From Sphingobium faniae (lineage in GTDB: Bacteria; Pseudomonadota; Alphaproteobacteria; Sphingomonadales; Sphingomonadaceae), in contig FMTU01000005.1 of assembly GCA_900100475.1 (NCBI GenBank), positions 124,001-188,000 of the forward strand: 64,000 nt of DNA, in the 5' to 3' direction. This document shows, one piece after another, positions 1-64,000 of the stretch (position 1 is its first letter; each line of letters begins with the position of its first letter). A program made the position numbers and the translations under genes. A model generated the notes under the pieces. The model did not search any database. It saw only the letters and a list, made by a program, of their open reading frames with translations, and was not told the origin of the DNA.

Positions 1-710
1 ACGCGGTGCGCAACGGCCAGGCCGCGCGCGCCATCATCCCGATCGAGAACAGCCTGCATGGCCGCGTCGCCGACATGCATTTCCTGCTGCCCGAATCGGG
101 GCTGCGCATTGTCGATGAATATTTCCTGCGCATCCGCCATTGCCTGATGGCGCCCGACACCACGCCGGTCAAAAGCGCGATCAGCCATCCGCAGGCGCTG
201 GGTCAGTGCCGCCATTATCTGCGCGAGCGGGGCATCCAGCCGGTCGCTTATGCCGACACGGCGGCCGCAGCGGCTCTGGTCGCGGAAACGCGCGCGCCGG
301 GCGAGGGAGCAATCGCACCCTATCTGGCGGCGGAGCTATACGGCCTGCGGCTGGTGGCGGAGAATATCGAGGATAGCGATGACAATATGACGCGCTTCCT
401 GGTGTTGGCGCGCGAGGCGAAAATCCCCCAGCCGGGCGTCGGGCCGGTCATGACGACATTCCTGTTCGAGGTGAAGAATGTTCCCGCCGCGCTCTACAAG
501 GCGATGGGTGGCTTTGCGACCAACGGCGTCAACATGACGAAGCTGGAAAGCTATCAGCGGGGCGCGAGCTTTGCGGCGACGGAATTTTTCTGCGACATCG
601 AAGGGATGCCGGGCGACCCGGCCATCGACCGGGCGCTGGCGGAACTGGAGTTCCACAGCAAATGGGTGCGGATGTTGGGCAGCTACCGGCAGGCGCGGCC
701 CCGGACCTGA
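1..710 (+). CDS. pheA: Prephenate dehydratase, 3' part (5' end outside window)
   Basis: This enzyme converts prephenate to phenylpyruvate in phenylalanine biosynthesis. The open frame runs in from the window edge, so the N-terminal part of the catalytic domain is missing and the GTG at position 6 is not a real start. About 235 residues are visible. The dehydratase core is recognised from the IIPIENSLHGRV segment and the TRF motif in DNMTRFLVL, where the Thr is the family's catalytic residue. A C-terminal ACT domain (roughly the last 85 residues, starting TTFLFEVKNVP) is the usual phenylalanine-sensing regulatory part. It is a stand-alone dehydratase rather than a chorismate mutase fusion as far as can be seen. 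A strong terminator follows it. Confidence 0.93.
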   Translation, partial: AVRNGQAARAIIPIENSLHGRVADMHFLLPESGLRIVDEYFLRIRHCLMAPDTTPVKSAISHPQALGQCRHYLRERGIQPVAYADTAAAAALVAETRAPGEGAIAPYLAAELYGLRLVAENIEDSDDNMTRFLVLAREAKIPQPGVGPVMTTFLFEVKNVPAALYKAMGGFATNGVNMTKLESYQRGASFAATEFFCDIEGMPGDPAIDRALAELEFHSKWVRMLGSYRQARPRT

Positions 711-747
711 GTGGTTTCGGCTGGCGGCGGACTGCCTCCCGCTCGAC

Positions 748-777
748 AAAAAAGGCCGGTGTGGTGACCGGCCTTTT
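748..777. terminator. Bidirectional intrinsic terminator between pheA and the desaturase gene
   Basis: The inverted repeat AGGCCGGT / ACCGGCCT with a 6-nt loop is flanked by an A-run on one side and a T-run on the other. It can therefore stop transcription of pheA on the plus strand and of the convergent desaturase gene on the minus strand. Confidence 0.8.
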
Positions 778-795
778 CCCTATGCTGAGGCTGGC

Positions 796-1875
796 TCAGC
801 GCGCCATGGTGCTTCGCGCGATCTTGCCGACCAGCGGGAGCATCCCCTTGTAATTGCCACGATGATAGGGGGAGTCTCCATCCAGCGTCGCAATCAGGCG
901 GCGATGCGCTTCGCCTAGCGCATGATAGGGCACGCTTGGCAGAAGGTGGTGCAGCGCATGGTAGCGCAGGCCCACCGGCGCCCAGATCGCGGCCAGGGGC
1001 GAGGGCGGCGGCACATTCACCGAATCCAGATATTGCGCCGTCACGGTCATCGCGTCGCCTTCATTCTCCCAGAGATGAGCGACCAGCGTGCGAAGCTGGT
1101 TGATGACGGTCATGCCTGCATGGACGGCCATATAGACCAGCAGTGGTTTCCACCCCAGCAGGAACACGCTCCCCACCAGGCCCAGTGCAAAGGCGCAGGT
1201 GCCCGCTTCCTGCCACGCCCAGCAGCGCGCGAAGTCGCCTTCGGGCGCGCGACGGCGATAGGCGGGGTTGATCGACAGGGCGGAATATTGCTCCCGCACC
1301 ACCCGGCGCAGCGGCGGGATCAGCAGCGACAGCGGCGTCAGCAGGCCAAAGCGCAGGATGAGGCCGACCGGCGCGAGCGCGGCCACAAGGATGAACAGCG
1401 GCAGCGACCATGGCTTCATCAGCGCGAGCGGCAGATATTCCGGGTCGTTCGCCGTGCCGTAGCGGGTGCGGGCATGATGCTGGGTATGCACTTCCTCATA
1501 CATGAAGGAAGGGATCATCAGCGGAATGCCGACCAGCAGATTCCATGCGACATAAAATCCGGGGAGCGCCCCTTCGCGAATATGCGTCAGTTCATGGATG
1601 AAGCTCGCGGCGCGATAGAGCGCCAGCATCGCCACCAGCCCCGAAATCACCGCCAGCGCCACATGGTCGAGCAGCATCGCGCCCGCCAGCGCGGCATAGC
1701 CCAGCAGCGCGGAGGCGAGGAAATCGGGCCAGTAGATGGCGGGTCTGGCGGTCGAAAGGGATCGCGTCAGCTCGGCGGCGGCGCGCAACATCGCCGCGTC
1801 ATCCGGAATCGGCTTGCGCCCCTGCGCCTCCGCGGTGCGGTGGGCGGCGGCAAGAACAGGATCATGCACAGTCAT
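796..1875 (-). CDS. Membrane fatty acid desaturase
   Basis: This is an integral-membrane di-iron desaturase that would introduce double bonds into acyl chains. Counting from the chosen ATG (359 aa), the three histidine boxes of the family are visible: HELTH (about 94-98), HTQHH (130-134) and HALHH (306-310). Hydrophobic segments lie between them. The reading frame stays open upstream to 1980, but the extra 35 residues look unrelated and the ATG at 1875 gives the MTVHDPVL start expected for this family. It is divergent from the acyltransferase gene at 1956, and the 80-bp gap must hold both promoters. The substrate (phospholipid, carotenoid or sphingolipid) cannot be read from the sequence. Confidence 0.85.
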   Translation of the reverse strand: MTVHDPVLAAAHRTAEAQGRKPIPDDAAMLRAAAELTRSLSTARPAIYWPDFLASALLGYAALAGAMLLDHVALAVISGLVAMLALYRAASFIHELTHIREGALPGFYVAWNLLVGIPLMIPSFMYEEVHTQHHARTRYGTANDPEYLPLALMKPWSLPLFILVAALAPVGLILRFGLLTPLSLLIPPLRRVVREQYSALSINPAYRRRAPEGDFARCWAWQEAGTCAFALGLVGSVFLLGWKPLLVYMAVHAGMTVINQLRTLVAHLWENEGDAMTVTAQYLDSVNVPPPSPLAAIWAPVGLRYHALHHLLPSVPYHALGEAHRRLIATLDGDSPYHRGNYKGMLPLVGKIARSTMAR

Positions 1876-1955
1876 GCAGATATTCCTAAAGGGCAATTGC
1901 GCTGATATCGTGGCAGCAACGTGACATATTCGCCCTGTCGCGACTACCGCGCGAT

Positions 1956-3179
1956 GTGCGGATTGACAATCGTCGTCCAAGCGCCGAACTGCTGCCTTCC
2001 TCTCAGCGAAAGCGGTCGGCCGTGGCGTCTCATGATCTGGTGATTTCCCCCGTTTCTTCCAGGAGCGAGCTGAAAGCCTTTGTCGACCTGCCCTGGCGGC
2101 TTTACGCCAATGACCCGCATTGGGTGCCGCCGCTCAAGAGTGAGGTTTACGGGATCATCACCCCCGGCAAGAACCCCTTTTTCGACCATGCCGAGGCGCA
2201 ATATTTCCTCGCCCGGCGTGGGCATAAGGTGGTCGGCCGCATTTCCGCCCATTTCGACCGGCTGGCGCAATCCATGCCGGCGGAACAGGGCATGGGACCG
2301 GGAACGGGCAATTTCGGCCTGTTCGAGGCGGAGGATGCGGAGGTCGGCGCGGCGTTGATCCGCGCGGCTGAAGGCTGGCTGAAGGCGAAGGGCATGACCC
2401 GCGTCGTGGGGCCGCTTTCGCTGTCGATCTGGGAAGAGCCGGGCCTGCTGATCGAGGGTTTCGATCATGCGCCGACGGTGATGATGGGCCATAACAGCCC
2501 CGCCTATCAGGGGATGATCGAAGGCGCGGGCTACAGTCCGGCCAAACAGCTCAAGACCTATGAACTCGACATCACGCAGGAATTCCCGCCGCTGATCCAG
2601 CGGATCGTGACTTCGGGCGAGAAGAATGCGCGCATCCGTATCCGGAAGGTCGACAAGTCGAAATTCGACGAGGAAGCTGCGATCATCCTGCGCATATTGA
2701 ATGATGCCTGGGGCAATAACTGGGGCTTTGTGCCGATCACCGACCATGAGGTCGAGCATTTCGGCAAGCAGTTGAAGCCGATCGTGCGCGAAGACCTGAT
2801 CATGATCGCCGAGCTGGAAGGGGAGCCGGTGGCCTTCATGATCACCCTCCCCGATCTTAATGAAGCGATCCGGCCGTTGAACGGCGCGCTTTTTCCCTTC
2901 GGCTGGGCAAAGCTGCTCTGGTGGCTTCGCAATCCGAAAGTCCGCACCATGCGCGTGCCGCTGATGGGCGTGGTGCAGCGGTTGCAGGCGTCGCGCCTTG
3001 CCAGCCAGCTTGCCTTCATGATGATCGAATATATCCGGCGCAACGCGATCGCCCATTATGGCGCCAGCCGGGGCGAGATCGGCTGGGTGCTGGACGACAA
3101 TCAAGGCATGAACGCCATTGCCGATGCCATCGAGAGCCGGGTGAACAAGGTCTATCAGATCTACGAAAAGGAGCTGTGA
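1956..3179 (+). CDS. GNAT-fold acyltransferase, candidate bacterial ceramide synthase
   Basis: The 407-residue product carries a GNAT-like acyltransferase domain and the DPHWVPPL segment near its N terminus (about residue 53-60), which is typical of a family often annotated as N-acetyltransferase or, wrongly, dATP pyrophosphohydrolase. The bacterial ceramide synthase described in Caulobacter is a GNAT-superfamily protein, and sphingomonads make glycosphingolipids instead of LPS. I infer from fold class, size and the glycosyltransferase next door that it may acylate a sphingoid base. Direct evidence is lacking. The start is uncertain: the conserved part begins only around residue 30, so the in-frame GTG at 2022 is a good alternative. 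Divergent from the desaturase gene. Confidence 0.75.
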   Translation: MRIDNRRPSAELLPSSQRKRSAVASHDLVISPVSSRSELKAFVDLPWRLYANDPHWVPPLKSEVYGIITPGKNPFFDHAEAQYFLARRGHKVVGRISAHFDRLAQSMPAEQGMGPGTGNFGLFEAEDAEVGAALIRAAEGWLKAKGMTRVVGPLSLSIWEEPGLLIEGFDHAPTVMMGHNSPAYQGMIEGAGYSPAKQLKTYELDITQEFPPLIQRIVTSGEKNARIRIRKVDKSKFDEEAAIILRILNDAWGNNWGFVPITDHEVEHFGKQLKPIVREDLIMIAELEGEPVAFMITLPDLNEAIRPLNGALFPFGWAKLLWWLRNPKVRTMRVPLMGVVQRLQASRLASQLAFMMIEYIRRNAIAHYGASRGEIGWVLDDNQGMNAIADAIESRVNKVYQIYEKEL

Positions 3180-3217
3180 CGGCTATTTTCGACCAGCAGG
3201 GGGGGCGCTTGTTTTTG

Positions 3218-3297
3218 CTTCTCCCCCTGGCAGGACAATAGAAAGCCTTGCCTCACGAAGTGAGGTCGGGCGCTGCGGGATGAGCAAGGTTCTGCGC
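3218..3297 (-). repeat. Dispersed intergenic repeat, copy A
   Basis: On the minus strand this stretch reads GCGCAGAACCT, then CCTCACTTCGTGAGGCAAGG, then CCAGGGGGAGAAG. The same order of blocks recurs at 51328-51420 on the plus strand with substitutions. The inner CCTCAC/GTGAGG arms form a small hairpin. It lies in the gap of about 200 bp between the acyltransferase and glycosyltransferase genes, where no gene is seen. Confidence 0.65.
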
Positions 3298-3386
3298 CAC
3301 TCCCCTTCGCCCGCTACTGCTGCCCATCCTCGGTCGCCAGCCCATGCGGACTTGCAAGCTTCATAAAAAAACATGGGCGGGAATAA

Positions 3387-4658
3387 ATGCCGCGCGCCAG
3401 CCATATGCATGGCATGACGACCTGTTTCGCCGACATGCGCGCATCTGCTTTTCATCAGTCGGGTTGCGCCGTCGCCCTTCGCGGCGCGTTGGGGCGGCCG
3501 CTGCGGGTGGCGCTGTTTTCGGGCAATTATGATTGCGTGCGTGATGGCGCCAATCAGGCGCTCAATCGGCTCGTCGCCTATCTGCTGAATCGGGTGGGGG
3601 CGCAGGTCCGCATCTATTCCCCGACTGCGCCGCGCAAGGCGTTCGAATCGGTGGGCGACATCCATTCGGTGCGTTCGCTCAGCATTCCGGGCAGGCCGGA
3701 ATATCGGCTGGCTCTGGGACTGACCCGCGCGGCGCGATGCGATCTGGAAGCATTCGCCCCGGACGTGATCCATCTTTCCGCGCCCGACCTGCTGGGGCGG
3801 CAGGCGCAGAAACATGCGCGGCGTCAGGGCATTCCGGTGGTCGCCAGCCTGCACACGCGGTTCGAAACCTATCTCGATTATTACCGCCTCAGTGTGCTGC
3901 GGCCCATGATCATGCGCTATCTCGATCGCTTCTATGGCGAGAGCGACCGCATATTGGCGCCGACTCCGCCGATCGCGCGGGACATGGCCGCGCGTATCGG
4001 CGGCGAGAAGGTGGGGATCTGGGGCAGGGGCGTCGATCCCGCTTCGTTCCGGCCCGGCCTGCGCGACGACGGCTTCCGATCGGCCCATGGCTATGCGGCG
4101 GAGGATGTCGTGCCGCTGTTCTTCGGGCGGCTGGTGCTGGAAAAGGGGCTGGGCGTTTTTGTCGAGGCCGTCGCGGAAATCCGCGCGCGGGGCCATGCGG
4201 TGCGCCCGCTGATCGTCGGGGAAGGCCCGGCACGAGGCTGGCTGGCGGAGCGGATGCCCAACGCCACTTTCATGGGGCATCTGGCCGGCGAGGTGTTGGG
4301 CCGCGCGGTAGCGAGCGCGGACCTGCTCATCAATCCCAGCGTCACCGAAGCCTTTGGCAACGTCAATCTGGAGGCGATGGCGTCCGGCCTCGCGGTCATT
4401 TCCGCCGATGTGTCCAGCGCATCGGCGCTGATCAGCCACGGCCGGACCGGATTGCTGGTCCCGGCCGCTCAGGTGAACGGATATGTGGATGCCGCCATCG
4501 GCCTGATGATGGACCGGGGCAGGCGGCTCGCCATCGGCGCGGCGGCGGCGGCAGAGGCGTCGCGCCATCGCTGGGAGGACGTGCTGGAGGATGTCGCGGG
4601 CGCCTATTGCCATATCCTTCAGATCCCGCTTGCCGCGCAGATGGAACGGGCGGCATGA
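3387..4658 (+). CDS. Glycosyltransferase family 4 protein
   Basis: This is a GT-B fold glycosyltransferase of up to 423 residues. The N-terminal acceptor domain starts at RVALFSGNYDCVRDGANQAL, and the C-terminal half has the family 4 nucleotide-sugar site, with FFGRLVLEKGL and the EAFGNVNLEAMASG segment whose two Glu residues are the EX7E motif. The N-terminal segment is closest to GDP-mannose-dependent mannosyltransferases as I recall them, but the sugar donor cannot be assigned. Several in-frame ATGs (3387, 3405, 3414, 3435) precede the conserved domain and none has a strong ribosome site. Its position after a possible ceramide synthase suggests a role in glycolipid assembly. The ECF sigma gene starts 7 nt after its stop. 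Confidence 0.85.
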   Translation: MPRASHMHGMTTCFADMRASAFHQSGCAVALRGALGRPLRVALFSGNYDCVRDGANQALNRLVAYLLNRVGAQVRIYSPTAPRKAFESVGDIHSVRSLSIPGRPEYRLALGLTRAARCDLEAFAPDVIHLSAPDLLGRQAQKHARRQGIPVVASLHTRFETYLDYYRLSVLRPMIMRYLDRFYGESDRILAPTPPIARDMAARIGGEKVGIWGRGVDPASFRPGLRDDGFRSAHGYAAEDVVPLFFGRLVLEKGLGVFVEAVAEIRARGHAVRPLIVGEGPARGWLAERMPNATFMGHLAGEVLGRAVASADLLINPSVTEAFGNVNLEAMASGLAVISADVSSASALISHGRTGLLVPAAQVNGYVDAAIGLMMDRGRRLAIGAAAAAEASRHRWEDVLEDVAGAYCHILQIPLAAQMERAA

Positions 4659-4665
4659 TGGACCG

Positions 4666-5199
4666 ATGAGCGACAGGACGCAGGATCATTCCGAAATGGC
4701 CGACGATCTGCGGGCCATGCGCCGCTATGCGCGTTCGCTGACCCGCGACGATCAGGATGCCGACGATGTGGTGCAGGACGCGCTGGTCCGCGCCATCGAG
4801 CGGAGCGCGACCTACAAACCCGAACGCCGCCGTCGTCCCTGGTTGCTCGCCATCGTTCACAATGTCTTTCTGTCGGCGCGGCGGCGCGAGGCGGCAGAGG
4901 CGCGGCGGGACAGCCGCTTTGCCGAAACGATGGTGGACCGGATCGACCCGGCGCAGGAGGAATATGCGCGGCTGGCCGAAATCGGGCGCGATTTCGCTGC
5001 CCTGCCGGAGGCGCATCGCGCGGTGCTGCACCTGATTGCGGTGGAGGGGTTGAGCTATCAGGAAGCGGCGGACGCGCTGGAGGTGCCTTTGGGCACAGTC
5101 ATGTCGCGACTCTGGCGCGCGCGGGGAGCGCTGCGGCAGGGCAGGGGAAAGCAGAATCGCAAGCCCGGCCTGCGGCTTGTTGGAGGACAGGATGACTGA
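4666..5199 (+). CDS. ECF-family RNA polymerase sigma factor
   Basis: The product (177 aa from the ATG at 4666) is a small group 4 sigma factor. Region 2 is seen in ARSLTRDDQDADDVVQDALV and WLLAIVHNVFL, and region 4 in LPEAHRAVLHLIAVEGLSYQEAADAL followed by GTVMSRLWRARGAL, the helix-turn-helix that reads the -35 element. It overlaps the next gene by 8 nt, and that gene encodes a one-pass membrane protein of anti-sigma type, so the two form a regulator pair. The signal that releases the sigma factor is unknown. The upstream glycosyltransferase may belong to the same transcript. Confidence 0.9.
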   Translation: MSDRTQDHSEMADDLRAMRRYARSLTRDDQDADDVVQDALVRAIERSATYKPERRRRPWLLAIVHNVFLSARRREAAEARRDSRFAETMVDRIDPAQEEYARLAEIGRDFAALPEAHRAVLHLIAVEGLSYQEAADALEVPLGTVMSRLWRARGALRQGRGKQNRKPGLRLVGGQDD

Positions 5200-5905
5200 C
5201 GATCCCACCGATCTGGAGATCAACGCCTATGTCGATGACCAGCTCGATCCCGTCCGTCGTTTCGCGGTCGAGACGCACTTGTCCCGGCATCCGTCGCGCG
5301 CGGCGCAGGTGATGGACGACCTCAGCGTTCGCAGCGCGCTGGCCCTGCTGACAGGCGATGTCAGCCCCGTGCAGGGCGGGGAAGTGCGACGGACGCCGCG
5401 CCGCAAGCCGTTGTGGCGCCGTGCCGCGCCGCTGGGCGCTTCCATCGTGGGGGTTGCCGTGGCGGCGGCAGGCTTTATCGCCCTGAGCGAGGGGCCGCCG
5501 GGCTATGTGGATTATGCGGTTACCTCTCACCGGATCGCCATGATGCGAGCGGTCATGGATTCGCAAAACGAAACCCCGCATTTCGATTCGCAGGAAATCG
5601 CGCTGCGCACCCGGATCGCGATACCGAAATTCCCGCAGGACTGGCGCGTGACCGACGTGCAGCTTTTTCCCACGAACAAAGGCCCCGCGCTGCTGGTCGC
5701 GGTGAGGACGGAGGAAGGGCAGAAGCTCTCCATCTTCGCGGTGCGGGAAAAGACCGGCGCGCCGGAAAGACCTGACGCCATCCGGGAAGGCGAACAGTCC
5801 GTGGCCTATTGGCGGCGCGGCGACATGTCCTATGCCCTGACCGGGGAACAAGAGCCGGGCGCGATTGACGCGACGGCCGAGGCTCTGGCGCGTTACTGGT
5901 CCTGA
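5192..5905 (+). CDS. Anti-sigma factor, single-pass membrane protein
   Basis: The product has 237 residues from the ATG at 5192, which has GGAGG 5-9 nt upstream inside the sigma gene. The N-terminal 50 residues (DLEINAYVDDQLDP...VETHLSRHP) match the helical anti-sigma domain that grips ECF sigma factors. One transmembrane segment follows at about residues 80-98, then a periplasmic domain of about 135 residues. The HxxxCxxC zinc motif of ZAS-type anti-sigma factors is not present: the segment reads HLSRHPSRAA, so both cysteines are missing. It is therefore unlikely to sense thiol oxidation through zinc release. The gene ends 13 bp before the convergent DUF2239 gene. Confidence 0.85.
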   Translation: MTDDPTDLEINAYVDDQLDPVRRFAVETHLSRHPSRAAQVMDDLSVRSALALLTGDVSPVQGGEVRRTPRRKPLWRRAAPLGASIVGVAVAAAGFIALSEGPPGYVDYAVTSHRIAMMRAVMDSQNETPHFDSQEIALRTRIAIPKFPQDWRVTDVQLFPTNKGPALLVAVRTEEGQKLSIFAVREKTGAPERPDAIREGEQSVAYWRRGDMSYALTGEQEPGAIDATAEALARYWS

Positions 5906-5918
5906 AACGGGACGCCCG

Positions 5919-6440
5919 TCAGGCGTCGAACGCGGCGTCCGCCAGCGCAGCGCCATGGTCCCGGATCGCGGACGGCCATGACGCGGACTCCGTTTCGAAC
6001 GCTTGCCTGTCCTTCGCATAGAGCGCCCGCATCGCCGCTTCATAGCCCGGCCGGTCGCCCGCCATCACGGTCAGGAAATGATAGGCCGCATCCATCGCGG
6101 CGCGGGGCGAGGGCTTTTCGGCGCTGTTCTTGCGCGCCGTTTCGACCAGCCGGCGCAAGGTAGCGGAAGCGCCCCCCGGCTGTGCCGCCAGCCAATCCCA
6201 ATGGCGCGGAAGCAGCGTTACTTCCCGTGGCTGCACACCCAGTTTCGGGCGGCCGCGTCCCCTTGGCGCTTCGGTGGCGGACCCGCGCAGGTCGATATCC
6301 ACCTGCCGCCCGGTGGCGTCGTCGAACAGCAGGATATTCTGCGCATCCGCGCCCATCGCCTTGAGCGCGGCGCGCACTTCATCCTCATCGCCGGTGGCGA
6401 TCCATATTTCGCCCGCAAAGGCCGTGAATGTGCGTGTCAT
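5919..6440 (-). CDS. DUF2239 family protein, possible DNA-binding autoregulator
   Basis: This 173-residue protein matches the uncharacterised DUF2239 family. The N-terminal half (TFTAFAGEIWIATG...NILLFDDATGRQVDIDLRG) is the family hallmark. It is followed by an RGRPKLG tract like an AT-hook and by PREVTLLPRHWDWLAAQPGG, which resembles a ribbon-helix-helix or short helical DNA-binding unit. A 37-bp near-perfect palindrome lies just upstream. I infer that the protein may bind DNA and control its own gene, which would be new for the family. The start is the ATG at 6440, preceded by GGAG in the loop of a small hairpin. The open frame upstream runs through xth and is not coding. Confidence 0.8.
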   Translation of the reverse strand: MTRTFTAFAGEIWIATGDEDEVRAALKAMGADAQNILLFDDATGRQVDIDLRGSATEAPRGRGRPKLGVQPREVTLLPRHWDWLAAQPGGASATLRRLVETARKNSAEKPSPRAAMDAAYHFLTVMAGDRPGYEAAMRALYAKDRQAFETESASWPSAIRDHGAALADAAFDA

Positions 6441-6458
6441 GCCGAAATCTCCTTCGGC
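6441..6458 (-). promoter_or_regulatory. Hairpin holding the ribosome-binding site of the DUF2239 gene
   Basis: On the minus strand GCCGAA and TTCGGC pair around a GGAGAT loop, and the right arm abuts the ATG. The Shine-Dalgarno sequence is thus presented in the loop of a 6-bp stem next to the start codon, which could affect translation. Confidence 0.45.
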
Positions 6459-6468
6459 ATCCTGTTTA

Positions 6469-6505
6469 TTACCCGGGTTATATTGAGTCAATATAATCCG
6501 GGTAA
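6469..6505. promoter_or_regulatory. 37-bp palindrome, probable operator of the DUF2239 gene
   Basis: Two 18-nt arms, TTACCCGGGTTATATTGA and TCAATATAATCCGGGTAA, are inverted around a single G with only one mismatch. On the minus strand it contains TTGACT followed 17 nt later by TAAACA, a possible -35/-10 pair for the DUF2239 gene, so a bound protein would block the promoter. It starts 3 nt beyond the xth stop codon but has no T-run on either side, so a terminator is less likely. Confidence 0.6.
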
Positions 6506-6508
6506 AAA

Positions 6509-7282
6509 TTAGCCGCGCAATTCTGCCCATGTCGGCGCATGGTCGCTGGCCTTTTCCCGGCCCCGGAAATCCCTGTCCACCTGTGCGTCGATCAGGCGGT
6601 CGGCGGCGGCGGGGCTGAGCAGCAGATGGTCGATGCGGAAACCAGCATCGCGGGGCCAGGCGTTCATCTGATAGTCCCAGAAGGTCCACACCCCTCCGGC
6701 TGGATGGCGGCTGAGAACCGCGTCGGTCCATCCATCGCCCAGCAGGCGACGCCAGGCGGCGCGGCTTTCCGGTTGCATCAGGGCGTCATTAGCCATGGCC
6801 TTCACCGAATAGACATCGCGGTCGCGGGGGATGACGTTATAGTCGCCTGCGAGGATGGCGGGCACTTCCTCCGCCCAGATGTGCGCGGCGCGATCCCGCA
6901 GCCGCTTCATCCAGCGCAGCTTATAGTCGAATTTCGGACCGGGCTGAGGATTGCCGTTGGGCAGGTAGATGCTGGCGACCCGCACACCCTTCACATCGGC
7001 TTCGATATAGCGGCTGTGCTCGTCCTCCGGCTCGCCTTCCAGGCCGCGCTGGACCTCCACCGGCTTTTCCCCGCGCGCGAGGATGGCCACGCCGTTAAAT
7101 CCCTTTTGCCCGTGCCAGATCGCGCCATAGCCAGCCTCCTCGATGTCCTTCACCGGGAAGGTTTCGTCGGAAGTCTTGATCTCCTGAAGGCAGGCGATGT
7201 CAGGCCGCGTTTCGTCCAGCCACTCCAGCAGGCGCGGCAGGCGCGCCTTGATCCCGTTGATGTTGAAAGTGGCGATGCGCAT
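6509..7282 (-). CDS. xth: Exodeoxyribonuclease III
   Basis: This is an AP endonuclease and 3'-5' exonuclease of base excision repair, acting in the cytoplasm. The 257 residues show the exonuclease-endonuclease-phosphatase fold motifs: MRIATFNINGIKAR at the N terminus, ACLQEIK with the metal-binding Glu, AGDYNVIPRDRDVY, and the C-terminal KASDHAPTW with the catalytic Asp-His. The length is normal for the family. The ATG at 7282 is the only sensible start. The gene lies 3 nt from the palindrome that precedes the DUF2239 gene and may be cotranscribed with it. Confidence 0.95.
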   Translation of the reverse strand: MRIATFNINGIKARLPRLLEWLDETRPDIACLQEIKTSDETFPVKDIEEAGYGAIWHGQKGFNGVAILARGEKPVEVQRGLEGEPEDEHSRYIEADVKGVRVASIYLPNGNPQPGPKFDYKLRWMKRLRDRAAHIWAEEVPAILAGDYNVIPRDRDVYSVKAMANDALMQPESRAAWRRLLGDGWTDAVLSRHPAGGVWTFWDYQMNAWPRDAGFRIDHLLLSPAAADRLIDAQVDRDFRGREKASDHAPTWAELRG

Positions 7283-7331
7283 GGCGTGACTCCTCGCCAG
7301 CCTCCCTAAAGGGAAGATGCGCGCTTGGCTA

Positions 7332-7658
7332 TTAGATCGAAAAGCTGGTGCCGCAGCCGCAACCGGCCGTCGCGTTGGGGTTTGTCACCTTGAACGCCGC
7401 GCCGCCAAGGTCGGAAACGAAATCGACCGCCGCGCCGCGCACAAGGTCGATGCTGACATCATCGACGACCAGCGTCACACCGTCCCGCTCGGTCGTCACG
7501 TCGCCCGTTTCCACCGTATCGGCCAGACCGAAACGATATTGGAAGCCGGAACAGCCGCCGCCTTCCACCGCAAGGCGCAATATGGCGGGCTTACCCTGTT
7601 TCGAGGCGATGACAGCCACACGGGCGGCGGCGGAGGGGGTGAGATCAATGTCGGCCAT
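7332..7658 (-). CDS. erpA: A-type iron-sulfur cluster carrier (ErpA/IscA family)
   Basis: The 108-residue protein delivers Fe-S clusters to apo-enzymes. The three conserved cysteines of the HesB/IscA fold are visible: Cys36 in GGGCSGF and Cys100 and Cys102 in GCGCG near the C terminus. The VTNPNATAGCGCG ending is the usual ErpA form. It is 49 bp upstream of xth on the same strand. No SUF genes are in the window, so the choice between ErpA and another A-type carrier rests on sequence style only. Confidence 0.88.
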   Translation of the reverse strand: MADIDLTPSAAARVAVIASKQGKPAILRLAVEGGGCSGFQYRFGLADTVETGDVTTERDGVTLVVDDVSIDLVRGAAVDFVSDLGGAAFKVTNPNATAGCGCGTSFSI

Positions 7659-7737
7659 GGAGCCTAGATAGGATCAAGCCAAAGGTCGGGCAAGTCGGGG
7701 GACGCCGGGCCTTTGAAAAGCTGCCTGTAAAGCGGGA

Positions 7738-8463
7738 TCAGTCGGCCGCCTTTTCCTGAGCCTTGGTCGGGCCGCCCATGGCGACCGGGGGCTTGGTGTT
7801 CATCGCGATCAGATAATCGGGACCGGCGACGAAGGGGATGGGGTTGATGGCCTGTCCGTCCACGCGGACTTCATAATGCAAATGGCTGCCGGTCGAACGG
7901 CCGGTCGAGCCCATCAGGCCGATGACCTGGCCGCGCCGCACATAGCTGTTCGCGGCGACTATCAGCTTCGACATATGGCCGTAGCGCGTTTCCATGCCTT
8001 GACCGTGCGAGATCTGGACGAGATTGCCATAACCGCTGGCCCAGCCCGAACGGCTGACAATGCCGTCGGCGGTCGCGTAGATCGGAGTGCCGACCGGACC
8101 GGGAATATCAATGCCCTTGTGCATCCGCGCGCGGCTGTTGAACGGATCAGAACGAACGCCGAAATTGGAGGTCAGCGACAGCTTTTCGACAGGACGGCCC
8201 GAAGGGATATAAGCGGTCGACTTGGCGTTGCCGTCCATCCGCTCCAGGCTGGCGAAGAGGTTGGAGAAACCGACATCTGCCGGACCCAGCGGGCTGGTGT
8301 TGATTTCCGACGCATCGCCATAGGGATCGTCGTCGTTCGAAGCGTGAGCCGGAACGGCGGCGCACAACGCGCCTGCAATGCCTGCCCCACCCAGAAACTT
8401 CATTGTCTTTACGACAGACAGGAACAAACGCGCTCTATGAGCATTAATCGAACGAATTGACAT
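7738..8463 (-). CDS. M23 family metallopeptidase (LytM-type murein hydrolase)
   Basis: This is a secreted zinc endopeptidase or its regulator acting on peptidoglycan. In the 241-residue form the zinc ligands are complete: His115 and Asp119 in HKGIDI and His196 in HLHYEV, with His194 as catalytic base. The N terminus carries a signal sequence ending AVPAHA before SNDDD. The start is ambiguous. The ATG at 8463 gives a long basic n-region, the ATG at 8403 (MKFLGGAGIAG) gives a classical short signal peptide, and a TTG at 8523 is also in frame. No partner gene is adjacent. The 79-bp gap to erpA holds no clear terminator. Confidence 0.88.
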   Translation of the reverse strand: MSIRSINAHRARLFLSVVKTMKFLGGAGIAGALCAAVPAHASNDDDPYGDASEINTSPLGPADVGFSNLFASLERMDGNAKSTAYIPSGRPVEKLSLTSNFGVRSDPFNSRARMHKGIDIPGPVGTPIYATADGIVSRSGWASGYGNLVQISHGQGMETRYGHMSKLIVAANSYVRRGQVIGLMGSTGRSTGSHLHYEVRVDGQAINPIPFVAGPDYLIAMNTKPPVAMGGPTKAQEKAAD

Positions 8464-8568
8464 GCCGACCCCGACTTTTTTCCGGAGGCTTATTTGCCTC
8501 TCGGCCCTCTCCGTTGATTTCAAGCGAACTCAATCACCCCGCGATCTGTGCAGAGTGCAAATCCCGGC

Positions 8569-9378
8569 TCATGTTGCAAGCGCGTCATAGAAATCGCGCG
8601 TTAAACCGGCTTGTCGCCGCGCCGAGTCGTTGAACGGAGGCTTAACCGGGCCGCGAAAATGCGTTTTCACAAGGATTTGGTAATGATTGGCGGGGATGAC
8701 CCCCATTCGTTCTGTCGCGGTGCAAAACCATTTCGTCCCTGCGGCGACGTGGCGAATCTCATCTGTCATGATCCGCCCCAGCATGCGCGCCGTAGCGGCA
8801 TCGCCCGCGCCTTCGAACCGTTCGATGGTGGCGGGCGTGATGTCGAGCGCGCGGGCCTCCAGCACCATGGGCACGATGGCCAGCCGGGCGAGGGCGTCGC
8901 CCGCCGTCTCGATCGCCGCCTGCCACAGGCCGTCATGCGCGGGGAGCGCGCCATAGAAACTACCCATCTGCCGCAGCCGCCGGTCGAGCAGGGCGAAGTG
9001 CATGGCTTCTTCCGCGCCGACCTGCATCCAGTCGCTGGCGAACTCCGCCGGAAACTGCGCGCCGAACCGCCCGATCAGGTCGAAGGCGAGGTCGATGGCG
9101 ACGAATTCGATATGGGCGAGCGCATGAAGCATGGCGATCCGCGCCCGTTCCGACCCGATCTTCCCGCGCCGGGGCATTTTATTGGGCGGCAGCAGTTCCG
9201 GCGCGTCCGGCCGCGCGGGCCGTTCCGGCATGGGCGTGTCGAAGCGATGCGCCAGCCCGCCGAGCCGCCATGCGCGCGCCACGGACCGCGCGGCCATCAG
9301 CTTGTCGCGTGGATCGGGCGTCAGCAGCACATGCGCGCAGGCCGCGCCCACGCTGTCGATAGCGAGCGGCAGGGTCAA
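8569..9378 (-). CDS. DUF455 family ferritin-like protein
   Basis: About 269 residues match the DUF455 family, predicted ferritin-like four-helix proteins. Possible metal ligands are the Glu and His residues in ALAHIEFVAIDLAFD, VGAEEAMHF and MTDEIRHVAAG, the pattern of a carboxylate-bridged diiron site. The function is not established. The likely start is the TTG at 9378 (MTLPLAIDS), which overlaps the stop codon of bcp as TTGA. No ATG lies at a suitable place and the upstream frame is the antisense-like extension through bcp. It is the last gene of the glnE-bcp-DUF455 set. Confidence 0.78.
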   Translation of the reverse strand: MTLPLAIDSVGAACAHVLLTPDPRDKLMAARSVARAWRLGGLAHRFDTPMPERPARPDAPELLPPNKMPRRGKIGSERARIAMLHALAHIEFVAIDLAFDLIGRFGAQFPAEFASDWMQVGAEEAMHFALLDRRLRQMGSFYGALPAHDGLWQAAIETAGDALARLAIVPMVLEARALDITPATIERFEGAGDAATARMLGRIMTDEIRHVAAGTKWFCTATERMGVIPANHYQILVKTHFRGPVKPPFNDSARRQAGLTRDFYDALAT

Positions 9379-9839
9379 AGCGCCTTCACGGCCTCCAACA
9401 CGTCGGCAGCATGGCCCTTGACCTTCACCTTCGGCCACACGCGCGCGATCTTGCCATCCGCGTCGATCAGGAAGGTCGACCGCTCGATCCCCATATATTT
9501 GCGGCCATAGAGCGACTTTTCGACCCATGTGCCAAAGGCTTCGCAGGCCGCGCCCGGCTCGTCGGAGGCGAGGGTGACGGTCAGGCCATATTTGTCCGCG
9601 AATTTCTTCAGTTTCGCGGGCTTGTCCTTCGAAATCGCCACCACGGGCACGCCGAGTTGAGCGAAATCGCCGCCAAGTCCAGTGAAATCCTTCGCCTCAT
9701 TGGTGCAGCCGGGCGTGTCCGCCTTGGGATAGAAATAGACGACCACCGGCTTGCCCCGATAGCGCGCCAGCGTGAAATCCGCGTCGTCCGCATCCTTGAG
9801 CGCCACGTCGGGCGCGCTGTCGCCTTGTTCCAGCATCAT
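9375..9839 (-). CDS. bcp: Thioredoxin-dependent peroxiredoxin, Bcp/PrxQ type
   Basis: This thiol peroxidase reduces hydroperoxides in the cytoplasm. The 154-residue product has the peroxidatic Cys45 in the TPGCTNEAKDF motif. In the two-cysteine E. coli Bcp a resolving cysteine sits five residues later, but here position 50 is Lys, so this is a one-Cys type or uses another Cys such as that in GAACEAFG. The start at 9839 has GAGGAG upstream, and its ATG overlaps the glnE stop (ATGA). The 3' end overlaps the TTG start of the DUF455 gene, so the three genes look translationally coupled. Confidence 0.92.
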   Translation of the reverse strand: MMLEQGDSAPDVALKDADDADFTLARYRGKPVVVYFYPKADTPGCTNEAKDFTGLGGDFAQLGVPVVAISKDKPAKLKKFADKYGLTVTLASDEPGAACEAFGTWVEKSLYGRKYMGIERSTFLIDADGKIARVWPKVKVKGHAADVLEAVKAL

Positions 9840-12526
9840 GGCTTCTCCTCGAATGGCGCGGCCAGCGCGTCCCATGCGTCGCGAACGCTTTGCCGCGCAT
9901 GGGCGTAGCTGTCCAGCAGCGCGTCCCAGCTTTCCATGCCGCAGGCCCGCGCGACCAGCGGCCGGCTCGCCTCGCGCGGTTCGGTCGATTTGGGCGAAAC
10001 GAGGCGGGACACGACCAGATAGCGGGTGATGAGGTCATGCGCGTCGATCAGGTCGCGGGGCAGATGCCCGGCCTCCACCAACTCGGCCAGCGCCTGGCCG
10101 AGGTTCGGGTCGAACGCCATGCCATAGCGGAACTGCGAGATATGGATCAGGAATTCGAGGTCGACGAGCCCGCCTGGCACCAGCTTCACGTCCAGGTCGC
10201 TGGCGGGCGGCTTATGCTTCGCGATGTCGGCGCGCATTTTCACCGCATGGCGCGCCAGATCGTCGAAGTCGCGGGGACGTTCCAACGTCTCTGACAGGAT
10301 GGCGTCCAGCGCCGCGCGGCCCTGCGGCGATCCAAAGACCGGCCGCGCGCGGGTGAGCGCGAGATGCTCCCAGTCCCACGCTTCCTCGCGCTGATATCTG
10401 GCGAAACTGTCGAGGCTGACCGCGAGCAACCCCTGCGCGCCAGAAGGCCGCAGCCGCGTGTCCACCTCGTATAGGGGGCCGACGGCCGTCGCGACGGAAA
10501 GGGCGTTGGTGATCCGCTGGCCGAGGCGATTGAAATATTGCGTTGCGCCCAGCGGCTTGGGGCCGTCCGATTCCGCCATGAAATCGCCGGTGAAGAGGTA
10601 GACGAGATCAAGGTCCGATGCGTGGGTCAGCACGCCCCCGCCCATGCGGCCCAGCGCGAGGATGACCAGTTCGCCGCCCGGCACGCGCCCATGCTGCGCT
10701 TCGAACTCCGCGACGGTGGCCGCGCCCAGCGCTTGAATGGCCGCCTCGGCCACCCGCGCATAGCCGCGCCCGACTTCCAGCGGATCGCTGCCCCGGACGA
10801 TCTGCACGCCGAGGGCAAAACGCCGGTCGTTCACGCGCTGCCGTACGCGGTCGAGCAGGGTCTGGTAATCCTCGCCGGCTTCCAGATGCGCGAATTGCTG
10901 CGCGAGCACGTCCACCGATGGCGGAGGGTCGAAGGCGGTCGCGTCGATGAGGCCGTCCAGCAATTCCGCCCGCCGCCCCAGCGCGTCGGCCAGCGTGGGT
11001 GCATGGCTCAATATCTGCGCCAGCAAATCAACGAGGGCGGGGCGCGCGGCCAGCAGCTTGAAGAAGTTGATCGCGCTCGGCAACCGCCCGATCATGTCGT
11101 CCAGCCGGTTGAGCGCCCGATCCGGGTCCGGCGCCTGTCCCAGCGCGCGCATCAGGCCGGGGAGCAGTTCTTCCAGCGCGTCGCGCGCCGGGGCGCTGCG
11201 GAGCGCCCGCACGGTGCCGTTGCGCCAGCGCGTGATGCGGGCGAAGGGCGTCTCCACATCGGCGAATCCCATCTCGCCAAGCTGCGCTTTCAGCCTGTCC
11301 TCGTCATGGGACAGGCCGGCGTCCTCCTGTTCCGGGGTCAGCCGGTCGTAATTGCGTCCGACCCACTCCACATCGGGGCGCAGCAGGTCCAGCAGCGCCG
11401 CGCCGTCTTCCAGGCCGTGCAGCCGCGCCACATTGTCGAGCGCCTCGGCCTGTTTGGGCAGTTCATGGGTTTGGCGGTCCTCCACCATTTGCAGCCGATG
11501 CTCGATGGTGCGGAAGAGGACATAGGCCTGATCGAGCCGCGCCGACACATCCGGTTCGAAGACGCCCTCCTGCGCCAGCGCCGCCAGCGCCTCCCGCGTG
11601 TTGCCGGACCGCAGCGCCGGATTGCGGCCGCCATGGATCAACTGATGCACCTGCGCGAAAAATTCCACCTCGCGGATGCCGCCGCGCCCGCGCTTGAGGT
11701 CATAGCCCCGCCCGAAGGCCTGCCCCTGCGCATAATGGTCGCGGATGCGGCGCGATATGTCGGTGATCGCGTCGATCGCCCCGAAATCGAGGCTCCGCCG
11801 CCAGACGAAGGGCCGGATCGCCCGCATGAAATAATCGCCCAGCGCCAGATCGCCTGCCGCCGGACGGGCGCGGATGAAGGCGGCCTGTTCCCAGCCGAGC
11901 GCGGTCGATTCATAATAGCCGATCGCCGCCTCTATCGGCAGCGCGATGGGCGTGGCTTCGGGGGAGGGGCGCAGGCGCAGGTCGACGCGGAATACATAGC
12001 CATCCCCGTCCCGCGCCGTCAGTAATTCGCTCATCCGCCGCCCGATGCGGACTGCGGCGTCGGCCACATCCTCCCGCTCGCCATGGGGCAGGGTGTCGGG
12101 ATTGTAGAGCAGGATCGGGTCGATGTCCGACGAGTAATTCAGTTCCCGGCTGCCATGCTTGCCCAGCGCCAGCACGACGAAGCCGCGCGGTTCCGCATCG
12201 GGATAGCGTTCCGCGAAGGCGGCGTTGAGCGCTTCCTCCAGCGCCTCGTCGGCGAAGTCGGACAAGGTGCGCGTCACCCGGTCAAGGTCCCATGCGCCTG
12301 AAAGGTCCGCTGCCGCCGTCACCAGCGCCAGCGCGCCACGCCGCCGCCGCAGCGACCGGGCGATATTGTCGTCGCCTTTCGCCACGGCCCGCGCCGCTTC
12401 CATGGCCGCGTCATAATCGCCGCCTGCCAGCACATCCGTCACCGCCGGAAAGCGATCCAGCAGCCGCGCCAGAAAGGGTGAATGCGCCCTTATGCGTGCC
12501 TGCGTGTCCGCCCAGTCTCTCACCAT
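9836..12526 (-). CDS. glnE: Bifunctional glutamine synthetase adenylyltransferase/adenylyl-removing enzyme
   Basis: GlnE attaches or removes AMP on glutamine synthetase in response to PII state, tuning nitrogen assimilation. The product (896 aa from the ATG at 12526) has two nucleotidyltransferase domains. The first shows LGKHGSRELNYSSDID and the second LGRMGGGVLTHASDLDLVYL, both with the G-S/T...DxD metal site. They are joined by helical linker regions, including a PII uridylyltransferase-like HD-type helical segment. GGGAG lies at a good distance before 12526; the ATG at 12538 would add four residues. The stop overlaps the bcp start. No glnA or glnB is in the window. Confidence 0.95.
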   Translation of the reverse strand: MVRDWADTQARIRAHSPFLARLLDRFPAVTDVLAGGDYDAAMEAARAVAKGDDNIARSLRRRRGALALVTAAADLSGAWDLDRVTRTLSDFADEALEEALNAAFAERYPDAEPRGFVVLALGKHGSRELNYSSDIDPILLYNPDTLPHGEREDVADAAVRIGRRMSELLTARDGDGYVFRVDLRLRPSPEATPIALPIEAAIGYYESTALGWEQAAFIRARPAAGDLALGDYFMRAIRPFVWRRSLDFGAIDAITDISRRIRDHYAQGQAFGRGYDLKRGRGGIREVEFFAQVHQLIHGGRNPALRSGNTREALAALAQEGVFEPDVSARLDQAYVLFRTIEHRLQMVEDRQTHELPKQAEALDNVARLHGLEDGAALLDLLRPDVEWVGRNYDRLTPEQEDAGLSHDEDRLKAQLGEMGFADVETPFARITRWRNGTVRALRSAPARDALEELLPGLMRALGQAPDPDRALNRLDDMIGRLPSAINFFKLLAARPALVDLLAQILSHAPTLADALGRRAELLDGLIDATAFDPPPSVDVLAQQFAHLEAGEDYQTLLDRVRQRVNDRRFALGVQIVRGSDPLEVGRGYARVAEAAIQALGAATVAEFEAQHGRVPGGELVILALGRMGGGVLTHASDLDLVYLFTGDFMAESDGPKPLGATQYFNRLGQRITNALSVATAVGPLYEVDTRLRPSGAQGLLAVSLDSFARYQREEAWDWEHLALTRARPVFGSPQGRAALDAILSETLERPRDFDDLARHAVKMRADIAKHKPPASDLDVKLVPGGLVDLEFLIHISQFRYGMAFDPNLGQALAELVEAGHLPRDLIDAHDLITRYLVVSRLVSPKSTEPREASRPLVARACGMESWDALLDSYAHARQSVRDAWDALAAPFEEKP

Positions 12527-12609
12527 TCCGTCTCCCATGGTTCCAGCCTATCGCGTCGGCTTGCGACGAAATCCAGAAACTTTTGCCTGTCCTGTCCGTT
12601 CTAATGCTC

Positions 12610-12804
12610 ATGGACATGCATCGCAAAACGACTGGTCGATCAGGCAAGGATTTTGAGGCAAGGTGCGGCCGGGCCGTAACTGTCGATCTGCCGTCTCCGG
12701 GCGAAGGGATCGGCAGGGCATTGCATTGCGCCTATCGCGCTATCGTGCGAGAGGCTGTGCCGGACGACATGTTGGCGCTGCTGTCCAAACTGGATCGGCA
12801 TTAG
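12610..12804 (+). CDS. NepR-like anti-sigma factor (orphan)
   Basis: This small 64-residue protein ends with EGIGRALHCAYRAIVREAV, then PDDMLALLSKLD. That is the pattern of NepR, the anti-sigma factor that holds the alphaproteobacterial general-stress sigma EcfG until phosphorylated PhyR binds NepR. The family core is two helices: I-G-x-x-L-R-x-x-Y, then the V-x-x-P-(I/V)-P-D-x-(F/M)-L-x-L-L-x-x-L-D end. Here no phyR or ecfG gene is nearby, so it would be a second, orphan copy. Starts at 12604, 12610 and 12616 are all possible and no clear ribosome site is seen. The gene is divergent from glnE. The assignment rests on motif recognition only. Confidence 0.6.
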   Translation: MDMHRKTTGRSGKDFEARCGRAVTVDLPSPGEGIGRALHCAYRAIVREAVPDDMLALLSKLDRH

Positions 12805-12931
12805 GTTGGTTTGGTGATCCTTCGCAGGAAAACGGAGAGCTTTTGAAGCGCGTTCATTTCATCTCTCAGCATTTTGTTCATCATTTTTCCCCAGGATCAT
12901 GCGCCGTACCTTTGGCGGGAAAGATGGTCGC

Positions 12932-13282
12932 ATGATCTATAAGGCATTCGCCGCCGCCACATTGGCTTTGGCGCTTCTGGTGGGGTTGATGGCGGATCGG
13001 CTCACGCCTGTCCGTGCGCCGGAAAGTTCGGCCGCGCCAGCGTCCGCGCTGGCGGTGGAGGCAGAGGCCCCCTCCGATATTGCGCGCCCCCAATCTGATA
13101 TCGCGTCTTTCGAAGAGGAGTCCGCGGCTTTGCAGGACATGCCGACCGAAATGCCCGCTTTCGGCCAGCCCATGCCCGGAGCGGACACACCCAGCCTCAG
13201 CCCCGGAAACGGCCTGCCCGAAGCGCCCGTCTCATCCATCGAGAGTGTGGATGAAGATATGGAAACCGAAAGCGCCGGTTAA
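12932..13282 (+). CDS. Small membrane-anchored or secreted protein, unknown function
   Basis: The 116-residue product begins MIYKAFAAATLALALLVGLM, a single hydrophobic segment that is either an uncleaved anchor or a signal sequence. The remainder is rich in Ala, Pro, Glu and Ser with low complexity and no recognisable domain. An upstream in-frame ATG at 12899 would add eleven residues. It follows the NepR-like gene on the same strand with a gap of about 130 bp. Its TAA stop interlocks with the stop of the convergent metallopeptidase gene. Confidence 0.6.
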   Translation: MIYKAFAAATLALALLVGLMADRLTPVRAPESSAAPASALAVEAEAPSDIARPQSDIASFEEESAALQDMPTEMPAFGQPMPGADTPSLSPGNGLPEAPVSSIESVDEDMETESAG

Positions 13283-14178
13283 GAAGCGGCTCGCCCGAAG
13301 GTGTCGCACTGGGCCGGATCGCCGCTGTCGAGGCCCCGCCGCAGCCATTCCATCCGTTCCGCGCTGCTGCCATGGGTGAAGCTTTCCGGCACCGGCCGCC
13401 GTCCGGCCGCTTTTTGCAACGTGTCGTCGCCGATGGACTGGGCCGCCTTCATGCCTTCTTCCAGATCGCCCGCTTCCATAAGGCCGGTGCGCTTGGCCCA
13501 TACGCCCGCATAGCAATCCGCCTGCAATTCGACGCGAACCTGCAACGCATTGCCTTCCGCCTCGCTGACGGCACGCTGGCGCTTGTTCACCTGGCCCAGC
13601 GTGCCTTCCAGATCCTGCACATGATGGCCGACTTCATGCGCGATGACATAGGCCTGCGCGAAATCGCCCGGCGCGCCGAAGCGATTGCGCAGCTCGGTGA
13701 AGAAATCCGTGTCCAGATAGACCTTTTGGTCGTTGGGGCAGTAAAATGGCCCCATCGCGCTTTGCGCGGCGCCGCAGCCTGACGTGCCGCTCTGGCTGTA
13801 AAAGGAGAGGATGGTCGGCTGGTAGGTCTGACCGGCTTCCTGGAAAACCTGATCCCAGACCCGCTCGGTCGATCCCAGGACTTTCAGGGACCAGTGCTGG
13901 ATTTCGGTCAGTTGCCGGGGATCGCTGCTGGCGGGCGCACTTTGCTGTTGGGGGGAGACAACATCGCCGCCGCCCAGCAGGTTGAGCGGATTGACCCCCA
14001 TCACCGCCAGGATGATCAGCACCACGACGATCCCGCCGCATCCGAAGCGGCTGCCGATCAGCGGCAGCAACATGCCAAGGCCGCCGCCCAGCCCGCCGCC
14101 GCCAAGACCTCCGAAACCGCCTGAGCGGCCGCCCTGCACCTCGAAATTGGAGCTTTCCCGTTCGTCGTCCAGCCGCAT
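13279..14178 (-). CDS. Neutral zinc metallopeptidase, YpfJ family
   Basis: The 299-residue protein has a Gly-rich N terminus (about residues 20-36), a transmembrane segment at about 44-61, and a zinc peptidase domain with HEVGHH at 181-186 plus a downstream conserved ELQADCYAG segment that should supply the third ligand. This is the layout of the YpfJ/KPN_02809 family of putative inner-membrane metallopeptidases, whose substrates are unknown. The ATG at 14178 is the natural start. It is convergent with the small membrane protein gene and overlaps it by 4 bp at the stop codons. Confidence 0.87.
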   Translation of the reverse strand: MRLDDERESSNFEVQGGRSGGFGGLGGGGLGGGLGMLLPLIGSRFGCGGIVVVLIILAVMGVNPLNLLGGGDVVSPQQQSAPASSDPRQLTEIQHWSLKVLGSTERVWDQVFQEAGQTYQPTILSFYSQSGTSGCGAAQSAMGPFYCPNDQKVYLDTDFFTELRNRFGAPGDFAQAYVIAHEVGHHVQDLEGTLGQVNKRQRAVSEAEGNALQVRVELQADCYAGVWAKRTGLMEAGDLEEGMKAAQSIGDDTLQKAAGRRPVPESFTHGSSAERMEWLRRGLDSGDPAQCDTFGRAAS

Positions 14179-14345
14179 CGCGTCCTCGTCCCCTGTGCGC
14201 TTGTTTCTTGCCCAAGCACCCTTACGCCTAGTCGATTCGCGGGAATGTGGGAACTGTCATGAAAACGTGGAGGGAGGAATTCCGCCTGATTCTTACCGGA
14301 GATTAAGTTGGATTGGAGATCGCAAAGACTATATTGCACCGCGAC

Positions 14346-15539
14346 ATGGCCGATATCGAACCAGAATCCGCACCCTCGCGGCCCAGGCGCCGCGCCGCGC
14401 CCCTGCCGCTTCCCCGACAGGTCGCGCTGCTGCTGCAAGGCGGCGGGGCGCTCGGCTCCTTTCAGGCGGGAGTCTATGAACGGCTCGATGAGTTGGGAAT
14501 CGACGCGACATGGGTCGCGGGCATCTCCATCGGCGCAGTCAACGCCGCGATCATCGCAGGCAATCCGCCGCATCGGCGCGTGGGCCGACTCAAGAAATTC
14601 TGGCGCACCGTGTCGGGGGGCATGCCCAATGTCATCCTGCCGGAAATCGACCATATCCGCGAATTCGCGCATTTGACGGCAGCGGCCACGGTCGCGACCT
14701 TCGGCGTGCCGGGCATGTTCCGCCCACGCCTGTGGCCTGCGCCGCTGATGCCCGAAGGGACGGAAGGCGCGATCAGCTTTTATGACAGCGCGCCGCTCAA
14801 GGACATGCTGGATGCCTGCGTCGACTGGGATCTGCTGAACGACGGACCGGTGCGCCTGTCGGTCGGCGCGGTGGACGTGGAAAGCGGCAATTTCGCTTAT
14901 TGGGACACGCGCGGCCCAGGTGGCAATTCGACCCGCATCGACGCGAGGCACATCATGGCGTCGGGCGCTCTGCCCCCCGGCCTGCCGCCGGTCGAGATTG
15001 ACGGGCACTGGTATTGGGACGGCGGCCTCGTGACCAACACGCCGCTTGCCCATGTGCTCGATCACCAGACCGACGACATGCTGGTGTTTCAGGTTGATCT
15101 GTTCCCGGCCGAAGGGCCGATGCCCCGGCAGATGACGGACGTTTATTCCCGCACCAAGGACATCCAATATTCCAGCCGCACCCGGCAGGTGACGGACCAG
15201 TATCTGCGCCTGCGCCGGGAGCATGGCGTGATCCGCGCGCTGCTCGACAAGCTGCCGCCTGATTTGCAGGACGAGCCGGAAGCCCAGCGCCTTCGCAGCA
15301 TGATGGATCGCGGGCCGGTCAACATCGTCCACCTGATCTACCGCAGCCGCAACTGGGAAAGCGGGGCGAAGGACTTCGAATTCTCCCGCTCGACCCTGCT
15401 CGATCACTGGAGCCAGGGACGCGACGCGGTGGAGGAAATGATGCATAAGGGCGACCTCATCGCCCGCAATATCCTCGACGGCAAAAGTTCGACCTTCGAT
15501 CTCGACGCCCCCGATCACCTCAAGGAGAAAAAGGCATGA
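14346..15539 (+). CDS. Patatin-like phospholipase with C-terminal DUF3734
   Basis: This is a serine-aspartate dyad acyl hydrolase. In the 397-residue product the oxyanion segment QGGGALGSFQAG is at 31-42, the nucleophile Ser61 is in GISIG, and the catalytic Asp225 is in the DGG motif. The C-terminal third matches the DUF3734 extension found on this patatin subgroup. A TTG at 14313 could extend the frame, but the ATG at 14346 is preferred. Its stop overlaps the start of the 3-hydroxybutyrate dehydrogenase gene (ATGA), so the two are coupled. That pairing suggests a role in mobilising polyhydroxybutyrate or a related ester, which is inference. Confidence 0.88.
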   Translation: MADIEPESAPSRPRRRAAPLPLPRQVALLLQGGGALGSFQAGVYERLDELGIDATWVAGISIGAVNAAIIAGNPPHRRVGRLKKFWRTVSGGMPNVILPEIDHIREFAHLTAAATVATFGVPGMFRPRLWPAPLMPEGTEGAISFYDSAPLKDMLDACVDWDLLNDGPVRLSVGAVDVESGNFAYWDTRGPGGNSTRIDARHIMASGALPPGLPPVEIDGHWYWDGGLVTNTPLAHVLDHQTDDMLVFQVDLFPAEGPMPRQMTDVYSRTKDIQYSSRTRQVTDQYLRLRREHGVIRALLDKLPPDLQDEPEAQRLRSMMDRGPVNIVHLIYRSRNWESGAKDFEFSRSTLLDHWSQGRDAVEEMMHKGDLIARNILDGKSSTFDLDAPDHLKEKKA

Positions 15540-16327
15540 GCAAGTCCCTTTCCGGCAAGACCGCCCTGATCACCGGGTCCACTTCGGGCATCGGGCTCGC
15601 CTATGCCAGGGCGCTGGCGGGAGAGGGCGCGAATGTCGTCATCAACGGTTTCGGCGACGCCGATGCGATCGAGAAAGAGCGGCATGGGCTGGAGGCGCTT
15701 TCCGGCGCGAAGGCGCTCTATTCCGGCCATGATCTGACCAGGGTGGATCAGATCGAGGCGATGATGAAGGATGCGGCGGAGGCCTTTGGCGGCGTCGATA
15801 TCCTCATCAACAATGCCGGGACGCAGCATGTCGCCCCGGTCGAGGAATTTCCGGTCGACAAATGGGATCTTATCATCGCGCTGAACCTCAACAGCGCCTT
15901 CCATACGACGCGGCTCGCCATTCCCACTATGAAATCGAAGAAGTGGGGCCGCATCATCCAGACGGCGAGCGCCCATTCGCTGACCGCTTCGCCCTATAAG
16001 AGCGCCTATGTGACGGCCAAGCACGGCCTTGCGGGCTTCACCAAGACGGTCGCGCTGGAAACGGCGACCTTCGGCATCACCGCCAACTGCATTTCGCCGG
16101 GCTATGTCTGGACGCCGCTGGTCGAGAACCAGATTCCCGACACGATGAAGGCGCGCAACATGACCCGCGAGCAGGTGATGAACGACGTGCTGCTCGCAGG
16201 ACAGCCGACCAAGCAGTTCGTGACGGTGGATCAGGTCGCCGCCATGGCGCTCTTCCTGTGCAGCGACGCCGCCGCCAACATCACCGGCGCGAACATGAGC
16301 ATCGACGGCGGCTGGACCGCGCAATAA
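15536..16327 (+). CDS. bdhA: 3-Hydroxybutyrate dehydrogenase (SDR family)
   Basis: This enzyme oxidises D-3-hydroxybutyrate to acetoacetate with NAD+. The 263 residues form a classical short-chain dehydrogenase: the cofactor motif TGSTSGIG at about 14-21, NNAGTQHV, the active-site Tyr158 and Lys162 in YVTAKHG, and a C-terminal GGWTAQ ending characteristic of 3-hydroxybutyrate dehydrogenases. The SPGYVWTPLVENQIPD stretch is also typical of this subgroup. It is translationally coupled to the patatin gene. Cytoplasmic. Confidence 0.9.
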   Translation: MSKSLSGKTALITGSTSGIGLAYARALAGEGANVVINGFGDADAIEKERHGLEALSGAKALYSGHDLTRVDQIEAMMKDAAEAFGGVDILINNAGTQHVAPVEEFPVDKWDLIIALNLNSAFHTTRLAIPTMKSKKWGRIIQTASAHSLTASPYKSAYVTAKHGLAGFTKTVALETATFGITANCISPGYVWTPLVENQIPDTMKARNMTREQVMNDVLLAGQPTKQFVTVDQVAAMALFLCSDAAANITGANMSIDGGWTAQ

Positions 16328-16488
16328 ACGGCGGTTCGGGATGGGCGCTCTCGTCCTTGCGGGGCGCGCCTTCCTGACTAGCCCATCAAATCTTCGCCAT
16401 CCCCCGCCTTCGTTAATGTCTTGTCGAAACGGCGCCGTTATAGGGCAGGGGGAGAGGCGCATCATTTTTTCACGGGGCTTTCACATCC

Positions 16489-18312
16489 ATGTGCGGCATT
16501 ATCGGGATCATCGGCAGGGACGACGTGGCGCAGCGGCTGACGGACGGCCTCAAACGGCTCGAATATCGCGGCTATGACAGCGCGGGCGTCGCCACCGTCC
16601 ATGACGGCCTGATCGACCGCCGCCGGGCCGAAGGGAAGCTGGCCAATCTGGTCCGGGAAATGGCGGAAGCGCCGCTTCCCGGCACCACCGGCATCGCGCA
16701 TACCCGCTGGGCGACCCATGGCGCGCCGACGACCAATAACGCGCACCCCCATGCGACGCAGGACGTGGCCCTTGTCCACAACGGCATCATCGAGAATTTC
16801 AAGCCGCTGCGCGAAGAGTTGATGGCGCGGGGCCGCACCTTCGACAGCCAGACCGACACGGAAGTCGTCGCCCATCTGGTGAGCGAACTGGTCGAGCAGG
16901 GCGCTTCCCCTCGCGAAGCGGTGGAGCAGGTGCTGCCCCGCCTGCATGGCGCCTTCGCGCTGGCGATCCTGTTCCGCAGCCATCCCGACATGCTGATCGG
17001 CGCGCGGTTGGGATCGCCGCTGGTCGTGGGTTATGGCGATGGCGAAACCTATCTTGGTTCCGATGCCCTCGCGCTCGCGCCGCTGACCCAGCGCATCGCC
17101 TATCTGGAGGAAGGCGACTGGGTCATCGTGACGAAGGACGGCGCGGAAATCTTCGACCGGGACAACAACCCGGTCGAACGCCCCGTGACCATTTCCGGCG
17201 TGACCGGCGAACTCATCTCCAAGGGCAACCATCGCCATTACATGCTCAAGGAGATTTACGAGCAGCCGGTGGTCGTCGCCCAGACATTGCGCTCCTACCT
17301 CCGCCGCATGGAGGATCAGGTGTCGCTGCCGGTGCCCGATTTCGACTTGAGCGCCATCCGCCGCGTCACCATCGTCGCCTGCGGCACCAGCTATTATGCC
17401 GGGATGGTCGCGAAATACTGGTTCGAGCAATTTGCCCGCGTCCCCGTCGACATCGACGTGGCGAGCGAGTTCCGTTACCGCGCGCCGGTGCTGGAGGATG
17501 GGGGATTGATGATCGTCATCAGCCAGTCGGGCGAGACGGCGGACACGCTGGCCGCCCTGCGCCACGCCCGTGGCGAGGGGCAGAAGATCGCCGCCGTCGT
17601 CAATGTCCCCACCAGTTCCATGGCGCGGGAGACGGACCTGCTGCTCCCCACCCATGCCGGGCCGGAGATCGGCGTCGCTTCGACCAAGGCTTTCACCTGC
17701 CAGTTGGCGGTGCTGGCCGCTTTCGCCGCCAACCTGGCCCGCGCCAAGGGGCGACTGGACGCGAAGGCGGAGAAGGAGCTTGTCCGCCATCTCGCCGAAG
17801 CGCCCGCCGCCTTGAACGCCGCGCTGGCCTATGACGAGTCGATCGAGGCGATGGCGCATCTGATCGCGGGCGCGCGCGATGTGCTCTATCTGGGGCGCGG
17901 GCCGGATTATCCGCTGGCGCTGGAAGGCGCGCTGAAGCTCAAGGAAATCAGCTACATTCACGCCGAAGGCTATGCGGCGGGCGAGATGAAGCATGGACCC
18001 ATCGCCCTGATCGACGATCAGGTGCCGGTGATCGTCCTGGCGCCCAGCGGACCGCTGTTCGAAAAGACCGTCAGCAACATGCAGGAAGTGCAGGCGCGCG
18101 GCGGCAAGGTGGTGCTGATCTCCGACTACGACGGCGTGGCGGCGGCGGGCGAAGGCTGCATCGCGACGATCACCATGCCCAAGGTCCATCCGCTGATCGC
18201 GCCGATGGTCTATGCCGTGCCGGTGCAGTTGCTTGCCTATCATGTGGCGGTGGCGAAGGGCACGGATGTCGACCAGCCGAGGAACCTCGCCAAGTCCGTC
18301 ACGGTAGAGTGA
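16489..18312 (+). CDS. glmS: Glutamine--fructose-6-phosphate aminotransferase (isomerizing)
   Basis: GlmS makes glucosamine-6-phosphate, the first step toward UDP-GlcNAc for peptidoglycan. The 607-residue protein starts MCGIIGIIG, which puts the nucleophile Cys2 at the mature N terminus. The class II glutamine amidotransferase domain covers about 1-230. Two SIS sugar-isomerase domains follow, with CGTSYYAG and SQSGETADTL in the first, and the conserved end is DQPRNLAKSVTVE. Length is normal. The 160-bp gap upstream shows no glmS ribozyme features. It converges on the KTSC gene with a 3-bp gap. Confidence 0.97.
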   Translation: MCGIIGIIGRDDVAQRLTDGLKRLEYRGYDSAGVATVHDGLIDRRRAEGKLANLVREMAEAPLPGTTGIAHTRWATHGAPTTNNAHPHATQDVALVHNGIIENFKPLREELMARGRTFDSQTDTEVVAHLVSELVEQGASPREAVEQVLPRLHGAFALAILFRSHPDMLIGARLGSPLVVGYGDGETYLGSDALALAPLTQRIAYLEEGDWVIVTKDGAEIFDRDNNPVERPVTISGVTGELISKGNHRHYMLKEIYEQPVVVAQTLRSYLRRMEDQVSLPVPDFDLSAIRRVTIVACGTSYYAGMVAKYWFEQFARVPVDIDVASEFRYRAPVLEDGGLMIVISQSGETADTLAALRHARGEGQKIAAVVNVPTSSMARETDLLLPTHAGPEIGVASTKAFTCQLAVLAAFAANLARAKGRLDAKAEKELVRHLAEAPAALNAALAYDESIEAMAHLIAGARDVLYLGRGPDYPLALEGALKLKEISYIHAEGYAAGEMKHGPIALIDDQVPVIVLAPSGPLFEKTVSNMQEVQARGGKVVLISDYDGVAAAGEGCIATITMPKVHPLIAPMVYAVPVQLLAYHVAVAKGTDVDQPRNLAKSVTVE

Positions 18313-18315
18313 GGA

Positions 18316-18513
18316 TCAGCGGAGCTGCGCGAAGCGATAGCGGCCGCGCACGCGGGCGTTGAAGAAACGGCCTTTTGACGGCGCGGCCCGCATCCGCTCC
18401 ATGACCTTCTCCGGCACGTCGAAATAGCGATAGCGCCGCCCGCTGACGAACTGGATGTCGAGCATATGGGCGCTGGCATCATAATCGAAGCGGCGGATGA
18501 CGGTCGACGGCAT
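18316..18513 (-). CDS. KTSC domain-containing small protein
   Basis: The 65-residue protein consists almost entirely of a KTSC domain: STVIRRFDYDASAHMLDIQFVSGRRYRYFDVPEKV, then SKGRFFNARVRGRYRF. These domains are thought to be related to RNA-binding folds and occur alone or fused to synthetases, but no function is known for the stand-alone form. The gene is convergent with glmS and lies 35 bp downstream of the GNAT-nitrilase gene on the same strand. Confidence 0.8.
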   Translation of the reverse strand: MPSTVIRRFDYDASAHMLDIQFVSGRRYRYFDVPEKVMERMRAAPSKGRFFNARVRGRYRFAQLR

Positions 18514-18548
18514 GAACCGTCAACCGATTGTCCGCCGGCGGGTTCCTT

Positions 18549-20162
18549 TCAGCCGCCGCCCGGCGCGTTGTGCCCGCCCGCCGGAACCGGCCCGCCGCTG
18601 GGCGCGTGGGCGTGGTCGGGATTGCTGTCCCAGTCGATATGGTAGAGATCGAACCGCCGGTCGCGCAGGTTCCTGACCGTGCCTTCCGCCCGCGCCCAAC
18701 TGAGGTCGGCGAGGTTCACGTCCGCCATCGTCAGCGTCTCGACATTCTCGGTCGATTCCGCCGCGATCCCGTCGCGCGCGAAGGGCAGGTCGCAGGGCGT
18801 CAGGATCGCGCTCTGGGCATATTGGATGTCCATATTGTCGACATTGGGCAGGTTCCCGACATTGCCTGACATCACGACATAGCACTGGTTCTCGATGGCG
18901 CGGGCCTGCGCGCAATAGCGCACCCGCATATAGCCCAGGCGGCTGTCGGTACAGAAGGGCACGAAGATGATCCGCGCGCCTTGATCCACCAGCCGCCGCG
19001 CCAGTTCGGGAAACTCGCTGTCGTAACAGATGAGGACGCCGATGGGACCGCAATCGGTCTGGATCACATCCAGCGAATCCCCGCCCTTGATGTTCCACCA
19101 GAAGGCTTCGTTGGGGGTCGGGTGGATCTTTTCCTGCCGGTGCAGCGACCCGTCGCGCAGGGCGACATAGGCGATGTTCTGGATATCCCCATCCTCCGCG
19201 CGCGTGGGATGGGAGCCGCCAATGATGTTGATATTATATTCCAGCGCCATCCGCTCCAGTTCCTTCGTCAGGCGCGGGGTGTAGCCGGTCAGCCGGTCGA
19301 TCGCCTCGATCGGCGTCAGTTTCTTCGTCTCATAGGAAAGCAGCGGCAGGGTGAAGAGTTCGGGGAAGACGATGAAATCGGACCGGTAATCCGCCGCCAC
19401 GTCCACGAAATATTCGATATTGCGGATGAATTCGTCGAAATCCTTCACCGCGCGCGCCTGAAGCTGGCAGGTGGCGAGGCGGACGCCCTCCACCCCGCGC
19501 GGCACCCGCATTTCAGGCGCTTCGTCCGGATCGACATAGGGATTGCGCCAGACCAGATGCGCGGCGTGCCCCGCCGATTGCTTGTCCTCCGGCAGATAAT
19601 TTTCAAGGACGCCCAGCGGCTCGAACTGGTTCTTGAGCTGGAAACTGACGACCTGATCGCGCAGCTTGCCGCTGACGACCTTTTCCAGATAGTCCGCTGG
19701 TCCCTCCACCCGCCGTCGCGCGCGGGCATAGCCGGGCATCCTGCCTGCGATGACGATGCCATGCAGGTCCAGTTCCTCGGCCAGCTCCTTGCGCTCGTCA
19801 TACAGGCGCTGGCCGATGCGCAGCCCGCGCAGCTTGGGGTCTACCGCCATCTCATAGCCATAGAGCCACTCGCCCGCCGCGCTGTGCCGCGTGCCAAAGC
19901 CGTTGGCGGTGATCTCTTCCCAGTCATGGCGGGCGAAGGCCATGCCCTTGCTGACCCGCATGGTCGCGCAATAGCCCACGATCTTCCCGTCATAGAGCGC
20001 GACGAAGCAGCCATTGGGGAAGTTGTTGATTTGCCCCCGCAGCGTCGCCAGCGAATAGTTGGGAAGGCCGGGATAGACGCGGGCGATCAGCCGCTGGATG
20101 CCGCGCACGTCGCCGGGGACGGCGGAGCGGACTTCAAGGCGCTTGCGGGCTGTCTTGGTCAT
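18549..20162 (-). CDS. Bifunctional GNAT N-acetyltransferase/carbon-nitrogen hydrolase
   Basis: This 537-residue fusion has an N-terminal GNAT domain (about 8-210, with the acetyl-CoA loop in VDPKLRGLRIGQRLYDER) and a C-terminal nitrilase-family amidohydrolase (about 225-505). The hydrolase triad is complete: Glu268 in FPELF, Lys345 in QEKIHPT and Cys379 in LICYDSEFPEL. The architecture is known in databases as a conserved fusion of undefined substrate. It might hydrolyse an amide and acylate or recognise the product amine. A strong terminator separates it from icd upstream, so it has its own promoter or relies on readthrough. Confidence 0.88.
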   Translation of the reverse strand: MTKTARKRLEVRSAVPGDVRGIQRLIARVYPGLPNYSLATLRGQINNFPNGCFVALYDGKIVGYCATMRVSKGMAFARHDWEEITANGFGTRHSAAGEWLYGYEMAVDPKLRGLRIGQRLYDERKELAEELDLHGIVIAGRMPGYARARRRVEGPADYLEKVVSGKLRDQVVSFQLKNQFEPLGVLENYLPEDKQSAGHAAHLVWRNPYVDPDEAPEMRVPRGVEGVRLATCQLQARAVKDFDEFIRNIEYFVDVAADYRSDFIVFPELFTLPLLSYETKKLTPIEAIDRLTGYTPRLTKELERMALEYNINIIGGSHPTRAEDGDIQNIAYVALRDGSLHRQEKIHPTPNEAFWWNIKGGDSLDVIQTDCGPIGVLICYDSEFPELARRLVDQGARIIFVPFCTDSRLGYMRVRYCAQARAIENQCYVVMSGNVGNLPNVDNMDIQYAQSAILTPCDLPFARDGIAAESTENVETLTMADVNLADLSWARAEGTVRNLRDRRFDLYHIDWDSNPDHAHAPSGGPVPAGGHNAPGGG

Positions 20163-20189
20163 GTCGTCGCTCCTTCGGTTTGGCGGTCA

Positions 20190-20226
20190 TGGAAAGGGCG
20201 GCGCTGATGCCCAGCGCCGCCCCTTG
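20190..20226 (-). terminator. Intrinsic terminator downstream of icd
   Basis: The minus strand has a perfect 10-bp stem (GGGCGGCGCT / AGCGCCGCCC, loop 7 nt) followed by TTTCC. It lies between the icd stop and the GNAT-nitrilase start. Confidence 0.65.
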
Positions 20227-20259
20227 TTCCGGTTCCGTATTGAAAGCCTGAAAAGGCGA

Positions 20260-21480
20260 TCAGTTCCACTTGCCCATTTCGGTTTCGAGGTTGACGCGGA
20301 TCTGTTCGAAGAACTGCTCCGTCGTCATCCATGCCTGTTCCGGGCCGATGAGGAGCGCCAGATCCTTGGTCATGGCGCCGTCCTCGACGGTCTTGATGCA
20401 GACCTTCTCCAGCGTCTCGGCGAAGCGGGTGACGTCCGGCGTGTCGTCGAACTTGCCGCGATAGGCCAGGCCCTGGGTCCAGGCGAAGATCGAGGCGATC
20501 GGGTTGGTGGAGGTCGCCTTGCCCTGCTGATGCTGGCGATAGTGGCGGGTGACGGTGCCGTGCGCGGCTTCGGCCTCCACGGTCTTGCCGTCGGGCGAGA
20601 GCAGCACGGAGGTCATGAGGCCGAGCGAGCCGAAGCCCTGCGCCACGGTGTCCGACTGCACGTCGCCGTCATAGTTCTTGCAGGCCCAGACGAACTTGCC
20701 GCTCCACTTGAGCGCGGAGGCGACCATGTCGTCGATCAGGCGGTGTTCGTAGACAAGGCCCGCCGCCTTGAACCGGTCGGCGAATTCCTTGTCGAACACT
20801 TCCTGGAACAGATCCTTGAAGCGACCGTCATAGGCCTTGAGGATGGTGTTCTTGGTCGAAAGGTAAAGCGGCCAGCCCCGGCCCAGCGCATAGTTCATGC
20901 TGGCGCGGGCGAAATCGCGGATCGAATCGTCGAGATTGTACATGCCCATCGCGACGCCGGAACTCGGGAAGTCGAACACCTCCTTCTCGATCTTTTCGCC
21001 ATTTTCGCCGTCCCACACCATGCGCAGCTTGCCCGGGCCGGGGACGAGGAAGTCGGTGGCGCGATACTGGTCGCCGAACGCATGGCGGCCGATCACGATG
21101 GGGTCGGTCCAGCCCGGCACCAGACGGGGCACGTTGCGGATCACGATGGGTTCGCGGAAGACGACGCCGCCCAGGATGTTGCGGATCGTGCCGTTGGGCG
21201 ACTTCCACATCTGCTTGAGGTTGAATTCCTCGACGCGCGCTTCGTCGGGGGTGATGGTGGCGCACTTCACGCCGACGCCATGTTCCTTGATCGCATTGGC
21301 GCAATCGACGGTGATCTGGTCGTTGGTCTCGTCGCGCTTCTCGACGGAGAGGTCGTAATATTTCAGGTCGATGTCCAGATAGGGGAGGATCAGGCGCTCG
21401 CGAATCCACTGCCAGATGATCCGCGTCATCTCATCGCCGTCGATCTCCACGACCGGGTTCTTGACCTTGATCTTCGCCAT
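20260..21480 (-). CDS. icd: NADP-dependent isocitrate dehydrogenase
   Basis: This TCA-cycle enzyme oxidises isocitrate to 2-oxoglutarate and yields NADPH. The 406-residue protein is the eukaryote-like type II form common in alphaproteobacteria, recognised from [20 protein letters not shown] at the start, the [13 protein letters not shown] region, the phosphate-binding SPNGTIRN loop, and the metal-site YDGDVQSD segment. Length fits the homodimeric class. The start at 21480 is clear. A terminator follows. The divergent neighbour is psd, and the 147-bp gap between them must hold both promoters. Confidence 0.97.
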
Positions 21481-21627
21481 GCGCTGTTTCGCTTTCTTCT
21501 TGGGGTGGAATTGGGACCCGCCCTAAGCAAAGCGGCGGCAATGTTCAACCCGCGCCATCGCCTTTGGCAGGCGGGATCATGCGCGCGTCGGATTGCCTGC
21601 GCGTCACTCTCTCCCTAAAGACGCTCT

Positions 21628-22362
21628 ATGGAAAATGACGAACTGACGGTCGCGCTGGGCGGCAATGTGAAATGGCGCTTCCCTTCGGTGCATCCGGAGG
21701 GGATGAAATTCGGCCTGATCGCGGTGGCGATCACGGTTGCGCTGTTCCTGCTGGGCTGGCAGGTCGCGGGCTGGCTGATGGTGATGGTGAGCATCTGGGT
21801 GTTCGCCTTTTTCCGCGATCCGGTGCGCGCGGTGCCGCAGGATGAGAATGCCATCGTCGCGCCCGCCGACGGTCTCGTCACGCTGATCCAGCGGGTGCCG
21901 CCGCCGCGCGAGATGGCGGGAGCGGAAGGGCTGGGCGACCAGCCGATGATCCGCGTGTCGATCTTCATGAGCGTGTTCGACGTGCATATCAACCGCACCC
22001 CCATCGGGGGCACGGTGAAGTCGGTCGTCTATATCTCCGGCAAGTTCCTGAACGCGGACCTCGACAAGGCGAGCGAGGATAATGAACGCCAGCACATCCT
22101 GGTCGAGCGGCATGACGGGCTGCGCGTCGGCTTCACCCAGATCGCCGGGCTGGTGGCGCGGCGGATCGTGCCCTTCGTGAAGCCGGGCGACATGGTCGCG
22201 GCGGGGCAGCGCATCGGCCTCATCCGCTTTGGCAGCCGGGTCGATGTCTACCTGCCCGCCGGGACGGCGCCGCGCGTGGCGCTGGGCCAGCGGACGGTGG
22301 CGGGCGAGACGATCCTTGGCCAGATCGGCGACATGCGTGTCATCAAGGGTATCCAGCAATGA
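21628..22362 (+). CDS. psd: Phosphatidylserine decarboxylase proenzyme
   Basis: Psd converts phosphatidylserine to phosphatidylethanolamine at the inner membrane. The 244-residue protein is the short Psd type. A hydrophobic stretch near 27-50 anchors it. The self-cleavage site is FGS, with Ser203 expected to become the pyruvoyl group of the small alpha subunit. The segment [16 protein letters not shown] carries the conserved His. It is followed 10 nt later by pssA, which makes its substrate, so the pair forms a phosphatidylethanolamine operon. Confidence 0.95.
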
Positions 22363-22372
22363 GGGGGCGGCA

Positions 22373-23149
22373 GTGAGGCGGCGACGCGCCATTCCGCGCG
22401 GATTGCGGCGGGGGATCACCCTGCGGATGGTCGCGCCCAACGCCGTCACGGCCATGGCGCTGTGCTTCGGCCTGACCGGCGTGCGCTACGGCATTTCGGG
22501 CGAGTGGGAGAGGGCGGTGCTCTCCATCCTGTTCGCGGGCGTGCTCGATGGGCTTGACGGGCGGATCGCACGGCTGCTGCGGGGCGAGAGCCGTTTCGGC
22601 GCGGAACTGGATTCGCTGTCCGATTCCATTGCCTTCGGTGTCGCGCCCGCTCTTATTCTTTATCTCTGGTCCCTGCATGCCATGCCGAAATTCGGCTGGA
22701 TTTTCGCGCTTGCCCATGCGCTGTCCTGCGCGCTGCGCCTTGCGCGTTTCAACGCCAATATCGACGCGGATGAACAACCGCATAAGTCGGCCGGCTTCCT
22801 GACCGGCGTTCCGGCGCCCGCAGGGGCAGGCATCGCCTTCATTCCCATGTATTTATGGCTGGTGACCGGGGAGCCGATCTTTCAGGCATGGTATGTGGTT
22901 GCGCCCTGGGCGGCCTTTACCGCGTTCCTGATGATCTCCAGCGTCGCGACCTATAGCTGGTCGGCGCTGCGCCTGCGGAAGCGGATCAGGCTGGAAGCCA
23001 TCGCCCTTGCCGGCCTGCTCGCCGCCCTGCTGATCACCGACCCATGGCTGACGCTGCTGGTCCTGAGCATCGGTTATCTCCTGACCATTCCCTTCGGCAT
23101 CATGTCCTATGCCCGTATCAGGCGGCAGCCATCGGGCGCGGCTTCCTGA
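22373..23149 (+). CDS. pssA: CDP-diacylglycerol--serine O-phosphatidyltransferase
   Basis: PssA condenses CDP-diacylglycerol with serine to give phosphatidylserine, the Psd substrate. The 258-residue multi-pass membrane protein contains the CDP-alcohol phosphotransferase signature DGRIAR, then eight residues, G-x3-D-x3-D in GAELDSLSD. About six to eight hydrophobic segments follow. The start is a GTG at 22373 with GAGGGGG upstream. The longer open frame overlapping psd is not coding in its extension. CdsA, which supplies CDP-diacylglycerol, is encoded 5 kb downstream. Confidence 0.93.
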   Translation: MRRRRAIPRGLRRGITLRMVAPNAVTAMALCFGLTGVRYGISGEWERAVLSILFAGVLDGLDGRIARLLRGESRFGAELDSLSDSIAFGVAPALILYLWSLHAMPKFGWIFALAHALSCALRLARFNANIDADEQPHKSAGFLTGVPAPAGAGIAFIPMYLWLVTGEPIFQAWYVVAPWAAFTAFLMISSVATYSWSALRLRKRIRLEAIALAGLLAALLITDPWLTLLVLSIGYLLTIPFGIMSYARIRRQPSGAAS

Positions 23150-23152
23150 TCC

Positions 23153-23380
23153 TCACGCCGTCAAGGCGGGGATGGCAAGGAAGGAAGCGGACGGCTGGCG
23201 CTTTGCCGGAGCGCGGCGGCGGCTGATCCGCAGGCGGTAGACCGGCGCTTCCTGCGGGATGGGTTCGAACAGCAGGGCCGCGACCATCTTGTCGCGATAG
23301 AGCGCGAACATCCCGATGATGGTGGCAATAGCCAACAGGAAGGAAGCGCAGAAAATAATCGCCGCGATAAGGGTGAACAT
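23153..23380 (-). CDS. Small membrane protein, probable SOS-induced product
   Basis: The 75-residue product has one strongly hydrophobic segment at about 3-28 (FTLIAAIIFCASFLLAIATI) followed by a basic Arg-rich tail. No known domain is recognised. The promoter region carries an alphaproteobacterial LexA box overlapping a -10 element, so the gene is probably repressed by LexA. Small SOS-induced membrane proteins such as SidA of Caulobacter inhibit cell division, and a similar role is possible here, as inference. The ATG at 23380 is preceded by only a weak ribosome site. The gene ends 3 bp from the pssA stop (convergent). Confidence 0.68.
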   Translation of the reverse strand: MFTLIAAIIFCASFLLAIATIIGMFALYRDKMVAALLFEPIPQEAPVYRLRISRRRAPAKRQPSASFLAIPALTA

Positions 23381-23394
23381 AAGCCGCTCACTTT

Positions 23395-23427
23395 CTATCT
23401 TGCCATTTGCATGGCTTGTTCCATCAT
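23395..23427 (-). other. Ten-codon upstream ORF in the leader of the small membrane protein gene
   Basis: On the minus strand ATG ATG GAA opens a ten-residue frame (MMEQAMQMAR) ending in TAG 14 nt before the start of the small membrane protein gene and out of frame with it. It may be chance or a leader peptide. Confidence 0.25.
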
Positions 23428-23467
23428 GACGGCGACAAATGACCCGAAACGGCCTTTTGTTCCGTAT

Positions 23468-23482
23468 GTTCACTATATGTTC
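23468..23482. promoter_or_regulatory. LexA (SOS) box GTTC-N7-GTTC
   Basis: GTTC, seven bases ACTATAT, GTTC matches the alphaproteobacterial SOS operator exactly. A further GTTC lies at 23459-23462. It is 88 bp upstream of the minus-strand small membrane protein gene and about 150 bp upstream of rpsB. Confidence 0.7.
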
Positions 23483-23502
23483 TAATTTGCGCGGCACGTC
23501 AA
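23472..23502 (-). promoter_or_regulatory. Promoter of the small membrane protein gene
   Basis: Minus-strand TTGACG (23502-23497) and TATAGT (23477-23472) form a -35/-10 pair with a 19-nt spacer, slightly long. The -10 lies inside the LexA box, the usual arrangement for repression. Confidence 0.5.
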
Positions 23503-23632
23503 GCCCTCTTGCGTCTGCGCGCGCGGGCCGGTAAAGGGCCGCCCATTCCACATGGGAATCGCACATATCCGGTGCCGGAGGGCTTTCTTCGGTTCCTGAT
23601 TCCCAGAGGCATCAACCGGAAGGAGAAAAATT

Positions 23633-24391
23633 ATGGCGGCTCCCATCGTCACCATGAATCAGTTGATTGAAGCCGGCGCGCATTTCGGCCACCAGACCCA
23701 CCGCTGGAACCCGCGCATGAAGCCGTATATCTTCGGCGATCGCAACGGCATCCACATCCTTGACCTGTCGCAGACCGTACCGCTTTTCGCGCGCGCTCTG
23801 GACTTCGTGTCGGGCACGGTCGCCGCGGGCGGCAAGGTGCTGTTCGTGGGCACCAAGCGGCAGGCGCAGGACCCTATCGCCGAAGCCGCGCGCAAGTCGG
23901 GCCAGCATTTCGTCAACCATCGCTGGCTGGGCGGGATGCTCACCAACTGGAAGACCATTTCAGGTTCGATCAAGCGTCTGAAGACCCTTGAAGAGAAGCT
24001 GTCGGGCGACACCCACGGCTTCACCAAGAAGGAAGTGCTTCAGATGACCCGCGAGCGCGAAAAGCTTGAAATGTCGCTGGGCGGTATCCGTGACATGAAT
24101 GGCATTCCCGATGTCATGTTCGTGATCGACGCCAACAAGGAAGAGCTGGCGATCAAGGAAGCCAACACGCTGGGTATTCCGGTCGTGGCGATCCTCGATT
24201 CGAACGTCTCGCCCGACGGCATCGCTTTCCCGGTTCCGGCGAATGACGACGCCAGCCGCGCGATCCGCCTTTATTGCGAAGCCATCGCCGCCGCCGCCAC
24301 CAAGGGCAGCCGTGGCGCGCAGCAGGCCGCGGGCGTCGACCTTGGCGCTCTGGACGAGCCGGCAGCCGAAGAGGTCGCCGCTCAGGTCTGA
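23633..24391 (+). CDS. rpsB: 30S ribosomal protein S2
   Basis: S2 binds the 30S subunit head/body junction and recruits S1. The 252 residues show the family signatures [29 protein letters not shown] split over the N terminus, [12 protein letters not shown], and [25 protein letters not shown] lies 7 nt before the ATG. The leader of about 110 nt contains small inverted repeats (around 23540-23560) that could serve in feedback control, but no known motif was recognised. It begins the rpsB-tsf-pyrH-frr gene order standard in bacteria. Confidence 0.98.
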
Positions 24392-24421
24392 TTCGCGGTC
24401 TTCGAACTGCAAGATTGACAG

Positions 24422-24454
24422 GCTAGGGCGCGCTCCACCGGAACGCGCCCTAGC
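24422..24454 (+). terminator. Strong hairpin between rpsB and tsf, probable attenuator
   Basis: An 11-bp perfect stem (GCTAGGGCGCG / CGCGCCCTAGC) encloses an 11-nt loop in the 99-nt gap between the genes. There is no T-run directly after it, so partial termination, mRNA stabilisation or a dispersed palindrome are all possible. Confidence 0.5.
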
Positions 24455-24490
24455 GCCTATTTGAACCATTAAACTTTTAGGAGCCGAAAC

Positions 24491-25417
24491 ATGGCCGAAA
24501 TTACCGCTGCCGCCGTCAAGGAACTGCGCGACCGTTCGGGCGCGGGCATGATGGATTGCAAGAAGGCGCTTGCCGAAGCCAATGGCGACATGGAAGCCGC
24601 CGTCGACTGGCTGCGCGCCAAGGGGCTTGCCGCCGCGCAGAAGAAGTCGAGCCGCACCGCCGCTGAAGGCCTGGTGGGCGTCGCCGTCGCGGGCGCCAAG
24701 GGCGTGGCCGTCGAAGTGAACAGCGAAACCGATTTCGTTGCCAAGAACGAGCAGTTCCAGGATTTCGTCCGCACCGCCGCCGAAGTCGCGCTGAAGAGCG
24801 GCGCGGCCGATGCGGAAGCCCTGTCGGCTGAAACCCACCCGGCTGGCGGCACCGTCGCTGAAAAGCTGGTGTCGAATATCGCCACCATCGGCGAGAACCA
24901 GACGCTGCGCCGCGTCGCCCAGTTGGAAGTGAGCCAGGGCGTCGTCGTTTCCTATGTCCACAACGCCGCCGCGCCGGGCCTCGGCAAGATCGGCGTGCTG
25001 GTGGCGCTGGAAGGCGATGCGCCCGCCGGTGTCCTGGAGCCGCTCGGCAAGCAGATCGCGATGCACATCGCGGCGGCTTTCCCGTTGGCGCTGTCGGCTG
25101 ACGACATCGACCCGGCCCTGCTGGAGCGTGAGCGTTCCATCGCCGCCGAAAAGGCCGCCGAATCAGGCAAGCCCGCCGAAATCGTCGCCAAGATGGTTGA
25201 CGGCGCAGTCGCCAAGTTCGCCAAGGAGAATGCCCTCCTGTCGCAGCTCTTCGTGATGGACAACAAGACCCCCGTCGCCGACGTCGTCGCCAAGGCGGCG
25301 AAGGACGCGGGCAAGTCGATCGCGCTCAAAAATTATGTGCGCTTCCAGCTTGGCGAAGGCATCGATAAGGAGGTCAGCGACTTCGCCGCCGAAGTCGCCG
25401 CCGCCGCTGGCGCCTGA
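24491..25417 (+). CDS. tsf: Translation elongation factor Ts
   Basis: EF-Ts is the nucleotide exchange factor for EF-Tu. The 308-residue protein starts with the UBA-like helix set ([24 protein letters not shown]), followed by the conserved core with [14 protein letters not shown], which contacts EF-Tu, and two dimerisation-type subdomains. AGGAG is well placed before the ATG at 24491. Length is normal. A terminator-like hairpin follows before pyrH. Confidence 0.98.
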
Positions 25418-25521
25418 TCTGACAGGGCGTTCGGTTCGGACGATGTCGGGAGGTCGCGCTTCTCGACAAGTTCGGAACGGACGCTAAGGAAGGCCGGGGC
25501 TTCAAAACCCTGCTTCACAAT

Positions 25522-25556
25522 ATGGCGCGCACTGCCTAAGGTGCGCGCCATTTCCT
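25522..25556 (+). terminator. Terminator-like hairpin between tsf and pyrH
   Basis: A perfect 11-bp stem (ATGGCGCGCAC / GTGCGCGCCAT, loop 8 nt) is followed by TTCCTT. It lies 30 bp before the pyrH start and may end the rpsB-tsf transcript. The preceding 70 bp include GCTTCTCGAC-type sequence resembling the repeat at 40511-40575. Confidence 0.5.
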
Positions 25557-25586
25557 TACCCGTTCATAAATGGAATATTGCCCCGC

Positions 25587-26312
25587 ATGTCACGCCCGGC
25601 CTTCAAGCGCATCCTGCTGAAACTCTCGGGCGAAGTGCTGATGGGGCAGGGGCAGTTCGGTATCGACCCGGAAACGGTCGATCGCGTCGCGGGCGAGATC
25701 GCGGCGGCCAAGGATGCGGGTTTCGAGCTTTGCGTCGTGGTTGGCGGCGGCAATATCTTTCGCGGGTTGGCGGGGGCGGCCAAGGGTTTCGACCGGACGA
25801 GCGCTGACTATATGGGAATGCTCGCCACCGTCATGAATGCGCTGGCGGTGCAGAATGCGCTGGAAAAGATCGGCTATGACACGCGCGTCCAGTCGGCGAT
25901 CCCGATGGCGTCGGTCTGCGAACCCTATATCCGGCGCAAGGCGGTGCGGCACATGGAAAAGGGCCGCATCGTCATCTTCGCGGCGGGCACGGGCAGCCCC
26001 TTCTTCACCACCGACACCACGGCGGCGCTGCGTGCGGCGGAGATGAATTGCGACGCGCTGTTCAAGGGCACCAGCGTCGACGGCATCTATAATGCCGATC
26101 CCAAACAGGTGCCGGGCGCTGCGCGCTATGAGGAAATCAGCTTCGGCAAGGTGCTGAGCGACAACCTCAAGGTCATGGATGCGAGCGCCATTGCGCTTTG
26201 CCGCGAAAACAATATTCCCATCGTCGTGTTCAATATCCGCGAAACCGGAAATCTGGCCAAGGTTCTGGCAGGTGACGGGGTCGCCACGATCGTGCAAAAT
26301 CAGGAGCGCTGA
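25587..26312 (+). CDS. pyrH: Uridylate kinase
   Basis: PyrH phosphorylates UMP to UDP. The 241-residue amino-acid-kinase fold protein has [14 protein letters not shown] at the N terminus, the [10 protein letters not shown] phosphate loop, and the conserved [19 protein letters not shown] segment. The ATG at 25587 ([10 protein letters not shown]) is preferred to the alternative start 9 nt upstream. Frr begins 5 nt after its stop, as in most bacteria. Confidence 0.97.
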
Positions 26313-26317
26313 AAACC

Positions 26318-26875
26318 ATGGCTCAATATGACAAAGCGGACCTTGAACGCCGCATGGCGGGCGCCGTCGAATCGTTGAAAGGCGACCTTTCCGGCCTTCG
26401 CACCGGGCGCGCCAATATCCAGCTGCTTGATCCGGTGACGGTCGAGGCCTATGGCGCGCATATGCCGCTCAATCAGATGGCGACCGTCTCCGCGCCCGAA
26501 CCGCGCATGTTGTCGGTGCAGGTGTGGGACAAGAGCAATGTCGGGCCGGTGGACAAGGCGATTCGCTCGGCGGGTCTTGGCCTCAACCCCATTGTCGACG
26601 GTCAGACGCTGCGCCTGCCGATCCCGGACCTGACCGAGGAACGCCGCAAGGAACTGGCCAAGCTTGCCAGCAAATATGCCGAAGGCGCGCGCGTCGCTGC
26701 CCGCAACGTCCGCCGCGATGGCATGGATAATCTGAAGGCCGACGAGAAGAAGGGCGAGATCAGCGAGGACGATCGCAAGCGGCTGGAAACCGAAGTCCAG
26801 AAGCTGACCGACGCCACCATCGCGGACATCGACGCGGCCGCGGCGTCCAAGGAGAAGGAAATCCTCGGCCGTTGA
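26318..26875 (+). CDS. frr: Ribosome recycling factor
   Basis: Frr splits post-termination ribosomes with EF-G. The 185 residues fit the L-shaped two-domain family: the helix beginning [20 protein letters not shown], the [20 protein letters not shown] segment that opens domain II, and a C-terminal helix with [26 protein letters not shown] partly shown. It is linked to pyrH with a 5-nt gap and is followed by uppS after 45 nt. Confidence 0.97.
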
Positions 26876-26920
26876 GCCGGGGGCCTTGTCCTGCGTGACC
26901 TCCGCGAGCATTCTTCCCTG

Positions 26921-27661
26921 ATGGCAAGCCAGGCCCAGCCCGATCCCTGTCCGTCCGGTCCCGCCCATGGCGCACGCCATGTGGCGATCATCATGGACGG
27001 CAACGGGCGCTGGGCGAAGAAGCGGCTGCTGCCCCGGATCGCGGGGCATCGGGCGGGGGTGCAGGCGGTGCGCCGCGTGGCCCGCGCGGCGCGGGAACTG
27101 GGGCTGGAATGCCTGACCCTTTACGCTTTTTCGTCGGAAAACTGGAAGCGGCCCGCTCCTGAAGTCGCCGACCTCATGGCGCTGCTGCGGCATTTCATCC
27201 AGTCCGATCTCGATGAGTTTCATGCCAATGACGTGCGGCTGAGGGTGATCGGCAATTATCAGGCGCTGGACCCGTCGCTGGTGGCGCTGATCGAAGGAGC
27301 GGTGGCCCGCACGGCTGGCAATGCCGGGCCGATCATCGCGATCGCCCTCAATTACGGCGCGCAGGACGAACTGGTCCGCGTCGCGCAGGCGCTGGCGCAA
27401 AAAGCCGTGGACGGCGGCGTCGAGCCGGGCCGGATCGGTCTGGAGGATATAGAGGGCGCGCTCTACACCGCCGATCTGCCGCCGCTCGACCTGCTGATCC
27501 GCACATCGGGTGAGCAGCGCCTCAGCAATTTCATGCTGTGGCAGGCCGCCTATGCCGAACTGTATTTCACGGAAACGCTTTGGCCCGATTTCGATAAAGC
27601 CATGCTCGCGCAGGCGCTAGACGCGTTCCGATTGCGGGACCGGCGTTTCGGCGGATTGTGA
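26921..27661 (+). CDS. uppS: Isoprenyl transferase (undecaprenyl diphosphate synthase)
   Basis: UppS elongates farnesyl diphosphate to undecaprenyl diphosphate, the lipid carrier for peptidoglycan and surface glycans. The 246-residue cis-prenyltransferase shows HVAIIMDGNGRWAKKR (with the catalytic Asp), TLYAFSSENWKRP, and LLIRTSGEQRLSNFMLWQ with AYAELYFTETLWPDF. The start at 26921 has no strong ribosome site but fits the family. cdsA begins 4 nt after its stop. Confidence 0.96.
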   Translation: MASQAQPDPCPSGPAHGARHVAIIMDGNGRWAKKRLLPRIAGHRAGVQAVRRVARAARELGLECLTLYAFSSENWKRPAPEVADLMALLRHFIQSDLDEFHANDVRLRVIGNYQALDPSLVALIEGAVARTAGNAGPIIAIALNYGAQDELVRVAQALAQKAVDGGVEPGRIGLEDIEGALYTADLPPLDLLIRTSGEQRLSNFMLWQAAYAELYFTETLWPDFDKAMLAQALDAFRLRDRRFGGL

Positions 27662-27665
27662 TCGC

Positions 27666-28439
27666 ATGACGAACGAATTGCGGACCCGGACCGTCGTGGG
27701 CCTGATCCTTGTTGCCGTCGCGGTCGGCGCGCTGTGGATCGGCGGCTTTCCCTTCTGGTTGCTGCTGGTCGTGGCGGGCGTGCTGATGCAGGGCGAATGG
27801 GGCAATCTGGTCGGCGCATCCGAACAGCAAAGGAAGTTGGCGATGTACGCCGTGTCCTTCCCGCTGGCGATCCTGTGCCCATGGGCGGCGGGTGTTTCAT
27901 GGCTCGCATTCGCTTTTGCGGCGGCGGCGTTTTTCTTCGTGCTGCTGGCGGCGCGCTCTTTCGCGCTGGCGCTGGGCGTGATCTATGTCTGCGTGCCGGT
28001 CATGGCCTTGCTGCTGCTGCGCGGACAGCCGGACGGGCAGGGACTGTTGCTGGCTTTCTGGGCTTTGGCGCTGGTTTGGGCGACGGATATCGGCGCTTAT
28101 TTCGCGGGGCGGTCCATTGGCGGGCCGAAGCTGGCGCCGCGCGTCAGTCCGTCGAAAACATGGGCGGGCCTCGCGGGGGGCGTGCTGGCGGCGCTGGTGA
28201 TCGGGTTTCTTCTTCATCGCTTTGCCTGCCTGCCGATCCAGCTTGCGGCGGCGAGCGGTCTGCTGGCCGTGGCGGCGCAGCTTGGCGACCTGCTCGAAAG
28301 CTGGATGAAGCGCCGCGCGGGCGTCAAGGACAGCAGCAATCTGTTGCCCGGCCATGGCGGCGTCATGGATCGTCTGGACGGCGTCGTGGCCGCGGCGCCG
28401 CTGGCCGCCGCGCTGTTCCTGCTGGCCGGCGCGGCCTGA
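27666..28439 (+). CDS. cdsA: Phosphatidate cytidylyltransferase
   Basis: CdsA makes CDP-diacylglycerol, the branch point for phosphatidylserine (PssA, encoded nearby) and phosphatidylglycerol. The 257-residue multi-pass membrane protein carries the family motif in its C-terminal part: VSPSKTWAGLAGG with SxxKxxxG, then AQLGDLLESWMKRRAGVKDSS, and LPGHGGVMDRLDG. It is shorter at the N terminus than some family members. Its stop overlaps the dxr start (TGATG). Confidence 0.95.
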   Translation: MTNELRTRTVVGLILVAVAVGALWIGGFPFWLLLVVAGVLMQGEWGNLVGASEQQRKLAMYAVSFPLAILCPWAAGVSWLAFAFAAAAFFFVLLAARSFALALGVIYVCVPVMALLLLRGQPDGQGLLLAFWALALVWATDIGAYFAGRSIGGPKLAPRVSPSKTWAGLAGGVLAALVIGFLLHRFACLPIQLAAASGLLAVAAQLGDLLESWMKRRAGVKDSSNLLPGHGGVMDRLDGVVAAAPLAAALFLLAGAA

Positions 28440-29596
28440 TGCGGACGGTTTCGATTTTCGGCGCGACCGGATCGGTCGGCCTGTCGACGCTGGACCTCAT
28501 CCAGCGTGAGCGCGACGCTTATCAGGTCGTGGCGCTGACCGCGCATAATGATGTTCAGGGTCTGGCGCGGCTGGCGCGGGAATGCGGCGCGGCCATGGCG
28601 GTGATCGGGCGGGGCGATCTCTATGGCGCGCTCAGCGAGGCGCTGGCCGGTTCGGGCATCCGGGCGATGGCGGGCGAAGCCGCCCTGGTCGAAGCCGCGC
28701 AGGCGGGGGCGGACTGGAGCATGGCGGCGATCGTCGGCTGCGCGGGCCTGCGGCCGACCATGGCGGCGTTGCAGGCGGGCGGCACGGTGGCGCTGGCGAA
28801 CAAGGAGTCGCTGGTGTCGGCGGGCCTGCTGATGATGGACGCGGCCAAAGCCTCCGGCGCGACGCTGCTGCCGGTGGACAGCGAGCATAATGCGATCTTC
28901 CAGTGCCTCGCGGGGAGCAGTCTGGACGAAGTCGCCCGCATCACGCTGACGGCGAGCGGCGGGCCGTTCCGCACTTTTTCCCGCGAGGAGATGCGCGCCA
29001 TCACCCCGGCGCAGGCCGTGGTCCACCCCAACTGGTCGATGGGCGCGAAGATCAGCGTCGATAGCGCGACGATGATGAACAAGGGGCTGGAACTGATCGA
29101 GGCCGCGCACCTCTTTCCCATCGGCACGGACCGGATCGAGATTCTCGTCCACCCGCAATCGGTCATTCATTCCATGGTCGAATATCGCGACCGTTCGACG
29201 CTGGCACAACTGGGCGCGCCGGACATGCGGATTCCCATCGGCCATGCGCTCGCCTGGCCGAAGCGGATCGCGACGCCCTGCCAGCCGCTTGATCTGGCGC
29301 GCATCGGCCGTCTGGACTTCGAGGCGCCCGATGAGGATCGCTTTCCCGCCCTGCGTCTCGCGCGGCAGGCGGCGCAGGCGGACGGAGCCGCCCCGGCGAT
29401 CCTGAACGCCGCGAACGAAGTCGCCGTCGCCGCTTTTCTGGAACGCGCCATCGGCTTCCTTGATATCGCCACGATTGTGGAGGAGGTTGTGAACCGCTAT
29501 AGCGCGGCTGTGCCCCGTCAGATCGACGATGTGCTGGCTGCCGATACCGAAGCGCGCGCCATGGCAAGGCAGGTGATGGAAAGATTGACGGCTTGA
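28439..29596 (+). CDS. dxr: 1-Deoxy-D-xylulose 5-phosphate reductoisomerase
   Basis: Dxr produces methylerythritol phosphate in the non-mevalonate isoprenoid pathway that feeds UppS. The 385-residue protein has the NADPH motif SIFGATGSVGLSTLDLI, ANKESLVSAG, PVDSEHNAIFQCL (metal-binding Asp and Glu), the flexible loop HPNWSMGAKISVDSATMMNK in part, and GLELIEA. The start overlaps the cdsA stop. A longer open frame through cdsA is a shadow. The TTG start of rseP overlaps its stop. Confidence 0.97.
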   Translation: MRTVSIFGATGSVGLSTLDLIQRERDAYQVVALTAHNDVQGLARLARECGAAMAVIGRGDLYGALSEALAGSGIRAMAGEAALVEAAQAGADWSMAAIVGCAGLRPTMAALQAGGTVALANKESLVSAGLLMMDAAKASGATLLPVDSEHNAIFQCLAGSSLDEVARITLTASGGPFRTFSREEMRAITPAQAVVHPNWSMGAKISVDSATMMNKGLELIEAAHLFPIGTDRIEILVHPQSVIHSMVEYRDRSTLAQLGAPDMRIPIGHALAWPKRIATPCQPLDLARIGRLDFEAPDEDRFPALRLARQAAQADGAAPAILNAANEVAVAAFLERAIGFLDIATIVEEVVNRYSAAVPRQIDDVLAADTEARAMARQVMERLTA

Positions 29597-30726
29597 TCCA
29601 GAATCCGGGTTTCCTCTTGACCGCTCTCGCTTTCGTCGCGGTAATCGGACCCCTCGTCTTCGTGCATGAGATGGGGCATTATCTGGTCGGCCGCTGGTGC
29701 GGGGTGAAGGCGGACGCCTTTTCCATCGGCTTCGGGCCGGAACTGGCCGCATGGGTGGATCGCCGGGGAACGCGCTGGCGCATCGCCGCCTTTCCGCTGG
29801 GCGGCTATGTGAAGTTCAAGGGCGACATGAACGCCGCCAGCCAGGCCGATCCCAAATGGCTGGAATTGTCCGCGACCGAACGCTCCGAAAGTTTTCCCGC
29901 CAAGCCGCTGTGGCAGCGCGCGGCGATCGTCGCGGCAGGCCCCGCGATCAATTTCCTGTTCGCGATCCTGATTCTGGCCGCCTTCGCCTTCGCGCACGGC
30001 GAAAGCCGGACTCCCGCCATCGCCGGGCAGGTCCAGCCGGGCAGCGCCGCCGCGGCCGCGGGGATCGAGGCGGGGGACCGCATCGTCTCGCTCAACGGGC
30101 GGGACATGGGGACATTCGACGACATCCGCCTCTATGCCCAGATCCGTCCCGGCGAGCCGGTCGCGATCGTGGTGGAGCGGAACGGCGCGCAATTCACGCG
30201 ACAGGGCCAGATCGGCGTGGTCGAGGAAAAGGACGGCTTTGGCAACAGCTTCCGCATAGGGCGGCTGGGCGTCGCGCCCGGCGATCCGGTGATCGAGCCG
30301 GTGAGCCTGTGGCGCGCGCCCCTCGTCGCCATCGACCGGACGGGCGACATCGTGCGGACGATGGTGGAAACGCTGGGCCAGATCATCGGCGGCGGCCGGT
30401 CGGTCAAGGAATTGGGCGGGCCGCTCAAGATCGCCGAAGTATCGGGCCAGGCCGCGACGCTGGGCGTGGAAAGCTTCGTCTTCTTCATGGCGCTGATTTC
30501 AATTAATTTGGGGTTCATCAATCTCTTGCCAATTCCCATGCTGGATGGCGGCCATCTGCTGTTTTACGGCGTGGAGGCGATACAGCGGCGGCCGGTCAGC
30601 CCGCAGGTGCAGGAATGGGCCTACCGGTCCGGCCTCGCGCTGTTGCTGACGGTGATGATGCTGGTGACTTTCAACGATTTGTCTTCTTTCGGGCTCTGGG
30701 ACCGCCTGTCTGACTTGATCGGTTGA
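29593..30726 (+). CDS. rseP: RIP zinc metalloprotease RseP
   Basis: RseP is a site-2 protease that cuts membrane proteins such as anti-sigma factors within the membrane. The 377-residue protein has HEMGH (25-29) in the first transmembrane segment, a PDZ domain at about 125-205, and the second zinc motif NLLPIPMLDGGH near 306-317, followed by a last transmembrane helix. The start is a TTG overlapping the dxr stop (TTGA); no ATG is available before the active site. A candidate client in the window is the one-pass anti-sigma protein at 5192-5905, which is speculation. Confidence 0.95.
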   Translation: MIQNPGFLLTALAFVAVIGPLVFVHEMGHYLVGRWCGVKADAFSIGFGPELAAWVDRRGTRWRIAAFPLGGYVKFKGDMNAASQADPKWLELSATERSESFPAKPLWQRAAIVAAGPAINFLFAILILAAFAFAHGESRTPAIAGQVQPGSAAAAAGIEAGDRIVSLNGRDMGTFDDIRLYAQIRPGEPVAIVVERNGAQFTRQGQIGVVEEKDGFGNSFRIGRLGVAPGDPVIEPVSLWRAPLVAIDRTGDIVRTMVETLGQIIGGGRSVKELGGPLKIAEVSGQAATLGVESFVFFMALISINLGFINLLPIPMLDGGHLLFYGVEAIQRRPVSPQVQEWAYRSGLALLLTVMMLVTFNDLSSFGLWDRLSDLIG

Positions 30727-30811
30727 TCCGCATCGGGCAGGGAGGCGCGATTTCGCATCGTCTTATGGGCGGCAGGGAACTTTATTTTTGAGGGTGGAGC
30801 GGGTGACAGCG

Positions 30812-33466
30812 ATGATGAGCAGCAGCAGGCAGCGTCCGGTCGTCGCGGCCTTGCTGGCGACAACGATGATCGCGGGGCTGTCCGCCGTGCCCGCCCATGC
30901 CCAGCAGAACGCACCAGCACCAGCCGCCGCGCCAACCGCGCCGCCTGCCATGGCTCCTGCCGGAACCATCCGCAGCCTGACCGTGACGGGGCAGCAGCGT
31001 CTGGAGCCGACTACGGTCCTGTCCTACACCAAGCTGCGTCTGGGCGAGCCTTTCACGCAGGAATCGCTCGATCAGGCGCTGCGCGATCTCTATGAGACGG
31101 AATTGTTCGCCGATGTGCAGATCCGCAACGATAATGGCGCCCTTACCGTTGAGGTGAAGGAAAATCCGGTCATCAACCGCATCGTGCTGGAAGGCAACAA
31201 GCGGCTGAAGGAAGACAAGATCCGCCCGGAAATCCGCCTCGCCCCGCGTCAGATCTACACCCGCTCGAAGGTGCGCGCCGACGTCGCCCGCATCATCGAA
31301 CTTTATCGCCGTCAGGGCCGCTTCGCCGCCACGGTCGAACCCAAGATGGTGCAACTCGACCAGAATCGGGTCGATATCGTGTTCGAGATTACCGAAGGCC
31401 CCAAGTCCAAGGTCCGCCAGATCAATATCCTCGGCAACCAGAAGTTCAGCGATGGCGAACTGCGCGGCCAGATGGTGACGAAGCAGTCGCGCTGGTTCCG
31501 CATCTTTTCGTCGGGCACCAGCTACGACCCGGATCGTCTGGCTTACGACCAGCAGAAGCTGCGGCAATTCTACCTGACGGAAGGCTATGCCGATTTCCGT
31601 GTGACGTCCGCGGTGGCCGAACTGACGCCCGACAAGCAGGATTTCATCATCACCTATGTGGTGGAGGAAGGCGATCGCTACAAATTCGGCGATGTGAAGG
31701 TCGAAAGCGATATTCGCGACCTGTCGGGCGACTCGTTGACCAAGATGCTGCCGATGAAGAAGGGGCAGTGGTATAACGCCAAGCAGGTCGAGGATACGGT
31801 CGACACGTTGAGCGAGACGGCGGGCCTGTTCGGCTATGCCTTCGCGGACGTCCAGCCGGATTTCCAGCGTGACAAGGACACGCTGACGATGGGGATTGAT
31901 TTCCGCATCGCCAACGCGCCGCGCGTCTATGTCGAACGGGTGGACATCAACGGCAACACGCTGACGCAGGACAAGGTCGTCCGCCGCGAATTCCGCCTGG
32001 CCGAAGGCGACGCCTTCAACAGCTTCCTCGTCAAACGTTCGAAGGACCGCATCAACTCGCTCGGTTTCTTCCAGGAAAAGCTGGATGTGGAGCAGAAGCC
32101 GGGTTCCGCGCCCGACCGCATCGTGCTGGAAACCAATGTGCAGGAAAAATCGACCGGCGAACTCTCGCTGTCGGCCGGTTTCTCGTCGCTCGAACGCTTC
32201 ATCCTCGCGGCGTCGATCACCCAGCGCAACTTCCGCGGCAAGGGGCAGGAACTTCGCACCAGCGTCAACTGGTCCAACTATTCCAAATCGGTCGAAGTGG
32301 GCTTCACCGAACCCTATTTCATGGACAAGAATATCGCGCTGGGCGGCGATATCTATCGCCGCGATTTGAACAGCTTCCGTTATCTGAACAATAATGACCG
32401 CGACACGACCTATGAGCAGACCACGACCGGCTTCCAGATCCGCGCGGGCGTGCCGATCACGGAATATATGTCGCTGGCGCTGCGCTACAGCCTGAACTTC
32501 GACGATGTGTCGCTGGATGAGGATACCTTCTATACTGACGGCGTCTGCGATCCGATCAAGGCTGGCCGTTATCTCTGCGACGCCATCGGTAAGCGGACAA
32601 CGTCCTCGGTCGGCTATTCGCTGATCTACGATACACGCGACAATCGCATTCGTCCCACGCGTGGCCATAATGTCGTCCTGAATCAGGATTTCGCGGGACT
32701 GGGCGGCAGCGTCCGTTATGTCCGTACCCGTATCAACGGTTCGAAATATTGGCCGCTGGGCGGCGGCTTCATCTTTTCGATCTCGGGAGAGGGCGGCTAT
32801 ATCCATTCGCTGGAAGGCGAACGCCGCGACTCGGCAGGCAATCTGGTGGACAAGGTGCGCCTGACCGACCGTTTCTTCCTGGGCGAACCGCAGATTCGCG
32901 GCTTCGACATTCGCGGCATCGGTCCGCGCGTGAAGCGTTATTATCTGACGCAGGATGAGGACGGGAATTATATCCGCAACTCGGGCAACCGCAATGTAAG
33001 CGACGACGCTCTGGGCGGTAAGGTTTATTATATGGCGCGGGCGGAGGTGGAAATTCCCCTCGGTTCCGGCGCGCGCGAAATGGGATTGCGGCCGTCAATC
33101 TTTGTTGATGCCGGTGCGGTCGCTGGCCTGAAAGATCCGGCTCTCGTCAACGGGAATGGCCGCTTCAACGGCTATTGCAACGTCACCAGCGGCAGCGGAG
33201 ACAATGCGACGACAACGACCCAGCCTGCCGCTGGACTGGGCACTTGCGGAAGTGTGGGGACAGGTTCGACCGCGACCTACATAGACGGCACAGGATTCGA
33301 GGAAGTATATCTGGGCGATACGCTGAAACCGCGTGTGTCCGTCGGCTTCGGCGTGAACTGGAACTCGCCGTTCGGACCGTTCCGCATCGACATCGCCAAG
33401 GCCCTGCTCAAGGAGTCGGGGGACGACACCAAACTCATCACCTTCAACGTAGGGACACAATTCTGA
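30812..33466 (+). CDS. bamA: Outer membrane protein assembly factor BamA
   Basis: BamA is the central beta-barrel of the machinery that inserts outer-membrane proteins. The 884-residue precursor has a signal peptide ending PAHAQQ, five POTRA domains up to about residue 420, and a C-terminal 16-strand barrel. The barrel carries the conserved VRGF-type loop as IRGFDIRGIG and ends in ITFNVGTQF, with the terminal Phe of the beta-signal. Between strands lies a Gly/Ser/Thr-rich loop (around residue 800) specific to this lineage. The ATG at 30812 is preferred to a TTG at 30788. The next gene starts within its stop codon. Confidence 0.97.
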   Translation: MMSSSRQRPVVAALLATTMIAGLSAVPAHAQQNAPAPAAAPTAPPAMAPAGTIRSLTVTGQQRLEPTTVLSYTKLRLGEPFTQESLDQALRDLYETELFADVQIRNDNGALTVEVKENPVINRIVLEGNKRLKEDKIRPEIRLAPRQIYTRSKVRADVARIIELYRRQGRFAATVEPKMVQLDQNRVDIVFEITEGPKSKVRQINILGNQKFSDGELRGQMVTKQSRWFRIFSSGTSYDPDRLAYDQQKLRQFYLTEGYADFRVTSAVAELTPDKQDFIITYVVEEGDRYKFGDVKVESDIRDLSGDSLTKMLPMKKGQWYNAKQVEDTVDTLSETAGLFGYAFADVQPDFQRDKDTLTMGIDFRIANAPRVYVERVDINGNTLTQDKVVRREFRLAEGDAFNSFLVKRSKDRINSLGFFQEKLDVEQKPGSAPDRIVLETNVQEKSTGELSLSAGFSSLERFILAASITQRNFRGKGQELRTSVNWSNYSKSVEVGFTEPYFMDKNIALGGDIYRRDLNSFRYLNNNDRDTTYEQTTTGFQIRAGVPITEYMSLALRYSLNFDDVSLDEDTFYTDGVCDPIKAGRYLCDAIGKRTTSSVGYSLIYDTRDNRIRPTRGHNVVLNQDFAGLGGSVRYVRTRINGSKYWPLGGGFIFSISGEGGYIHSLEGERRDSAGNLVDKVRLTDRFFLGEPQIRGFDIRGIGPRVKRYYLTQDEDGNYIRNSGNRNVSDDALGGKVYYMARAEVEIPLGSGAREMGLRPSIFVDAGAVAGLKDPALVNGNGRFNGYCNVTSGSGDNATTTTQPAAGLGTCGSVGTGSTATYIDGTGFEEVYLGDTLKPRVSVGFGVNWNSPFGPFRIDIAKALLKESGDDTKLITFNVGTQF

Positions 33467-34125
33467 TGAAAATGATTTTCAAGGCCGCCGCGGTCGCGCT
33501 CGCGCCCGTTTCCCTCATCGCGCTTTCCACCGCGCCCGCCATCGCCCAGTCCAAGCAGGGCATCGCCGTGGCCGACATCCAGCGCGCCGTTGCGACCAGC
33601 AACGCCTACACCACGGCCCGCACCCAGATCCAGACGACCTACAAGGCGCAGATCGACAGCTTCACCGCGCGCAAGAACGCTATCGACGCCGACCTGCGCG
33701 CCAAGAGCACGGCGCTCGACGCCGCGATCAAGGCGGCTGGCGGCAAGCCGACCCCGGCGATCCAGACCCAATATGAAGCGGCGCAGAAGGCCCAGCAGGA
33801 CGGTCAGGCCGAATTGCAGCGTCTGGGTGAGCCGATCGCGCTCGCTAACGCCTATGTCGAAGAGCAGATCACGGCGAAGCTGTCCGACGCGCTCAAGGCC
33901 GCGATGACCAAGTCGAAGGTCGATCTGGTGCTTGGCCCCGACGCCACCGTTTCCTATCAGCCGGGCGTGGATATCACGCAGGCGGTCGTCACGGAACTGA
34001 ATGCGCTGGTGCCTTCCGTCAGCATCACGCCGCCCGCGGGCTGGCGTCCGGGCGGCCAGCAGCAGGGCCAGGCGCCCGCCGCGGCCGCTCCCGCCAATCC
34101 CTCGCAGCAGCCGACCTCGCGCTGA
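33466..34125 (+). CDS. skp: OmpH/Skp family outer membrane chaperone
   Basis: Skp is a periplasmic trimeric chaperone for outer-membrane proteins on their way to BamA. The 219-residue precursor has a signal peptide ending PAIAQS, then the OmpH core with GIAVADIQRAVATSNAY and a long helical hairpin (about 60-150) rich in Ala, Gln and Lys, the tentacle region. The C-terminal 35 residues are Gln/Ala/Pro-rich and extend beyond typical Skp. The start overlaps the bamA stop (TGATG). In most Gram-negatives lpxD follows; here fabZ comes directly. Confidence 0.92.
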   Translation: MKMIFKAAAVALAPVSLIALSTAPAIAQSKQGIAVADIQRAVATSNAYTTARTQIQTTYKAQIDSFTARKNAIDADLRAKSTALDAAIKAAGGKPTPAIQTQYEAAQKAQQDGQAELQRLGEPIALANAYVEEQITAKLSDALKAAMTKSKVDLVLGPDATVSYQPGVDITQAVVTELNALVPSVSITPPAGWRPGGQQQGQAPAAAAPANPSQQPTSR

Positions 34126-34131
34126 TCTGCG

Positions 34132-34614
34132 ATGACGGATCAGCCTGAAGCGGCTTCGACCGCCCTTGGCCCCATGGATGTCCGTGGGGTCATGGCGGCC
34201 TTGCCGCACCGCTACCCCATGCTGCTCATCGACCGCGTGGTTTCGCTCGTGCCGGGCAGCGCGATTCACGCCATCAAGGCGGTTTCGGTCAACGAGCCCT
34301 TCTTTCAGGGCCATTTCCCGACGCGGCCGATCATGCCGGGCGTGCTGATCGTGGAAGCGATGGCGCAGGCGGCGGGCGTGCTGGCGGTCGAAACCATGCA
34401 ACTCGCCAATTCGGGCAAGCTGGTCTATTTCATGAGCATCGACGGAGCGAAGTTCCGATCGCCGGTGGAGCCGGGCTGCCTGCTCGACCTGCATGTCGAG
34501 ATCACGCAGTCACGCGGCGCGATCTGCAAGTTTTCGGGCAAGGCGATGATCGAAGGCAAGCTGGTGGCCGAAGCGAATTTCGTCGCCATGATCTCTGACC
34601 CGCCAGAGAGCTAA
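34132..34614 (+). CDS. fabZ: 3-Hydroxyacyl-ACP dehydratase FabZ
   Basis: FabZ dehydrates 3-hydroxyacyl-ACP in fatty acid elongation. The 160-residue hot-dog protein shows [13 protein letters not shown], the catalytic His in [14 protein letters not shown], and the catalytic Glu in [12 protein letters not shown]. It starts 6 nt after skp. Usually fabZ in this island is flanked by lpxD and lpxA-lpxB, but none of the three is present, consistent with loss of lipid A synthesis at this locus. Confidence 0.96.
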
Positions 34615-34738
34615 GGAGCGGGCTGAGGACGGTGGGGAGGGGTTCCGCCTTTCCCCTTGCCTTTAAGCGGAAAGACATGTAACCGCGCGCCTTCATCAGT
34701 TCTGGCGTCCGTTGCGGGCGCAAGTTTTTGGCATCCAC

Positions 34739-34757
34739 GGCCGGTCGGAAACCGGCC
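34739..34757 (+). promoter_or_regulatory. Hairpin in the rpmE leader
   Basis: A 7-bp stem (GGCCGGT / ACCGGCC, loop CGGAA) ends about 16 nt before the rpmE start codon. It may serve in autogenous control or as a weak terminator of the preceding transcript. There is no T-run. Confidence 0.4.
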
Positions 34758-34773
34758 ATATACGGAGCAGATC

Positions 34774-34998
34774 ATGAAAGCCGATACGCATCCCGATTAT
34801 CACTTCATCACCGTCCAGATGACCGACGGTTCGACCTTCCGCACACGCTCCACCTGGGGCAAGGAAGGCGACACGATGGCGCTCGACATCGACCCCAAGT
34901 CGCATCCGGCATGGATCGGCGGCCAGCGTCAGTTGGATCAGGGCGGCCAGGTGGCGCGCTTCAACAAGCGTTTCGGCGGTCTGACGCTGAAGAAATAA
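34774..34998 (+). CDS. rpmE: 50S ribosomal protein L31
   Basis: L31 bridges the 50S and 30S subunits. The 74-residue protein shows the alphaproteobacterial form [19 protein letters not shown], with [20 protein letters not shown] and the end [12 protein letters not shown]. The four cysteines that bind zinc in the C+ type are absent, so this is the zinc-free C- form. GGAG precedes the ATG at 34774. It has its own leader after fabZ and a strong terminator behind it. Confidence 0.96.
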
Positions 34999-35021
34999 TC
35001 TTGTCCGCGAGGATGAATGAG

Positions 35022-35047
35022 AAGGGCGCCCGCGATGGCGCCCTTTT
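35022..35047 (+). terminator. Intrinsic terminator of rpmE
   Basis: The stem AAGGGCGCC / GGCGCCCTT with a 6-nt loop continues into TTTTTATTT, a canonical rho-independent terminator 24 nt after the rpmE stop. Confidence 0.85.
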
Positions 35048-35117
35048 TATTTGTGGCGATGATATGAGAGGAAATGGCGAAGATGGCGCCGGGCGGCATT
35101 CCGCCCGATGCATGGCG

Positions 35118-36101
35118 TCAATGAAGCGCGAATTTGAGCAGCAGGGTGCGCTGGAAGAATTCGTGATTGTCGTCGGAGACGATCCAGATCATTGTCTGCC
35201 CGTCTTCCTCCGTGATGGCCAGTCCTTCGAAATTGTCGGCCAATAGCGGCGGCGCAAGCCGCGCCAGCGTTTCCGCCTGCAGCCGCGTGTCCGGGTCCAG
35301 CTTTTCGGGCAGTTCGACGATGGCGACAACGCCCGTGAACAGTTCTTGCAAGGTCAGCCGCCGGTTCAGCACCAGCAAATGCCGTTCATCCAGCGCCACC
35401 GCGTCGGTAGGGCGATAGCCCTGCGGCGGGGTATAGCGCAGGTGGATCGGGGAGGGCGTGTCGGGGTCCGCCGGGTCGCCGGAAAAGAGCAGGGCGTCGT
35501 GATTGCCGTCCGCCGCCATCCCCATCTCGGCGATGGCGATGAAGCGCCCATCGGGCAACCGGGCGAGGGATTCGATGGAACCTGTTTTCGGCCATGCCTC
35601 GATCTCCGGCCATGTCCGGCACGCTTCGACCCGTGCGAAGCCGGGTGAATAGCGGCATATCATCTGCTGCAATTCGAAGCCAACCCAATAGCGGTCCGTC
35701 GCGGCGTCATGCGTCATGGATTCCGAATCCCATGCCCACCAGGGCCTTCCCCTGTCCTGGGGGCGGACGGGCAAGGGCGCGATGAAGGAACGGCGCCGGG
35801 CTTCGCCGCTGCCGACATGAAAACCCATCAAAACCCCCGCGTCGCTCAGCCCCAGAATCTGTCCGGGCGGTTCCACCAGCAACGACGATATGCCGCCGAA
35901 ATTGGCGTTCCGGCTCGTCAATTCCCACCCCGCGACATAATCCAGCCTGCCCACGCGTCGCAGCGCGGGATCGCTGGCGCTCAGCGCCAAGGCGCGCGCC
36001 GCCACGGGCAGGGCGCCGGGTTGCATCAGCTTCGGCTTGTTCTTGTGGGCCGCCGGCAGCAGCAGGATGGCAAGAGCCAGGATGATCAGGATTCGACGCA
36101 T
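35118..36101 (-). CDS. Esterase-like activity of phytase family protein, exported
   Basis: The 327-residue protein starts MRRILIILALAILLLPAA, an export signal or anchor. The rest matches the family named for esterase-like activity of phytase, predicted beta-propellers: FGGISSLLVEPPGQILGLSDAG, WWAWDSESMTHD, NFEGLAITEEDG and WIVSDDNHEFFQRTLLLKF are typical. The substrate is unknown and catalytic residues are not defined. ATGs at 36113 and 36140 could extend it. It is convergent with rpmE. Confidence 0.8.
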   Translation of the reverse strand: MRRILIILALAILLLPAAHKNKPKLMQPGALPVAARALALSASDPALRRVGRLDYVAGWELTSRNANFGGISSLLVEPPGQILGLSDAGVLMGFHVGSGEARRRSFIAPLPVRPQDRGRPWWAWDSESMTHDAATDRYWVGFELQQMICRYSPGFARVEACRTWPEIEAWPKTGSIESLARLPDGRFIAIAEMGMAADGNHDALLFSGDPADPDTPSPIHLRYTPPQGYRPTDAVALDERHLLVLNRRLTLQELFTGVVAIVELPEKLDPDTRLQAETLARLAPPLLADNFEGLAITEEDGQTMIWIVSDDNHEFFQRTLLLKFALH

Positions 36102-36284
36102 CGTGCCTGCCATAGGACAATATGGGCTGGTATGCAGCATTCGCGTGATGGATCGTCCATAGCTGAACGGCGTCTGTCACGCTCATTCAGGCTTGGCTCA
36201 ATGCGACTCGGATAGAAGGAAATCATCAAGGCCAATCCGTCTTCGGAAACGCCTTTTGAAGATGGCTTTTGGAGGAGCAACGCC

Positions 36285-36695
36285 ATGAAGATGAAGTTTC
36301 TTGTCAATATGGGTGCTGCGCTGGCCATGGGCGTTGCCTCGCTTGCGGTAACCGCGACCCCGGCCATGGCGCGCGACGGTTGGAGCCGCCATCATGATCG
36401 CGGCCATTCCTACCGGGGCGATCGTGGCTACCGTGGCTATCGCGGTGACTATTATCGCGGCTACCGGGGCGATCGCTATTATCGCAACAACTCGTATCGC
36501 GGTTACCGGGGCGGCTATCGCTGCCGCGACAGCGGCACCGGCGGCACGATCATCGGTGCGATCGCGGGCGGTCTGCTCGGCAACGAAGTGGGCAAGGGCA
36601 GCAGCCGCTATGGTCGGGGCGACGGCACCACGGGCGCCATCATCGGCGCGGGCGTCGGAGCTCTTGCGGGTCGCGCCATCGACCGTGATTGCTAA
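36285..36695 (+). CDS. Glycine-zipper 2TM domain protein with RGYRGD repeats
   Basis: The 136-residue protein has a signal peptide ending TPAMA, a low-complexity Arg/Gly/Tyr region (about 31-78) made of RGYRGD-like units, and a glycine-zipper segment GGTIIGAIAGGLLGNEVGKG with a second GAIIGAGVGALAGRAI. Such 2TM glycine zippers are found in outer-membrane-associated proteins of the Rick_17kDa type. The Arg/Tyr-rich part may bind nucleic acid or envelope polymers, which is speculation. A good ribosome site (GGAGGAG) precedes the ATG. Confidence 0.8.
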   Translation: MKMKFLVNMGAALAMGVASLAVTATPAMARDGWSRHHDRGHSYRGDRGYRGYRGDYYRGYRGDRYYRNNSYRGYRGGYRCRDSGTGGTIIGAIAGGLLGNEVGKGSSRYGRGDGTTGAIIGAGVGALAGRAIDRDC

Positions 36696-36723
36696 AATAA
36701 CCCCCATCGGGTTTGTTTGAGGC

Positions 36724-36752
36724 AGGGCCGCTCCGCAGGGGGGCGGCCCTTG
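36724..36752. terminator. Hairpin between convergent genes, weak terminator
   Basis: The stem AGGGCCGC / GCGGCCCT with an 11-nt GC-rich loop lies between the stops of two convergent genes. The T-run is only two bases. Confidence 0.45.
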
Positions 36753-36770
36753 TCGTTCAGGGAGTTTTGC

Positions 36771-37028
36771 TCAGGGGATTTTTGCGCCAGTCATGTTGTC
36801 GTCGGCGGGGGCTAGCCGATCCCGGTCCGCGCGCAAGGCGGTCATCGCCGCCGGATTGAGGCCCGCATCTTCGTTGCGCGCCTGTCCTGCCCGTGCGTCC
36901 AGCATCGCCGCGGCGTCGTTGAGCGCGCTGGCCTCGCTCGCGCTGACGCCGCCTACGCCGTCGCCGGACGCCGATCCGCAGGCGGTCAGGCAGGTCAGCG
37001 TCGCGATACTGGCAAGAATGCGGATCAT
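36771..37028 (-). CDS. Small lipoprotein, unknown function
   Basis: The 85-residue product starts MIRILASIATLTCLTACGS, a type II signal peptide with lipobox LTAC; Cys17 would be acylated. The mature part (ASALNDAAAMLDARAGQ, then ALRADRDR) is short, helical and charged. No domain is recognised. The second of two in-frame ATGs (37028) is preferred because GGAGG lies 6 nt before it. Confidence 0.7.
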   Translation of the reverse strand: MIRILASIATLTCLTACGSASGDGVGGVSASEASALNDAAAMLDARAGQARNEDAGLNPAAMTALRADRDRLAPADDNMTGAKIP

Positions 37029-37063
37029 CTCCATCCTCCCCGGTGGTTAAGAAACGCGCATAA

Positions 37064-37098
37064 GAAAAGGGCCGCCCCGTTTCCGGCGCGGCCCTTTT
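37064..37098 (-). terminator. Terminator of the Ala/Asn-rich lipoprotein gene
   Basis: On the minus strand AAAAGGGCCGC pairs with GCGGCCCTTTT around a GC-rich loop, with T-runs on both outer sides. It lies 21 bp after the lipoprotein stop and can act in both directions. Confidence 0.75.
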
Positions 37099-37119
37099 CC
37101 GAAACTTGCCCGAAACGGA

Positions 37120-37347
37120 TCAGAGCGCGTTCGAAGCTGCGTTGTCGGCAGCATTCGCAGCGTTGGCTGCGGCGTTCGACGCATTGTCGGCGGCGTTCAG
37201 CGCAGCGTTCATCGCGTCGTCGGCAGCGTTCGATGCGTTATCCGCAGCGTTCGCGGCGGCGTTCGCGGCATTTTCCGCACCGCCCGAACAGGCGGCGAGG
37301 CCGAGCGAAGCGGCGAGAACGAGCGAAAGAGCAATCGACTTGGTCAT
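37120..37347 (-). CDS. Ala/Asn-repeat lipoprotein, Lpp-like
   Basis: The 75-residue product has a type II signal peptide ending LAAC (Cys20). The mature 55 residues consist almost wholly of Ala, Asn and Asp in short repeats such as NAADNAS, NAADDAM and NAALNAA. Read as a helix this gives an alanine-zipper face with periodic Asn/Asp, resembling the trimerising core of Lpp. No C-terminal Lys for linkage to peptidoglycan is seen; the protein ends ASNAL. Function is unknown; a structural outer-membrane lipoprotein is a fair guess. Confidence 0.75.
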   Translation of the reverse strand: MTKSIALSLVLAASLGLAACSGGAENAANAAANAADNASNAADDAMNAALNAADNASNAAANAANAADNAASNAL

Positions 37348-37526
37348 GGGCTAAACCCCTCTCTGAGAACAAAAAAACGTGCAGACCATCTCGGAGAAAA
37401 GCTCACCCCCCATCGCGTCTGCGCGGCGATTCGTAATGCCTTGACCGTTGCAAGGCAATCCTCTTCATGTGGGTTAAGAGCGGTATTTCAGCGATTTTAT
37501 CCAGAATTCGCCGCGAAAGAGCATGA

Positions 37527-37556
37527 TTGACGTATATAAAGTTTTCTTTATATAAC
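37527..37556 (+). promoter_or_regulatory. sahR promoter with overlapping palindromic SahR operator
   Basis: TTGACG (37527-37532) and TATAAC (37551-37556) form a promoter with an 18-nt spacer. The perfect dyad TATATAAAG-N4-CTTTATATA (37533-37554) fills the spacer and the -10, an ideal place for an ArsR-type repressor. The start codon is only 7 nt after the -10, so the mRNA may be leaderless. Confidence 0.7.
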
Positions 37557-37562
37557 CTTGTC

Positions 37563-38534
37563 ATGAGCGCCGCACTCGACATTTTCCGTGCCCTTGGCGA
37601 TCCGACGCGCCTGCGGATCATTCATCTGCTGCGCGCCATGGAGCTGGCGGTGGGCGAAATCGCGCAGGTCGTGGGGCAGAGCCAGCCGCGCGTGTCGCGC
37701 CATGTCCGCATCCTGGCCGAAGCGGGTCTGGTGGAGCGGCGCAAGGAGGGGAACTGGGTGTTCCTGCGGCTTGGCAAGGATGCAGAACTGGCCCCTTACT
37801 GGACGCTGTTCGACCAGATCGTGCCGTCGCAAGCCGAAATGTTGTGGCAACAGGCGGACCTTGCCCGCCTCGCCGCCGTGCGCGCGGATCGTTCGCGCGC
37901 CGCTGAAGCCTATTTCGCCGAACATGCGGAGGAATGGGACGCGATCCGCTCGCTCCATGTCGCCGAAGTGGATGTGGAGGCGGCGATGACGGTGCTGCTG
38001 GAGCAGGAGCCGATCGGCCATCTGCTCGACATCGGCACCGGCACCGGCCGCATGATCGAACTCTTCGGCTCCGATGCCGAGCAGGTGACGGCGCTCGACC
38101 GCAGTCCGGACATGCTCCGCCTCGCCCGCGCCAAGCTGCCGGAGGATGCGGGCGACAAATATGCGCTGGTGCTGGGCGATTTCGGCGACCTGCCGATAGA
38201 GCGCGGCAGCGTCGATACGGTCGTGCTGCATCAGGTGCTGCATTATGCGCAGGCGCCCGAAGCCGTGATCGCCGAAGCCGCCCGCGTCATAACCGCGCAG
38301 GGACGCATGCTGATCGCTGACTTCGCCGCCCATGGACGCGAGGAGTTGCGCCTGCGCGACCAGCACGCGCGCCTCGGCTTTTCGGACGAGCAGATCGAAA
38401 CCTGGTTCACGCAAGCGGGCCTTAACCTCGAAAGGGTGGAAAGCCTGCCTGGACAGGAACTCACCGTGCAACTCTGGCTGGGCCGCCGCCATGGCGCGCG
38501 CGTCCTGCCCATCGAAGGACGCATTTCCGCATGA
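37563..38534 (+). CDS. sahR: ArsR-type regulator fused to SAM-binding methyltransferase domain (SahR-like)
   Basis: The 323-residue protein has an ArsR winged-helix domain (about 1-90; FRALGDPTRLRIIHLL, QSQPRVSRHVRILAEAGLV) and a class I methyltransferase domain (about 140-290; LLDIGTGTGRMIELF). This is the architecture of SahR, a repressor of methionine-cycle genes that senses S-adenosylhomocysteine. Its genomic position supports this: it is translationally coupled to metF and then metH. A palindrome in its promoter points to autoregulation. The ATG at 37563 lacks a ribosome site, which fits a leaderless transcript. The methyltransferase fold is probably used for ligand sensing. Confidence 0.85.
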   Translation: MSAALDIFRALGDPTRLRIIHLLRAMELAVGEIAQVVGQSQPRVSRHVRILAEAGLVERRKEGNWVFLRLGKDAELAPYWTLFDQIVPSQAEMLWQQADLARLAAVRADRSRAAEAYFAEHAEEWDAIRSLHVAEVDVEAAMTVLLEQEPIGHLLDIGTGTGRMIELFGSDAEQVTALDRSPDMLRLARAKLPEDAGDKYALVLGDFGDLPIERGSVDTVVLHQVLHYAQAPEAVIAEAARVITAQGRMLIADFAAHGREELRLRDQHARLGFSDEQIETWFTQAGLNLERVESLPGQELTVQLWLGRRHGARVLPIEGRISA

Positions 38535-39457
38535 CCCTCCACTTTCCTTCCGTCGAAGAGGCGCGGCGCGCGCTGGATGCGCCGCTTTATGCCGATCTGG
38601 CGGGCGACCTGAACGTCAGCTTCGAATTCTTCCCGCCCAGAACGGAGAAGATGGATGAGCAACTCTGGTCCGCGATCGAGACGCTGACGCCGCTGGGGCC
38701 GAAATTCGTGTCCGTCACCTATGGCGCGGGTGGGTCGACGCGGGAGCGCACGCACAACACCGTCGCCCGCATCGCGAAGGAAACGCCGCTTGCCGCCGCC
38801 GCGCACCTGACCTGCGTCGCGGCCTGCAAGGATGAGATCGCGGAAGTCGCGGACGCTTATTGGGAAGCGGGGGTACGTCACATCGTCGCTCTGCGGGGCG
38901 ATCCGCCGGAGGCCGGCAAGCGGTTCGAACCGCATCCGCAGGGTTATCAGGGCGCGGCCGAACTGGTCGAAGGGCTGGTGCAACGCCATCCCTTTGAAAT
39001 TTCCGTCGCCGCCTATCCCGAAACCCATCCCGAAGCGGCGAGCGCGCAGAGCGACATCGACAATTTGAAGCGCAAGCTGGACGCGGGCGCGACCCGTGCC
39101 ATCACCCAATTCTTCTTTGAGCCGGATAGCTTCTTCCGTTTCCGCGATACCGTCGCGGCGGCGGGGATCGACGCGGACATCATCCCCGGCATCATGCCCG
39201 TCAGCAATTTCGCGGCGGTCCAGCGCATGTCGGCGATGTGCAACACCAACGTCCCCAACTGGATGGGCCGGTTGTTCGAGGGGCTGGATACCCTTCCCGC
39301 CGCGCGGCAACTCGTGTCTGCGACGCTGGCGGCCGAACTGTGCCGCAAGCTCTATGCGGGCGGGGTGCGCGATTTCCACTTCTACACGCTCAACCGGGCC
39401 GAGTTGAGCTATGCCATCTGCCACCTGCTGGGCCTGCGACCGGAGAAAAGTGCATGA
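38531..39457 (+). CDS. metF: 5,10-Methylenetetrahydrofolate reductase
   Basis: MetF reduces methylene-THF to methyl-THF, the methyl donor for MetH. The 308-residue flavoprotein TIM barrel has NVSFEFFPPRTEKMDEQLW with the catalytic Glu, FVSVTYGAGGSTRERT, HLTCVAACKDEI, and ALRGDPPEAG. The start overlaps the sahR stop and the stop overlaps the next start (both ATGA), which shows tight operon coupling. Confidence 0.97.
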   Translation: MTLHFPSVEEARRALDAPLYADLAGDLNVSFEFFPPRTEKMDEQLWSAIETLTPLGPKFVSVTYGAGGSTRERTHNTVARIAKETPLAAAAHLTCVAACKDEIAEVADAYWEAGVRHIVALRGDPPEAGKRFEPHPQGYQGAAELVEGLVQRHPFEISVAAYPETHPEAASAQSDIDNLKRKLDAGATRAITQFFFEPDSFFRFRDTVAAAGIDADIIPGIMPVSNFAAVQRMSAMCNTNVPNWMGRLFEGLDTLPAARQLVSATLAAELCRKLYAGGVRDFHFYTLNRAELSYAICHLLGLRPEKSA

Positions 39458-40500
39458 CCGCCGAGGAACAATTCCGCGCCATCGCGGCGGAAAAGATCAT
39501 GGTTTTCGACGGGGGCTATGGCACGTCGATCCAGAAACATGGACTGGTCGAAGCGGATTATCGCGGCGATCTGGATCTGGCCAAGGATCAGAAGGGCAAT
39601 AACGACCTGCTCTGCCTGACCCGCCCCGACATCGTGGAGGGCATCCACGCCGCCTATCTGGAGGCCGGGGCGGACATGGTCGAAACCAACACCTTTTCTT
39701 CCACGAAGATCGCCATGGCCGATTATGGCTGCGAACATCTGGTGCGGGACATCAACATCGCGGCCGCGAAGCTGGCGCGCAAGGCGTGTGACGCGGCGGC
39801 CGCGAAGGACGGCCGGCCGCGTTTCGTCGCCGGCGCCATCGGACCGACGAACAAGACGCTGTCGATTTCGCCCGACGTCAACGACCCGGCCTATCGCGAG
39901 GTGGATTATGACACGCTCAAGGCAGATTATCGCGAGCAATGCGCCGCGCTGATCGAAGGGGGCGTCGATTTCCTGCTGGTTGAAACCTGCTTCGACACGC
40001 TCAACGCCAAGGCGGCGGGCATGGCCGCGCGGGAGGCGGAGGCGGCGGCGGGCCGTCCGGTGCCGCTGATGCTGAGCTTCACCATCACCGACATGTCGGG
40101 CCGCAACCTGTCGGGGCATACGATCAACGCCTTCTGGTATTCGCTGCGGCATCTGAAGCCGCTCACCATCGGCGTGAACTGCGCGTTCGGAGCGGATTTG
40201 CTGCGGCCTTATCTGAGCGAGTTGGCGAAGAATGCGGATACGCTGATACTCGCCTATCCCAATGCGGGGCTGCCCAATGAACTGGGACAGTATGACGAAC
40301 TGCCTGAAACCACCGCGTCGCTCATCCGCCAATGGGTCGATGAGGGGCTGGTGAACATGGTTGGCGGCTGCTGCGGCACCACGCCTGCGCATATCGGGGC
40401 GGTCGCGAAGGCGCTTGCGGGCTTCAAGCCACGTGTCCTGCCCAAGCTTCCCGTCGTGACCCGCCTTGCGGGGCTGGAGCCGATGCACATCGCGGCCTGA
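39454..40500 (+). CDS. metH: Methionine synthase, homocysteine-binding module (split MetH, N part)
   Basis: This 348-residue protein is the homocysteine S-methyltransferase module that forms the N terminus of full-length MetH. The zinc ligands are Cys243 in VNCAFG and Cys306-Cys307 in GGCCGT. It begins IMVFDGGYGTSIQKHGL, close to canonical MetH. It ends after EPMHIAA and the rest of MetH is encoded separately 85 bp downstream, so the enzyme works as two polypeptides. The start overlaps the metF stop. Confidence 0.93.
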   Translation: MTAEEQFRAIAAEKIMVFDGGYGTSIQKHGLVEADYRGDLDLAKDQKGNNDLLCLTRPDIVEGIHAAYLEAGADMVETNTFSSTKIAMADYGCEHLVRDINIAAAKLARKACDAAAAKDGRPRFVAGAIGPTNKTLSISPDVNDPAYREVDYDTLKADYREQCAALIEGGVDFLLVETCFDTLNAKAAGMAAREAEAAAGRPVPLMLSFTITDMSGRNLSGHTINAFWYSLRHLKPLTIGVNCAFGADLLRPYLSELAKNADTLILAYPNAGLPNELGQYDELPETTASLIRQWVDEGLVNMVGGCCGTTPAHIGAVAKALAGFKPRVLPKLPVVTRLAGLEPMHIAA

Positions 40501-40510
40501 TATCATTTCC

Positions 40511-40575
40511 GTTCGTGTCGAGCGAAGTCGAGACACGGGCATATAACGCTTCTCGACTTCGCTCGAAGCGATCGG
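40511..40575. repeat. Dispersed inverted-repeat element between the two metH genes
   Basis: The element has nested symmetry. CGTGTC/GACACG flanks GAGCGAAGTCGA, and CGCTTC/GAAGCG flanks the exact reverse complement TCGACTTCGCTC. It fills most of the 85-bp gap. Such GTCGAGCGAAGTCGAGAC-type palindromes are frequent between genes in sphingomonads as I recall. It could fold in the operon mRNA. Confidence 0.6.
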
Positions 40576-40585
40576 ACTTTGAAAA

Positions 40586-43204
<2,619 letters not shown>

Positions 43205-43299
43205 ACGCCGCGGTGGCGCAAGCGTCCCATAACGGGGCAGGGTTTCGTTAACCACGTCCGGGCATTGGCCGCGCGCAGGGCAACGCCTACCGTGTGCCC

Positions 43300-44238
43300 A
43301 TGCGTATAACCTCCACCGCCGCCCTCGTGTCCACCGCCATCGCAGCCACCGCTTTCGCGCAGGTGTCGCCCGCGCCCTTCACCGTTGCGGAAACCGGGCA
43401 AGCCTTCGCCTCGCTCGCGCAGGCATTGAACGCGATCGGCAACGGCAGAGGCACGGTGGTGATCGCGCCCGGCACCTACCGCCAGTGCGCGGTGCAGCAG
43501 GGGGGGCAGGTGACCTTCACCGCCGCGACGCCGGGGACGGTCATCCTTGACGGCGTGACCTGTGAGGGCAAGGCGGCGCTCGTCCTGCGCGGCAGCGCGA
43601 GCAAGGTGGACGGCATCGTCTTCCAGAATCTGCGCGTGCCGGACGGCAATGGCGCGGGCATCCGGCTGGAAAGCGGCGACCTGACCGTCACCAACAGCCT
43701 GTTCCGCAACAGCGAGCAAGGAATCCTGTCCGGCGACGCGCCGGGCAACAGCGTCACCATCGACAAATCGACCTTCCGCCATCTGGGCCGCTGCGACCGC
43801 GATCTGGACTGCGCGCATGGCGTCTATATCGGCCATTATGGCAGCCTCACCGTCACCCGGTCGCGCTTCGACCAGGGCAATGGCGGCCATTATCTCAAGA
43901 CCCGCACGCCGCGCGTCACGATCACGACCAACAGCTTCGACGACAGCGCGGGACACCTGACCAACTATATGATCGACCTTTCCAACGGCGCTAGCGGCAC
44001 GATCAGCGGTAATGAGATGGTGCAGGGCAAGGACAAGGAAAATTACAGCGCCTTCATCACCGTCGCCCCGGAAGGCCGCGAGCATGACAGTTCGGGCCTG
44101 TCCATCGCGGACAACAGCGCGTCCTTCGTGCCGGGCCTGCAACGCAGCAGCAGCTTCGTCGCCAATTTTACCGATGATGCGGTGAAGATCGGCGCGAACA
44201 GGCTGGCGAGCGGCATCAAAGTTTCGGACCGCCGCTGA
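43300..44238 (+). CDS. Exported right-handed beta-helix repeat protein
   Basis: The 312-residue protein starts MRITSTAALVSTAIAATAFA, a signal peptide cleaved before QVSP. The mature part has repeated parallel beta-helix rungs, for example SKVDGIVFQNLRV, LTVTNSLFRNS, VTIDKSTFRHLG, LTVTRSRFDQG and VTITTNSFDDS, each with the inward Asn/Phe pattern. This fold occurs in polysaccharide lyases and epimerases, but catalytic residues could not be assigned. A GTG at 43294 is an alternative start. No related gene is adjacent. Confidence 0.78.
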   Translation: MRITSTAALVSTAIAATAFAQVSPAPFTVAETGQAFASLAQALNAIGNGRGTVVIAPGTYRQCAVQQGGQVTFTAATPGTVILDGVTCEGKAALVLRGSASKVDGIVFQNLRVPDGNGAGIRLESGDLTVTNSLFRNSEQGILSGDAPGNSVTIDKSTFRHLGRCDRDLDCAHGVYIGHYGSLTVTRSRFDQGNGGHYLKTRTPRVTITTNSFDDSAGHLTNYMIDLSNGASGTISGNEMVQGKDKENYSAFITVAPEGREHDSSGLSIADNSASFVPGLQRSSSFVANFTDDAVKIGANRLASGIKVSDRR

Positions 44239-44278
44239 CGCCTTGCCAGCGGGTGGTGATGGGCAGATAAGCCATCCC

Positions 44279-44482
44279 ATGCGAACGACCTATGACTCGG
44301 CTACCGTCCGCCTCTATCATCTGAGCGACGCGCAGGAGGGCGGGGCGGCCACGACCCTGTTTTACGGCTCCCTGAACGAAGCTCTTCGCATCGCCGCAGG
44401 GCAATCGGCCGATGTGCAGGACGGCCTGTTCCTCGCCACCGACAATGATGTGGTCGCCTATCTGGACCTGATCGACGATTGA
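44279..44482 (+). CDS. Small conserved-looking hypothetical protein
   Basis: The 67-residue acidic protein (MRTTYDSATVRLYHLSDAQE to the end LDLIDD) has no recognised domain. Regular hydrophobic spacing and a normal amino-acid mix suggest a real gene: GSLNEALRIAAGQSADVQDGL would be a helix-turn. It sits 40 bp after the beta-helix gene, and its start has only a weak ribosome site. It could be a small cytoplasmic regulator or adaptor, but nothing shows this. Confidence 0.55.
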   Translation: MRTTYDSATVRLYHLSDAQEGGAATTLFYGSLNEALRIAAGQSADVQDGLFLATDNDVVAYLDLIDD

Positions 44483-44501
44483 GCCGACCGATACGGGGGT
44501 T

Positions 44502-45563
44502 CTAGCGCGCTTCCAGCACCATGTTGAACGGCCCTTCGGCGGCGCGGCGGACGTTTTCGAAGCCGCCTTCGCGGACGATGCGGGACAATCGCGCTTCTCC
44601 GGCCTGCGCGCCCAGTCCTTCGCCCACCTCCTGATCGAGCGATGTCGGCACGCAGATCATCGTGGAGGCGTTGTAATACAAGCGTCCGACGGGATTGAGA
44701 TTATCTTCCGGCCTGTCCGCGGCAATCGGCTCGACGATCATCCAGCTTCCGCCTGGCGTCAATATCCGCCGAATATGCGCCGCGCAGCCGCGCGGATCGC
44801 CCATGTCGTGCAAACAGTCATACATGGTGACGAGGTCGAAATCCCGTTCCGGCACGTCCTTGGCCGTCGATATGTCGAACCGCACCCGCTCGCTCAGTCC
44901 ATGCGCCTGTGCATGGCGCCGGGCTTCCTCGATCGAGGGTTCATGGAAATCATAGCCGATGAACTGGCTTTGCGGATAAGCCTGCGCCATCAGCAGCGTG
45001 GAAAAGCCGACGCCGCATCCGATGTCGGCGACCTTCGCGCCCGCCCGCAGCTTCGCTTCCACGCCGTCCAGCGCGGGAAGCCATGTCTGCACGATATTGT
45101 TGACATAGCCGGGACGAAAGAAAGCGCCCGTCGCGCAGAACAGGCAGGCGGCATGATCGCCCCAGCGCACGCCGGTGCCGTGGCGGAAACATTCCTCCAC
45201 CTTGGGTTCCGCTTCGATCATCGCGGCCACCATTTCGAATGCCGCCACCAGATAGACCGGGCTGTCGGGGTCGTGGAACACCATTGCCTGTTCGGGCGAC
45301 AGGCTGAATCGGTCCGCCGCCGGATCATAATCTATATAGCCGTTCGCGGCCTGCGCCAGCGCCCATTCGCGCACATAGCGTTCATGCAGGCCACCTGTTC
45401 GCCGCGCCAGTTCGGCGGCGGTGGCAGGCCCTTCCGCCAGCGCGTCGAACATCCCCAGCCGCACGCCCAGCCGCACCGTGGGCACGCTCATCGCGCCGCC
45501 CAGATCGCCGAGCATCTTTCCTATGAAACCATGCAGTCTTTCTTCGTCGATCGGTGCGGACAT
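44502..45563 (-). CDS. Class I SAM-dependent methyltransferase with N-terminal winged-helix domain
   Basis: The 353-residue protein has an N-terminal dimerisation/winged-helix region (about 20-100; LGMFDALAEGPATAAELARRTG) followed by a Rossmann methyltransferase domain with motif I VADIGCGVGFSTLLMAQ and later MYDCLHDMGDPRGCAAHIRRIL. This resembles O-methyltransferase-type proteins that act on small aromatic or polyketide substrates, although bacterial members are often uncharacterised. GAGAGGAG precedes the ATG at 45563. It stands alone between a small hypothetical gene and nfeD. Confidence 0.82.
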   Translation of the reverse strand: MSAPIDEERLHGFIGKMLGDLGGAMSVPTVRLGVRLGMFDALAEGPATAAELARRTGGLHERYVREWALAQAANGYIDYDPAADRFSLSPEQAMVFHDPDSPVYLVAAFEMVAAMIEAEPKVEECFRHGTGVRWGDHAACLFCATGAFFRPGYVNNIVQTWLPALDGVEAKLRAGAKVADIGCGVGFSTLLMAQAYPQSQFIGYDFHEPSIEEARRHAQAHGLSERVRFDISTAKDVPERDFDLVTMYDCLHDMGDPRGCAAHIRRILTPGGSWMIVEPIAADRPEDNLNPVGRLYYNASTMICVPTSLDQEVGEGLGAQAGEARLSRIVREGGFENVRRAAEGPFNMVLEAR

Positions 45564-45695
45564 GACGCGCTCCTCTCGCCAGACGCCCGACTCCGTGGAC
45601 GGACGACAATGGCGGGAAAATAGCATATCGCGCTTCGATCCGCGACTGCCATCCTGCTGCATCGTGAAGCCCCGGGAGGCTCCCGCGAAGCATCG

Positions 45696-46139
45696 TTAGA
45701 CCGGCTCCACCCGCAATACCGAAGCCTCAGCGCCGACGATCCGCACCCGCGTCCCGACCGGGGCGTCGGGACCATGGCAGGACCATGCGCCGTCCCCCAC
45801 CTTCACGCGCCCGCGTCCATTGTCGATGGCCTCGACCACGGTCACCACTTCCCCGATCAGGCGCGCGGTGCGATCGTTCAGCAGCGGGTCTTCGGATGAC
45901 ACCGGATTGGCCGCATACCAACGCCGCCCACCCCATACGGCGATCAGGCAGAGCAGGGCGAAGATCAGGAACTGCAACGGCACGCCAAGCGGCAGCGCCA
46001 GCGCCGCCAGCCCCGTGAGCGCCGCCGCGATCGCGATCCAGATCAGGAACACGCCGGGCAGAAGCACTTCGCCAATGCCCAGCAGCGCGGCGAAGATCAG
46101 CCACCACCAATGATCCTCCAGCATGGCCAGCATGTCCAT
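45696..46139 (-). CDS. NfeD family membrane protein
   Basis: The 147-residue protein has two or three hydrophobic segments (about 10-30, 35-70) and a C-terminal OB-fold domain (DRTARLIGEVVTVVEAIDNGRGRVKVGDGAW). This is the short NfeD1b-type partner of SPFH/stomatin proteins, and the gene lies 11 bp downstream of a qmcA-type SPFH gene on the same strand, as expected. The pair probably forms a membrane microdomain complex. Confidence 0.9.
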   Translation of the reverse strand: MDMLAMLEDHWWWLIFAALLGIGEVLLPGVFLIWIAIAAALTGLAALALPLGVPLQFLIFALLCLIAVWGGRRWYAANPVSSEDPLLNDRTARLIGEVVTVVEAIDNGRGRVKVGDGAWSCHGPDAPVGTRVRIVGAEASVLRVEPV

Positions 46140-46150
46140 CGGCCTGCTCC

Positions 46151-47116
46151 TTATTCGAACGGCCCACGGCGGCGCGCGGCGGGCGGCGGGGGCGGCGGAG
46201 AGCCTCTGTCGCCGCCCAATGCGTCCCGCGCCAGTTCGCCGATGCCGCCCAGCGTGCCGATGAGCTGGGTCGCCTCCACCGGAAACAAAATGGTCTTGGC
46301 GTTGGGCGAGGTCGCGAACTGGCTGACGGCCTCCACATATTTCTGGGCGATGAAATAGTTGATCGCCTGTGCGTTGCCGGACGCGATGGCTTCGGACACC
46401 ATCTGCGTCGCCTTGGCCTCTGCCTCCGCTTCGCGCTCGCGGGCCTCGGCGTCGCGGAAAGCGGCTTCGCGGCGGCCTTCCGCTTCCAGGATCTGGCTTT
46501 GCTTCTGCCCCTCGGCCTTCAGGATTTCGGAGGCGCGCAGACCTTCCGATTCGAGGATCAGGGCGCGCTTCTCGCGCTCGGCCTTCATCTGCCGGCCCAT
46601 GGCGTTGACGATATCGGCGGGCGGGCGGATGTCCTTCAATTCCACGCGGGTGATCTTGATGCCCCAGGCATTGGTCGCATGATCGACCACGGACAGAAGC
46701 CGCGCATTGATCTCGTCGCGTTTGGAAAGGGTTTCGTCGAGGTCCATCGACCCCATGACGGTGCGCAGATTGGTCGTCGCTAGCTGCATGATGGCGACAT
46801 AGAGTTCGGACACTTCATAGGCCGCCTTGGCTGCGTCCAGCACCTGAAAGAACACCACGCCGTCGACCGACACCATGGCGTTGTCCTTGGTGATGATCTC
46901 CTGCCCCGGAATGTCGACGACCTGCTCCATCATATTGATCTTGCGGCCGACCGCGTAGAAGAAGGCGGGGTAGAAATTGAGGCCGGGGCGGGCGACTTCG
47001 GTGAAGCGGCCGAAGCGTTCGATCGTATATTGATAGCCCTGCCGCACCACCTTGATACTGGCCGCCAGATAGAGCAGCACCAGCAAGGTCACCGTCAGCG
47101 CGAATGTCGTCACCAT
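46151..47116 (-). CDS. SPFH/Band 7 domain protein (QmcA/paraslipin type)
   Basis: The 321-residue protein has an N-terminal membrane anchor (about 3-22), the SPFH domain (about 25-190; QGYQYTIERFGRFTEVARPG, VDIPGQEIITKDNAMVSVDG), and a long charged coiled coil rich in Glu, Ala and Arg (about 190-260; AEREKRALILESEG). It ends in a Pro-run and Arg-rich tail. This is the QmcA-like stomatin family involved in membrane organisation and quality control with FtsH-type proteases. GGGGGAGGG precedes the ATG at 47116. Confidence 0.92.
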   Translation of the reverse strand: MVTTFALTVTLLVLLYLAASIKVVRQGYQYTIERFGRFTEVARPGLNFYPAFFYAVGRKINMMEQVVDIPGQEIITKDNAMVSVDGVVFFQVLDAAKAAYEVSELYVAIMQLATTNLRTVMGSMDLDETLSKRDEINARLLSVVDHATNAWGIKITRVELKDIRPPADIVNAMGRQMKAEREKRALILESEGLRASEILKAEGQKQSQILEAEGRREAAFRDAEAREREAEAEAKATQMVSEAIASGNAQAINYFIAQKYVEAVSQFATSPNAKTILFPVEATQLIGTLGGIGELARDALGGDRGSPPPPPPAARRRGPFE

Positions 47117-47232
47117 GAGGCCCTCCCCCAAAACCGAACCGGGTCGGACTATGGCGCGAAAAGATTAACGGGGAAAGCCAATCCGGCTAAACCCGTCATG
47201 AGAACCGTTTTTCCAAGGAGTCGATCGCCGTC

Positions 47233-48048
47233 ATGCTGCTTCGCCACGCCCGCTCGCTGCTGTTTCTGCCGGCATCCAACGCCCGCGCCATCGCCAAGGT
47301 TCGCACCTTGCCTTGCGATCTTGTGATCCTCGACCTGGAGGATGCGGTGCCCGACGACCGGAAGGAGGAGGCGCGCGCGGGCGCTCTGGAGGCATTGGCG
47401 GACGGGTTCGGGCATCGCCTGACGGCGTTGCGGATCAATGTCGAAGGCACGCCCTGGCATGGCGCGGAGATGGTGGCCGCCAAACAGTCCTCCGCCGATT
47501 ATGTCGTGTTGCCCAAGGTGGAAAACGCTCAGCAGGTGAAGGATGTGTTCAGCGTCACGCAAAAGCCGGTCATCGCCATGATCGAAAGCGCCAAAGGCGT
47601 GCTGGCCGCCAGCGAGATCGCGGCGGGCGAAGGCACGGCGGCGCTGTTCATGGGCACCAACGATCTGCGGCAGGACATCGGCATCCCTGCTTCGGCAGGC
47701 CGCGAGGGGCTGGTGCTGTCATTGCAGGCGGTGATCCTTGCCGCGCGCGCCGCCGGGATCGCGGCGTTTGACGGGGTGTTCAACCGGCTGGACGATGAAG
47801 CGGGGTTCGAAGCGGAATGCGTCGCCGGGCATGTGCTGGGCTTCGATGGCAAGACGTTGATCCATCCCAGTCAGGTGCCGGTCGCCAATCAGGTGTTCGG
47901 CCCCGACGCGCAGGCCGTGGCGGACGCCCGCCGCCTCATCGAAGCCGCGACGGGCGGCGCGGAACGCTTTGAAGGGCGCATGATCGAATCCATGCATGTA
48001 GAGGAAGCCAGGGCGTTGATCGCCCGGGCGGAAGCCGTGGGGATGTAG
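47233..48048 (+). CDS. HpcH/HpaI aldolase family CoA-ester lyase (CitE-like)
   Basis: The 271-residue TIM-barrel protein belongs to the CitE/malyl-CoA lyase group. Motifs visible are RSLLFLPASNARAI at the N terminus, CDLVILDLEDAVPDDRK with the metal Asp/Glu, RINVEGTPWHG, VLPKVENAQQV, and the C-terminal GFDGKTLIHPSQV. Possible substrates are malyl-CoA, citramalyl-CoA or a related beta-hydroxyacyl-CoA; the sequence does not decide. Citrate lyase partners are not encoded nearby, so a stand-alone lyase is likely. Confidence 0.87.
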   Translation: MLLRHARSLLFLPASNARAIAKVRTLPCDLVILDLEDAVPDDRKEEARAGALEALADGFGHRLTALRINVEGTPWHGAEMVAAKQSSADYVVLPKVENAQQVKDVFSVTQKPVIAMIESAKGVLAASEIAAGEGTAALFMGTNDLRQDIGIPASAGREGLVLSLQAVILAARAAGIAAFDGVFNRLDDEAGFEAECVAGHVLGFDGKTLIHPSQVPVANQVFGPDAQAVADARRLIEAATGGAERFEGRMIESMHVEEARALIARAEAVGM

Positions 48049-48076
48049 GGCGAAGGCCGGGACGCGGCGACTGTTC

Positions 48077-48820
48077 CTATCGACGCCGCACGGTCAGCAG
48101 ATAGTTGATCGCCTTGTTGTCCGACAGCGCGAAGCCCTTGCGCGGATCGAAGCTGAGGCCGCTCGAATCAATCACTTCCAGTTCCGCCTTCTTCAGCAAG
48201 GCCGTCAATTCCCCCGGCGTGAGGAACCGGCTCCAGTCATGCGTCCCCCTGGGGATGCCGCCGACGCTTTCGCCGACGGTGATCATGGCGAGGCGGGAGA
48301 GGGGGGTGCGGTTGGGCGTCGAAAGGATCATCAGGCCGTCGGGCGCCAGCTTGTCCGCAAGCGCCGTCACGAAGGCGGCGGGGTCAGCGACATGTTCGAT
48401 CACCTCCATCGACGTGACGAGATCGAATCCGCGCTCCACCATCTGTTCCACCGGAGTCGCGCGATAGTCGATAGTGAGTCCCTGCGGTTCGGTATGGGCT
48501 TTGGCCGCCGCGATATTTTCCTCCGCCGCGTCGAGCGCCGTCACCGCCGCGCCCATACGCGCCAGCGGTTCGGCCAGCAGCCCCGCGCCGCAGCCCACGT
48601 CCAGGGCGCGTTTGCCGTCAAGAGGCCGAAAAGAGCGGTCCTTGCCCGGCCAATGCCGGTCGATCGCCTCGCGGATATAGCGCAGGCGTACCGGGTTGAG
48701 CTTGTGCAGCATGGCGCTGCTGCCCTTGGGATTCCACCAGTCCGCCGCCATCGCGCCGAAATGCGCGGCCTCCTTCGGATCGACGGTTGCGCCCATTGTT
48801 ACGCTTGCATTGCTTGCCAT
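48077..48820 (-). CDS. ubiG: Ubiquinone biosynthesis O-methyltransferase UbiG
   Basis: UbiG performs both O-methylations in ubiquinone biosynthesis. The 247-residue protein shows the family N terminus ATVDPKEAAHFGAMAADWWNP, which is diagnostic, motif I LDVGCGAGLLAEPLARMGA, and the C-terminal signature GTHDWSRFLTPGELTALL. It is divergent from lysC with an 84-bp gap. Alternative starts a few codons downstream are possible. Confidence 0.95.
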   Translation of the reverse strand: MASNASVTMGATVDPKEAAHFGAMAADWWNPKGSSAMLHKLNPVRLRYIREAIDRHWPGKDRSFRPLDGKRALDVGCGAGLLAEPLARMGAAVTALDAAEENIAAAKAHTEPQGLTIDYRATPVEQMVERGFDLVTSMEVIEHVADPAAFVTALADKLAPDGLMILSTPNRTPLSRLAMITVGESVGGIPRGTHDWSRFLTPGELTALLKKAELEVIDSSGLSFDPRKGFALSDNKAINYLLTVRRR

Positions 48821-48904
48821 ATCCGTATCCGCTGCTAAGAGAAGCGCCGTTTTCGCCCTTTTGGGACATTTTCTTTCTTACCAGCAGGCAGGCTCGACAA
48901 GCAA

Positions 48905-50170
48905 ATGGCGCGCATCGTGATGAAATTCGGCGGCACCTCCATGGCGGGGATGGAGCGGATTCGCAATGTGGCCGCGCGCGTCAAACATGTGGCCGAGCAG
49001 GGAAATGAGGTCGCCGTCGTCGTTTCCGCCATGGCGGGCGAGACGGATCGGCTGGTCGGTTTCTGCAAGGAAGCCTCGGCGCTATACGATCCGGCGGAAT
49101 ATGACGTGGTCGTCGCCAGCGGGGAGCAGGTGACGAGCGGCCTGCTGGCCATGACGCTCAAAGCCATGGGCGTGGATGCGCGGAGCTGGCTCGGCTGGCA
49201 ACTTCCGATCCGCACCAATGAGGCCCACACCAAGGCGCGGGTCGGCGAGATCGACACCAGCGACCTGTCGGCGTCGATGCAATCGGGCACGGTTGCGGTG
49301 ATCCCCGGTTTTCAGGGGATGATGGCGGACGGGCGCGTCTCGACCCTGGGCCGTGGCGGATCGGATACCTCGGCGGTCGCGGTGGCGGCGGCGGTGAAGG
49401 CGGATCGCTGCGACATCTATACCGACGTGAACGGCGTCTACACGACCGACCCGCGCATCGTGGCCCGTGCGCGCAAGCTCGACCTCGTCACCTATGAGGA
49501 GATGCTGGAGCTGGCTTCTGTCGGGGCCAAGGTGCTCCAGACCCGCTCGGTCGGCCTCGCCATGAAGGAAGGCGTGGTCGTGCAGGTGCTTTCCTCCTTC
49601 GATGATCCTACCCAGACCGACCTCCCCGGCACGCTGATCGTCAGCGAGGAGGAACTGGAAGCCAAGCTCAAGGAAAACAAGATGGAACGTCAGCTCATCA
49701 CCGGCATCGCCCATGACAAGAATGAGGCGAAGATCACCGTCACCCGCGTGCCGGATCGTCCCGGCGCCGTCGCACACATCTTCGGGCCGCTGGCGCAAGC
49801 CGCGATCAATGTCGACATGATCATCCAGAATGTCGGCCGCGACAAGGGCGAGACGGACGTGACCTTCACCGTGCCGGGCGCGGATCTGGCGCGGGCGCTG
49901 GACGTGCTGGAGAGCCAGAAGGAAGTCATCGGATTCAACCGCATCATCCCCGACACGAAGGTCGCGAAGATCAGCGTCGTCGGCGTCGGCATGAAGAGTC
50001 ATGCGGGCGTCGCCAGCGCGATGTTCCAGGCGCTGGCCGATCGCGGCATCAACATCCTCGCCATCTCCACCAGCGAGATCAAGGTCAGCGTGCTGATCGA
50101 CGAGGATGAGACGGAACTGGCGGTGCGCGTACTGCACACGGCTTATGGGCTGGACGCGCCGGCGGCTTGA
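48905..50170 (+). CDS. lysC: Aspartate kinase
   Basis: Aspartokinase starts the pathway to lysine, threonine and methionine, which links it to the met operon upstream. The 421 residues comprise the kinase domain (about 1-250; MARIVMKFGGTSMAG, LGRGGSDTSAVAVAAAV, TDPRIV) and two C-terminal ACT domains (about 265-410; VPDRPGAVAHIFGPLAQAAIN), the site of feedback inhibition. Length fits the alpha2 or alphabeta monofunctional class. An internal beta-subunit start typical of some lysC genes was not examined in detail. A terminator follows. Confidence 0.96.
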   Translation: MARIVMKFGGTSMAGMERIRNVAARVKHVAEQGNEVAVVVSAMAGETDRLVGFCKEASALYDPAEYDVVVASGEQVTSGLLAMTLKAMGVDARSWLGWQLPIRTNEAHTKARVGEIDTSDLSASMQSGTVAVIPGFQGMMADGRVSTLGRGGSDTSAVAVAAAVKADRCDIYTDVNGVYTTDPRIVARARKLDLVTYEEMLELASVGAKVLQTRSVGLAMKEGVVVQVLSSFDDPTQTDLPGTLIVSEEELEAKLKENKMERQLITGIAHDKNEAKITVTRVPDRPGAVAHIFGPLAQAAINVDMIIQNVGRDKGETDVTFTVPGADLARALDVLESQKEVIGFNRIIPDTKVAKISVVGVGMKSHAGVASAMFQALADRGINILAISTSEIKVSVLIDEDETELAVRVLHTAYGLDAPAA

Positions 50171-50235
50171 CCGCGCGATTGCCCGGCTTCACAAAAGATG
50201 AGCGAGCGGCGGCCTTTGGGTCGCCGCTGTCCTGA

Positions 50236-50263
50236 CCCCTCCCAGATACGGGAGGGGCTTTTT
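50236..50263 (+). terminator. Intrinsic terminator downstream of lysC
   Basis: A perfect 8-bp stem (CCCCTCCC / GGGAGGGG, loop AGATAC) is followed by CTTTTTG, 65 nt after the lysC stop and just before the next gene. Confidence 0.85.
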
Positions 50264-50281
50264 GATTCGATGGAACTGCAT

Positions 50282-51295
50282 ATGACGAACGCCAAACTCG
50301 CTTCCCTGATGGCTCGCGGCACGGAATTACTGGGCTGCGAAACGGCGATCCTGTGCGGGGCGATGAGTTGGGTGTCGGAGCGTCATCTGGTGTCGGCGAT
50401 TTCCAACGCAGGCGGTTTCGGCGTGATCGCCTGTGGCGCGATGACGCCCGACCTGCTCGACAAGGAGATCGCGGCGACAAAGACGCTGACGGACAAGCCC
50501 TTCGGCGTCAATCTCATCACCATGCATCCGCAGCTTTTCGAACTGATCGAGGTCTGTTCGAAGCATCGCGTGGGGCATGTGGTGCTGGCCGGGGGCCTGC
50601 CGCCCAAGGGCAGTATCGAAGCGATCAAGGAAAAGGGCGCGAAACTGCTCTGCTTTGCCCCCGCGCTGGCGCTGGCGAAGAAACTGGTGCGCTCGGGCGT
50701 CGATGCGCTGGTGGTCGAAGGCATGGAGGCGGGCGGCCATATCGGTCCGGTCGCCACCAGCGTGCTGGCGCAGGAAATCCTGCCGGAAATGGCGGAACAG
50801 GTGCCCGTGTTCGTCGCCGGGGGAATCGGCCGGGGCGAAGCGATCGCCGCCTATCTGGAGATGGGCGCGTCGGGCGTGCAGCTTGGCACCCGCTTCGCCT
50901 GTGCAACGGAAAGCATCGCCCATCCCGCGTTCAAGAAGGCGTTTTTCCGCGCATCGGCCCGCGACGCCATCGCCAGCGTCCAGATCGACCCGCGCCTGCC
51001 GGTGATCCCGGTTCGCGCGCTTAAAAATGCGGGCACCGAAGCCTTCACCGCCAAGCAGCGTGAAGTGGCCAATCTGCTCGACAGCGGCGTGGTCGACATG
51101 GGCGAGGCGCAATTGCAGATCGAACATTATTGGGCGGGCGCCCTCCGCAGGGCCGTGATCGACGGCGATGTCGAGGGTGGATCGCTGATGGCGGGCCAGT
51201 CCGTCGGCATGGTGACGAAGGAGGAACCCGCCGCCGCCATTATCGCGCAATTGATGGACGAAGCCGCATCCGCGCTGGAGCGGCGGGCGGTCTGA
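50282..51295 (+). CDS. Nitronate monooxygenase / NAD(P)H-dependent flavin oxidoreductase
   Basis: The 337-residue TIM-barrel flavoprotein belongs to the NMO/FabK-like family (2-nitropropane dioxygenase type). Signatures are CGAMSWVSERHLVSAISNAG, PFGVNLITMHP, the FMN-phosphate region VEGMEAGGHIG with the conserved His, and VFVAGGIGRG followed by MGASGVQLGTRF. Class II NMO and enoyl-ACP reductase FabK are both possible; no fab genes are adjacent, so NMO-like is the safer name. An ATG at 50270 would add four residues. Confidence 0.87.
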   Translation: MTNAKLASLMARGTELLGCETAILCGAMSWVSERHLVSAISNAGGFGVIACGAMTPDLLDKEIAATKTLTDKPFGVNLITMHPQLFELIEVCSKHRVGHVVLAGGLPPKGSIEAIKEKGAKLLCFAPALALAKKLVRSGVDALVVEGMEAGGHIGPVATSVLAQEILPEMAEQVPVFVAGGIGRGEAIAAYLEMGASGVQLGTRFACATESIAHPAFKKAFFRASARDAIASVQIDPRLPVIPVRALKNAGTEAFTAKQREVANLLDSGVVDMGEAQLQIEHYWAGALRRAVIDGDVEGGSLMAGQSVGMVTKEEPAAAIIAQLMDEAASALERRAV

Positions 51296-51327
51296 AGTCA
51301 GGGTGAGGGAAGCCTGTCTTTCAGATA

Positions 51328-51420
51328 GCGCAGAACCTCGTCTTCCCCCCCTCATCCAACTGCGCCTAACCTCCCTTCATGAGGCAAGGTATCGTATCCT
51401 TCTCCCACAAGGGGAGAAGG
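51328..51420 (+). repeat. Dispersed intergenic repeat, copy B
   Basis: The same block order as at 3218-3297 (other strand) is seen: GCGCAGAACCT, a central CCTCCCTTCATGAGGCAAGG, and a CTCCC...GGGGAG hairpin. It fills most of the 288-bp gap before the lipoprotein gene, where no gene is seen. Confidence 0.65.
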
Positions 51421-51583
51421 GAGGCTATGCATCTGTTTCTGGCAGAACAGCCGCTGGAGATCGCGCCCTCCATCGCCGCCATACCGAAACCCGACGAACC
51501 GAATCCCTTTCTGGACGAGTCGAGTCCGCGCCAGTCGTCGGGAACCCCTGCTCTTGGCATAAGTTTTCTGTTGCTGGATAAGA

Positions 51584-52414
51584 ATGACAAAGGGGATTTT
51601 GGTGCCGCCGCGTACCGCATTTCGTCGCTTCTTCTCGGCAGCGTCCATCACGACGCTGGCCCTGATCGCTGGTTGTTCCACGCCGAAGAAGCCCGCCGTC
51701 GCGCCGCCTCCGGTCATCGAGACGATCCGGCCGGTTCCGCCCATGGGCGCGGTGGAAGGCATGAGCATCCCGGATGTCGGCCCGGACGGCAAGCGGCTGA
51801 CCCCCAATCGGGGCGTCACGTCCAACACCGCTTTGTGGCATGTGCGCATGGCGCTGAACGTCGCGGCGCTATCCTGCCACGGCGCGGGCGATCTGGCGCG
51901 GCTGCAATATAATCAGATGCTGCATGTGCATAAGGCGGTGCTGGGGGAGGCGAATGCCGCCGTCGATCGCAATTACAAGTTCGAATATGGCGCCACGGGC
52001 ATTGGCCGGCGTGAACAGCTCAACACGGTCGTCTATAATTTCTTCTCCCTGCCGCCGGTGCAGCCGACCTTCTGCAAGGCGGCGGTGGAGGTCGGGGCGA
52101 AGATGCTGTCCATGCCGTCCGCTTCCCTGCTGACCTATGCCCCCGAAGGCCTCGCGGCGCTGGAAAAGCCGTTTCAGGATTTCTACGAAGCCTATGCCGA
52201 TTATCTGCGCCGGCTGGCGGAATGGCAGGCGCGTTTCGGCGCGAGCGTGACGGTGGTGGTGTCGCCCACGCCCTTGCCTCCTCCGCCGGTGCCGCCGGGC
52301 GAGATCCCGGCGCAGGGCCTCGCGCCGCGCGCGCCCGCCGCGCCGCAACCCGCGCCCGCTGTCGCGACGCCGCCGGTAGCGGTCGTGCCGACCCTGCCGC
52401 CCGCCCGGCCCTGA
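51584..52414 (+). CDS. Lipoprotein of unknown function with Pro-rich C terminus
   Basis: The 276-residue precursor has a type II signal peptide (RRFFSAASITTLALIAGCS, lipobox LIAGC, Cys31). The mature part has a helical middle domain (about 80-215; NTALWHVRMALNVAALSCHG, FEYGATGIGRREQLNTVVYN) and a low-complexity Pro/Ala tail of about 50 residues. Two cysteines in the helical domain may form a disulfide. No family name is recalled with confidence. Tail and anchor suggest a cell-envelope protein. Confidence 0.75.
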   Translation: MTKGILVPPRTAFRRFFSAASITTLALIAGCSTPKKPAVAPPPVIETIRPVPPMGAVEGMSIPDVGPDGKRLTPNRGVTSNTALWHVRMALNVAALSCHGAGDLARLQYNQMLHVHKAVLGEANAAVDRNYKFEYGATGIGRREQLNTVVYNFFSLPPVQPTFCKAAVEVGAKMLSMPSASLLTYAPEGLAALEKPFQDFYEAYADYLRRLAEWQARFGASVTVVVSPTPLPPPPVPPGEIPAQGLAPRAPAAPQPAPAVATPPVAVVPTLPPARP

Positions 52415-52455
52415 CCTTGCCGATCATCGACGCCTCGTCTATCTGGGAGGCGAGC

Positions 52456-52525
52456 GAGGCCACGTCCTCCCCCGCCTGACGCGGGCACAAGTCCGGGACG
52501 GCCCGGCTCTCTTTGCGAAAGGAGG
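52456..52525 (+). promoter_or_regulatory. Candidate guanidine-II (mini-ykkC) riboswitch upstream of sugE
   Basis: Upstream of sugE, CCGGG-ACGG-CCCGG (52493-52506) is a 5-bp stem with the ACGR tetraloop that defines mini-ykkC hairpins, 14 nt before GGAGG. A second, upstream hairpin GAGG-CCACGT-CCTC (52456-52469) has ACG in its loop but not in a clean ACGR form. The match is suggestive because sugE/gdx genes are known targets. Confidence 0.4.
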
Positions 52526-52531
52526 GCCGTC

Positions 52532-52852
52532 ATGGCCTGGATTTATTTGGTTGCCGCCGGTCTGCTGGAAATCGTCTGGGCGTTCGCGATGAAGCAGTCG
52601 CAGGGTTTTTCGCGCCTTACCCCCACCATCATCACCTTTGTCACGATGGCGGGCAGCTTCGCCCTGCTGTCGTTGTCGATGAAAAGCCTGCCGCTGGGCA
52701 CGGCCTATACGATCTGGACCGGGATCGGCGCGGTCGGCGCTTTTCTGGTCGGCATCGCCTTTCTGGGGGAGGCCGCATCGGCGATGCGCCTGCTGGCCGC
52801 CGCGCTGATCCTGGGCGGCCTGCTGCTCATGAAGCTGTCGTCTCCGGCGTGA
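52532..52852 (+). CDS. sugE: SMR family exporter SugE/Gdx (guanidinium or quaternary ammonium)
   Basis: The 106-residue protein has four transmembrane helices and the SMR hallmark Glu13 in LLEIVWAFAMKQSQGF, which carries the cation/proton exchange. The SugE subgroup is seen from MAWIYLVAAGLLEIVWAFAM at the start and YTIWTGIGAVGAFLVGI later. Members of this subgroup export guanidinium and are often controlled by guanidine riboswitches. GGAGG precedes the ATG by 6 nt. The 3' end overlaps the convergent HxlR gene by 26 bp. Confidence 0.93.
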   Translation: MAWIYLVAAGLLEIVWAFAMKQSQGFSRLTPTIITFVTMAGSFALLSLSMKSLPLGTAYTIWTGIGAVGAFLVGIAFLGEAASAMRLLAAALILGGLLLMKLSSPA

Positions 52853-53507
52853 CGGTGGAGGGCGCCTTGGGCGGCAGGGGAAACAGCCGGATGAAGCGTT
52901 CGGCCAGTTCCCGGTCGCCCGCGACCGTCAGCGCGCCTGCCGCCTCCCCAAATGGCAGCCCGCCATAAATGACGGCAACCAGCGCATTTTGATCGCCGGA
53001 GAAGAGCACGTCCGCGCTTTCCGCTTCGCCGCGGCCGATGGTGAAGTCGCCATCTTTCAGGATCGCGCGAAACTCCTCTTCGCCAAAGCGCATTCCGATG
53101 GTGGCGTCCATGTCGCCGATCCGGCTGCGGTCGATCATCGTCCGCAGCGAGAGGACCACCGATACATGGCTCATCGGCTGGCCCGGCTGCATCGTGGGCG
53201 AGCGGCTGGCCCAGCGGCCCAGCACCTGAAACAGGATTTCCGACTCGCGACCCCAGTCGGTCAGCTCGTAAATCTGGCTGGCGGCGGGCGGAGGCAGGCG
53301 GCGGCGGATCAGGATGCTGGCCGCTTCCAGTCCCTCCAGCCGCTGCGTCAGCACATTGGCGCTGATTCCGGGCAGGCTGGCGCGAAGATCCGTGAATCGC
53401 TTCGGCCCCAGCATCAATTCCCGCATAATCGGCATGGCCCAGCGGTCGCCGATGATGTCGAGCGCATGGGCTACCGCGCATCCGTCCTGATAAGCTCGTT
53501 TCTTCAC
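52827..53507 (-). CDS. HxlR-family winged-helix regulator with C-terminal SCP2-like domain
   Basis: The 226-residue protein has an N-terminal HxlR DNA-binding domain (about 8-100; GCAVAHALDIIGDRWAMPIMREL, FTDLRASLPGISANVLTQRLEGLE). The C-terminal half (about 125-215) resembles a sterol-carrier-like ligand domain found in this subgroup. It has the N-terminal Cys of the family at position 10, which in redox-sensing members is used for signalling. It is divergent from a VOC protein gene, with a symmetric AT-rich sequence between them. It overlaps sugE at its 3' end. Confidence 0.88.
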   Translation of the reverse strand: MKKRAYQDGCAVAHALDIIGDRWAMPIMRELMLGPKRFTDLRASLPGISANVLTQRLEGLEAASILIRRRLPPPAASQIYELTDWGRESEILFQVLGRWASRSPTMQPGQPMSHVSVVLSLRTMIDRSRIGDMDATIGMRFGEEEFRAILKDGDFTIGRGEAESADVLFSGDQNALVAVIYGGLPFGEAAGALTVAGDRELAERFIRLFPLPPKAPSTVTPETTAS

Positions 53508-53524
53508 TTTTGAGAGTCCATAGT

Positions 53525-53556
53525 TATTTTTTATAACTTATAAGTTGAATAAAATA
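53525..53556. promoter_or_regulatory. Symmetric operator candidate between the HxlR and VOC genes
   Basis: A perfect 12-bp palindrome AACTTATAAGTT is flanked on each side, four bases away, by TATTTT and AAAATA, also symmetric about the same centre. It lies 18 bp upstream of the HxlR gene in an AT-rich gap and is a good target for HxlR. Confidence 0.5.
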
Positions 53557-53641
53557 ATCATCGGGTGCACAAAGTTCAAGCTGGCGATTCGCCCAAGGCA
53601 AGGATGCGGCGCCGGACCCAATAATCTCAAGGAGACGCGCG

Positions 53642-54088
53642 ATGTCGAATGTTCCCGCTCCGAAGATGATTTTCGTGAACCTGCCGGTGAAGACCCTGCC
53701 AGCCTCGATCGCCTTTTACGAGGCGGTGGGTGCGGTGCGGGACAAGGATTTCGCCGATGACAGCGCGCAGATGCTGCGCTTTTCCGATACAATTAACGTC
53801 ATGCTGCTGACGCATGAGCGGTTCAGCAGCTTCACGTCGCGCAAGATTCCAGACGCCCATGAAACCGCGCAGGTGCTCCTGGCATTGAGCGAAGCGAGCC
53901 GCGCCGATGTCGACGCGACCACGCAAAAGGCGCTGGCGGCGGGCGGGACGGAGCCGAATCCGAAACAGGATCATGGCTTCATGTATGGCCGCAGCTTCGC
54001 GGACCTCGACGGCCATATCTGGGAAGTGGCGTGGATGGACATGGAAGCGGCGATGGCCGCCGGGCAGGGCGAATCCGCCACGGCCTGA
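53642..54088 (+). CDS. VOC family protein (glyoxalase/bleomycin-resistance fold)
   Basis: The 148-residue protein is a VOC-fold protein: MIFVNLPVKTLPASIAFYEAVG at the start and FADLDGHIWEVAWMD at the end, with the family Glu/Asp metal-site region. Substrate unknown. It is the first gene of a same-strand cluster of five small enzymes and is divergent from the HxlR regulator, which probably controls it. The start at 53642 has AAGGAG upstream. Confidence 0.85.
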   Translation: MSNVPAPKMIFVNLPVKTLPASIAFYEAVGAVRDKDFADDSAQMLRFSDTINVMLLTHERFSSFTSRKIPDAHETAQVLLALSEASRADVDATTQKALAAGGTEPNPKQDHGFMYGRSFADLDGHIWEVAWMDMEAAMAAGQGESATA

Positions 54089-54123
54089 CAGCTTCGAACC
54101 GGGGGACGAAAAGGAGAGAGACG

Positions 54124-54486
54124 ATGAGCTATATGGATGGTTTCGTGATCCCCGTGCCCAAGGGCAGCAGGCAGGCCTACAAGGACATGGCGGCGACGGC
54201 CGCGCCGATCTTCCTCGAACATGGCGCGGTCCGCGTGGTCGAATGCTGGGGCGATGACATCAAGGTGGGGAAGGTCAACGACTTCCGCACCTGCGTCATC
54301 GCGGAAGAAGGCGAGGAGATCGTCTTTTCCTGGATCGAATGGCCTTCGAAGGAAGTCCGCGATGCGGGCATGGCCAGGGTGATGGACGACGAACGGATGA
54401 AGCCGCCGGAAGGGCAGAACATGCCCTTTTCCGGCCAACGCATGATCTATGGCGGTTTTTCCGTGTTGCTCGACGAGCGCGCCTGA
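54124..54486 (+). CDS. DUF1428 domain-containing protein
   Basis: The 120-residue protein is a ferredoxin-like alpha/beta DUF1428 family member: MSYMDGFVIPVPKGSRQAYKD, then FLEHGAVRVVECWGDD and WPSKEVRDAGM and GQRMIYGGFSVLLDE. The fold is that of the dimeric alpha/beta-barrel group of unknown function. It lies 35 bp after the VOC gene. AGGAGAG precedes the ATG. Confidence 0.88.
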   Translation: MSYMDGFVIPVPKGSRQAYKDMAATAAPIFLEHGAVRVVECWGDDIKVGKVNDFRTCVIAEEGEEIVFSWIEWPSKEVRDAGMARVMDDERMKPPEGQNMPFSGQRMIYGGFSVLLDERA

Positions 54487-54516
54487 ATCCACCACCCCTG
54501 AGTCGGGAGACGGACG

Positions 54517-55308
54517 ATGACCGATCTCAACGGTAAATTCTTCTGGTATGAACTGATGACAAGCGACCCGCAGGCCGCGATCGCCTTTTACGGCGGCGTG
54601 GCCGGGTGGAGCGCGCAGGCTTTTGAAGGCGGCGACCATGGCTATCATGTGGTTTCGGGCAGCGCGGGACCGCTGGGCGGGATCATGGCGATCCCGGCGG
54701 AGGCCAGGGATTGCGGCATGGCGCCATGGTGGGGCGGCTATATCGGGTCGGCGGATGTCGATGCCGATGCCAAACGCCTGACCGACGCCGGCGGCAAGGT
54801 GCAGCGCCCGCCGGAGGATATACCGGGCGTGGGGCGCTTTGCGGTGATGGCCGATCCGGGCGGCGCGACCTTCCTGTTGCTCAAGGGTTCCAGCCCCGAA
54901 GGGATGGACGCGCCTTCGCCGATGGCGATGGGCCATGTCGGCTGGCATGAGCTTTATTCCGGCGATTTCGACGCTGACCTCGCCTTCTACACATCGCAAT
55001 TCGGATGGGGGAAGGGCGAGGCCATGGATATGGGCGAGATGGGCAGCTACCAGCTTTTCTCCATGTCCGGCGGCACGGATTTCAACAGCATGTCGGGCGG
55101 CATGATGAAGAAACCGCCGGTGATGCCCCAGCCGCTCTGGCTGTTCTACTTCGTGGTGGGCGATATCGACGAAGCGCTGGACAGGGTGAAGGCGGGCGGC
55201 GGGACCGTGCTCAACGGCCCGATGGAAGTGCCCGGCGGCGCATGGATCATCCAGGCAACCGACCCGCAGGGCGCGATGTTCGCGCTTGTCGGCATGCGCG
55301 CAGGCTGA
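54517..55308 (+). CDS. VOC family protein with two VOC modules
   Basis: The 263-residue protein consists of two VOC modules: GKFFWYELMTSDPQAAIAFYGGVAGW and a second, GHVGWHELYSGDFDADLAFYTSQFGW. Each has a FYxxxFGW or GW-type turn common to the glyoxalase/extradiol superfamily. Such two-module proteins resemble the 27 kDa antigen Cfp30B-like group. The substrate is unknown. Confidence 0.85.
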   Translation: MTDLNGKFFWYELMTSDPQAAIAFYGGVAGWSAQAFEGGDHGYHVVSGSAGPLGGIMAIPAEARDCGMAPWWGGYIGSADVDADAKRLTDAGGKVQRPPEDIPGVGRFAVMADPGGATFLLLKGSSPEGMDAPSPMAMGHVGWHELYSGDFDADLAFYTSQFGWGKGEAMDMGEMGSYQLFSMSGGTDFNSMSGGMMKKPPVMPQPLWLFYFVVGDIDEALDRVKAGGGTVLNGPMEVPGGAWIIQATDPQGAMFALVGMRAG

Positions 55309-55320
55309 AGGAGGACGATC

Positions 55321-55812
55321 ATGTCGAAGATATCTCCATGCCTGTGGTTCGACGGACAGGCCGAGGAAGCGGCGCGTTTCTACACTTCCGTCTTTGGTGG
55401 ATCGGTGGATGGGATCAGCCATTATCCGCCCGGCGCATCCTCGCCTTCCCCCTTCAGGGAGGGGGATGTGCTGCTGGTGGAGTTCACCCTGTTCGGCCAG
55501 AGCTATCAAGCGCTGAACGGCGGGCCGCAATTCACTTTCGACGAAGCCGTCTCCCTGTCCGTCGCCTGCCAGGATCAGGCGGAAATCGACCGCTTGTTCG
55601 ATGCGCTGACGGCGGACGGCGGGCAGCCGGGGCCGTGCGGCTGGGTCAAGGATAAATATGGCCTGTCATGGCAATTGGCGCCGGAAGAAATCCTGGCCCT
55701 GCAAAAGAGCGGCGACAAGGAAGCGATCGGCCGCATGATGGCGGCGCTGATGACGATGGGAAAGCTGGACATCGCGGCGCTGAAAGCCGCTTTCGAGGGA
55801 GAGGTGGCATGA
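55321..55812 (+). CDS. VOC family protein of the PhnB/3-demethylubiquinone-like type
   Basis: The 163-residue protein starts MSKISPCLWFDGQAEEAARFYTSVFG split over the first residues, a signature of the PhnB-like VOC group that used to be called 3-demethylubiquinone-9 3-methyltransferase. It has FTFDEAVSLSVACQDQAEIDRLFDAL and GWVKDKYGLSWQLAP. No methyltransferase motif is present, so the old name should not be used. The stop overlaps the AHSA1 gene start (ATGA). Confidence 0.87.
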   Translation: MSKISPCLWFDGQAEEAARFYTSVFGGSVDGISHYPPGASSPSPFREGDVLLVEFTLFGQSYQALNGGPQFTFDEAVSLSVACQDQAEIDRLFDALTADGGQPGPCGWVKDKYGLSWQLAPEEILALQKSGDKEAIGRMMAALMTMGKLDIAALKAAFEGEVA

Positions 55813-56276
55813 GCGGCGCGGAATTGGAACTGTCGGTGACGCGCCAGATCGACGCGCCGCGCGCCATCGCATGGAAAGTGTGGACCGACCTCAAGGACGA
55901 ATGGTTCTGTCCCAAACCGTGGCGGGCCGAGGTGATCGAGGAGGATATGCGCCCCGGCGGCCGCAGCGCCGTCCGCATGTTCGGTCCCGATGGCGAGGAC
56001 ACCGGCCCGATGGAGGGCGTATTCCTGGAAGTGACGCCGCAGGAGCGCGTCGTTACCACCGACGCCTATGCCGCCGGCTGGGTGCCGCAAAAACCGTTCA
56101 TGACCGCGATCTGGAGCTTCGCGGACGAGGGGGAGGGCACGCGCTTCACCGCCACGGCCCGCCATTGGGACGCGGAATCGCTCAAGCAGCATGAGGAGAT
56201 GGGCTTCCATCCCGGCTGGGACCAGATGGCCGATCAGTTCAAGGCGCTGTGCGAAACGTCCGCCGCCAGCGCCTGA
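55809..56276 (+). CDS. SRPBCC family protein (AHSA1/START-like)
   Basis: The 155-residue protein is an SRPBCC-fold protein of the activator-of-Hsp90 homology type: LSVTRQIDAPRAIAWKVWTD, KPWRAEVIEEDMRPGG and TRFTATARHWDAESLKQHEEMGFHPGW. These proteins bind hydrophobic ligands; the function is unknown. It closes the five-gene cluster behind HxlR and overlaps the PhnB-like gene by 4 nt. Confidence 0.87.
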   Translation: MSGAELELSVTRQIDAPRAIAWKVWTDLKDEWFCPKPWRAEVIEEDMRPGGRSAVRMFGPDGEDTGPMEGVFLEVTPQERVVTTDAYAAGWVPQKPFMTAIWSFADEGEGTRFTATARHWDAESLKQHEEMGFHPGWDQMADQFKALCETSAASA

Positions 56277-56350
56277 CGCGGCCATCGCCTCTTTCGGTTT
56301 CGATACGAATCGCATTGGAGGCGGGCCGTTCATCTGATAGCGGATGAGAC

Positions 56351-58624
56351 ATGCTCAGCACGCCCGCCGCCGCCGCCCGACTGATCCTCACCAGCTTGCA
56401 GGAGGTCATGGCGGCGCGGTCGAGCGCGCAGGCCAAGCTGAACAAGGTGGTCGACATCATCGGCCAGTCCTTGTCGAGCGAAGTCTGCTCTATCTATCTG
56501 GTGCGCGGCGGCGTGCTGGAACTGTTCGCGACGCGGGGGCTGAATCAGGACGCGGTCCATGTCACTCGCCTGGCCATGGGGGAGGGACTGGTCGGCCTCA
56601 TCGCCACGAATGTCGAGACGCTGAACCTGGACGAAGCGGCGGCGCATCCCGACTATGCCTATCGCCCCGAAACCGGCGAGGAACTGTTCCACAGCTTTGC
56701 AGGCGTGCCCATCGTCCGGCGCGAGCGGGCCATCGGCGTGCTCTGCATCCAGCATGTCGAACCGCGCCGCTATGAAGAGGTGGAGATAGAAGCGCTTCAG
56801 ACCGTCGCCATGGTGCTGTCCGAACTGATCGCCAATGCCGAACTGGCCGATAACGGTCCGGTGGACCAGCGTGAACAGGAAACCGGCACGATCGCCCTGC
56901 ACGGCCTGCAACTGGTGATGGGCATGGCGCGCGGCCATGCGGTTTTCCACCAGCCGCGCGTCCAGATCGAACATACCGTTGCGGAAGATGTGGAGGCGGA
57001 ACGACAGCGCCTCATTTCCGCCTTTGCGAAAATGCGCGAGCAGGTCGACCGCATGACCGGCTCCATCGACTTCGGCATGGAGGGCGAGCATCAGGAGGTT
57101 CTCGAAACCTACAAGATGTTCGCTTATGACGAGGGCTGGATCCGTCGCATCAACGAAGCCATCGACAGCGGCCTGACCGCCGAAGCCGCCATCGAGCGGG
57201 TGCAGCAGCGCACCCGGATGCGGATGCGCCAGATCGACGATCCGTTGTTGCAGGATCGGATGCACGATCTGGAGGACCTCTCCAACCGGCTGCTGCGGAT
57301 CGTGTCGGGGCAATTGGGCACCGCGGCGCAGCTTGGCCTGCGGCAGGACGCGATCCTGATCGCGCGCAATCTGGGACCGGCCGAACTGCTGGAATATGAC
57401 CGGCGACGGTTGAAAGGCGTGATCCTGGAGGAAGGGTCGCTGACCGCCCATGTCACCATCGTCGCCCGCGCCATGGGCGTGCCGGTGCTGGGTCGGGTGC
57501 GGAGCATCCGGCATCAGGTGAATGAAGGCGACCTGCTGCTGATGGACGTGGCGGCCAATGCGCTGCTGATCCGCCCGACCGCCGACATGGACGAGGCGTT
57601 CGAGAACAAACTGCACGTCACGCAGAAGCGCCGCGCCGAATTCGCCGCCATGCGCGACCTGCCGTCCGTCACGAAGGACGGCGCGCGGATCGAGTTGATG
57701 GTGAACGCGGGGCTGCGCGACGACGCGCAGGCGCTCGACATGGTGGGGGCGGACGGCATCGGCCTGTTCCGCACGGAGTTCCAGTTCCTCGTTTCCTCCA
57801 CCCTGCCGCAGCGGGAAAAGCAGCAGCGGCTCTACAAGGACGTGCTGGACGCGGCGGGCGACCGCCCCGTCATCTTCCGTACCGTCGACATCGGCGGGGA
57901 CAAGGCGCTGCCCTATATGCAGCGCGATGGCGAAGAACTGGAGGATAATCCGGCGATGGGCTGGCGCGCCTTGCGGCTGGCGCTGGACCGCGACGGGCTG
58001 ATGAAGGCGCAGGCTCGCGCCTTGCTGGAGGCGGCGGCGGGCAAGGTGCTGCACATCATGTTCCCGATGGTGTCGGAGCCATGGGAATATGAACAGGCGC
58101 GCGGGCTGGTTGAACATCAGCGTCAATGGCTGGTGAAGCAGCGCAAGAAGGTGCCCATCGCGGTCCGATATGGCGCGATGCTGGAGGTGCCCGCTCTGGC
58201 GGAGGTACTCGACATATTGTTGCCGCGCATCGACTTCCTGTCCATCGGCACCAACGATCTGACGCAATTCCTGTTCGCGGCCGACCGGGCGCATCCCCGT
58301 CTGGCGGAACGCTATGACTGGCTCAGCATCGCCATCATCCGCTTCCTCGATCGGGTGGTGCGGGCCTGCGACGCGCAGAAGGTGCCGGTCGGCGTGTGCG
58401 GCGAAATGGGCGGGCGCACGTTGGAAGCCATGGCGCTGATCGGCCTTGGCGTGCGGCGTCTTTCGATCACCCCTGCCTCCGTCGGGCCGGTGAAGGCGAT
58501 GATCCGCTCCGTCGATGTGGCGGAGTTGCAGATCTTTGTCCGGGATGTGCTGGATCGCTGCGTGGTCGATATTCGCGGCAGCCTTGCCCAATGGGCGGCG
58601 GACAAGGGCGTCGAACTGAGTTGA
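56351..58624 (+). CDS. ptsP: Phosphoenolpyruvate--protein phosphotransferase, nitrogen PTS EI (EI-Ntr)
   Basis: PtsP transfers phosphate from PEP to NPr in the nitrogen phosphotransfer system. The 757-residue protein has an N-terminal GAF domain (about 15-155) and an enzyme I part. The phospho-acceptor is His367 in LTAHVTIVARAMGVPVLG, and the PEP-binding C-terminal barrel has GLFRTEFQFL, FRTVDIGGDKALPY and VGVCGEMGG with the catalytic Cys. The GAF domain senses glutamine and 2-oxoglutarate in some species. NPr and EIIA-Ntr are not in the window. Confidence 0.95.
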   Translation: MLSTPAAAARLILTSLQEVMAARSSAQAKLNKVVDIIGQSLSSEVCSIYLVRGGVLELFATRGLNQDAVHVTRLAMGEGLVGLIATNVETLNLDEAAAHPDYAYRPETGEELFHSFAGVPIVRRERAIGVLCIQHVEPRRYEEVEIEALQTVAMVLSELIANAELADNGPVDQREQETGTIALHGLQLVMGMARGHAVFHQPRVQIEHTVAEDVEAERQRLISAFAKMREQVDRMTGSIDFGMEGEHQEVLETYKMFAYDEGWIRRINEAIDSGLTAEAAIERVQQRTRMRMRQIDDPLLQDRMHDLEDLSNRLLRIVSGQLGTAAQLGLRQDAILIARNLGPAELLEYDRRRLKGVILEEGSLTAHVTIVARAMGVPVLGRVRSIRHQVNEGDLLLMDVAANALLIRPTADMDEAFENKLHVTQKRRAEFAAMRDLPSVTKDGARIELMVNAGLRDDAQALDMVGADGIGLFRTEFQFLVSSTLPQREKQQRLYKDVLDAAGDRPVIFRTVDIGGDKALPYMQRDGEELEDNPAMGWRALRLALDRDGLMKAQARALLEAAAGKVLHIMFPMVSEPWEYEQARGLVEHQRQWLVKQRKKVPIAVRYGAMLEVPALAEVLDILLPRIDFLSIGTNDLTQFLFAADRAHPRLAERYDWLSIAIIRFLDRVVRACDAQKVPVGVCGEMGGRTLEAMALIGLGVRRLSITPASVGPVKAMIRSVDVAELQIFVRDVLDRCVVDIRGSLAQWAADKGVELS

Positions 58625-58699
58625 ACCTTTTCGTCCCGGCGTTGACAATCCCCGTCCCACAATGAGACAAGGCCGACCATCCAGGGGTCGCGGAGCAGC

Positions 58700-59572
58700 A
58701 TGGCAGAAGAACCGGAAATCGAAACCGGCGCGGTCGACGCGCAGGAAAGCCAAACCGCAACGCCCGGCGTGAAGCTGCGCGCCGCGCGGGAGGCGCAGGG
58801 GCTGACGATACAGGATGTGGCGACCCGCACGCGCATCGCGCAGCGGCAACTGGAAGCCATTGAAAAGGACGATTATGCCGCGCTGCCCGGCATTCCCTAT
58901 GCCGTGGGTTTCGCCCGTGCCTATGCGCGCGCGGTGAATGTGGACGAAGTGGTCATCGCCGCCGAAGTGCGTCAGGCTGTCCATAATTCCGAACTGGGCG
59001 CGAACCGTTATGAAATGTTCGAGCCGACCGATCCCGCGCGGGTGCCGTCTCGGACGCTGGCATGGACGGCGGCGGTCATCGCCATCGTGCTGGTGGCCGG
59101 TTTCGCCCTGTGGCGTTCCCAGTTGCTGACCCCGCCCACGACCGAGGAAATCGCCCAGCAGGAAGAAGCTGCGCCTGCCGCGCCGCGGGATCAGGCGAGC
59201 AGCGCGCCGGCCGCGCCCGTCGACCAGACCGTGGTTTTCACGGCCAATGATGATGTCTGGCTCCGCATTTACGACGAAACGGGCGAGCGTCTGAAGGACG
59301 GCCTCATGAAGAAGGGCGAGAGTTTCACCTTGCCCGCCAATGCCCGCAACCCGATGATCCTGACCGGACGGCCGCAGGCGCTGGACGTGACGGTAGGGGG
59401 CAAGCCGGTCCCGCCGCTGGGCGCGGCCGACCGTACGATTTCCGATGTGCCCGTCAATGCCGAAGCGCTGCTCTCGCGCGCCGTGCCGCCCGTCGTCCCC
59501 ACGACGCAGGGGGCCGCCGCCACGCCCGCCCCAGCCGTGCGGTCGCCTGAAGAAACGCCCGCTGTTCCCTAG
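58700..59572 (+). CDS. rodZ: RodZ-like HTH cytoskeleton protein
   Basis: RodZ links the MreB cytoskeleton to the inner membrane. The 290-residue protein has an N-terminal helix-turn-helix domain (about 24-95; LRAAREAQGLTIQDVATRTRI, LPGIPYAVGFARAYAR), a transmembrane helix (about 119-137), and a periplasmic DUF4115 beta-domain (about 170-255; DDVWLRIYDETGERL) with a Pro/Ala-rich end. A perfect TTGACA at 58642 might be its -35, but the -10 is poor. Confidence 0.88.
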   Translation: MAEEPEIETGAVDAQESQTATPGVKLRAAREAQGLTIQDVATRTRIAQRQLEAIEKDDYAALPGIPYAVGFARAYARAVNVDEVVIAAEVRQAVHNSELGANRYEMFEPTDPARVPSRTLAWTAAVIAIVLVAGFALWRSQLLTPPTTEEIAQQEEAAPAAPRDQASSAPAAPVDQTVVFTANDDVWLRIYDETGERLKDGLMKKGESFTLPANARNPMILTGRPQALDVTVGGKPVPPLGAADRTISDVPVNAEALLSRAVPPVVPTTQGAAATPAPAVRSPEETPAVP

Positions 59573-59661
59573 GGGGACAGCCGGTGCGGACGATGAAAGT
59601 CCGCTTTACGGCGCGGAATATCGCCTTATGGTTAAGGGGAAGAATTTAGTCGGGGATAGAC

Positions 59662-60567
59662 ATGCGTAACGCCTTTTTTGCGACCTCCGCATTGGCTTTG
59701 GGGGCGACGGCATCGTTGCTTCTGGCCGTGCCTGCGGCCGCCCAGACCCTGTCACTCGACACGCGGGTCGACCGCATCGAAAAGGAACTGCGCGCCGTCC
59801 AGCGCAAGGTGTTCCCCGCCGGAACGCCGGTCGAGCCGGAAATCACCCGGCCCGCGACCACCACGCCGCCGCCCGGCAGCCCGTCCTCCGCGCCGATCGC
59901 GGACCTGACCGCGCGCGTGGGAACGCTGGAATCGCAGCTCGCCTCGATCACCGGGCAGGTGGAGGAGAACAGCTACAAGCTCCGGCAGCTTGAGGAGGCG
60001 TTCAACAAATATAAGGCCGAACAGGCCAGCCCCGTTCCGGCTTCCGCCCCCGCGGTGAGGCCCACGACCTCTACGTCCGCCGCCGGAACCGCATCGCCTC
60101 CCACGAACTCCGCACCCGCTGGAGCGAGCGAGGCGCGCAAGACCGCTGTCGCCGCCATCGAGCGGCCCAATACAGGGGACGCGGCGGGCGACGCCTATAC
60201 CTATGGCTTCCGCCTGTGGGACGCGAAATTCTATCCGGAGGCGCAGGCGCAACTGAAGTCGGCCGTGGACAAATATGGCGACAGCTCCGTCGCCAGCCGC
60301 GCGCAGAACCTGTTGGGGCGCGCCTATCTGGACGACGGCAAGCCTGCCTTGGCGTCCGTCGCTTTCTACGAAAATTACCAGAAGCGGCCGCGTGGGGACC
60401 GCGCCGCCGACAGCCTGGCTTATCTGGGCGAGGCGCTGATCCAGCTCAAGAAACCGGCCGACGCCTGCAAGGTCTATGCGGAACTGGAGCAGGTCTATGG
60501 CGCGGCCCTGTCGTCCAGCCAGCGCGGCATGATGGAAAAAGGCCGGACCAAAGCCAAATGTAGCTGA
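59662..60567 (+). CDS. cpoB: Tol-Pal system coordinator CpoB/YbgF-like protein
   Basis: CpoB couples peptidoglycan synthesis to outer-membrane constriction. The 301-residue precursor has a signal peptide ending PAAAQT, an N-terminal coiled coil (about 33-50 and 78-125; LTARVGTLESQLASITGQVEE), a Ser/Thr/Pro linker, and C-terminal TPR repeats (about 175-300; YTYGFRLWDAKFYPEAQAQL). tolQRAB-pal are not upstream as in many bacteria; the gene is between rodZ and tilS. Confidence 0.88.
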   Translation: MRNAFFATSALALGATASLLLAVPAAAQTLSLDTRVDRIEKELRAVQRKVFPAGTPVEPEITRPATTTPPPGSPSSAPIADLTARVGTLESQLASITGQVEENSYKLRQLEEAFNKYKAEQASPVPASAPAVRPTTSTSAAGTASPPTNSAPAGASEARKTAVAAIERPNTGDAAGDAYTYGFRLWDAKFYPEAQAQLKSAVDKYGDSSVASRAQNLLGRAYLDDGKPALASVAFYENYQKRPRGDRAADSLAYLGEALIQLKKPADACKVYAELEQVYGAALSSSQRGMMEKGRTKAKCS

Positions 60568-60572
60568 CTAGG

Positions 60573-61526
60573 ATGGCTGGCCCGGCGATGGACGCCGCCG
60601 CTCTGGAGGCGTATGTGCGCGAGGCTGTCGAGGGGCTGGGCGTCGACGTGGACCACGCCCGCTTCGGGATCGCCGTGTCGGGCGGCCCGGACAGCATGGC
60701 CCTGCTGCGCCTGTCGGCTCGCGCCTTTCCGGGGCGAACGGAAGCGGCCACGGTCGATCACGGCCTGCGTCCCGAGTCCGCCGGGGAAGCGGCGATGGTG
60801 CGCGGATGGTGCGCGGCGCAGGGAATAACGCATGTCACCTTGCATCCGGCCGCGCCAAGGACCGGCAATCTGCACGATTGGGGCCGCGCCCAGCGTTATG
60901 CGCTGCTGGAGGCGTGGCGCGTCGCAAGGGGGCTGGACTGGCTCTTCACCGCGCATCATGCCGACGATCAGCTTGAAACCATGCTGATGCGGCTGAACCG
61001 GGGCGCGGGCATTGGCGGGCTGGCGGGCGTTCGGCCGCGCATGGGCCATGTGCTGCGCCCGCTTCTGGACATGCGGAAAAGCGTGCTTCAGGCGCTGGCC
61101 GACGCGGAAGGATTGCCGCATGTGCTGGACCCGTCCAATGCCGATCCGCGCTTTGACCGTGCCCGGATGCGGGCCGCGCTGGCGGAGGCGGACTGGCTCG
61201 ATCCGCAGGCGGCGGCGCGCAGCGCGGCGGCCCTGGCGGAGGCGGAGCAGGCCCTGAACTGGACCGTCGATTCGCTGGCGGATCGCCATCTGCGGCGCGA
61301 AGGAGAAGGCTGGCGGCTGGAGGAAACCGCGTTTCCCCGCGAACTCCAGCGTCGCCTCTTGCTCCGGATGCTGGAGGAGGCCGCGCCCGATGCGCCGCCT
61401 CCGCGCGGCGATTCGCTCGACCGCGCCATCGCCGCCGCCGCCGTGGGCCAGAAAGCCAGTCTGGGCGACTGGCTGTTGGTCGGCGGACCGCAATGGAGAC
61501 TGATTCCCGCTCCCCCGCGCAAATGA
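60573..61526 (+). CDS. tilS: tRNA(Ile)-lysidine synthase
   Basis: TilS converts the wobble C of the AUA-reading tRNA(Ile) to lysidine, which is essential. The 317-residue protein has the PP-loop SGGPDS (36-41), VDHGLRPES, and AHHADDQLETMLMRL, and a short C-terminal region (about 225-317) instead of the longer domains of E. coli TilS. Starts at 60573 and 60588 are both possible. It begins 6 nt after cpoB and precedes ftsH, the order seen in many proteobacteria. Confidence 0.94.
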   Translation: MAGPAMDAAALEAYVREAVEGLGVDVDHARFGIAVSGGPDSMALLRLSARAFPGRTEAATVDHGLRPESAGEAAMVRGWCAAQGITHVTLHPAAPRTGNLHDWGRAQRYALLEAWRVARGLDWLFTAHHADDQLETMLMRLNRGAGIGGLAGVRPRMGHVLRPLLDMRKSVLQALADAEGLPHVLDPSNADPRFDRARMRAALAEADWLDPQAAARSAAALAEAEQALNWTVDSLADRHLRREGEGWRLEETAFPRELQRRLLLRMLEEAAPDAPPPRGDSLDRAIAAAAVGQKASLGDWLLVGGPQWRLIPAPPRK

Positions 61527-61650
61527 AGCGGGGAGGTTCCACGGGTCGGCCTGTCTCTTCCACATTTCGTCGCTTTGTTGCGTCGCAATGAGCTTTTCTT
61601 CATCGCCATCATGGTTATGGCCCCCTCGTTCACGGCAAGGATATTAGGAC

Positions 61651-61842
61651 ATGATGGAATTTGCAGCGCTGACCTTCGGTTTGCTGGCCAGCGTCATCCT
61701 TTCGGCGGCGCAGCGTAACCGCAAGCTGGCGCGTCCTCATCCGCCCTTGCTGCTTTATGTCGGCTATTTGCTCTGCGGCGTGTCGGCGGGCATCGCGCTG
61801 GTGCTGTCCTATATCGCGCTGACATTGATCGCGGGAAGCTGA
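61651..61842 (+). CDS. Small two-helix membrane protein
   Basis: The 63-residue product has two hydrophobic segments (about 3-18 and 33-58; LLLYVGYLLCGVSAGIALVL) separated by a basic loop QRNRKLARPHPP. No domain is recognised. AAGGATATTAGGAC precedes the ATG. The position immediately upstream of ftsH suggests a possible link to membrane proteolysis, without direct evidence. Confidence 0.6.
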   Translation: MMEFAALTFGLLASVILSAAQRNRKLARPHPPLLLYVGYLLCGVSAGIALVLSYIALTLIAGS

Positions 61843-61847
61843 CCCGC

Positions 61848-61875
61848 TTGCGATTCTGCCCGCGCGCCCTATCTT
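61848..61875 (+). promoter_or_regulatory. Possible ftsH promoter
   Basis: TTGCGA (61848-61853), a 16-nt spacer and TATCTT (61870-61875) resemble a sigma-70 promoter ending 21 nt before the ftsH start. The match is moderate. Confidence 0.3.
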
Positions 61876-61896
61876 GCGAGGGGAAAGTGAGTATTG

Positions 61897-63846
61897 ATGA
61901 ACGACGATAAAGACCCGCAGGGCAATCCCTGGATCAAGAGCGCCATGATTTGGGCAGGGGTGATCATCGCCCTGCTGCTTTTCGTCTCCATGTTCGACAG
62001 CCGCACGGCGACGAGCGCGGGCACGGGCATCGCCTATTCCGAATTCCGTTCCAAGGTGCAGGAAGGGCAGGTGAAGGATGTCGCCATCGCGCCCGACCGC
62101 ATTTCCGGCACTTTGTCGAGCGGCCAGAAATTCAGCACCGTTCCGGTCAACGATCCGGGCCTCACCGGCCTGCTGGATGACTATAACGTCAAATATTCCG
62201 GCCAGCCGGAGGAACAGCCCAGCTTCTGGATGATCCTGATCTACCAGTCGCTGCCGTTCCTGCTGATCCTGGGCATCGCCTTCTTCGTGCTGCGCCAGAT
62301 GCAGAAAGGCGGCGGCGCGGGCGGCGCGATGGGCTTTGGCAAGTCGAAGGCCAAGCTGCTCACCGAAAAACATGGCAAAGTCACTTTCGATGACGTCGCG
62401 GGCATCGACGAGGCGCGCGAGGAACTGCAGGAAATCGTCGAGTTCCTGAAAGACCCCACCAAGTTCGCGCGCCTGGGCGGCAAGATCCCGAAGGGCGCGC
62501 TGCTGGTCGGTTCGCCCGGCACCGGCAAGACCCTGCTCGCCCGCGCCATCGCGGGGGAGGCGGGCGTGCCCTTCTTCACCATTTCCGGTTCCGATTTCGT
62601 CGAAATGTTCGTCGGCGTCGGCGCGAGCCGGGTGCGCGACATGTTCGAGCAGGCGAAGAAGAATTCGCCCTGCATCGTCTTCATCGACGAAATCGACGCG
62701 GTCGGCCGTCATCGCGGCGCGGGCCTTGGCAATGGCAATGACGAGCGCGAGCAGACGCTGAACCAGCTTCTGGTCGAGATGGACGGCTTTGAATCGAACG
62801 AGGGCATCATCATCGTCGCGGCCACCAACCGCCCCGACGTGCTCGATCCCGCGCTGCTGCGTCCGGGCCGGTTCGACCGGCAGGTCGTGGTGCCGCGCCC
62901 CGACATAGAAGGGCGCGAGAAGATCCTTGCCGTCCACATGAAGAAGGTGCCGCTGGCCCCCGACGTCAATCCCCGCGTCATCGCGCGCGGCACACCGGGT
63001 TTTTCCGGCGCGGACCTTGCCAACCTCGTCAATGAGGCCGCGTTGATGGCCGCGCGCCGGGGCAAGCGCCTCGTCGCCATGGACGAGTTCGAGGCGGCCA
63101 AGGACAAGGTCATGATGGGCAGCGAGCGCCGCTCCATGGTCATGACTGAGGACGAGAAGAAGATGACCGCCTATCATGAGGCGGGCCACGCCATCGTCGC
63201 GGTCCATGAACCCGCGTCCGACCCGATCCACAAGGCGACGATCATCCCGCGCGGCCGTGCGCTGGGCATGGTGATGCGCCTGCCGGAGCGGGACAGCTAC
63301 AGCTATCATCGCGACAAGATGCATGCGAACATGGCCGTCGCCATGGGCGGGCGCGTCGCCGAGGAGATCATCTTCGGCTATGACAAGGTGTCGTCGGGCG
63401 CTTCGGGCGACATCCAATATGCGACCAAGCTCGCTCGTGACATGGTCACGCAATGGGGCATGTCGGACGAACTGGGACCGCTGCAATATGAGGAGCAGCA
63501 GGGCGAAACCTTTCTCGGCTATTCGCAGAGCCAGCGCGTCCATATGTCGGACGAGACGGCCAAGCTGATCGACAAGGAAATTCGCGGTCTGGTCGAACAG
63601 GGCTATTCCCGGGCGCAGGAAGTGCTGAAAGGGCATGAGGACCAGTTGCACCTGCTCGCCAATGCGATGCTGGAATATGAGACGCTTTCGGGCGAAGAGA
63701 TCAAGACACTGCTCGACAAGGGAGAGATCACCCGCGACGACGGCACTACGATCAAGCCTTCGGCAATCCCGGTGGCCGGTTCCTCCATCCCCAAGACGCG
63801 CAAGCGCAAGGGACCGTTCGGCGACCCGTCCCCCGCCGGGGCGTGA
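61897..63846 (+). CDS. ftsH: ATP-dependent zinc metalloprotease FtsH
   Basis: FtsH is the inner-membrane AAA protease that degrades misfolded membrane proteins and short-lived regulators. The 649-residue protein has two transmembrane segments (about 14-33 and 108-128), the AAA module with Walker A GSPGTGKT (about 204-211) and Walker [11 protein letters not shown], and the zinc site HEAGH (427-431) in the protease domain. GAGGGGAAAG precedes the ATG at 61897; the TTG at 61894 adds one residue. A strong terminator follows. Confidence 0.98.
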
Positions 63847-63869
63847 TGGCCAGCGGATGATGAAAGGAG

Positions 63870-63899
63870 AGGCGCGGCGATTTCCGCGCCTTTCTTTTT
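63870..63899 (+). terminator. Intrinsic terminator of ftsH
   Basis: The stem AGGCGCGG / CCGCGCCT (loop CGATTT) is followed by TTCTTTTT, 23 nt after the ftsH stop codon. Confidence 0.85.
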
Positions 63900-64000
63900 G
63901 AGCGGCCGGTTTCCGGCAGAAACGGACTCCGATAGCTTCCGCCCAGCTTTGCCGCGGCGCGCAATAAAATATGGCTGGGGGTCTGGCCGTTCCGGGGGGA
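63900..64000. other. Intergenic end of the window, no gene seen
   Basis: The last 100 bases after the ftsH terminator contain no convincing coding frame or structured RNA. A further gene probably starts beyond the window. Confidence 0.5.

What the first reader, a model, noticed from the sequence alone, without database searches (positions are those of the whole stretch)
23153..23502. Small membrane protein under a LexA box: a candidate SOS-induced division inhibitor
Seen: GTTC-N7-GTTC at 23468-23482 covers the TATAGT -10 of a minus-strand promoter (TTGACG at 23502-23497). The transcript would encode a 75-residue protein with one hydrophobic helix and a basic tail. Known: this box is the alphaproteobacterial LexA site, and SOS regulons often include a small membrane protein that halts division (SidA in Caulobacter). 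Inference: this gene is an uncharacterised SOS effector of sphingomonads, not a homologue that I can name.
Basis: partly seen in the sequence, partly recalled or inferred. Interest (0 to 1): 0.72.

Follow-up and report, generated by a model that had tools for sequence, protein, structure and literature searches.

The report
Family-wide SOS-controlled small membrane protein
Next to a ribosomal protein gene, sphingomonad bacteria keep a tiny, unnamed membrane-protein gene under the DNA-damage (LexA) switch; it is conserved across dozens of genera, usually ends in the same kind of tail that marks proteins for rapid destruction, and is a good but untested candidate for the brake that stops cell division while DNA is repaired.

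Summary
A perfect GTTC-N7-GTTC box covers the promoter of a 75-codon minus-strand gene between pssA and rpsB. In Sphingobium, 77 of 77 orthologues with full upstream sequence carry an exact box behind an essentially invariant TTGAC. In a survey anchored only on rpsB (60 genera of the family), the box is present in 41 of 43 genera that keep pssA/psd upstream of rpsB. In the same genome the motif precedes lexA, recA, imuA, radA, recG and an mmcB-like gene. LexA control is very well supported, though not shown by experiment. The protein is a new, fast-evolving family without Pfam, NCBIfam or PHROG model: one N-terminal helix, a basic tail predicted cytoplasmic, and a conserved C-terminal Ala-Ala (66/78 Sphingobium, 33/35 other genera, 7% background) resembling the host's tmRNA tag (ANDNEALALAA), so probably a degron; the window's own copy ends -LTA. 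Best explanation: a LexA-repressed, self-limiting inner-membrane inhibitor of late cell division that works like SidA/YneA/SosA but is not a demonstrated member of any of them. The division-inhibitor step is inference (about 0.55). Diverged copies without box or Ala-Ala tail sit in prophages.

The parts
23153..23380 (-). CDS of the 75-aa small membrane protein (stop codon included); helix residues 2-38, basic tail, C-terminal ALTA
   Evidence: ORF; 79 of 94 genus genomes have a homologue; pN 0.06-0.13 against pS 0.29-0.47 over the first 56 codons; AlphaFold2: one helix 2-38, block pLDDT 96-99 over residues 1-30
23468..23482 (.). LexA box GTTC-N7-GTTC (sense strand GAACATATAGTGAAC)
   Evidence: invariant half-sites in 77/77 orthologues; same motif upstream of lexA, recA, imuA, radA, recG in this genome
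23497..23502 (-). -35 hexamer TTGACG
   Evidence: TTGAC 99-100% conserved per column in 77 orthologues; also just upstream of the box in nearly all other genera
23474..23479 (-). likely -10 hexamer CATATA (17-bp spacer), inside the LexA box
   Evidence: conserved CATAnn columns; assignment is inference
23456..23463 (-). conserved GGAACAAA at the presumed 5' end of the transcript; role unknown
   Evidence: 91-97% conserved per column in 77 orthologues
23402..23415 (-). small leader hairpin GCCAU-GCAA-AUGGC before the ribosome-binding site
   Evidence: 5-pair consensus helix; one pair appears as GU, AU or GC across sequences, no strict double change
23391..23396 (-). probable ribosome-binding site AGAAAG
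   Evidence: sequence; conserved in the leader alignment
23156..23167 (-). C-terminal ALTA; position of the family's degron-like (L/F/R)AA end
   Evidence: AA end in 66/78 Sphingobium-type and 33/35 other-genus proteins against 32/458 background ORFs; own tmRNA tag ANDNEALALAA
22363..23149 (+). pssA-like neighbour, convergent, ends 3 bp from the small gene's stop codon
   Evidence: synteny
23633..24391 (+). rpsB, divergent neighbour, used as anchor of the survey

Best explanation
It is a LexA-repressed gene for a single-pass inner-membrane protein, conserved at one chromosomal site (between pssA and rpsB) across Sphingomonadaceae. LexA bound to the box covers the -10 (Sphingobium) or the spacer just after the -35 (most other genera) and blocks transcription. 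DNA damage -> RecA filament -> LexA self-cleavage -> expression. The protein inserts with its N-terminal helix in the inner membrane and its basic tail in the cytoplasm, and most likely blocks a late step of cell division by binding the FtsW/FtsI/FtsN part of the divisome through its helix. When LexA re-accumulates, the protein is removed quickly because its C-terminal (L)AA imitates the ssrA tag and is read by ClpXP or a similar protease, so division restarts. Status of steps: LexA control is shown by comparative genomics, not by experiment; the TM helix and C-terminal conservation are shown by computation; topology, degron and division block are inferred.
For: Box and gene conserved together: 77/77; diverged homologues; 41/43 genera with synteny, plus 12 of the 14 syntenic Sphingobium genomes in which the first search found no gene. 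The box sits on the core promoter in both promoter geometries. The motif marks real SOS genes in this genome: lexA, recA, imuA, radA, recG, MmcB-like. Coding constraint: pN much lower than pS in residues 1-56, and pN about equal to pS in residues 57-75 apart from the conserved end. C-terminal AA in 66/78 and 33/35 against 7% background, matching the host tmRNA tag ANDNEALALAA. One confident helix. Literature: SidA (29 aa) and DidA (71 aa, one TM) block Caulobacter division through FtsW/I/N (PMC4211646); several SOS membrane inhibitors are proposed to bind FtsW by their TM (PMC13396833).
Against: No functional data. No sequence or fold similarity to any known division inhibitor. The window's own copy ends -LTA, not -LAA, so its degron may be weaker. 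L184, a syntenic genus, has the ORF but no exact box, and 2 of 14 syntenic 'missing' Sphingobium genomes lack an exact box. No published sphingomonad DNA-damage transcriptome naming this gene was found; the Sphingopyxis TFA text passages read list lexA, recA, radA, dinG and imuABdnaE2 as SOS genes, not this one (PMC6472365, main text only).
Confidence: 0.57

Rival explanations
1. An SOS-induced membrane toxin of the TisB/DinQ kind: the helix depolarises or perturbs the inner membrane and slows growth or gives persisters, without a specific divisome target.
For: Small hydrophobic protein under LexA. E. coli DinQ is an SOS-regulated single-TM toxic peptide (PMC3567139). The leader folds somewhat better than shuffles (z -2.6) and keeps a small hairpin before the ribosome-binding site.
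Against: A long basic tail and a conserved degron-like end are not part of that kind. The leader is short (about 87 nt). No antisense RNA gene was looked for or seen. Strict vertical conservation at one site is unusual for such toxins (own knowledge).
Confidence: 0.2
2. An SOS-controlled membrane modulator that is neither division inhibitor nor toxin, e.g. one that tunes a membrane protease, transporter or phospholipid synthesis (pssA/psd are neighbours), or acts in phage exclusion.
For: Conserved linkage to psd-pssA. Diverged copies lie in prophages between a CI-like S24 repressor and a serine integrase.
Against: Linkage may be simple inheritance of gene order. The gene is transcribed against pssA, so it is not in an operon with it.
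Confidence: 0.18
3. The box serves rpsB (LexA regulation of ribosomal protein S2), and the small ORF is incidental.
For: The box lies 151 bp upstream of the rpsB start in the same intergenic region.
Against: The conserved TTGAC and the box are oriented towards the small gene. The box-rpsB distance varies from about 130 to 390 bp between genera. The small ORF is under purifying selection.
Confidence: 0.03
4. Chance box in a short intergenic region beside a spurious ORF.
For: 1.46 such boxes are expected in the window by chance.
Against: 77/77 and 41/43 conservation; coding constraint.
Confidence: 0.01

Closest known systems
SidA (Caulobacter SOS division inhibitor)
   Same: Alphaproteobacterial LexA box GTTCN7GTTC; small single-helix inner-membrane protein
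   Different: SidA is 29 aa (PMC4211646); this one is 68-111 aa with a basic tail and an AA end; no homology shown; FtsW binding untested
DidA (Caulobacter)
   Same: 71 aa, one TM helix with short flanking domains (PMC4211646); very similar size and layout
   Different: DidA is SOS-independent (DriD); this gene has a LexA box
YneA / SosA / ChiZ (Gram-positive SOS division inhibitors)
   Same: LexA-controlled small membrane proteins thought to act on FtsW through the TM helix (PMC13396833)
   Different: YneA and ChiZ have an extracellular LysM domain; here the tail is basic, predicted cytoplasmic and has no domain
SulA (E. coli)
   Same: LexA-controlled and removed by a protease after repair (PMC13396833)
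   Different: SulA is a soluble FtsZ inhibitor; no similarity here
DinQ / TisB (E. coli SOS membrane peptides)
   Same: SOS-regulated hydrophobic single-TM proteins (DinQ: PMC3567139)
   Different: Those are short toxic peptides with RNA control; here there is a long basic tail with a conserved C-terminal AA

Membership tests
LexA (SOS) regulon of Alphaproteobacteria | GTTCN7GTTC box overlapping the promoter | tested here: met
LexA (SOS) regulon of Alphaproteobacteria | box conserved with the gene across genera | tested here: met
   77/77; 41/43 syntenic genera
LexA (SOS) regulon of Alphaproteobacteria | the same motif precedes lexA and recA in this genome | tested here: met
LexA (SOS) regulon of Alphaproteobacteria | LexA binding and RecA-dependent induction by DNA damage | not testable with these tools
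   needs EMSA/ChIP and expression data
SidA | sequence homology to SidA | tested here: inconclusive
   profile search of 240 genomes of the class found nothing convincing outside Sphingomonadaceae; SidA itself was not compared directly
SidA | length 29 aa, little more than a TM helix | tested here: not met
   75 aa with conserved region to about residue 56
SidA | binds FtsW and blocks division | not testable with these tools
   no binding or phenotype data
DidA | about 71 aa, one TM helix | tested here: met
   75 aa, helix 2-38
DidA | SOS-independent control | tested here: not met
   LexA box on the promoter
YneA/ChiZ | extracellular LysM domain | tested here: not met
   no Pfam domain; low-confidence unstructured tail in the model
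ssrA-like C-terminal degron proteins | C-terminal hydrophobic-Ala-Ala as in the host tmRNA tag | tested here: met
   family: 66/78 and 33/35 end AA, tag ANDNEALALAA; the window's own copy ends LTA
ssrA-like C-terminal degron proteins | rapid ClpXP degradation | not testable with these tools
   needs half-life measurements

The most novel reading that the evidence does not exclude
Sphingomonadaceae use a self-destructing SOS checkpoint protein: a LexA-controlled membrane division inhibitor with a built-in ssrA-like tail whose body diverges almost beyond recognition while its site, switch, helix and tail stay fixed. Temperate phages have captured it without the switch and without the Ala-Ala end, to hold host division under their own control.
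Probability: 0.25. Interest if true: 0.75.

Novelty: new variant of a known kind. Interest (0 to 1): 0.62.

Why it matters
No SOS division inhibitor for sphingomonads came up in the literature searched, and the gene is missing from Pfam and NCBIfam and too diverged for ordinary similarity searches to link across genera. Box, position, helix and tail together identify it in dozens of genera. If the inference holds, the family gains a named DNA-damage checkpoint effector, a further case of small membrane proteins acting on the late divisome, and an easily tested example of an SOS effector whose lifetime appears to be encoded in its last residues.

Tried and rejected
Genome and viral scans with the diverse alignment A1 failed for lack of a conserved stretch; a closer alignment was used. 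Phage records gave only insignificant hits and plasmids none. PHROGs, Pfam and NCBIfam gave nothing for the protein. Fold search in PDB gave no match, as expected for one helix. 'Box belongs to rpsB' rejected: promoter orientation and varying distance. 'Chance' rejected by conservation. 'Absent in 15 Sphingobium genomes' rejected: 14 have a diverged TM ORF at the locus and 12 have the box. My first test for TTGAC in other genera used the Sphingobium spacing and found almost none; the printed rows show it lies 9-12 bp before the box there. A full structured leader was considered: only a 5-pair hairpin, without strict double changes, is supported. The second box of the window (58991-59005) has a G+C-rich centre inside an ORF and was treated as chance.

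Full report
What is there. On the minus strand, between pssA (ends 23149, convergent) and rpsB (starts 23633, divergent), lies a 75-codon ORF (23380-23153) with GTTCACTATATGTTC at 23468-23482 and TTGACG at 23502-23497. Its -10, TATAGT, has a 19-bp spacer; the 17-bp choice CATATA fits the conserved columns better. Both lie in the box.

More than chance? One box in 64 kb is not remarkable: 2 found, 1.46 expected. Genome-wide the pattern is enriched, 139 against 59 for the reversed pattern. The decisive evidence is conservation. The protein has a homologue in 79 of 94 genomes of the genus; named records are almost all Sphingobium. All 77 orthologues with full upstream sequence have an exact GAAC-N7-GAAC, mostly 96-102 bp before the ATG, preceded by an essentially invariant TTGAC. 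Half-sites are 100% conserved, whereas many neighbouring columns are near random.

Beyond the genus. A profile search found weak matches in 19 of 96 genera of the family. Those at the pssA-rpsB locus all carry an exact box upstream. To avoid choosing by similarity, I anchored on rpsB alone in 60 genomes of 60 genera. Where pssA or psd lies upstream, the box is present in 24 of 25 and 17 of 18 genera, with an ORF of the right size and an N-terminal hydrophobic helix in all. Four further genera have box and ORF without detected pssA/psd. Of the 15 Sphingobium genomes without a hit, 14 keep the synteny; all 14 have a diverged TM ORF and 12 an exact box. In 28 genomes from other families of the class, only one has a box near rpsB and none shows the pssA-rpsB arrangement. 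So this is a Sphingomonadaceae-wide locus.

Is the box a LexA site here? The genome has a lexA gene over the family cut-off and one recA. The same motif lies upstream of lexA, recA, imuA, radA and recG, an MmcB-like gene and a PA0069-type radical SAM gene. The motif agrees with the Caulobacter consensus GTTCN7GTTC (PMC12700426). Fetched sites were chosen by eye for A+T-rich centres, so this is a positive control, not a census. In most other genera TTGAC lies 9-12 bp before the box, so the box falls in the promoter spacer; in Sphingobium it lies 20 bp before, so the box falls on the -10. Both block a promoter that points to the small gene.

The protein. Residues 1-56 are constrained (pN 0.06-0.13, pS 0.29-0.47), while residues 57-75 drift (pN about equal to pS). 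AlphaFold2 gives one helix, residues 2-38, with high confidence. The tail is basic (mean net charge +6.7 after residue 30 in 35 proteins from outside the main Sphingobium set), so by the positive-inside rule the C-terminus is cytoplasmic (inference). The C-terminus is the surprise: it is Ala-Ala in 66 of 78 Sphingobium-type proteins and 33 of 35 others, against 32 of 458 background ORFs, and the host tmRNA tag is ANDNEALALAA. ORFs in the rpsB-anchored survey were picked by size and hydropathy, not by their ends. A drifting linker followed by a fixed ssrA-like end is what a protease degron would look like. The window's own copy ends -LTA, so its degron may be weaker.

Mechanism. LexA represses; DNA damage relieves; the protein enters the membrane; it is removed when repression returns. 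The most likely action is a block of late division through the FtsW/I/N complex, by analogy with SidA and DidA (PMC4211646) and YneA, SosA and ChiZ (PMC13396833). This step is analogy only. Rivals are a TisB/DinQ-like toxin and another membrane modulator.

Prophage copies. Six further matches in Sphingobium genomes lie elsewhere, lack the box and start with GTG or are truncated in the alignment. The loci inspected (L091, L093, L094) look like prophage; in IMG/VR six contigs carry relatives. In L097 the gene sits between a CI-like S24 repressor and a serine integrase and overlaps a preceding 159-aa ORF of unknown family. The prophage copies do not end in Ala-Ala. Phage capture of a host checkpoint protein would fit, but is not shown.

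Known or new. No family model matches, no solved fold matches, and literature searches found no description; the library holds only open-licence papers. I call it a new variant of a known kind: SOS-controlled small membrane effectors.

Noticed in passing
L091-L096; L097:8001-8168 and L098-L102 (viral contigs): Prophage relatives of the small membrane protein, without LexA box and without Ala-Ala end; in L097 between a CI-like S24 repressor and a serine integrase, with start codon overlapping the stop of a 159-aa ORF of unknown family.
   Followed up: partly
L246 (box at 501) and L249 (box at 1501; minus-strand ORF 1459-1220): Two boxes in the same genome stand before small soluble-looking ORFs that resemble each other (RDDxIGELAxxAxRDPxFP...), possibly a second uncharacterised SOS gene pair.
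   Followed up: no
window 23456-23463, minus strand: GGAACAAA just after the LexA box is conserved in more than 90% of 77 orthologues, though its spacing does not make another LexA box.
   Followed up: partly
window 23402-23415, minus strand: A small conserved hairpin stands before the ribosome-binding site in the Sphingobium leader; one of five pairs varies between GU, AU and GC.
   Followed up: partly
window 23149-23153: pssA and the small gene end tail to tail with 3 bp between the stop codons and no terminator-like site found between them, so SOS transcription may run antisense into pssA.
   Followed up: no
L244:1699-1713: An imuA-like gene with its own LexA box follows recA directly.
   Followed up: no
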